Positions 1 to 33,984 of a DNA stretch of 33,984 nucleotides are shown here, piece by piece. The stretch is from positions 1-33,984 of the forward strand of contig JAGPCO010000081.1 in the NCBI GenBank assembly GCA_018058095.1, given 5' to 3'. The notes under the pieces are model-generated. The model saw only the letters and a list, made by a program, of their open reading frames with translations. It was not told the DNA's origin and did not search any database. A program made the translations under genes and the position numbers. The stretch is from Kofleriaceae bacterium (GTDB lineage: Bacteria; Myxococcota_A; Polyangia; Haliangiales; Haliangiaceae). How positions within the stretch are numbered: position 1 is the stretch's first letter; each line of letters starts with the position of its first letter.

Positions 1-2
1 GC

Positions 3-389
3 GGCTGGAACAAGGCCTTCGGCCGCCGTGGCCGGGTCTTCGCCGACCGCTACCACGCCCGCCCGGTCACCTCACCGACGCAGATGCGCAACACCCTGCG
101 CTACGTCCTGTTCAACCACGTGAGTCATTCCATCCGGGATTGGCAGGCGAATCGCGGCCAGCTACGCCAGCGCCTGCGCTTCTTCGAGCCCGACCGCTGG
201 TCGTCGGGTCGATGGCACCCGACGAAGTCGGGTGTCTGGGTCATCGACGGGTCGCCGCCTCCCGCGGGCTCCCCGTTGAGCGCTCCGAAGACCTGGCTCG
301 CGCGCGAGGGCTGGCTCCGCGCCGGCGGGCCGATCGACCCGGCCGAGCTGCTGGACCGCCGCCCTCCACGTCCTCCACGCGCGCGATGA
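3..389 (+). CDS. Y1-type (REP-associated) transposase, 5' end outside window
   Basis: The frame is open from the window edge (base 3) to TGA at 387-389, so only about 128 C-terminal residues are visible. The segment has the hallmark order of IS200-like/REP-associated tyrosine transposases: GRVFADRYHAR, then a helix with RYVLFNH that resembles the family's tyrosine helix (YVxxN), then the downstream DRWSSG and TWLAREGW segments common in myxobacterial copies. The His-hydrophobic-His metal motif would lie upstream of the window and cannot be checked. Such enzymes nick and rejoin single-stranded DNA at hairpins. A hairpin palindrome lies 20 bases downstream (409-460), which fits a transposase with its cognate REP element. 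Whether it is active is unknown. Confidence 0.72.
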   Translation, partial: GWNKAFGRRGRVFADRYHARPVTSPTQMRNTLRYVLFNHVSHSIRDWQANRGQLRQRLRFFEPDRWSSGRWHPTKSGVWVIDGSPPPAGSPLSAPKTWLAREGWLRAGGPIDPAELLDRRPPRPPRAR

Positions 390-408
390 CGGTGCCCCGC
401 CGCGATGA

Positions 409-453
409 GGCCTGAGCGAGTGGCAGGATGCTTCGTCAGCATCCTGCTGGGCC

Positions 454-460
<7 letters not shown>
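409..460. repeat. REP-like nested palindrome next to transposase
   Basis: The inner arms GCAGGATGCT (423-432) and AGCATCCTGC (438-447) pair perfectly around a 5-base loop. Outer arms GGCCTGA (409-415) and TCAGGCC (454-460) add a second stem. The same inner arm recurs at 19991-20015, about 19.5 kb away, so it is a dispersed element. The outer right arm includes the stop codon (454-456) of the neighbouring minus-strand gene. Confidence 0.7.
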
Positions 461-1452
<992 letters not shown>

Positions 1453-1458
1453 GGCCGG

Positions 1459-1464
1459 ACTCTA
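1459..1464 (-). promoter_or_regulatory. -10-like box TAGAGT, leaderless ldcA
   Basis: TAGAGT on the minus strand is followed by six bases (CCGGCC) and the GTG start at 1452. The expected transcription start falls on the start codon. No convincing -35 is seen. Confidence 0.5.
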
Positions 1465-1483
1465 CACGGCCGGCCGCTGGACC

Positions 1484-1525
1484 GAAAAAGACAAAGGCGC
1501 TACCTCGGGGGGACGAGGTAGCGCC
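1484..1525 (-). terminator. Rho-independent terminator, minus strand
   Basis: Arms at 1496-1507 and 1514-1525 form a perfect 12-bp stem (GGCGCTACCTCG with its complement) around a 6-base loop. Read on the minus strand the stem is followed by TTTGTCTTTTT (about 1495-1485), a classic U-tract. On the plus strand no T-run follows. It therefore ends a minus-strand transcript that begins somewhere in 1526-1900, where no convincing protein gene exists. Confidence 0.75.
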
Positions 1526-1780
1526 GGGCGCAGATCGCGACAGAGTACTTATTGCCTCAAGTAACGCGTAGTGATGAGGGGGAGGGGACTACGCGTCACC
1601 AAGTCGAAACGTTCTCCTGCCGTGTCGCGCGTGGGATCCTTTCGTGGGGGCAACCGGTGCGGCTCGGGGCTCATTCCTGTGGATGCGCCGAGGGGGGCGA
1701 TGGTTGCGGGCTGGTTCTGACCAGAAACAGAGCAAGCGTCGGGCCAGCTCAGGACGCCCAGATCGTTTGCGCGCCTTCGC
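1485..1780 (-). ncRNA. Candidate C-rich small regulatory RNA
   Basis: This is the only gap over 300 bases (1453-1910). Its composition and codon pattern are unlike the flanking genes, yet it ends in a strong minus-strand terminator, so something untranslated is probably transcribed. On the minus strand there is a 9-bp hairpin (1564-1572 with 1588-1596) whose 15-base loop is CCCCTCCCCCTCATC. The terminator loop is TCCCCC, and further C-tracts occur at about 1645-1651 and 1690-1699. Exposed C-rich loops are typical of small RNAs that pair with Shine-Dalgarno sequences. The 5' end is not defined; TAACTC at 1787-1782 is one weak -10 candidate. A short open frame (1839-1549) does not look coding. 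Confidence 0.4.
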
Positions 1781-1898
1781 GGAGTTACGAGGCGGGACCG
1801 TGTCCAGGTGGCTACTGGTGTTGCCAGATTTGCCGACAACTCGTGGATTCTCTGGCTGGTCGGCTCGCCAGGTTGGCACCGAGGGTGGGGCCCTGAGG

Positions 1899-1904
1899 TA
1901 AAAG
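1899..1904 (+). promoter_or_regulatory. -10-like box TAAAAG before ruvX
   Basis: TAAAAG is followed by six bases and GTG at 1911. The last base deviates from TAnnnT. A GAGG at 1895-1898 is 12 bases from the start, too far for a good Shine-Dalgarno site. Confidence 0.35.
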
Positions 1905-1910
1905 CCTGGG

Positions 1911-2333
1911 GTGCGCGCCCTCGGGTTGGACATCGGCAGCAAGACCATCGGCAAGGCGGTGACCGACGAGGTGGGGATCGCGGCCCACCCGGTCGGCGTC
2001 TGGCAGCGCCGCGGCCTGAGCGCCGACGTCGCCCACGTGCTGGCCGAGGTCGATCGCCTCGAGGCCGCCTGCGTGGTGGTCGGGATGCCGTTCGAGCTGT
2101 CGGGCCGGGAGGGGGTGGCGGCGCGCCGGGTCCGCCTGCTGCTGGGCGCGCTGCGGCAGGCCCGGCCGGCGCTGGTGATCCACGAGCAGGACGAGCGGTT
2201 CTCGACCGCCGAGGCCGAGCGCGTGCTCATCGCCGGGGACGTGTCGCGGGCCCGGCGCAAGGCGGTCATCGACCAGCAGGCGGCGGCGATCATCCTGCAG
2301 TCGTGGCTCGACGCGGCCCGGCCGCCGTCGTAA
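1911..2333 (+). CDS. ruvX: RuvX/YqgF Holliday-junction resolvase-like nuclease
   Basis: At 140 residues it has the normal RuvX length and an RNase H-like fold signature: LDIGSKTIG with acidic Asp7, VVGMPFELSGREG (56-68), the QDERFST block (93-99) and IDQQAAAIIL with Asp121. Family members act on Holliday junctions or process 16S rRNA 3' ends. The start is GTG, with a TAAAAG box six bases upstream. The TAA stop at 2331-2333 runs directly into the Shine-Dalgarno site of mltG, 11 bases before its ATG, so the two are co-transcribed. RuvX followed by MltG is a frequent bacterial pairing. Confidence 0.92.
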   Translation: MRALGLDIGSKTIGKAVTDEVGIAAHPVGVWQRRGLSADVAHVLAEVDRLEAACVVVGMPFELSGREGVAARRVRLLLGALRQARPALVIHEQDERFSTAEAERVLIAGDVSRARRKAVIDQQAAAIILQSWLDAARPPS

Positions 2334-2338
2334 AGGAG
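2333..2338 (+). promoter_or_regulatory. Shine-Dalgarno AAGGAG of mltG
   Basis: AAGGAG lies six bases before ATG 2345 and overlaps the last base of the ruvX stop codon. It is the clearest canonical ribosome site in this part of the window and fixes the mltG start. Confidence 0.8.
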
Positions 2339-2344
2339 ACGTAG

Positions 2345-3484
2345 ATGGCCAGCCGTTCGTTCCGGATCGCTGCGGGCGTGGTGCTGGCGACCCTGATCGT
2401 CCTCGCCGCCGCCGGGCTCTACGTGCGCGGCGTCGCGCTCGACTACCCCGACACGGCGCAGCCGGGGGCGGGCAAGGTCGTCGAGGTCGAGATCAAGCCA
2501 GGCATGAAGTTCGCGGCGGTGCTGGCCGAGCTCGGGCGCGCCAAGGTGGTGGCCCGGCCGCGCTGGTTCAAGTGGTACGCGATGTGGCGCGGCGCCACCA
2601 GCAAGGTCAAGCCTGGGCGGTACGCCCTGCGCGACGATCTGACGCCCAAGGTGCTGCTCGACACCCTGATGAAGGGGGTCAAGGACGAGACCACCAGCGT
2701 GACCCTGGTGCCGGGCAACAACATGCTCGAGTACTTCGCCGCGCTCGAGCGGGCCCGGGTCGCGCCGGCGCGGGGGTTGCTCGCGCTGGCGCGTGACGCC
2801 GAGTTCCTGGCCGCGCACGGCCTGGCCGGCGACAGCGTCGAGGGCGCGCTGTTCCCCGACACCTACGAGTTCCGCGTCGGCGAGCAGCCGGCCCGCGTGC
2901 TCGAGCGGCTGATCGAGCGCCACCGCGCGGTGTGGAACCAGATCGCCAGCGCCAACGGCAAGTCGCTGGCCCGGCTCAAGGAGCGGCTCGGCTGGTCCGA
3001 TCGCGACGTCCTCATCCTCGCCTCCATCGTCGAGAAGGAGGCGGTCAGCCAGGGCGAGCGCCCGCGTATCGCCCAGGTCTTCATCAACCGGCTGACCTCG
3101 CCCGACTTCAACCCCAAGCGGCTCGAGACCGACCCGACCATCCGCTACGGCTGCACCGTGCCCGAGGTGCGCTCGGCCGGCTGCAAGGCGTGGGAGCCCG
3201 ACGGCATCTTCGAGCGCATGATCGCCGGGCAACCGTACGGCAGCAATCGGCTGCGGCGGGCCCAGCTCGACGACGCCGACAACCCGTACAACACCTACCA
3301 GCACGCCGGCCTGCCGCCCGGGCCCATCAGCAACCCGAGCCGGGCCTCGCTCGAGGCGGCGATGAAGCCCGACGGCTCGAACTACTTCTACTTCGTCGCC
3401 CGCAGCGCGACCGAGCACACCTTCTCGCGCACGCTGGCCGACCACCGCAAGGCGGTCGAGGCTTACGTCAAGAGCCAGCCGTAG
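2345..3484 (+). CDS. mltG: Endolytic murein transglycosylase MltG
   Basis: The 379-residue protein has one N-terminal membrane helix (about 6-26) and a periplasmic YceG/MltG domain. It cleaves nascent glycan strands near the membrane and is thought to set strand length. Catalytic Glu230 is in ASIVEKEA. Other family blocks follow in order: PGRYAL (90-95), GALFPDTYEF (167-176), VFINRL (245-250), LETDPTIRYG (260-269), PYNTYQHAGLPPGPISNPS (314-332) and YFYFVA (347-352). A short insert (EVRSAGCKAWEPDG) between the LETDPTIRY block and the NPYNTY block is typical of deltaproteobacterial copies. An ideal AAGGAG at 2333-2338 supports the start. It is downstream of ruvX in the same transcript. Confidence 0.95.
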   Translation: MASRSFRIAAGVVLATLIVLAAAGLYVRGVALDYPDTAQPGAGKVVEVEIKPGMKFAAVLAELGRAKVVARPRWFKWYAMWRGATSKVKPGRYALRDDLTPKVLLDTLMKGVKDETTSVTLVPGNNMLEYFAALERARVAPARGLLALARDAEFLAAHGLAGDSVEGALFPDTYEFRVGEQPARVLERLIERHRAVWNQIASANGKSLARLKERLGWSDRDVLILASIVEKEAVSQGERPRIAQVFINRLTSPDFNPKRLETDPTIRYGCTVPEVRSAGCKAWEPDGIFERMIAGQPYGSNRLRRAQLDDADNPYNTYQHAGLPPGPISNPSRASLEAAMKPDGSNYFYFVARSATEHTFSRTLADHRKAVEAYVKSQP

Positions 3485-3504
3485 CTGCTCGCAGGGCGCT
3501 GACA

Positions 3505-3549
3505 AACGCCCCGTGCCCGTGCCCGTGCCCGTGCCCGAATCTGGGCGTT
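3505..3549. repeat. CCGTGC hexamer array flanked by inverted arms
   Basis: Four perfect CCGTGC units (3511-3534) plus a partial unit lie between AACGCCC (3505-3511) and its complement GGGCGTT (3543-3549). The complementary array occurs at 3664-3699. Confidence 0.8.
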
Positions 3550-3663
3550 CAGGCTCCGGCCAGACCAGCCAGCGTGCGACGACTCGCGGGTTGCCAGGAC
3601 GGTGGCGGCGACGACGACGGCCTTGCGGCGGTCGAGGAGGTCGAGGATCGCCGCCCGAGCGAT

Positions 3664-3699
3664 CGGGCACGGGCACGGGCACGGGCACGGGCACGGGCG
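3664..3699. repeat. CGGGCA hexamer array, inverted partner
   Basis: Five CGGGCA units are followed by CGGGCG. This is the reverse complement of the array at 3511-3537, so the two could pair into a long stem enclosing about 125 bases (3538-3663). No gene was recognised in that enclosed segment. Confidence 0.8.
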
Positions 3700-3700
3700 C

Positions 3701-3727
3701 GAGGAACGCCGCTGCGCGGCGTTCCTC
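3701..3727. terminator. Hairpin between convergent genes
   Basis: GAGGAACGCCGC (3701-3712) pairs perfectly with 3716-3727 around a 3-base loop. It sits between the ends of mltG (3484) and the minus-strand lipoprotein gene (3735). There is no T-run on either side, so termination is inferred from position only. Confidence 0.5.
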
Positions 3728-3734
3728 TGCCCTG

Positions 3735-4466
3735 CTAGGCCCCGGTCGGCATGACGACGAGATCGATGCGGTTACGGATGCGCACGCGCACGGTCGAGCC
3801 GGCGACGGCGCCGGCCGGGACGACGACGTCGAACCGGCGCAGCTCGAGCTCCTCGGTCTCGGTCTGGTCGGGCTTGGACTTGAGCGCCCCGGCCGGCAGC
3901 GAGTAGGTGCCGCTGTCGGGGATGGTGACCGGATCGGTCTCCTTGGTCTCGATGGTCGCGCTGTCGGCTGGCTCGTCCGACGACCACGCCACCACCAGCG
4001 GCATGGTCGCGTCGACCGTGGCCCCGGGCGTGGGCGAGGTGATCGTGTGCAGGTCCGGTCCATCGACGACGACGCCGTCGATGGTGTCGGTGCCCGACTC
4101 GACGTCGACCTGGTAGGCCTCGTGGTAGCCGTTCTGCTGCCCGACCCAGCGCCCGTTGTCGCGCGCCGGGTCGTACACCAGGTCGACCGAGCCGCCGAGG
4201 GAGGTGATCGTCACCGTGCCAGCGGTGACCGCGGCGCCGGCCTTGGTCAGGCGGACGCTGAAGCTGGTGGTGTACTGCGAGGGATCGGTGCTGTTGCTGA
4301 CGATCGCCTCGGCGTTGAGGTCCGCATCGATGGACAGGGTCTGGGTCCCGCCGCCGACGTCGTCACCGACGCCCGGGGACAGCGGCCCGCCGCCGTCCCC
4401 GCCGCACGCCGCCAGGGCCACACAAAGGCTGGTCGCGAGGAGTCCAGAACAGGTGCTTCGCTGCAT
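3735..4466 (-). CDS. Putative lipoprotein, unknown function
   Basis: The 243-residue protein begins with a type II signal peptide and lipobox LAAC (Cys21), followed by CGGDGGG, so it should be a lipid-anchored envelope protein. ATG 4466 is chosen because GGAGG precedes it at good spacing and the signal peptide starts there; the frame stays open upstream to 4562. The mature part is beta-rich, with a block of the form TSPTPGATVDATMPLVVAWS (about 147-166) that resembles Ig/fibronectin-like lipoprotein domains. No enzymatic motif is visible. It is divergent from the TIGR02147 gene and shares a relatively AT-rich 170-bp intergenic region with it. I do not recognise the family. Confidence 0.8.
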   Translation of the reverse strand: MQRSTCSGLLATSLCVALAACGGDGGGPLSPGVGDDVGGGTQTLSIDADLNAEAIVSNSTDPSQYTTSFSVRLTKAGAAVTAGTVTITSLGGSVDLVYDPARDNGRWVGQQNGYHEAYQVDVESGTDTIDGVVVDGPDLHTITSPTPGATVDATMPLVVAWSSDEPADSATIETKETDPVTIPDSGTYSLPAGALKSKPDQTETEELELRRFDVVVPAGAVAGSTVRVRIRNRIDLVVMPTGA

Positions 4467-4635
4467 GTCGCCTCCGTATTCTTCGAGCATAGGCTCTGTT
4501 GCCAACCATACGCCGATCCGGTGCAGAATAGCAAGCAAAACCAATATATTACACGAACACACAGGTATTCTGTCAGTGTACGGATTTGTGACAGATGGGC
4601 TGCCCAGCCCGACCTGGGTCGCCTATCCTGGCGGG
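4467..4635. promoter_or_regulatory. Divergent, AT-rich intergenic promoter region
   Basis: Bases about 4480-4600 are clearly richer in A/T than anything around them (for example AATATATTACACG at 4539-4555). The region separates the minus-strand lipoprotein (start 4466) from the plus-strand regulator (start 4636). It probably holds both promoters; only the TATCCT box at 4624 is assigned with any confidence. Confidence 0.45.
4624..4629 (+). promoter_or_regulatory. -10-like box TATCCT, leaderless start
   Basis: TATCCT is followed by six bases and GTG 4636, the start that also fits the protein family. No Shine-Dalgarno site is present. Confidence 0.5.
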
Positions 4636-5535
4636 GTGCCGCGGGCCCTGGCCATCGACGTCTTCTCGTACCTGAGCTACCGCGCGTTCCTGCGTGATGC
4701 GTACGTCAACCTCAAGCAGAACCAGCGCGGCTTCTCGTTCCGCTGGTTCTCGCGCAAGGCCGGGCTGTCGTCGCCCAACTTCCTCAAGCTGGTGATGGAC
4801 GGCAAGCGCAACCTGTCGTCGCGCGGCGCCCAGGCCTTCGCCACCGCGCTCGGCCTGAGCGGGCGCGAGGCGTCGTTCTTCTACGAGCTGGTCGACTTCG
4901 AGCAAGCCGACACCGCGGCCGACAAGAACCGGGCCTGGGACCGGCTGTCGTCCTACCAGGGGCACCGCCGGGTCCGCGCGCTCGAGCGGCACCAGTTCGA
5001 CTACCTGTCGCGCTGGTGGAACCCCGCCATCCGCGAGCTGGTCGCGTTGCCGACGTTCCGCGACGACCCGGAGTGGATCGCGCAGCAGCTGCGGCCGGCG
5101 ATCACCGCGGCCCAGGCCGCGTCGGCGCTCGAGCTCTTGCTCGGCCTCGGCTTCGTCGTGCGCGGCGAGGACGGCCGGCTGGCGCAGAGCGAGCCGCTGC
5201 TGTCGACCGGCCCCGAGGTGCGGTCGCTCGCGGTCGGCAACTTCCACCGGCAGATGATGCAGCGCGCGGCCGAGGCCATCGAGCTGGTCGATCGGAGCGA
5301 GCGCGAGATCTCGGGCCTGACGGTGGCGCTGTCGCACACGACCTTCCAGCTGTTCAAGGACAAGATCCACGCCCTGCGCAGCGAGCTGCTCGAGCTGTCG
5401 GGGCGCGAGACCGCGCCCGATCGGGTGATCCAGGTCAACTTCCAGCTCTTCCCGCTGGCGGTCGTGAACGAACCCGCCGCCGGCGACGACCCACCTTCCG
5501 GCCCCCGCCGGCCGCGGCCCAAGGAGCAGCCATGA
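4636..5535 (+). CDS. TIGR02147 family (DUF4423) predicted regulator
   Basis: The frame is open from far upstream, but the family homology begins at about residue 4 after GTG 4636, giving 299 residues, the usual length. Recognisable blocks are DVFSYLSYRAFLRDAY, FSFRWFSRKAGLSSPNFLKLV, DGKRNLS, ALGLSGREASFFYELVDFEQA and a WWNPAIRELVAL segment. The SSPNFLKLVMDGKRNLS part resembles a helix-turn-helix, so DNA binding is plausible; this is an inference as the family has no well established function. GTG starts further upstream are possible. The TGA stop overlaps the ATG of the next lipoprotein gene (ATGA), implying translational coupling. A TATCCT box lies six bases before the chosen start. Confidence 0.85.
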   Translation: MPRALAIDVFSYLSYRAFLRDAYVNLKQNQRGFSFRWFSRKAGLSSPNFLKLVMDGKRNLSSRGAQAFATALGLSGREASFFYELVDFEQADTAADKNRAWDRLSSYQGHRRVRALERHQFDYLSRWWNPAIRELVALPTFRDDPEWIAQQLRPAITAAQAASALELLLGLGFVVRGEDGRLAQSEPLLSTGPEVRSLAVGNFHRQMMQRAAEAIELVDRSEREISGLTVALSHTTFQLFKDKIHALRSELLELSGRETAPDRVIQVNFQLFPLAVVNEPAAGDDPPSGPRRPRPKEQP

Positions 5536-6308
5536 CCCCCTCGACCTCGCCTCGTGTCCGCGCCTGTCGCCTGGTCGCCGTCGGCGTGCTGGCCGGCGCC
5601 AGCGCACCCGGCTGCAGCGGCGGCACCGACGTCGGCAACCCGGTCGACCTCGGCGTCACCGGCTATCGCACCACGTCGGCCGCGGCGCCGCGCGCCAATG
5701 GCCTGGTCGAGATCGACGCGGCCTGGGTCGTGCTGAGCCGGCTCGACTTCCAGCCCGAGGGCACGTGCGGCCTCGAGGAGAGCGACGTCGAGGTCCCGGT
5801 CCAGGTCGCCGTCGACCTGCTCGCTCCGGTGGTGCCGGCGCCGCTGCAGGGCCTGCCCATCGGCGGGATGCGGTTCTGCCGGATGCGGCTGCGCTGGGAC
5901 GCCCCGGACGCGGCGCCGGCTGGCGCGCCGCCGGACGTGGCCGGGGCGGCGATCCACCTCGCCGGCAGCCGGGCCGACGGCACCCGCTTCGTGATCCGGT
6001 CCGAGCGCGGCGACCGGCTCGAGCTGCGCGCGCGCGCCGGCACCTTCGCCATCGACGAAGGGGCGCGGCGGCTGTTCCTGGGCGTCGACCTGATGGCCTG
6101 GCTCAGCGGGGTCGATCTCGACGCCGCGGTGGTCGGCGGCGACGGCGTGATCCGCGTCGAGCCCGGCAGCAACGACGGCCTGCTCGACGTGGTCGAGGAC
6201 AACATCGACGACGGGGCCAAGCTGTACCTCGACGGCGACGACGACGGCAGCCTCGACGACGGCGAGCGCGAGGACGCCGACGCGCTGGCCGACGGCGTCA
6301 GCCTCTGA
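5532..6308 (+). CDS. Putative lipoprotein coupled to TIGR02147 gene
   Basis: The 258-residue protein has a signal peptide ending in APGC (Cys28), followed by [12 protein letters not shown] recall similar [10 protein letters not shown] starts in lipoproteins near TIGR02147 genes elsewhere, but cannot verify that here. AAGGAGC at 5521-5527 and the ATGA overlap with the upstream stop fix the start. The body is beta-rich; near the C-terminus there is an acidic run with [15 protein letters not shown] that looks like a calcium-binding loop. No catalytic motif is seen. The coupling suggests that the upstream protein controls or is controlled with this envelope protein; its function is unknown. Confidence 0.82.
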
Positions 6309-6393
6309 CCGGCGGCGCGGCACGCCCGGAGCGGCCCGGGGCCCGTCCCGTATTGCGCCTCGCCGCGCCGGCTTGCCGCCGCGGGGGCCGTGG

Positions 6394-6399
6394 TACCCT
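6394..6399 (+). promoter_or_regulatory. -10-like box TACCCT, leaderless prkA
   Basis: TACCCT, six bases, then ATG 6406. No Shine-Dalgarno site precedes the start. This would be the promoter of the whole prkA operon. A TTGCCG at 6373 is 15 bases upstream, a poor -35. Confidence 0.5.
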
Positions 6400-6405
6400 G
6401 CGGGC

Positions 6406-8447
<2,042 letters not shown>

Positions 8448-8448
<1 letters not shown>

Positions 8449-8663
8449 TGGACCCGCAGGGAGTCGGTCCGGTCACGATCGAGCTCAACCGCACCCTGGC
8501 CGAGCTGCTGGCCCGGCTGTGCCTCGAGCTCGAGACCGACGACTACGCCGGCGTCATGTCGCGTGCGCTCGGGTTGCTCGACCTGGTGGCCCGGACCAAG
8601 CGGCAAGGCGGCCGGCTGTGCTTCGTCAACGAGCGCGGCGAGAGCGCGGACGTGGTGCTGTGA
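8448..8663 (+). CDS. 71-aa RHH-like small protein in prkA operon
   Basis: This small gene is wedged between prkA and yhbH: its ATG overlaps the prkA stop (TGATG) and its TGA stop is 10 bases before the yhbH GTG. The protein has an N-terminal beta-like segment (PVTIELNRT), two predicted helices (about 17-50) and a C-terminal [12 protein letters not shown] beta hairpin (54-65). That pattern resembles ribbon-helix-helix proteins of antitoxin/CopG type, which bind DNA as dimers. RHH assignment is by pattern only. It is not part of the classical Bacillus or E. coli prkA operons as I know them, so it may be a lineage-specific regulator of this operon. Confidence 0.7.
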
Positions 8664-8668
8664 GGAGG
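8662..8668 (+). promoter_or_regulatory. Shine-Dalgarno GAGGAGG of yhbH
   Basis: GAGGAGG overlaps the upstream stop codon and lies five bases before GTG 8674, deciding that start within a longer open frame. Confidence 0.75.
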
Positions 8669-8673
8669 TCGAC

Positions 8674-11282
<2,609 letters not shown>

Positions 11283-11284
11283 CG

Positions 11285-12144
11285 GTGCGGATGTCGGTGT
11301 GGTCAGCGACCGACCCCGGGCGGCGGCGGGAGCGCAACGAGGACGCGCTCCTGGTCGAGCCCGGGCTGGGCCTGGTCGCCGTCGCCGACGGCATGGGTGG
11401 CCATCAGGGCGGCGCGATCGCCAGCCGGCTCGCTCTCGACGTGCTGGCGCGGCGCATCCGCACCCCGCTCGAGAAGCGCGGCGCCTCCTTCGCGGACGGC
11501 GACACCGATCCGGCGGTGGCGACGCTGTCGGCCGCGGCGGCGCGGGTGACCGAGCCGATGGAGGCCGTCGATCCGATGCTGGACGGACCGGCCGCGGCGG
11601 CGGCGGCGATCCCATCGACCCTGCGGCTGCTCCGGACCGCGGCGGCCGACGCCGGCGCGGCGGTGTACCAGGCCTCGCTCGGTGACCCCACGCTCAGTGG
11701 CATGGGCACCACCCTGACCGCGGCCCTGTACGACGGCGACAAGCTGCACCTGATCCACGCCGGCGACAGCCGGTGCTACCTGTTCCGCGACGGCGCCCTG
11801 CGCCAGCTGACCGACGACCACACCTGGATCGCCGAGCAGGTCCGGACTGGCGCCATGACCGAGGCCGAGGCCAAGGAGTCGCGCTTTCGCCACGTCATCA
11901 CCCGCTCGATCGGGTTCGAGCGGCAGATCGACGTCGACACCCGGAGCCTGGTGGTCGAGCCGGGTGACTGCCTGGTCCTGTGCAGCGATGGCATGTCGAA
12001 CTACATCGATGGCCTCGAGCTCGAGCGCCTGGTCGCCACCACCTGGTACCGCAAGCTGCCGCAGCTCCTCGTCGATGCGGCCAACCAGCGCGGGGGGGAT
12101 GACAACATCACCGTCGTGGTCGCGCTGTTCTCGAACCACGTGCC

Positions 12145-12148
<4 letters not shown>
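11285..12148 (+). CDS. PP2C-type Ser/Thr protein phosphatase
   Basis: The 287-residue protein carries the PP2C metal-binding motifs: RERNEDALL (15-23), [11 protein letters not shown] (33-43), [32 protein letters not shown] and [11 protein letters not shown] near the C-terminus. PP2C enzymes remove phosphate from Ser/Thr using two metal ions. The GTG at 11285 gives the shortest gap to spoVR (2 bases); ATG 11291, two codons later, is an alternative. The stop overlaps the ATG of the next phosphatase gene (ATGA). Position in the operon suggests it counteracts PrkA, which is an inference. A region between the DGMGG and GMGTT motifs is longer than in minimal PP2C proteins. Confidence 0.92.
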
Positions 12149-13230
<1,082 letters not shown>

Positions 13231-13321
13231 CCCTGCGACGGGGCCGTCACAGGGGACCGGCGGCACTCCCGGGGCCCCAGGTCGGCGGCCCCCCGGGTTG
13301 ACCGCCGGCGCGGCGATGCCT

Positions 13322-13327
13322 TATCAC
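13322..13327 (+). promoter_or_regulatory. -10-like box TATCAC before DUF4177 gene
   Basis: TATCAC, six bases, then ATG 13334. The last base deviates from TAnnnT. Confidence 0.35.
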
Positions 13328-13333
13328 CAGGGC

Positions 13334-13528
13334 ATGGCGAAGAGCATCGAGTACAAGACGCTGGTGATGAGCTGGGGCCACGGCGACAACGGCGAGGCCA
13401 TCGAGAAGGAGCTCAACCGGCTCGGCAAGAAGGGCTGGGACCTGGTCGGCGTCACCCGCGACGAGAGCCCGCAGGACGACCACGACGAGGAGGTCGTCCT
13501 GTTCGTGTTCAAGCGCAGCGGCAAGTGA
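13334..13528 (+). CDS. Small DUF4177-like protein
   Basis: The 64-residue protein has the DUF4177 pattern: an N-terminal strand (IEYKTLVMSW), a helix ending in LNRLGKKGWDLVGV, and a C-terminal strand VVLFVFKRSG. Members are small cytoplasmic proteins of unknown function. ATG 13334 is preferred over upstream in-frame codons because the homology begins right there and a TATCAC box lies six bases before it. It stands alone, 103 bases after the phosphatase operon and convergent with the outer membrane protein gene ending at 13681. The 152 bases after it show no clear feature. Confidence 0.75.
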   Translation: MAKSIEYKTLVMSWGHGDNGEAIEKELNRLGKKGWDLVGVTRDESPQDDHDEEVVLFVFKRSGK

Positions 13529-13680
13529 CCCAGGCCCCGGGCCCGACCGGCGCGGCCTGAACCGCCTGCGGCGGCGGCCCGCACCGCGCGCCGGGCGCCG
13601 CCGTTCCCATCGACGCTCGGCACGTCGTCGAGGCAACGCGCGCCGCCGCTGATCCGGCGGCGTGCTGGCGCGTGTGCTGG

Positions 13681-15618
13681 TCAGGGCGCCGGCGGGGCCG
13701 CGGGCGCCGGGCGTGGCGTGACCGCCGCGCCGGTCGGACACACCCCGACGGCGGCGTCGGGCTCGGCCCGGTCCTGGACGCGGGCGCCGAGGCGGGCCGC
13801 GCCGGCGGCGGCGAGGACGTCGAGGGTGGCGCTGACCCCGCGTGTGGTCAGCCGGGTCCGGATGAGCCCGCCCAGCGTGTCGGCGTCGGCCTTGCTCGGC
13901 GCCGCCACCGCCACCAGCCAGCTGGTGACCTCGGGGTGCTGCAGCATCACGAGGGCGACCTGGTCGACGATGAGCTCGCCGGCCCGGCTCAGGCCGCCGC
14001 GATCGAGGCTGACCCCGCGGTCGACCGCCAGCACGTCGCCGTCGAGGCGGGCCAGCTCGAGGCCACCCGCGTCGGGGCAGCCGTCGAAGTCGGTCACGCC
14101 GTTGATCGTCTCGGCCTGGCCCTGGCACTTGTCGGCGCTGTCGGGCACGCCGTCCTTGTCGTTGTCGAACTCGGGGCAGCCGTCGTCGTCCTCGAACCCG
14201 TCCTTGTCCTCGGTGCACACCGGGCACTTGTCGTCGGCGTCGGCGATGTTGTCGTTGTCCTGGTCGAGGTCGGGGCAGCCGTCCCAGTCCTCGAACCCAT
14301 CCTCGTCCTCGGCGTCGTTGGCGCAGGCGTCGACGTTGTCCATCTTGTTGTCGCCGTCGGTGTCGGCCTTGCCGAGCGGGCAGCCGTCGGTGGGCGCGGG
14401 CTGGGCGCCGTCCTCGGCGTCGTTGGGGCAGCGGTCGTCGAGGTCGCTCAGCTTGTCGCCGTCGTTGTCGAGCTCGGGGCAGCCATCGTCATCGTCGAAG
14501 CCGTCGATGTCCTCGGCCTCGTTCACGCACTTGTCCTCGCGGTCGTCGCGCCGGTCACCGTCGTTGTCGAGCTCGGGGCAGCCGTCCCGATCGTCGAAGC
14601 CGTCGGCGTCCTCGGCCGCGCTCGGGCACTTGTCGCGCGCGTTGGCCAGGCCGTCACCGTCGGAGTCGCGGCTGTCGGGCGCGTACCCGACCGACAGGAA
14701 CATGCGGGCGTCGGGCGAGCCCAGGCCCTCGAGCACGCCGGCGCCGCCGCCGGCGACCACCACCAGCGAGCGGCTGGCCGTGATGCGCAGCCCGCCGGTC
14801 ACCTCGAGCGGGCTCTGGTCGAGGCTGAACGAGGCCAGGCCAGCCCGGCCGAAGCTCTCGGCGATGAGGGCCAGGCGATCGGTGACGCGGTAGGCGGCGC
14901 CCACGCCCCACGCCCACTGCTGGCCCACCTCGGTGGCGTAGATCTCGCGCGGCTTGCGCAGGATGACGCCGAGGTTGCCACCGGCGGTGACCCGGCCGTC
15001 GGGGCTCGACCACTGCGCCGCGATCCGGCCACGGAAGGCAGGCAGGTCGTCGCCGAGGAAGTGCGACTGCCCCGAGCCCACGCTCGACGGCAGGGTCAGG
15101 CCGAGCGCGGCGGCCAGGCGGAACGTGCCGTCGGACAAGAGCGCGAACTTGCCCTCGACGCGGAGGTCGCCAAGGCCGCTGATCTGCAGCGGCTCCATGG
15201 CCGGTCCGGCGGTGGCCGGATCGAGCCCGTCGCCGCTCATGGTGAAGATGAGGGGCAGGGCCGCGCCGACCTGGAGCTTGTCGGTCACCCCGTACGAGCC
15301 CGACAGCTCGCCGGCCAGGACCGACTTGATGACCGCGGTCCGCTCACCCACGATCATGTCGTTCTCGTCGACGTTGTAGACGGTGAACGGGTTGGTCAGG
15401 AACGTGACCAGGGCGTCGAACCCGAGCTGGCCGGCCACGCTGACGTCGGCGTCCTCGACGGTGAAGAAGCTCTTGGGGCCGATGGCGTACTCGAAGTTCT
15501 GCACGTCGATCTTGGGATCGAACGGCGGCGCCTCCTGCGCGGCGGCCGGTCCGGCCAGCAGGGCAGGGAGCGTGCAGACCGAAAGCAGCGCGGCACCGAG
15601 GCCCCTCATGGACGGCAT
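13681..15618 (-). CDS. Outer membrane protein with TSP3 repeats and divergent OmpA-like end
   Basis: The 645-residue protein has a Sec signal peptide (1-28), a beta-barrel-like region rich in alternating strands (about 40-312), a thrombospondin type 3 calcium-binding stretch (318-516) with repeated DNDGD, DGFDDxDGCPE and DKCP units, and a C-terminal domain (517-625). In relatives the last part is an OmpA domain that binds peptidoglycan; here the spacing is OmpA-like but I cannot find the canonical NxxLSxxRA motif, so binding may be lost. A Pro/Ala-rich tail ends the protein. It lies 82 bases downstream of tonB. TACAAT seven bases before ATG 15618 suggests its own promoter. Confidence 0.87.
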   Translation of the reverse strand: MPSMRGLGAALLSVCTLPALLAGPAAAQEAPPFDPKIDVQNFEYAIGPKSFFTVEDADVSVAGQLGFDALVTFLTNPFTVYNVDENDMIVGERTAVIKSVLAGELSGSYGVTDKLQVGAALPLIFTMSGDGLDPATAGPAMEPLQISGLGDLRVEGKFALLSDGTFRLAAALGLTLPSSVGSGQSHFLGDDLPAFRGRIAAQWSSPDGRVTAGGNLGVILRKPREIYATEVGQQWAWGVGAAYRVTDRLALIAESFGRAGLASFSLDQSPLEVTGGLRITASRSLVVVAGGGAGVLEGLGSPDARMFLSVGYAPDSRDSDGDGLANARDKCPSAAEDADGFDDRDGCPELDNDGDRRDDREDKCVNEAEDIDGFDDDDGCPELDNDGDKLSDLDDRCPNDAEDGAQPAPTDGCPLGKADTDGDNKMDNVDACANDAEDEDGFEDWDGCPDLDQDNDNIADADDKCPVCTEDKDGFEDDDGCPEFDNDKDGVPDSADKCQGQAETINGVTDFDGCPDAGGLELARLDGDVLAVDRGVSLDRGGLSRAGELIVDQVALVMLQHPEVTSWLVAVAAPSKADADTLGGLIRTRLTTRGVSATLDVLAAAGAARLGARVQDRAEPDAAVGVCPTGAAVTPRPAPAAPPAP

Positions 15619-15625
15619 TACGAGA

Positions 15626-15631
15626 ATTGTA
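15626..15631 (-). promoter_or_regulatory. -10-like box TACAAT, leaderless OMP start
   Basis: TACAAT on the minus strand, seven bases, then ATG 15618. It separates this gene from the upstream tonB operon. No Shine-Dalgarno site is present. Confidence 0.5.
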
Positions 15632-15700
15632 CGCCGGGCGGCGCGGCCGCCGGTAGGGGGGCCGGAGGATTCGCGGCCGGAGCCGACGTCGCCGACCTGA

Positions 15701-16504
15701 TCACTCGGGCAGGGTGAAGGTGAACGTCCACACCTCGACCGACGCCACCGCCTGCCCGGCCGTGTCTCTGGCCGGGGTGAACTGCAGCCGCTGGGCCCGG
15801 CTCAGCGCCAGCTCGTCGAGGCCGTGGCCGAGCTTCGACAGCAGGGTGGCGCGGGACACCTTGCCCTCGGCGGTGATGAGCAGGCGGACCCGGATCTGGC
15901 CCTCGACGCCGAGGCGTTTGGCCTCGGCCGGGTAGTCGCGGCCGGCGTCGAAGTAGCCGTAGTCACCGGTCGGCTTGGCCCGGTCCTTGATCATCGCCAC
16001 CGACAGCGGCTGCGGCGCGCTGCCGGCGCCCGAGCCCTCACCGCTGCCGGTGCCGCCACCGCCGCCGCCCCGCCCCGTCGGCCCGCTCGGCCGGGGCCCG
16101 ACCGGGACCGGCATGCCACGGGCCGCTGGCGTGACGTCGGGCAGGCTGTACACCGGGGCGCCCCCGGGCGGCCCCTGGGGCGGCGTGGGCGGAGGTGGTT
16201 CGGTCGGGGCCGGGGTGGGTGCGCTCGGGCGGGCCGCCGGGGTCGGGCGGACCCGTGCCTCGGGCATCGGTGGTGGTGGCGGCAGCGGCGCGGCCTGGGG
16301 TGGCTCTGGCGGCGTCACTGGTGGCGCCGGCGGCGGCGGATCGGGCGGGGGTTCGACATCGACCAGCTCCACCCGCGGAGTCGGCGGTGGTGGCGGCTCG
16401 TGGCCGACCACGCTCAGCACGTCGATCAGCACCAGCAGCAGCACGTGGACCGCGATCGCGCCGAGCGCGACGATCTCGGGCGCGGGCTGGCGGCGCTCGA
16501 TCAC
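15701..16504 (-). CDS. tonB: TonB energy-transducing protein
   Basis: The 267-residue protein has a single N-terminal membrane anchor (about 11-33), a long Pro-rich periplasmic spacer (about 36-115), a Gly-rich hinge (about 144-160) and a TonB C-terminal domain (about 170-267; DYPAEAKRLGVEGQIRVRLLI, then LQFTPAR). TonB couples the proton motive force from ExbBD to outer membrane receptors. The GTG start overlaps the exbD stop (GTGA). No TonB-dependent receptor is visible in the window; the nearest outer membrane protein (13681-15618) has no plug domain. Confidence 0.92.
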   Translation of the reverse strand: MIERRQPAPEIVALGAIAVHVLLLVLIDVLSVVGHEPPPPPTPRVELVDVEPPPDPPPPAPPVTPPEPPQAAPLPPPPPMPEARVRPTPAARPSAPTPAPTEPPPPTPPQGPPGGAPVYSLPDVTPAARGMPVPVGPRPSGPTGRGGGGGGTGSGEGSGAGSAPQPLSVAMIKDRAKPTGDYGYFDAGRDYPAEAKRLGVEGQIRVRLLITAEGKVSRATLLSKLGHGLDELALSRAQRLQFTPARDTAGQAVASVEVWTFTFTLPE

Positions 16505-16920
16505 GGCCCGTCGAGGGGGAGGTTCTCGAGGGCGATGGGCACCTCGGCGCGCTTGGCCAGGTCGATGGCGCGCATCACGCCGGCGTAGGCGGCCGCCCGA
16601 TCGCCGGCGATGACCGCCTTGGCCTTGGGCATGGCCGCGGCCAGGGCCTTGATCTGGGCGATGGCGGCGGCGTCATCGGTGACCGGCTGGTCGTTGACGT
16701 AGACCGAGCCGTCGGCCTTGACGCTGAGCCGGAGCGCGATCGGCACCGGGCCGCCGGTCGCGGCCTTGGGCAGGTCGGCCTCGACGCCGCGGGCGACGAT
16801 CATCTTGGCGGTGACCATGAAGATGATGAGGAGCACCAGCACGACGTCGACGAACGGGGTGACGTTGATCTCGGTGATGGCCCCGCCATCGTCGTCCTGG
16901 TACAGGCTGCCGCCGGCCAT
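16501..16920 (-). CDS. exbD: ExbD/TolR biopolymer transport protein
   Basis: The 139-residue protein has one membrane helix (about 22-40) with the proton-relay Asp25 in INVTPFVDVVLVLLIIFMV, then a periplasmic domain ending in VPIALENL. It forms the ExbB-ExbD proton channel that drives TonB. ATG 16920 overlaps the exbB stop by one base (TGATG); the stop overlaps the tonB GTG. The frame stays open far upstream, but homology and coupling fix the start. TolR is an alternative, but the adjoining tonB favours ExbD. Confidence 0.92.
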   Translation of the reverse strand: MAGGSLYQDDDGGAITEINVTPFVDVVLVLLIIFMVTAKMIVARGVEADLPKAATGGPVPIALRLSVKADGSVYVNDQPVTDDAAAIAQIKALAAAMPKAKAVIAGDRAAAYAGVMRAIDLAKRAEVPIALENLPLDGP

Positions 16921-17573
16921 CAGGCAGCTCCGGCCGGCTTGGCCGCAGCCGCCCGCCCGTGGATCTCGGCCAGCACCGCGTGGGCGCACTCGTCGGCGCC
17001 GGTCAGCGCGACCTTGAGCCGGCGGTTGAAGTAGTTGAAGGCGATGACCGCCGGCACGGCGACCAGCAGGCCGATCGCCGTCGCCACCAGGGCCTCGGCG
17101 ATGCCGGCCATGACCTGGGCCTCGCTCTCGGCGGTCTTGGCCTTGAGGTCGTCGAACGCCTTGATGACCCCGAGCACCGTGCCGAACAGGCCGATGAAGG
17201 GGACGTTGTTGCCGAGCGTGCCGAGGATGATGAGGTTGCGCTCGCCGGCTCGGCGCCAGCGCGCCCGCTCGCCGTGCATGGCCTCGGCCACCGCCTCGGC
17301 GCCGCGCGCCTCGTGCTCGAGGCCACGCAGGGCGACCTGGACCGCCACCGAGGGCGAGTCCTGGTGCTTCTTGACCAGGTGGGCCAGCTCGCCGCGCTCG
17401 AACGCGCCGCGCAGCTCGCGCCGGAACGCCTCGGTGTCGGCGTCGCGCTGGCGGAACCACACGCCGCGGTCGATCATCACGGCGATCGATCCGATCGACA
17501 GCACGACCAGGAGCCACAGCACCCATTCGGCACCGAGCAACGCGAAGCGGAGAAAGAAGTCGGTCAGGTCCAT
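16920..17573 (-). CDS. exbB: ExbB/TolQ (MotA/TolQ/ExbB) proton channel protein
   Basis: The 217-residue protein has three predicted membrane segments (about 10-32, 113-137 and 158-180). The conserved block NNVPFIGLFGTVLGVIKAF (119-137) and the later VATAIGLLVAVPAVIAFNYF segment identify the MotA/TolQ/ExbB family. It forms the pentameric proton channel with ExbD. The start is six bases after the truD stop, and its own stop overlaps exbD, so all four genes truD-exbB-exbD-tonB are probably on one transcript. Confidence 0.92.
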   Translation of the reverse strand: MDLTDFFLRFALLGAEWVLWLLVVLSIGSIAVMIDRGVWFRQRDADTEAFRRELRGAFERGELAHLVKKHQDSPSVAVQVALRGLEHEARGAEAVAEAMHGERARWRRAGERNLIILGTLGNNVPFIGLFGTVLGVIKAFDDLKAKTAESEAQVMAGIAEALVATAIGLLVAVPAVIAFNYFNRRLKVALTGADECAHAVLAEIHGRAAAAKPAGAA

Positions 17574-17579
17574 GGCGGG

Positions 17580-18701
17580 CTACTCGCTCGGGTCGGTCGG
17601 GTCGGTCGGGTCGGTCGGGTCGGGGGCGGTGTCGGTCGGGTCGGCGGGCCCGGGGCTGTCCTTCATCACCTCGCGCAGGAGGGTGGTGGCGTAGGCCCCG
17701 GCCGGGAGAGTGAAGCACAGCTCGAGCGCATCGGCATCGATCGAACGGACCGTCGCGTCGGTGACCGCCACGGTGGCGTCGCGTCGCGTCCCTTCCGCCA
17801 GGCGGGCAACCCTGGCGAAGGAGCCGCGGTCCAACCCCGCGGCCGCGAGCACCACGTCCTCGTCGGCCGCGGCCGGCGACCCGGGGGGTGGCGCCCGCAT
17901 GTGTGCGCCGAACATCGGCCCGGTCAGGACCACCTCGCCGCGCAGGAGGCGTTCGCTGTCGGTCGCCGGGTCCTCGCACACGAACAGGCCACCGCCGACC
18001 TTGTGCAGCACGTCGCCGGCCAGCGCGGTGGCGAGCCGCCCGGCGCTGAGGCGCGCGGCCAGCCAGGTGTTGAACAGCTCCGACTGCAGCGCCGACAGCA
18101 TCAGGCGGTCGTGCCGGCCGTCGCGCCGGCCGCGCCCGGCTGGCGCCCCGTCGGCGCTGGTCCCGGCCAGGAGGGCGCGCCCACGCGCGGCGTTGTCGCC
18201 GGCGGCGCCGAAGCGCTGCTCCCCGTAGTAGTTGGGGATGCCAGGCGGAGTGGTGAGCACCGCGAGGATGGCCTCGGCCCGGGCGGCGCCGTCGCTGCCG
18301 ACGCCGCGCAGCACCAGCGTGAAGCGGTTGCCGCGCAGGTGGCCGGTGCGCAGCTTGTGGCCATGGCGCAGCGCCGCCAGCACGGTCACGTCCGGCAGCG
18401 CCAGCGCCAGGACCTGCTCGGGCGCGACCGGCGGCGGCAGGCTGATCCATTGCCGGGTCACGGCGTGCCGGTCCTTCATGCCGGCCACGCCGACGTCGCG
18501 GTCGCGCACCCCGAGCGCCCGGGCCACCGCCCCGACCATGGCCGGCGTGGTGAGGCCACGTTTCTCGACGTGGGCGAACACGTGTTCCCCCTGACCGGTG
18601 GTCGGGTAGGCCGGGATCTCGTGGACGACGAAGTCCTCGGGCTGCTGGCGGAAGCGGCCGCCGACGCCGGGCAGGTCCGCGGTGCGCAAGGGGAGGGGCA
18701 T
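17580..18701 (-). CDS. truD: tRNA pseudouridine(13) synthase TruD
   Basis: The 373-residue protein is TruD, which makes pseudouridine 13 in tRNA-Glu. The catalytic Asp77 is in GMKDRHAVTRQ; GNRFTLVLRG and IPNYYGEQRFG follow, as in the family. ATG 18701 is chosen because homology starts there (PEDFVVHEIP at 21-30); the frame is open much further upstream, but that overlaps the divergent chaN gene. The C-terminus ends in an unusual Asp-Pro-Thr repeat tail encoded by a 9-bp tandem repeat. The gene is first in the exbB-exbD-tonB operon, an unexpected partner for tRNA modification. Confidence 0.9.
   Translation of the reverse strand: MPLPLRTADLPGVGGRFRQQPEDFVVHEIPAYPTTGQGEHVFAHVEKRGLTTPAMVGAVARALGVRDRDVGVAGMKDRHAVTRQWISLPPPVAPEQVLALALPDVTVLAALRHGHKLRTGHLRGNRFTLVLRGVGSDGAARAEAILAVLTTPPGIPNYYGEQRFGAAGDNAARGRALLAGTSADGAPAGRGRRDGRHDRLMLSALQSELFNTWLAARLSAGRLATALAGDVLHKVGGGLFVCEDPATDSERLLRGEVVLTGPMFGAHMRAPPPGSPAAADEDVVLAAAGLDRGSFARVARLAEGTRRDATVAVTDATVRSIDADALELCFTLPAGAYATTLLREVMKDSPGPADPTDTAPDPTDPTDPTDPSE
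17592..17621. repeat. 9-bp tandem repeat in truD 3' end
   Basis: Three perfect copies of GGTCGGGTC (17595-17621; GACCCGACC on the coding strand) encode Asp-Pro-Thr units at the TruD C-terminus. A degenerate copy lies at about 17631-17642. The unit is in frame, so copy-number changes would only lengthen or shorten the tail. Confidence 0.85.
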
Positions 18702-18878
18702 GCGCGGGGACTGTGCCACGTGCCGGCCGGTGGTTAGGGCCCGCGCAGGGACAAGTCGATCGGAGTCGCGAACGAGCCGCCCCGCGGGCAAGGCGCGACG
18801 AGGGTGCAGACCGGCCCGGCGATACGTGACCGAGGGGCAACGCCGCCCCCGGGGATGGATCGATCGCGAGAACGCCCT

Positions 18879-18884
18879 TACCAT
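18879..18884 (+). promoter_or_regulatory. -10-like box TACCAT, leaderless chaN-like start
   Basis: TACCAT, six bases, then ATG 18891; no Shine-Dalgarno site. The rest of the 189-bp gap to the divergent truD start shows no other clear site. Confidence 0.5.
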
Positions 18885-18890
18885 GGCGGC

Positions 18891-19991
18891 ATGGCCAAGC
18901 CGCTCCGTCGCGTCCGAGCTCGCCCGCGGGCCGTGGTCCTGGCCCTGGTCGCGGGCGCTTGTGGTGGCCGCTACGGCGAGGCGCGGCGGCCGGCCGGGGC
19001 CGTCGGCGTCGAGGCCGCCGGCTTGCCGTATGCGTTCGTCGAGGCCCGGACCGGGCGTGAACTGCCAGCGGACGCGGCGCTGGCTCGCCTCGGCGCCGCG
19101 CGCGTGTTGTGTGTCGGGGAGGAGCACTCCAACCCGCACCACCACTGGGCCCAGCTCGAGGTGGTGCGGCTGGTGGTGACGCCGACCGCGCCGGCCCGGC
19201 AGTGGGCGCTCGGGATGGAGATGTTCCAGCGCCCGTTCCAGGGCGTGCTCGATGACTTCGCGGCCGGCCGGATCGACGAGCCGACCCTGCTGTCGCGCGC
19301 CGGCTGGGCCGAGCGGTGGGGCTTCGACTTCGGCCTGTACCGGCCGATCATCCGCCGCGCGGTCGACGCGCCGGCGGCGCTGGTCGCGCTCAACCCGGCC
19401 AAGGAGCTGGTCAAGAAGGTCTCGCGCCAGGGCCTGGCCGCGCTGACCGAGGCGGAGCGGGCCCAGCTGCCCGAGCTCCGGCTCGACGACGCCGCTCACC
19501 GCGCCTGGTGGGACGAGATCATGGCGGAGATGGGCCAGGCCCACGGCCATGGCAAGGCGGCTCCAGCCCCGGCGCCGACGCCGGAGCCGGAGCCGCAGCC
19601 GGCGGGCCAGGCCCCGACCGCGCTGCCACCGGGCCATCCGCCGGTGCCACCCAGCAACTCGGCCGCGGACCAGGCGGCCGAGCTGGCGGCCGAGGCCGAC
19701 GCGCAGCAGCGCATGTACAGCGTGCAGGTCCTGTGGGACGAGTCGATGGCCGACGGCGCGGCCCGGTTCGTCGCCGGCGGGCCGACCCGGCACATGGTCA
19801 TCCTCGCCGGCAACGGCCACTGCCACGACGCCGGCGTCATCACCCGGCTGCGGCGGCGCGGCGTCGGCGACGCCCTGTCGATCCTGCCGCTGGTGGACGA
19901 CGGCGAGAACGTCGCGGCCGAGCTGGCGCGGCCGCGCAACGACCTGCTCCTGGTGATGCGGCGGCCAGCGCCGGCCGCGCCGCAGGACTAG
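18891..19991 (+). CDS. ChaN-family putative lipoprotein
   Basis: The 366-residue protein starts with a short signal peptide and lipobox AGAC (Cys24), then the ChaN/DUF399 domain. The signature GEEHSNPHHHWAQ (76-88) is followed by GMEMFQRPFQGVLDDF and, near the end, VILAGNGHCHDAG. ChaN from Campylobacter is an iron-regulated haem-binding lipoprotein; the fold also resembles Tiki/TraB-type proteins. A Pro-rich insertion (about 225-258) separates the two halves, which is unusual. ATG 18891 is chosen from the TACCAT box and the signal peptide. The TAG stop (19989-19991) falls in the end of a REP-like element. Nearness to tonB is compatible with iron/haem uptake but is not proof. Confidence 0.83.
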   Translation: MAKPLRRVRARPRAVVLALVAGACGGRYGEARRPAGAVGVEAAGLPYAFVEARTGRELPADAALARLGAARVLCVGEEHSNPHHHWAQLEVVRLVVTPTAPARQWALGMEMFQRPFQGVLDDFAAGRIDEPTLLSRAGWAERWGFDFGLYRPIIRRAVDAPAALVALNPAKELVKKVSRQGLAALTEAERAQLPELRLDDAAHRAWWDEIMAEMGQAHGHGKAAPAPAPTPEPEPQPAGQAPTALPPGHPPVPPSNSAADQAAELAAEADAQQRMYSVQVLWDESMADGAARFVAGGPTRHMVILAGNGHCHDAGVITRLRRRGVGDALSILPLVDDGENVAAELARPRNDLLLVMRRPAPAAPQD

Positions 19992-20103
19992 CAGGATGCT
20001 GAAGCAGCATCCTGCGGGTCATTCTGATCTCGCAGCCTGCTGAAACCACGGAGCCCGTCCCGTCGGCAAATGCCGCCGGCACGGGACTTTCAGCAGCCTG
20101 CTA
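19988..20103. repeat. REP/MITE-like element between convergent genes
   Basis: The ends CTAGCAGGATGCTGAA (19988-20003) and TTCAGCAGCCTGCTAG (20088-20103) are inverted repeats with one mismatch. Nested inside are an 11-bp perfect hairpin (19991-20001 with 20005-20015), the pair CTGCTGAAA/TTTCAGCAG (20037-20045 with 20088-20096, overlapping the outer arm) and GTCCCGT/ACGGGAC (20057-20063 with 20081-20087). The 5' arm matches the palindrome at 423-447. Both flanking genes stop at TAG codons contributed by the element's ends. Confidence 0.75.
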
Positions 20104-21141
20104 GTTGGCCGCGCGCTTGCCGCCGGCCTTGGCCCGGTACTCGGCCAGGCCTTGCTCGATCTTGGCGAAGATGGCCGGGTAGGTCGACTTCATCGACGCC
20201 CGCACGCCGGCGGTGGCGGTCTCGAACGCGGCCCGCTCGGCCGGGGTGAGGGTGTGCAGCGTCACCTTGGCCGACTCGATGACCTTGACCAGCTTGGGGT
20301 TCATGTTGCGGATGGCGGTGCGGCCCTTGCGGGTGAGGGCGCGGCCCTCGTCGATCAGGACCGCCTGCAGGTCGGCCGGGAGCTTGTCGAACCATGCCTT
20401 GTTGAAGGCGATGGCCGCCGGCTGGTAGATGTGGGCCGACAGGGTCAGGTGCGAGATCTGGGTGTGCCAGCCGGCGGCGATGGCGAACAGCAGCGCCTGA
20501 TCGAAGCCATCGACCGCGCTGGTCTTGAGCGCGGTCGACACCTCGGTGGTGGGGATGGCCGAGGCGGCGGCGCCGAGCGCCTTCCACATCTGGATGTGGA
20601 CGTCGGCCTCCTGCGACCGGACCTTGCGCCCGCGCAGATCGGCCGGGGTCTTGACCGCGCCCCAGCGCGCGCCGAAGTGGCGAAAGCCATTCTCGCTCCA
20701 GAACCCGAACACCATGCCCTTGGCGCGGAACGCCGCGTCGACGTGGTCGGTCAGGAACTTGTCGAGGACGTAGTCGGCCTCCTGCGCGTTGCGGAACAGG
20801 AACGGGCTCTCGATGGCCTCGAGCTCGCGGACCAGGGTCGCCAGCGAGCCGGTCGACACGCCGACGCCCTGGATCTGGCCCCGGGCCAGCATGCGCACGC
20901 TCTCGTTCTCGTCGCCGAGGGCGCCGCCGAGGAAGACGTTGACCTGGATGCGGCCACGGCTCTTGGTCTCGACGTTGGTCTTGAACTCCTTGAGCAGGTT
21001 GGCCCACGGCGTCTTGACCGGCGCCACCGTCGCCAGCTTGAGGACGATCTTGTCGTCGGCCGTGGCCGGGGCGGGCCCGGCCAGAAGGCCCAGGAGCACG
21101 AGCGAACCGGCCAGAAACACGCGTCTATTGATGCTGGTCAT
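20101..21141 (-). CDS. dctP: TRAP transporter solute-binding receptor (DctP type)
   Basis: The 346-residue protein has a signal peptide with a twin-arginine-like NRRVFLAG motif (5-12) and a DctP domain: LKLATVAPVKTPWANLLKEF, a Gly-rich VFLGGALGDENE block, IESPFLFRN and the LRGRKVRSQEADVHIQMWKALGA region with the conserved carboxylate-binding Arg. TRAP receptors bind organic acids in the periplasm; the substrate cannot be read from the sequence. GGAGGG (21154-21149) seven bases before ATG 21141 decides the start over an upstream in-frame ATG. TACGTT at 21170-21165 is a possible -10. The membrane subunits (22822-25184) are on the other strand beyond a phosphatase gene. Confidence 0.9.
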   Translation of the reverse strand: MTSINRRVFLAGSLVLLGLLAGPAPATADDKIVLKLATVAPVKTPWANLLKEFKTNVETKSRGRIQVNVFLGGALGDENESVRMLARGQIQGVGVSTGSLATLVRELEAIESPFLFRNAQEADYVLDKFLTDHVDAAFRAKGMVFGFWSENGFRHFGARWGAVKTPADLRGRKVRSQEADVHIQMWKALGAAASAIPTTEVSTALKTSAVDGFDQALLFAIAAGWHTQISHLTLSAHIYQPAAIAFNKAWFDKLPADLQAVLIDEGRALTRKGRTAIRNMNPKLVKVIESAKVTLHTLTPAERAAFETATAGVRASMKSTYPAIFAKIEQGLAEYRAKAGGKRAAN

Positions 21142-21164
21142 GCGGGGGCCCTCCACGGCCGGCG

Positions 21165-21170
21165 AACGTA
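21165..21170 (-). promoter_or_regulatory. -10-like box TACGTT upstream of dctP
   Basis: TACGTT lies 23 bases before ATG 21141, leaving room for a short leader that carries GGAGGG. This contrasts with the leaderless arrangement elsewhere in the window. Confidence 0.35.
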
Positions 21171-21322
21171 GTGCCGGAGCCGAGCCGGCGTCAATGCGTC
21201 GGTTTCGACGTCGGCCCCCCGCCAGGATTCACCCGGCAAAACGCAGGGTGGGCCACTTCGATCGGCCGCATCCCTTGCGAGCGGGCCGATAAGCGAGCGA
21301 GAATCTTCGAGGTTTCGAGCGT

Positions 21323-22696
21323 ATGCCGGAGGGTACCAGCCAACAGGTCGGGACGCGGGTCGAGGCCTTCATGGTCACCGACGTCGGGCTGGTGCGCGAG
21401 CACAACGAGGACTCGGCCTACGTCGACCCCGAGGGCCAGTTCTTCATCGTCGCCGATGGCATGGGTGGCCACGCCGCCGGCGAGGTGGCCAGCGCGATCG
21501 CGGTCGAGACCGTGCGCGACACCCTCGAGGACGGGCGGGTCGTGCTGCAGAAGTTCCTGCGCAAGCCGACCGAGGCGACGCGACGCGAGGTGGTGGGCCT
21601 GCTGCAGCGGGCCGTGCTGTCGGCGCACCAGCTGGTGTACCAGCGCGGCATGCGTGAGGCCGACAAGGAGGGCATGGGCACCACGCTCGATGTCCTGGTC
21701 GTCGCCGGTGGGGAGGCCTTCGTCGCCCACGTCGGAGACAGCCGGACCTACCTCATCCGCGACGGCCGCTGCAACCAGCTGACGACCGACCACACCTACG
21801 CCCAGGCCCGGGTCATCCAGGGCGAGATGACGGTCGAGGAGGCGCAGGTCAGCGAGTACCGCTTCGTGTTGATCAACGCGATCGGCGTGTCACCCGACGT
21901 CGGCGTCGAGATCAACCACCTGCAGCTGCGGGGCGAGGATCGCCTGCTGCTGTGCTCGGACGGGCTGCACGACTACTTCCTCGAGGACGAGGAGATCGCG
22001 ACCGTGCTGTCGGACGCCGCCGTCGAGTCGTCGCTGCGGACCATGGTCGAGGTGGCCAAGGAGCGCGGCGGCTCGGACAACATCACCGGGGTGGTGGTGC
22101 ACGTGCTCGACGTCCCCGACGGCGTGCCGAGCGCGGTCGAGGCCGACTCGACCCAGCCGGTCCAGGCCGTCGGGCAGGGGGCGGCCGCTGGCGGGCCGGC
22201 CCCGCTCGAGTTCACCTGGAACGAGGACGAGCACACCGAGACGGTGCCGCCCGACGAGGCCGACCCGCCGGCCATCCGCGTCGGCTCGGCGAACCGGGCG
22301 ACCCAGCCGATGCGCATCGGCCAGCTCATCGACGCGTCGATCCGGCGCGAGCTCGAGCAGGCCGACACCATCCCGCCGGTGGGCGCCGCGCCGCTGTCGC
22401 CCGACCTGGTCGCGGCCATCGCCACCGCGCGCAGCCTGGCCCGGCCGGCCGCCATCGACGAGCCCGAGACCGAGCCCCGGCGGCCGCCGGTCGAGGGTGG
22501 GGGCGGCGCGACCGACAGCAAGAAGCGCAAGAAGCGCGGCAAGAAGAAGCGCAAGGATGGCGAGGCCGCGGCCGCCGTCGACACCAGCGCCGACGAGACC
22601 AAGGAGCTGACGCCGGTCGCGCCGGCCTCGGCGGGCTCGGCCATCACCGGCGAGGAGCCGACGATGGAAGCCGTGGTCAGCCGCGACGACGACTGA
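21323..22696 (+). CDS. PP2C Ser/Thr phosphatase with long basic C-terminal extension
   Basis: Residues about 12-262 form a PP2C domain: REHNEDSAY (25-33), [12 protein letters not shown] (43-54), GMGTTLDVL (118-126), [14 protein letters not shown] (136-149), [10 protein letters not shown] (210-219) and [12 protein letters not shown] (249-260). The usual TRALG-type loop reads LINAIG (183-188). A further 195 residues form a predicted disordered extension with acidic stretches and a Lys/Arg cluster (400-411) that could bind nucleic acid, membrane or partner proteins. A GAGG at about 21309-21312 is 10 bases before the start. It is divergent from dctP and upstream of the other TRAP genes; a link with transport is not shown. 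No kinase gene is next to it. Confidence 0.9.
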
Positions 22697-22809
22697 GCCG
22701 AGCGCCGGCCCCGCTGGCCCGAGGCGAGGCGCGCCGGCGGTGTCCCGGTGGGGCGCGCGCCGCGGTCACAAGACCGGGCTGGTCGGTCGACCGGTCCGCC
22801 GACCGAGGG

Positions 22810-22815
22810 TACGAT
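22810..22815 (+). promoter_or_regulatory. -10-like box TACGAT, leaderless dctQ start
   Basis: TACGAT, six bases, then GTG 22822. No Shine-Dalgarno site. It gives the TRAP membrane genes a promoter of their own. Confidence 0.5.
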
Positions 22816-22821
22816 GCCGGG

Positions 22822-23559
22822 GTGAGTGACGCCGCACCCGCGGCCGGGGCGCCGACGGCGTGGGTCCCGACCTATCCGCGCATCCGCCGCCTCGACGCGC
22901 TCTGGTACCAGGGCGAGCGCGCCCTGTGCGCCGCCATGTTCCTGGTCATGGCCCTGCTGGTGTTCGCCAGCGTGGTGGCCGAGACCTTCACGACCCGGCG
23001 CCGCTGGATCGACGTCGCGGTGCTGTTCGCGGTGTGCCTGCTGGCGACCTGGACCCGCGCGGTCAAGGACGGCGAGCGGCCGCGCTCGGCCCCGGTCGCC
23101 GTCGGCGTCGCCGCCGTGGCCACCGCGGCCCTCGCCGGCGCGGTCTACCTGTACACCGAGGCCCTGCCGGGTGGCGTGATCTGGGCGCAGAAGCTCACCC
23201 TGCACATGATGCTGTGGGTGTCGCTGCTGGGGGCGTCGATCGCCACCTACGAGCGCTCGCACCTGGCGCTCGAGATGGGCGAGAAGCTGTGGCCGGCCCA
23301 GGCGCTGCGCTTCGTCAAGGCCGCCGCCCACGGGGTGACCTCGGCGTTCTGCCTGGTGTGCGCCGTGCTCGCGGTCCACCTCATCGGCAAGCAGCACGAA
23401 GAGGGGCTGCTGGTCGAGGCCAACCGCTGGCTGTCGGTGTGGCAGTCCTTCCTGATCATGCCGTACGCGTTCGCGGCCATGGCGGTGCGGTTCCTGGCCC
23501 AGGCGGTGACCACCGTCACCGGCGCCGAGGCCCCGGCCGAGGATCGGTTGCCGACATGA
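22822..23559 (+). CDS. dctQ: TRAP transporter small membrane subunit (DctQ type)
   Basis: The 245-residue protein has about five hydrophobic segments (roughly 33-52, 60-75, 93-112, 126-144 and 170-190, with another near 210-230). WVSLLGASIATYERSHLALEM is typical of DctQ subunits, which have a conserved region of this kind after their second helix. It is longer than usual (about 160-180), with extra segments near the N-terminus. GTG 22822 is chosen because of the TACGAT box; the frame is open upstream inside the phosphatase gene in another frame. The stop overlaps the dctM ATG (ATGA), so they are translated together. Confidence 0.82.
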   Translation: MSDAAPAAGAPTAWVPTYPRIRRLDALWYQGERALCAAMFLVMALLVFASVVAETFTTRRRWIDVAVLFAVCLLATWTRAVKDGERPRSAPVAVGVAAVATAALAGAVYLYTEALPGGVIWAQKLTLHMMLWVSLLGASIATYERSHLALEMGEKLWPAQALRFVKAAAHGVTSAFCLVCAVLAVHLIGKQHEEGLLVEANRWLSVWQSFLIMPYAFAAMAVRFLAQAVTTVTGAEAPAEDRLPT

Positions 23560-25184
23560 GCGTCGCCCTCGGCATCCTCCTGCTGGCGCTGCTCGGCTCG
23601 CCGCTGTTCGTGATCGTCGGCGCCGCCACCGCGATCGCCTTCGTCCAGTACACCGACGTCGTCCACGGCTTCTCCGACCTGGCCTGGGTCATCGACCCGT
23701 TCGAGGGCTTGACCGGCAAGGATCAGTTCCTGGCCATCCCGCTGTTCGTCGGCGCCGGCGCCATCATGACCGAGGGCGGCATGGCGCGCCGCCTGGTCGA
23801 GTTCACGCGGGCGCTGCTCGGCTGGCTCCCCGGCGGCCTGGGCATGGCGGCGGTGGTGGCGTGTATGGCGTTCGCGGCCATCTCCGGCAGCTCGCCGGTC
23901 ACGCTCATCGCCGTCGGCTCGATCATGTACCCGGCGCTGGTCGAGCGCGGCTACCCCGAGAACTTCTCGCTCGGCCTGGTCATGACCGCGGGCTCGCTCG
24001 GCTGCCTGATGGTGCCGTCGCTCATCCTGATGATCTACGCGCTGGCGGTCGGCTCGACCCGGGCCGCGGTCGACGCCGGCGACATGTTCGTCGCCGCCTA
24101 CATCCCGGCCACCGCGCTGGCGGTGGTGCTGTGCGGTTACAGCTTCGTGGTCGGCCTCCGCCACGGCCAGCGCGAGACGTTCTCGTGGGCCCAGGTCGGG
24201 CGCACCCTGCGCGAGGGCGTGTGGGCGCTGGCGCTGCCGCTGATCGTGTTCTTCGGCATCCAGCAGGGCTTCTTCGCCCCGTTCAAGGCCGGGGCGGTCG
24301 CGTTCGTGTACGCGCTGGTGGTGACCACCGTCATCCACCGCGAGCTGAGCCTGACCAAGGTGTTCACCGTGCTGGCCAACGCCGGTCGCCTGATGGGCAT
24401 GCTCATCCTCATCATCGCCCTCACGTTCGGGCTCAACAAGCTGTTCGCGCTGGTCCAGGTCGAGGAGGTCATCGCCGGCTGGGTCGAGCCGCTCGGGCCG
24501 GTGACCTTCATGCTGCTGGTCAACGTTCTGCTCATCGTGCTCGGCGCGCTGATGGACTCGGTCAGCGCGACCCTGGTGTTCGCGCCGATCCTGGCCCCGA
24601 TCGCGCTGAGCAAGGGCATCGATCCGATCCACTTCGGCATCGTCTTCGTCGTCAACATGGAGATCGGGTACCTGGCGCCGCCGGTGGCGACCAACCTGTT
24701 CGTGGCCGCGGCGATGTTCAAGAAGCCGTTCGGCCAGGTGTCGCGCGCCATCCTGCCGGGCCTCGGCCTGACCGTGGCCGCGCTGCTGCTGTTCATGTTC
24801 GTGCCGACCTGCTCCAAGGGCCTGCTCAACGCCCAGCGTGACGTCCCGGTGTGGGAGAGCTTTCCGTGGGACGGCACCCGTCACAGCGCCGGCGGGGAGC
24901 AAGGCCCGGCGGTCGACCTGGGCCAGCTGTCGGATCAGGCGACCCAGGAGGCCAGCGACGAGGCCGGCGCGGGCTCGGGCTCGGGCTCCGGCTCCGGCTC
25001 CGGCTCGGGCGAGCAGGGCGACGAGTACTACTTCAAGCCAGAGCTCGACCCGACCGTGCCCGGCAGCGGCGACGGCAGCGGCAGTGGTAGCGGCGAGGGC
25101 AGCGGCGACGGCAGCGGCGACGGCAGCGGCGACGGCAGCGGCGAGGAAGCCGGCGGCGACGCGCTCGACGGCGTGCAGCTCTGA
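23556..25184 (+). CDS. dctM: TRAP transporter large membrane subunit (DctM type)
   Basis: The 542-residue protein has a typical DctM body of about 430 residues with about 12 membrane segments and family blocks such as FLAIPLFVGAGAIMTEGG, AAISGSSPVTLIAVGSIMYPAL, GSLGCLMVPSLILMIYAL and NMEIGYLAPPVATNLFVAA. It forms the sodium-coupled channel part of a TRAP transporter. After the last helix the protein continues for about 110 residues with a Gly-Ser repeat (GSGSGSGSGSGSG), an EQGDEYYFKPELDPTVPGSG segment and GDGSG repeats. Such a tail is not part of the family. The ATG overlaps the dctQ stop. Confidence 0.92.
   Translation: MSVALGILLLALLGSPLFVIVGAATAIAFVQYTDVVHGFSDLAWVIDPFEGLTGKDQFLAIPLFVGAGAIMTEGGMARRLVEFTRALLGWLPGGLGMAAVVACMAFAAISGSSPVTLIAVGSIMYPALVERGYPENFSLGLVMTAGSLGCLMVPSLILMIYALAVGSTRAAVDAGDMFVAAYIPATALAVVLCGYSFVVGLRHGQRETFSWAQVGRTLREGVWALALPLIVFFGIQQGFFAPFKAGAVAFVYALVVTTVIHRELSLTKVFTVLANAGRLMGMLILIIALTFGLNKLFALVQVEEVIAGWVEPLGPVTFMLLVNVLLIVLGALMDSVSATLVFAPILAPIALSKGIDPIHFGIVFVVNMEIGYLAPPVATNLFVAAAMFKKPFGQVSRAILPGLGLTVAALLLFMFVPTCSKGLLNAQRDVPVWESFPWDGTRHSAGGEQGPAVDLGQLSDQATQEASDEAGAGSGSGSGSGSGSGEQGDEYYFKPELDPTVPGSGDGSGSGSGEGSGDGSGDGSGDGSGEEAGGDALDGVQL
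24967..25146. repeat. Low-complexity GGCTCS/GGCGACGGCAGC repeats in dctM
   Basis: GGCTCG and GGCTCC hexamers are repeated at about 24971-25010 and GGCGACGGCAGC or near copies at about 25062-25142. They encode Gly-Ser and Gly-Asp-Gly-Ser runs in frame. Confidence 0.8.
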
Positions 25185-25205
25185 CGGTGCCGCGCCTCGG
25201 CGCAG

Positions 25206-26078
25206 TCAGCGGCGGCCTGGCGCGAAGCGCCCGGCCGGAGTGACCGGGCAGCCGAGCCGGGCCGCGGCCAGGGCGCAGGCGGCGGCCTCGCGCTCGACGA
25301 TCCAGTACCGGCGTCCGGTGCGCTGGGCGACCGCCCCGGTGGTGCCGGAGCCGGCGAACCAGTCGACCACCCGGTCCCCCGGCTGGGTCACCGCCGCCAG
25401 CAGGCGCTCGATCAGGCGCTCGGGCTTCTGGCTGGGCCAGCCGACTCGCTCGCGGTCGGAGTGGTTGAGCGTCTCGATGTCGGTCCACCAGTCCTCGGGC
25501 ACCTTGCCGGCGGCGACCGGGTAGCGATAGACGCGGCCGGTCTTGCGATCGGTCTTCTCCTGGTACGGCCGGCCGGCGTCGTCGATCCGCACCCGCATGT
25601 GCGAGCCGGCCCGGCGGGGCACCCGGACCTGGTCGGGGAAGAACTGGTACGCCGGCCCGCGCGCGTACCACAGGATCGTGTCGTGTTTACGTCCGAACCC
25701 ACGGCGGCCCTTGCCGCCGACCGCGTAGCACCAGACCACCTCGTTGACGAACCGGTCGCGTCCGAACAGCTGGTCGAGCGCGACCTTGACGTAGTGCACG
25801 GCGCGGTGGTCGAGGTGGATCAGCAGCGAGCCGGTCGGGCGCAGCACCCGGTGGCTGGCGGTCAGCCACGGCGCGAGCCAGGCAACGAAGCCGGCCGGGT
25901 CGTCGGGCTGGTCGCGGTAGCGGCCGGCGCGCCCGCGCTGGACCGCGCCGGTGCCGAACGGCGGGTCGATGTAGATGGCGTCGACGCAGGCGTCGGCGAT
26001 GGCGTCGGCGACCTGGCGCGAATCGCCGTGGACGAGCGCGTCGCCGCCGCCGTCGGCGTCGGCGCGGCGTCGGCTCAC
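25206..26078 (-). CDS. Site-specific DNA methyltransferase (N6-A/N4-C, beta-class order)
   Basis: The 290-residue protein has the catalytic motif IV as DPPFGTG (38-44), N-terminal to the AdoMet-binding motif [11 protein letters not shown] (239-248), the order of beta-class amino-methyltransferases. [14 protein letters not shown] (213-226) is the conserved block just before motif I. The GTG at 26078 is chosen because its bases overlap the upstream stop (GTGA) and little family homology precedes it. DPPF instead of DPPY is a permitted variant. No restriction endonuclease gene lies within the window, so it looks like an orphan methyltransferase; target sequence is unknown. It is last in a minus-strand operon with DNA polymerase IV. 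Confidence 0.88.
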
Positions 26079-26554
26079 GGCGCGCCGACCGCGCGCCGCC
26101 ACGCCGCGGCGTCGTCGGCCGGGCCGGCCGCGGCCAGGTGCCACGGACCGGTCCGCCACGCCACCACCACCACGTCGGGCCCCTCGGGGCTCGCCGCCAC
26201 GTCGCGCCGGACCAGGCGGCGCGGCGGCAGCCCGACGACCCGGCTGATCAGCACGGTGACCGCGCGCGGCGTGGCCAGGTCGACCACGACCACCGGCTGG
26301 CCCAGCACCTGGGTCCGGCGCAAGGACCGGACCGGCAGCAGGGCCAGCGGGTCGACCAGGCGGGCCGGGGCGCCGACGACCTGGCGCAGGTAGGCGCGGA
26401 CCTGGTCGGGGCTGGGCTGGTCGAGCTCGACCGGGCCGCGCTGGCGGTGTGCGCTCACCGCCGCGGTCGCCAGCGCGTGGTGCCGGGCCGGCAGCGTGTA
26501 GACGCCGACGATGGTGGCGACGACGATCACCAGCGTGAGCAGCGCCGATCTCAC
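26075..26554 (-). CDS. Small membrane-anchored protein, unrecognised
   Basis: The 159-residue protein has one N-terminal hydrophobic segment (about 3-20: [17 protein letters not shown]) and a mature domain with alternating strands ([21 protein letters not shown], then [17 protein letters not shown]). The end resembles the extracellular domain of transmembrane anti-sigma factors (a VVxWRxGxxxxAxxx strand), but no sigma gene is next to it and the similarity is weak. GTG 26554 overlaps the upstream stop (GTGA), and its own stop overlaps the methyltransferase GTG. I do not recognise the family. A regulatory or envelope role would be a guess. Confidence 0.7.
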
Positions 26555-26874
26555 GGCCACCTCGGCGCCTGGCCGAACCGGCGCATGAACGCCTCGACCA
26601 GGCTCGCCGCCAGCGCGGTGGCGGCCGCGTCGTCGAGGTCGACCGGCTCGATGGTGTGGCGACACCACCAGGCGGCCACCGCCGCGGCGGGGTGGTGGGC
26701 GGCCAGCGCGACGGCGGCGGCGCGCACGTCGGCGGCGGCCTGGTAGTGGATCATCGCGCTCTTGCCGCGCGGGTAGTCGCACAGGCCGGTGGCGACCCGG
26801 ACCTGCAGCACGCCGGGCCCGGCCACCGCGTGGGTGGCGGCCTCGGCCAGCGGGTACCAGGGGCCAAAACGCAT
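26551..26874 (-). CDS. 107-aa protein, possible GIY-YIG-like fold
   Basis: The protein begins [26 protein letters not shown], followed by [16 protein letters not shown] and a helical C-terminal half ending in FMRRFGQAP. The pattern (strand ending in GVLQVR, then [11 protein letters not shown]) recalls small myxobacterial proteins with a GIY-YIG-like start, but the nuclease motif is not intact. ATG 26874 is 13 bases after the stop of the DNA polymerase IV gene, and the stop overlaps the next GTG. A longer frame runs upstream but lies inside dinB. Function unknown; its genomic setting suggests DNA metabolism. Confidence 0.6.
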
Positions 26875-26887
26875 CGACGCGCCGACT

Positions 26888-28213
26888 CTACTCGATCCGG
26901 CGGCGGCCGCCGGTGCCGCGGCCGGTCCGGTCGGCGGGTTCGGCGCCAGCGCTGGGGTCGTCGGCGCTGGCGGCGTCGGGCGCGGCCTCGGCGCGCGCCG
27001 TCGGGCCGAGGTGGACGGCGCGCTGGACCAGGCCCTGGCCGAAGCGGGCGGCGACCCGATCGAGCGTGTCGCCCAGCCGCTCGCCGCGGGCCCGCTCGGC
27101 CTCGGCGAAGCCGAGCTGGCGCGGTGCGTGGCGGCCCTCGAGCTCGGTGGTCGAGATCCCGGCCAGGCGGACCCGCTCGGTCGGGGCGTCACCGAGGCGG
27201 ACGCCGCGCAGCAGCTCGCGCGCCGCCGCCAGCACGACCCGGGCGTCGCAGCTGGGGTCGGGCAGGGTGACGCGCCGGGTGATCTGCCGGAAGTCGTCGT
27301 ACTTGATGATCAGCACCACGACCCGGGCGCGCAGCTCGAGCGCGCGCAGTCGCGCCGCCACCCGATCGGCCTGGTGGCACAACACGACCTCGACGTCGCC
27401 GGGCTCGGTCAGATCGTCGTCGAAGGTCTCCTGGTGGCCGACCGACCGCGGCAGGCCCTCGGCCTCGACCAGGCGTGGGTCGCGGCCGTGCGCCAGCGCG
27501 CGCAGGTGGTCGGCCGGGCCAGGCCCCAGCCGCGCGGCCAGCGTGGTCGCCGGGTACCGCGCCAGGTCGCCGATGGTGCCGATGCCGAGCGCGGCCAGCT
27601 TGTCGCGCGTGACCTCACCCACGCCCCACAGCCGGCCGACCGGCAAGGCGTGCAGGAAGGGCACCAGCTGGTCCGGCCTGACCACCCGCAGGCCATCGGG
27701 CTTGTCGATGTCGGAGGCGATCTTGGCCGCGAACTTGATGGGCGCGATCCCGGCCGACACCACCAGCGACAGCTCGGCCCGGACCCGGGCCTTGATGGCC
27801 TGCGCCACCCCGAGCGGGGTGCCGAGCAGGCGCTCGCTGCCGGTCAGCTCGAGGAAGGCCTCGTCGAGGGAGAGCGCCTCGATCTCCGGCTCCGGGGCGT
27901 AGTCGGCCAGGATGGCGAAGAACTGGCGGGACACCGCGGCGTACAGGTCCATCCGCGGCGCCACCACCACCGCGCGCGGGCACCGACGCACGGCGATCGC
28001 CATCGGCATCGCGCTGTGCACCCCGAAGGCGCGGGCCTCGTAGCTACACGCCGCCACCACCCCGCGCCGGACCGAGCCGCCGACGATGACCGGGCGGCCG
28101 CGCAGCTCGGGTCGCTCGCGCTGCTCGACCGCGGCGTAGAACGCGTCGAGGTCGACGTGGAGGATGGTGCGCTCGCCCGGCGGCGGAGCGCTGGCGTCGG
28201 GCCGCGCCGGCAC
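26888..28213 (-). CDS. dinB: DNA polymerase IV (Y family, DinB)
   Basis: The 441-residue protein is a Y-family translesion polymerase. [15 protein letters not shown] (17-31) and [12 protein letters not shown] supply the catalytic acidic residues; YEARAFGV carries the steric-gate region, followed by a helix-hairpin-helix segment ([17 protein letters not shown]) and a little-finger domain with RRVTLPDP. It bypasses lesions and can cause mutations. The C-terminal 40 residues are Ala/Asp/Arg-rich and lack a clear beta-clamp binding motif at the very end. The start is GTG 28213, 9 bases after the membrane-protein stop. No LexA-like box was seen upstream. Confidence 0.93.
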
Positions 28214-28222
28214 CGGCCCAGT

Positions 28223-28669
28223 CTACTTGCGCAACAGGGTCGGGTGCGCGGCCAGCACGATGATGATCGCCGCCGCCGCCAGCACCAGCGGCAGGACCCA
28301 GGTCGGGACCTCGGCCGGCTGGCCGCGGCGCAGCTTGCCGAGCTTGGCCCGCATCAGGCCGTGCGCCGACAGCAGGCCCAGCACGACCAGGGTCAGCTTG
28401 ATGTGGAACCATCCACCCGAGCCGAACGCGTTGGTCGGGAAGCGCGGGCTGGCGAAGGCCAGCCACAGGCCGAGGCCGATGGCCAGGGTGGCGCCGAGGT
28501 CCATCAGGAGCGCCATCGCCCGCGCCGCCGACACCAGCCCCGGCCGGCTGGCGGCGTCGGCGCCGTGGTGGGCGCGCAGCAGCGCGAACACGGACACCAG
28601 GCCGGCGACCCAGGCGACGTCTCCGATGATGTGGGCAATGCGGATCCAGATGTAGGTGTCGCCGGACAT
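28223..28669 (-). CDS. Four-helix membrane protein, CopD/HemJ-like
   Basis: The 148-residue protein has four hydrophobic segments (about 8-30, 47-73, 84-105 and 122-142). IRIAHIIGDVAWVAGLV (9-25) and GWFHIKLTLVVLGLLSAHG (85-103) resemble HemJ and CopD-type membrane proteins, with histidines at similar places. HemJ is an alternative protoporphyrinogen oxidase; the HemJ motif LFVYH is not present, so this is more likely a general CopD-like relative. TACACC lies six bases before ATG 28669. It heads the five-gene minus-strand operon through dinB to the methyltransferase. Confidence 0.7.
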   Translation of the reverse strand: MSGDTYIWIRIAHIIGDVAWVAGLVSVFALLRAHHGADAASRPGLVSAARAMALLMDLGATLAIGLGLWLAFASPRFPTNAFGSGGWFHIKLTLVVLGLLSAHGLMRAKLGKLRRGQPAEVPTWVLPLVLAAAAIIIVLAAHPTLLRK

Positions 28670-28675
28670 GGCGCA

Positions 28676-28681
28676 GGTGTA
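28676..28681 (-). promoter_or_regulatory. -10-like box TACACC before CopD/HemJ-like gene
   Basis: TACACC on the minus strand, six bases, then ATG 28669. The last base deviates from TAnnnT. Confidence 0.35.
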
Positions 28682-28707
28682 GCACCAGTGATGTCACCAG
28701 GCGGCCT

Positions 28708-28733
28708 CGCGCCAGCATGGAAATGCTGGCGCG
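28708..28733. promoter_or_regulatory. 11-bp palindrome upstream of lipoprotein gene
   Basis: CGCGCCAGCAT (28708-28718) and its perfect complement (28723-28733) flank GGAA. The right arm ends 8 bases before TACAAT (28742), so it covers the -35 position of the predicted promoter. It may be an operator, a terminator for the opposite direction, or a REP-like element. Confidence 0.45.
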
Positions 28734-28741
28734 GCCGGGGC

Positions 28742-28747
28742 TACAAT
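28742..28747 (+). promoter_or_regulatory. -10-like box TACAAT with a 5' leader
   Basis: TACAAT is a strong -10. The gene's ATG is at 28803, so the mRNA would have about 49 bases of leader, and a GAGGT (28790-28794) acts as the ribosome site. Confidence 0.45.
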
Positions 28748-28802
28748 GGTGACCGCCGCTCGGGTCGCTGGGACCCGCGTCGTGCTCCCGAGGTCGTCGC
28801 CC

Positions 28803-30968
28803 ATGTCAGCTCGTCTTCTTCCGCTCGTGTCGCTGGCCGCTGCGTCGGTGCTGCTGGGCGCGCCGGGGTGCTCGTGTAACAACCGCGCCGGGGACGGCCC
28901 CGACGCCGCCGGCGGCACCTGCACCACCGGGACCGACTTCGACGGCGACGGCTTTGGCGCCGGCTGCGTGGCCGGCCCCGACTGCAACGACTTCGACGGC
29001 GCGGTGTGGGACGACTGCTGCGCGGCCGGCCCGTTCACCGGCTGCGCGTGTGACCCGGCGGTCGACCAGACCGTGGTCTGCTTCGACGCCGACGACGCCC
29101 TGGTCGGGGTTGGGCCGTGTATGCGCGGCACCCGCGCCTGTGACCCCGCCAGCAGCACGTGGGGCGGGTGCGAGGGCCAGGTCCTGCCCGAGGCCGAGGC
29201 GTGCGACGGCGGCAACAACGACTGCGACGGCCAGGTCGACGAGGGCGTGGTGTCGGCGTGCGGCAACTGCATCGCCGGCTGCGGCGAGGTCAGCGTCGGC
29301 CCCGACCCGTTCCCGTTCCCCAACACCGACCCGTCGGTCGGCGTCGACGGCGTCGGCCTCGACGGCAACGGCGACCTGGTGCTCGACTCGACCGCGGTCG
29401 AGCTGCACTACCTGTGGATCGCCAACGACGGCGAGGGCACGGTGTCGAAGATCGACACCCGGACCGGCTTCGAGGTCGCGCGGTACCCGTCGGTCACTCA
29501 CGACCCGGCCCGCTACGTCGACCACGCCGCCGGCCGCGTCATCAACGCCTGGAACGCCGACGCCAACGGCAACGCCTACGCCGACAACCGCCCGTCGCGC
29601 ACCGCGGTCGACTTCTACGGTGACGTGTGGGTCGCCAACCGCGCCCACGACGGCGCCGGCAGCAGCCAGCCGTCGGTCACCAAGATCTTCAACGACCCGT
29701 CCGACTGCGTCGATCGCAACGGCAACGGCATGATCGACACCTCGCACGACGTCGACGGCGACCACCTCATCCAGCTGGCCAACCCGCTCGAGTTCTACGC
29801 CGAGGCCGACGAGTGTATCGCCCTGACGGTGGCGGTCGGCAACGCCGGCGGCATCGCCCGGGCCCTGGCCATCGACGCCGGCTCCGACACCGAGGGCACC
29901 GGCATCAACCCCGGCAACGTGTGGGTCGGCATGTACGGCCAGAGCGCGTACTACCAGATCAACGGCGTGACCGGCGCGCTGCTGCAGGGGCCGGTCGCCA
30001 CCCCGGCCCACAACAGCTACGGCGCGGCCATCGACGGCAGCGGCATCCTGTACTCGGCCGACGCTTGCTGCGACCGGGTGCCGCACATCGGCCGCATCGA
30101 CACCACGCAGAACCCGGCCACCTTCGTGGAGATCCCGGCGCCGCCGTCGACCGCTGGCACCTACGGCATCACCGTCGACCTGCGCGGCCGGGTGTGGATC
30201 GGCGCCTACCCGTACCCGGCCCTGCACCGGTACGATCCGGTCGCCAACCTGTGGCAGACCTTCACCATCGCCCAGGGCAACGTGCGTGGCGTCGGCATCG
30301 ACGCCCGCGGCTACGTGTGGGCGGCGGCGCACCCGGGCGGCAACGGCTACGCGTGCCGGGCCTGGGCCGATGACCCGACCGACCCGGCCCACCCGACGTT
30401 GTGCTGGGCCATGAACGGCGGCGGCGGCAACAGCCAGGTCCCGGTCGGCATCGGCGTCGACTTCGACGGCCACGCCTGGACCGTGAACCAGAGCAGCTCG
30501 AACGCGTCGCGGCTGAGCCTGGACGCGGCGGGAGATCCCGTGCTGGTCGCCGGCGTGCCCGACGTCGACGTGTTCCCGGTCGGGCGCCTGCCGTACACGT
30601 ACTCGGACTTCACCGGCCTGGGTCTCCGCATCGTCACTCGTGGCGAGGGCGAGTACCGGGTGCCCATCCAGGGCTGCGCCGGCGCGGCGATGGCGAAGTG
30701 GCTGCAGGTCACGTTCGATGCGACCACGCCACCCGGGACCCGGGTCGAGATCTACGTCCGGGCTGGCAACGATCTGGCCACGCTCGACAACGCGCCCATC
30801 TATGGGCCATGGACGATGTCGCCGGCCGACCTGACCCAGCCGCCCGGCCCGGTGCCCGACGCCAGCTACATGCTGTTGATCATCCGCCTCGTCTCCGAGG
30901 ACCGGATGACCACGCCGATCGTGCACGGCTACTCGGTCCAGAAGTCGTGTAACGGCGAGATCGAATGA
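28803..30968 (+). CDS. Lipoprotein with MopE-like Cys-rich module and beta-propeller
   Basis: The 721-residue protein has a signal peptide with lipobox APGC (Cys23). Residues about 40-160 are Cys-rich with DFDGDGFGAGC, GPDCNDFD and ACDGGNNDCDGQVDEG, the metal-binding motif known from MopE and myxobacterial surface proteins. Residues about 165-640 form a repeated beta-propeller with blocks such as VWIGAYPYPALHRYDP and VWVANRAHDG, similar to virginiamycin-B lyase/SMP-30-like propellers. The C-terminus is a beta sandwich. ATG 28803 is chosen from the signal peptide and GAGGT; the frame extends 19 codons upstream. Catalytic residues of true lyases were not identified. It is surface exposed or periplasmic; function unknown. 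Confidence 0.85.
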   Translation: MSARLLPLVSLAAASVLLGAPGCSCNNRAGDGPDAAGGTCTTGTDFDGDGFGAGCVAGPDCNDFDGAVWDDCCAAGPFTGCACDPAVDQTVVCFDADDALVGVGPCMRGTRACDPASSTWGGCEGQVLPEAEACDGGNNDCDGQVDEGVVSACGNCIAGCGEVSVGPDPFPFPNTDPSVGVDGVGLDGNGDLVLDSTAVELHYLWIANDGEGTVSKIDTRTGFEVARYPSVTHDPARYVDHAAGRVINAWNADANGNAYADNRPSRTAVDFYGDVWVANRAHDGAGSSQPSVTKIFNDPSDCVDRNGNGMIDTSHDVDGDHLIQLANPLEFYAEADECIALTVAVGNAGGIARALAIDAGSDTEGTGINPGNVWVGMYGQSAYYQINGVTGALLQGPVATPAHNSYGAAIDGSGILYSADACCDRVPHIGRIDTTQNPATFVEIPAPPSTAGTYGITVDLRGRVWIGAYPYPALHRYDPVANLWQTFTIAQGNVRGVGIDARGYVWAAAHPGGNGYACRAWADDPTDPAHPTLCWAMNGGGGNSQVPVGIGVDFDGHAWTVNQSSSNASRLSLDAAGDPVLVAGVPDVDVFPVGRLPYTYSDFTGLGLRIVTRGEGEYRVPIQGCAGAAMAKWLQVTFDATTPPGTRVEIYVRAGNDLATLDNAPIYGPWTMSPADLTQPPGPVPDASYMLLIIRLVSEDRMTTPIVHGYSVQKSCNGEIE

Positions 30969-30986
30969 TCGCGTGATCGCGTGAGC

Positions 30987-31003
30987 GCCGGGCCACTCCC
31001 GGC
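30987..31003. promoter_or_regulatory. Short stem-loop just before DHH gene
   Basis: GCCGGG (30987-30992) and CCCGGC (30998-31003) form a 6-bp stem with a 5-base loop, ending three bases before ATG 31007. It is preceded by tandem ATCGCGTG copies (30968-30983). It could end the upstream transcript or hide the start region; no Shine-Dalgarno site is present. Confidence 0.35.
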
Positions 31004-31006
31004 ACC

Positions 31007-31981
31007 ATGAGCAAGACCCTCAAGATCTTCTTCCACGACGCCTGCTTCGACGGCACGGCGTCGGCGGCGCTGTTCGCCGCGTTCTACCGCGACGCGGTCG
31101 ATCGCGCCGCCGAGGTCGTGCCGATCGGCATGGTCCACGCCGACGGGGATCCGTTCGTCGACACCGCGTTCGACGCCGACGACCACGCCTGCGTCGACTT
31201 CCGCTACACCGACCGGCCGCAGCTGCGCTGGTGGTTCGATCACCACCGGACCGCGTTCCAGCCCGAGCGGCTGCGAGCGGCGTTCGAGCGCGACGCCAGC
31301 GGCGCCAAGTTCTGGAGCCCGGACGCGCCGTCGTGCGCCGGCTTCATGACCCGGACCCTGGGCGAGCGCTGGGGCTGGCGCCCGCCGGCGCACCTGCTCG
31401 AGCTGGTGCGCTGGGCCGACACCATCGACGCCGCCCGCTTCGGCAGCGCCGCCGAGGCGGTGGCGACCGAGCGACCGGCCCAGCGCCTGGCGCTGTGGAT
31501 CAGCCACAACCGCGACCGCGCCGCCGCGGCGCGCTACATCGACCTGCTGACGCGCGCGCCGCTGGAGGAGGTGGCCGCCGATCCCGCCATCAGCGCCGCG
31601 GTCAGCGGCCTCGTCGCCGGCCGCGCCGCGCTGGCCGAGCTGGTCGAGCGCCGCGCCGTGGTCGACGGGGACGTGGTGCTGATCGACCTGGCCGACGACC
31701 CGGCCGGCCCGAGCCCGGGGTTCCTCGGCTACCAGCTGTTTCCGGCCTGCCGGTACTCGGTGTCGCTGGTGCGGGGCGAGCACACGGTCAAGGTCGCGGT
31801 CGGCCGCAACCCGTGGACGACCCGGGCCGCGGCGGCCGCCGGGCACGACGTCGGCGCGCTGTGTGCGGCCCACGGCGGCGGTGGTCACCACGCCGTCGGG
31901 GGTATCACCCTGCCGCTGCACGAGGTCGGCCGGGCCCGGACCGCGGCGCGGGCGATCCTGGGGACCTTGCGCGGGGACTGA
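31007..31981 (+). CDS. DHH-family phosphoesterase
   Basis: The 324-residue protein has the DHH-family layout: N-terminal FFHDACFDGTASAAL (8-22) with metal-binding His/Asp, then VDF (63-65), FDHH (77-80) and a C-terminal DHHA1-like GGGGHHAVGG motif near 291-300. DHH proteins include RecJ, oligoribonucleases (NrnA) and cyclic-dinucleotide phosphodiesterases. The DACFDG wording differs from the usual HxxPDGDA of NrnA and is found in a divergent subgroup, so the substrate is uncertain. It has no signal peptide and is cytoplasmic. It starts 38 bases after the lipoprotein gene. Confidence 0.82.
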   Translation: MSKTLKIFFHDACFDGTASAALFAAFYRDAVDRAAEVVPIGMVHADGDPFVDTAFDADDHACVDFRYTDRPQLRWWFDHHRTAFQPERLRAAFERDASGAKFWSPDAPSCAGFMTRTLGERWGWRPPAHLLELVRWADTIDAARFGSAAEAVATERPAQRLALWISHNRDRAAAARYIDLLTRAPLEEVAADPAISAAVSGLVAGRAALAELVERRAVVDGDVVLIDLADDPAGPSPGFLGYQLFPACRYSVSLVRGEHTVKVAVGRNPWTTRAAAAAGHDVGALCAAHGGGGHHAVGGITLPLHEVGRARTAARAILGTLRGD

Positions 31982-32008
31982 GCGCTGGCGAGGTGGGCCC
32001 GGCCCGCG

Positions 32009-32014
32009 TATGGT
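32009..32014 (+). promoter_or_regulatory. -10-like box TATGGT, leaderless esterase start
   Basis: TATGGT, seven bases, then ATG 32022. This favours ATG 32022 over the in-frame ATG at 32010, which is part of the box itself. Confidence 0.45.
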
Positions 32015-32021
32015 CGCGCCG

Positions 32022-33020
32022 ATGGTGCTGCTGGCAACGAGGCTCGGGTCCTGGGTCGCGCTGGCGGCGGCGCTGGCCGCGCCCGCGGCGGTGGGCTGCG
32101 ACGACGGCGGGCCGAGCCCGGCGGCGGCCGATGCCGCGGCGGCCAGGGTGGACGGGCCCGGCCCGGGCCCCGACGCGGCGGCGCCGGCGTGCAGCGGGCG
32201 CCCCAGCCGCGCCGGTGACCTGGCGTGGACCGTGGCCTCGGGTGGGCGCGATCGCACGGCCTACGTGCACCTCCCGCCCGGCTACGACCCGACCCGACCC
32301 AGCCCGGTCGTGCTGCTGTTTCACGGTCTGACCATGAACGCGCGCTGGCAGGCCGACGTCAGCGACGTCGACGCCGTCGCCGACCTGCACGGGTTCGTCG
32401 CGGTCTACGCCGAGGGCACCAGCGTGCCGCAGGGCTGGAACGCGGGCGACTGCTGCGCGCCGGCGTCCACCTCCGGGGTCGACGACGTCGCCTTCGTCGC
32501 GACCTTGCTCGATCGCCTCGAGGCCGAGCTGTGTGTCGATGCGGATCGGGTCTTCGCCACCGGCTTCTCCAACGGCGGCTTCCTGTCGCATCGGCTCGGA
32601 TGTGAGCTGTCCGACCGCATCGCCGCCATCGGCCCGGTGTCCGGCGTGCTCGGCGTGGCCGACTGCGCGCCGAGCCGGCCGATGCCGGTCATGCACGTCC
32701 ACGGCACCAGCGATCTCATCGTGCCCTACGCCGGCGGCGGCGTGACCGGCTTTCGTGGCGCCCAGGCCAGCGTCGACGCCTGGGCCAGTCGCAATCAGTG
32801 CCCGCCCGGCGCCCCGGCCCAGGTGCTGGCGATCGGCGACAGCCGGTGCGAGCAGCGGGTCGGCTGCGCCGGCGGCGCCGACGTCGTGCTTTGTACCGTC
32901 GCCGGCGGCGGGCACCAGTGGCCCGGCGGGGACGGCATCCCGGGCGGCGGGCACACCAGCACCGACCTGCACGCCACGCTCGAGCTGTGGCGCTTCTTCG
33001 CCGCGCACCCGCGGCCCTGA
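32022..33020 (+). CDS. PHB depolymerase/feruloyl-esterase-like lipoprotein
   Basis: The 332-residue protein begins with a signal peptide and lipobox AVGC (Cys26), then an Ala/Asp/Pro-rich spacer (about 30-58). The alpha/beta-hydrolase domain has the oxyanion-type LLFHGLTMNA block, GFSNGG with nucleophile Ser183, GTSDLIVPY with Asp231 and GGGHQWPG with His298, the set seen in LpqC/feruloyl esterase and PHB-depolymerase relatives. The substrate is probably an ester of a plant or storage polymer, but this cannot be fixed from sequence. Cys pairs (CVDADR, DCCAP, NQC/SRC) suggest disulfides outside the cytoplasm. ATG 32022 is preferred over 32010 (see box at 32009). The DHH gene ends 40 bases upstream. 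Confidence 0.85.
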   Translation: MVLLATRLGSWVALAAALAAPAAVGCDDGGPSPAAADAAAARVDGPGPGPDAAAPACSGRPSRAGDLAWTVASGGRDRTAYVHLPPGYDPTRPSPVVLLFHGLTMNARWQADVSDVDAVADLHGFVAVYAEGTSVPQGWNAGDCCAPASTSGVDDVAFVATLLDRLEAELCVDADRVFATGFSNGGFLSHRLGCELSDRIAAIGPVSGVLGVADCAPSRPMPVMHVHGTSDLIVPYAGGGVTGFRGAQASVDAWASRNQCPPGAPAQVLAIGDSRCEQRVGCAGGADVVLCTVAGGGHQWPGGDGIPGGGHTSTDLHATLELWRFFAAHPRP

Positions 33021-33096
33021 CGGCCCGCACGGGTTGCGCCGCGCCACCTCGGGTACCGCTGGGGCAGGTCGCCCGCATCGCCGCGTGCGGCTGCGG

Positions 33097-33102
33097 TAGG
33101 AT
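33097..33102 (+). promoter_or_regulatory. -10-like box TAGGAT, leaderless NHL-lipoprotein start
   Basis: TAGGAT, six bases, then ATG 33109. No Shine-Dalgarno site. Confidence 0.5.
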
Positions 33103-33108
33103 CGCGGG

Positions 33109-33984
33109 ATGCGTGACACGTGCTGGACGCTGGTGGCGGTGGTGGTGGCCGGGTGTGGCGGTGGCGGGGGCGGCACCCCGAGCGACGGGCCGACCCGCGT
33201 CGACGCCGCCCGGATCGACGCGGCGGGACCGGACGTCGATGGGCCGGTCGTGGACGCCGACCCGGGCCTCGACGCCGCGGTCGACGCCGCGCCGCCGGTC
33301 GACGCCATGGTCGACGCCATGCCGTCGCCGTGTGCGCTGGCGCCGCTCGGGCTCGGGGTCAAGACCCTGGCTGGCTGCGCCGAGGCCGGCAACAGCAACG
33401 GCGCGCGTGAGGTCGCCCGCTTCACCAACCCGGTCAACGTCGCCGCGCTGGCCGACGGCGCCATCGTGGTGGCCGACTTCGACCTCGATCGGCTGCGCCG
33501 GGTCTTGCCCGATGGCACCACCAGCAACCTGACGGTGCAGGCCGGCTTCATCCGCCCGTTCGGGCTGGCCGTCACCGCCACCGGCGCCCTGTACGTGCAG
33601 ACCGACGCCAACCCGCAGGGCCTGCGCAACGCGACGACCGGCACGATCTGGCAGGTCGACCCCAGCAGCGGCGTCGCCACCGCCCTGATCCAGGACATCG
33701 GCCGGCCGCGTGGCATGGTCGCCCTGGCCGACGGACGCCTGGTCCTGGCCGACTACCTGCACCACGTCATCTCGGTGTTCGACCCGGCCGCCCCGGCCGG
33801 CAGCAACCTGACGGTGGTGGCCGGCGCCGCCGATCAAGCCGGCCACGTCGACGACACCGGTGCCGCCGCGCGCTTCAACCGACCGTATGGCCTGGCCGTG
33901 CTGCCCGACGGCGCGGTGGCCGTGGCCGACTACGAGAACCACCGCATCCGCCGGCTCGACCTCGGCACCGGCGCGGTGACCACG
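33109..33984 (+). CDS. NHL-repeat lipoprotein, 3' end outside window
   Basis: The frame is open from ATG 33109 to the window edge, giving 292 residues of an incomplete protein. A short signal peptide ends in VAGC (Cys16) and a Gly run; an Asp-Ala-rich spacer follows (about 30-72; DAAVDAAPPVDAMVDA). From about 80 the sequence contains NHL-type beta-propeller blades: RFTNPVNVAALADGAIVVADF, then RPFGLAVTATGALYV, RPRGMVALADGRLVLADY and RFNRPYGLAVLPDGAVAVADYENHRIRRLD. Such propellers bind ligands or partners and do not need a catalytic site. The Asp-Ala spacer is typical of Haliangium-like lipoproteins. The start is backed by the TAGGAT box. Confidence 0.82.
   Translation, partial: MRDTCWTLVAVVVAGCGGGGGGTPSDGPTRVDAARIDAAGPDVDGPVVDADPGLDAAVDAAPPVDAMVDAMPSPCALAPLGLGVKTLAGCAEAGNSNGAREVARFTNPVNVAALADGAIVVADFDLDRLRRVLPDGTTSNLTVQAGFIRPFGLAVTATGALYVQTDANPQGLRNATTGTIWQVDPSSGVATALIQDIGRPRGMVALADGRLVLADYLHHVISVFDPAAPAGSNLTVVAGAADQAGHVDDTGAAARFNRPYGLAVLPDGAVAVADYENHRIRRLDLGTGAVTT

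Follow-up and report, generated by a model that had tools for sequence, protein, structure and literature searches.

The minus strand between ldcA and ruvX, in the 33,984-nucleotide stretch of Kofleriaceae DNA analysed here (the window), carries a strong rho-independent terminator. No credible protein gene lies between the two genes, in agreement with the initial annotation, which had raised the possibility that a self-terminated gene for a C-rich small RNA is located between 1485 and 1900. That proposal is strongly supported, and the case is better than first put, since the stems and the C-rich loops are conserved with covariation, and comparative sequence analysis confirmed that the minus strand from 1485 to 1746 carries a non-coding RNA gene (Table 1). 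The extent first given to the region requires adjustment, as it includes the putative promoter; the predicted transcript runs from about 1720 to 1485 (about 235 nt), and the remainder, up to about 1830, would consist of promoter and upstream control sequences. Few regulatory RNAs are known in myxobacteria, of which Pxr from the Cystobacterineae is the best studied (PMC5684412). None of the papers retrieved in this analysis describes a regulatory RNA from Kofleriaceae.

Table 1. Coordinates of the RNA gene, its predicted control elements and its neighbours in the window
Feature	Position	Strand	Basis or remark
Rho-independent terminator (C-rich loop 1513-1508, tail 1495-1485)	1485..1525	minus	strong terminator-like site; covariation
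Conserved RNA core (model R1 positions 1-160)	1485..1633	minus	cmsearch 125.6 bits, E 7.9e-25
Closing stem P1, 5' arm (GCGCGACACGGCAGGAG)	1614..1630	minus	base of stem invariant in sequence, covarying above
Closing stem P1, 3' arm (CTCTGTCGCGATCTGCGC)	1528..1545	minus	pairs with 1630-1614
Internal-loop strand AAnnTTTCGACT	1602..1613	minus	nearly invariant in all homologs
Internal-loop strand GGCAAnnAGTA	1546..1556	minus	nearly invariant in all homologs
Inner hairpin (loop 1587-1573, CCCCUCCCCCUCAUC)	1560..1600	minus	fold; helices 3 and 4 covary
Predicted 5' leader	1634..1720	minus	start placed from the promoter position
Sigma-54-type promoter TGGCCCGACGCTTGCT (GG-N10-GC)	1731..1746	minus	10/11 consensus positions
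Upstream boxes TGGCAAC (1826-1820) and GTAGCCA (1815-1809)	1809..1826	minus	likely activator sites, from sequence
ldcA, LD-carboxypeptidase	454..1452	minus	PF02016/PF17676; neighbour, outside the RNA gene
ruvX	1911..2333	plus	PF03652; divergent neighbour, conserved synteny marker

The core of the RNA comprises the closing stem P1, a large internal loop, P2, a fast-evolving P3 with a conserved loop, a C-rich 3' bulge and the terminator. P1 follows the pattern GCGCGA... paired with ...TCTGCGC. The two strands of the internal loop are conserved more strongly than the stems, and this loop may be involved in protein binding or in stabilisation of the RNA. The P3 loop is of the conserved type CCCTCCCC(C/CC)TCATC, or CCTCCCCTCATC in one locus (L039). 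The window copy is an outlier: it has a single continuous stem in place of P2 and P3 and lacks the middle C-rich bulge. A hairpin with a C-rich loop had been described in the initial annotation and is real, but its stem has 13 pairs (1600-1588 with 1572-1560) and not 9. The minus-strand sequence from 1610 to 1484 folds at -50.3 kcal/mol compared with -29.3 +/- 3.1 kcal/mol for shuffled sequences (z -6.8).

The terminator is as originally described, with a stem of 12 pairs (minus strand, 1525-1496) and the loop TCCCCC, followed by the tail TTTGTCTTTTT. It is the sole strong terminator-like site in positions 1-5000 of the window, a count to be read against an average of 1.0 site in shuffled sequences. 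In the alignment of homologs the terminator stem (helix 5) shows 99.4% pairing, and five of its eight pairs have double changes. The terminator segment is apparently tandemly repeated before ruvX in one homologous locus (L038, 7044-7203, 3' of the RNA), where at least two further copies of the repeat unit, GTTCCAGTCAGGTC...GGGGCCTTTATTTTT, are present.

Homologs of the RNA are confined to one family. A blastn search of 56 genomes recovered 16 further copies, all from the same family, and R1, a covariance model based on 16 sequences, identified a single copy in each of 20 of the 30 family genomes, with E values of about 1e-22 to 1e-32. These relatives are mostly MAGs titled Kofleriaceae or Myxococcales. 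R1 had no match in the other 210 class genomes sampled or beyond the family in a 377-genome phylum sample, both of which were searched with stricter filters that could lose weak matches, and no homologs were found in phages and plasmids. A pattern scan of GTDB contigs returned 20 genuine loci in records with titles such as Kofleriaceae, Myxococcales or Deltaproteobacteria; two hits in Acidobacteria (L046, L049) were discarded as chance because the covariance model gives no match to them. Five family genomes (G009, G010, G013, G025 and G026) have neither the RNA nor a detectable ruvX, a joint absence that suggests gaps in the assemblies, and in two further cases (G027 and L043) the RNA copy is cut off by the contig end. 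The remaining family genomes without the RNA belong to other genera. In one of these, genus g2, ldcA and ruvX are directly adjacent without an intervening RNA, so the gene is specific to a sub-lineage.

In the relatives that keep the ruvX neighbourhood, the stems and C-rich loops are conserved and the stems covary, which is the outcome that the initial annotation had made the test of its proposal. A plain MAFFT alignment contains double changes in 19 of 38 pairs and gives a covariation score of 0.270, compared with 0.148 for shuffled alignments and at most 0.109 when the structure is slid along the alignment. The corresponding values for the model-fitted alignment, which leans towards structure, are double compensatory changes in 23 of 38 pairs, 95.7% of cells paired, and a score of 0.364 compared with 0.139 (shuffled) and at most 0.084 (slid). 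These comparisons show that a structured RNA with a terminator is under selection, with two or three C-rich tracts predicted to be accessible and a location downstream of a sigma-54-type promoter motif.

An open frame of 96 codons crosses the window copy and might be taken to indicate a small protein gene or a dual-function RNA. No reading frame is common to the homologs; start, frame and length differ among them, and many have no ATG or GTG open reading frame that ends within the transcript. The coding interpretation was rejected for these reasons and is extremely improbable.

The genomic setting bears on whether the RNA acts in cis. The RNA gene adjoins ruvX-mltG in all 21 loci compared, and a leader with an attenuating terminator that controls the next gene downstream (ruvX-mltG or ldcA) would account for the 11 loci in which a ruvX of the same orientation lies 3' of the terminator, in many cases only tens of bases away, as well as for the position of ldcA after the terminator in the window. 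The RNA points away from ruvX in the other 10 loci, however, and the gene 3' of the terminator may be ldcA, ruvX, another gene or a convergent gene (the next gene differs or is convergent in L047 and L037, for example). The covarying structure moreover includes no conserved antiterminator that competes with the terminator stem. Because the orientation relative to ruvX flips and the downstream gene varies, a cis-acting role is very unlikely and a free-standing RNA is indicated.

A sigma-54-type promoter at 1746-1731 was overlooked in the initial annotation. Sites that match at least 9 of the 11 consensus positions occur within 320 nt in 20 of the 21 loci, 101-229 nt upstream of the core, whereas a 320-nt stretch would contain one by chance in 2.6% of loci; the 21st locus (L040) has a sigma-54-type site at -337. 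The promoter spacer varies among loci while TGG and TGCT persist. Farther upstream, boxes of the form TGGCNAC/GTNGCCA, which are repeated in most loci, number 45 in 20 loci compared with 2.4 in shuffled sequences, a descriptive figure given that the motif was chosen post hoc and the loci are related. The genome encodes RpoN, and neither a gene nor a motif for a sigma-54 activator was found within the loci examined. The leader, measured from the predicted start to the core, is between about 75 and 311 nt long among relatives. Since leader length is variable and core length constant, the core is suggested to be the working part and the leader is perhaps trimmed, as has been proposed for the conversion of Pxr-L to Pxr-S (PMC5684412). 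The leader of the group B loci contains a hairpin whose purine-rich loop (around TTCCAAGGAATA) is conserved; most loci of the other group lack this hairpin.

The function of the RNA most plausibly resides in its unpaired C-rich tracts, two or three of which recur in relatives. The main loop always consists of a C-rich run with TCATC at its end, and is predicted to be open in 19 of 20 copies (unpaired probability 0.93-1.0; 1.0 for the window loop). The loop contains CCUCC, the core of an anti-Shine-Dalgarno (anti-SD) sequence, in all relatives, so that an accessible CCUCC-containing loop of the kind found in C-rich anti-SD small RNAs is present. Such loops are known from mycobacterial B11/6C RNA (RF01066), in which C-rich unpaired hairpin loops, a feature also seen here, repress mRNAs by pairing with G-rich ribosome-binding sites, as shown with compensatory mutations, in bacteria without known chaperones (PMC10470900). 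The ar14/NfeR1/cuckoo RNAs (RF02344) are built of three hairpins and carry their C-rich anti-SD motifs where the RNA is unpaired (PMC10746234), an arrangement shared by the RNA described here. Translational repression in trans is favoured because of the CCUCC-containing loop and these two precedents, and the RNA is probably a family-specific, Hfq-independent regulator, under sigma-54 control as judged from its promoter motif, whose C-rich loops would pair with mRNAs, much as in B11/6C and ar14 and perhaps in Pxr. A signal-responsive enhancer-binding activator would turn on the sigma-54 RNA polymerase, and the resulting transcript of about 235 nt would perhaps be trimmed to near the core. The C-rich loops, chiefly of the CCCUCCCC(C)UCAUC type, would then pair with G-rich or Shine-Dalgarno segments at several mRNA starts and block translation without Hfq, which was not detected in the genome. 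The hfq gene is likewise reported missing from M. xanthus (PMC5684412).

Action of the loop on Shine-Dalgarno sites is plausible, although the target analysis gave little signal. Among 445 roughly called genes in 653 kb, a part of the genome, SD-like 4-mers precede 22% of starts compared with 10% of internal codons, so that the original remark on weak Shine-Dalgarno usage was roughly right; this low usage limits the pool of targets. In the same gene set, complementarity to the loop at start regions is barely above that at internal codons and is weaker than for shuffled loops, and no perfect 10-nt loop complement was found at GGGGGAGGGG-N3-10-ATG in the genome. RNAs such as CrcZ and CsrB act by titrating RNA-binding proteins, and the weak target signal would also fit an RNA of this sort, in which the C-rich tracts or the internal loop bind a protein and do not pair with mRNA. 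Several similar C-tracts per molecule and the conservation of AAnnTTTCGACT and GGCAAnnAGTA beyond that of the stems agree with titration, and the conserved internal loop makes it a real rival. The anti-SD core CCUCC in the C-rich loop of all relatives argues against it, as does the lack of a candidate protein, Hfq included, and protein titration is on the whole unlikely. Pairing of the loops with mRNAs in trans is the preferred reading.

No Rfam 15 family is matched at its gathering threshold, and the Rfam model of 6C RNA (RF01066) has no match in the window up to E 5-10. Compared with 6C RNA, the RNA described here comes from another phylum and has a long P1 closure, a conserved internal loop, UCAUC at the loop end and a sigma-54-type promoter. 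The window does match ar14 in cmscan at E 0.004-0.007, and both RNAs have C-rich loops, which could suggest a member of this alphaproteobacterial cuckoo-type family acquired by transfer. The score of the window is 25.9 bits, however, far short of the gathering threshold of 58.8; in 12 homologous loci the ar14 model finds nothing at E up to 1, and the RNA is confined to one myxobacterial family. The RNAs of the ar14 group carry the motif CCUCCUCCC, and NfeR1 has a sigma-70-type promoter (PMC10746234); in place of CCUCCUCCC in three unpaired regions, the RNA described here has CCCUCCCC(C)UCAUC plus C-runs. This lead was dropped because the homologs fail to match, and membership in ar14 is hardly credible. 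The RNA resembles 6S RNA in its length (about 160-200 nt) and in having a closing stem and an internal loop, and identity with 6S (RF00013) was rejected because the 6S RNA of this genome is located elsewhere, at G000:C141, away from this gene.

Pxr of Myxococcus has a predicted sigma-54 promoter and three stem-loops in a host without hfq, and a single C-to-A change in its first loop abolishes function (PMC5684412, PMC5568312). The two RNAs share a sigma-54-type promoter (by sequence match in the case described here), and the first loop of Pxr is C-rich, with a short match, GGUGGUUCCC...CCCCCU, to the RNA described here. The Pxr query was assembled from the published sequences of primers and of a northern probe (PMC5568312), so that errors of a few bases are possible where the pieces meet, and the similarity exceeds that of shuffled sequences in several homologs only and is confined to the C-rich hairpin. 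Unlike the RNA described here, Pxr is about 108 nt long with three separate hairpins and no P1; it is located downstream of pxrR (nla19), next to the NtrC-like pxrR/pxrK, whereas the RNA described here is always beside ruvX. Pxr blocks development and exists in long and short forms. No Pxr loci were found in the sampled phylum genomes. The resemblance to Pxr may reflect homology or convergence. A more speculative and distinctly improbable idea is that the RNA plays the part of Pxr in Kofleriaceae: switched on through sigma-54, this C-rich RNA would restrain a starvation or multicellular programme, and its conserved internal loop would dock an RNA-binding protein that replaces Hfq.

The RNA combines a C-rich and probably Shine-Dalgarno-directed design, otherwise described in actinobacteria and alphaproteobacteria, with sigma-54-type control, and it does so in bacteria that make little use of Shine-Dalgarno sequences and in which Hfq was not detected. 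The covariance model is ready for use in genome annotation, and the predicted promoter, the predicted boundaries and the mutable loops are defined closely enough for direct testing.

Several features of the neighbourhood are recorded separately. In two loci of genus g2 (L058 and L059), compared with the window, ldcA and ruvX are on the same strand. In the relatives that carry the RNA, ldcA and the RNA gene have each been inverted independently with respect to ruvX, which makes the region a small rearrangement hotspot. The plus-strand frame at 3-389 is truncated at the window start, and the fragment has no Pfam hit; its translation resembles a REP-associated transposase-type protein. Just 3' of mltG, a hexamer array (CCCGTG)n at 3510-3537 is followed about 127 nt later by an array of the reverse complement, (CGGGCA)n, at 3664-3698; together they could fold into a large hairpin or act as a bidirectional element resembling a terminator.
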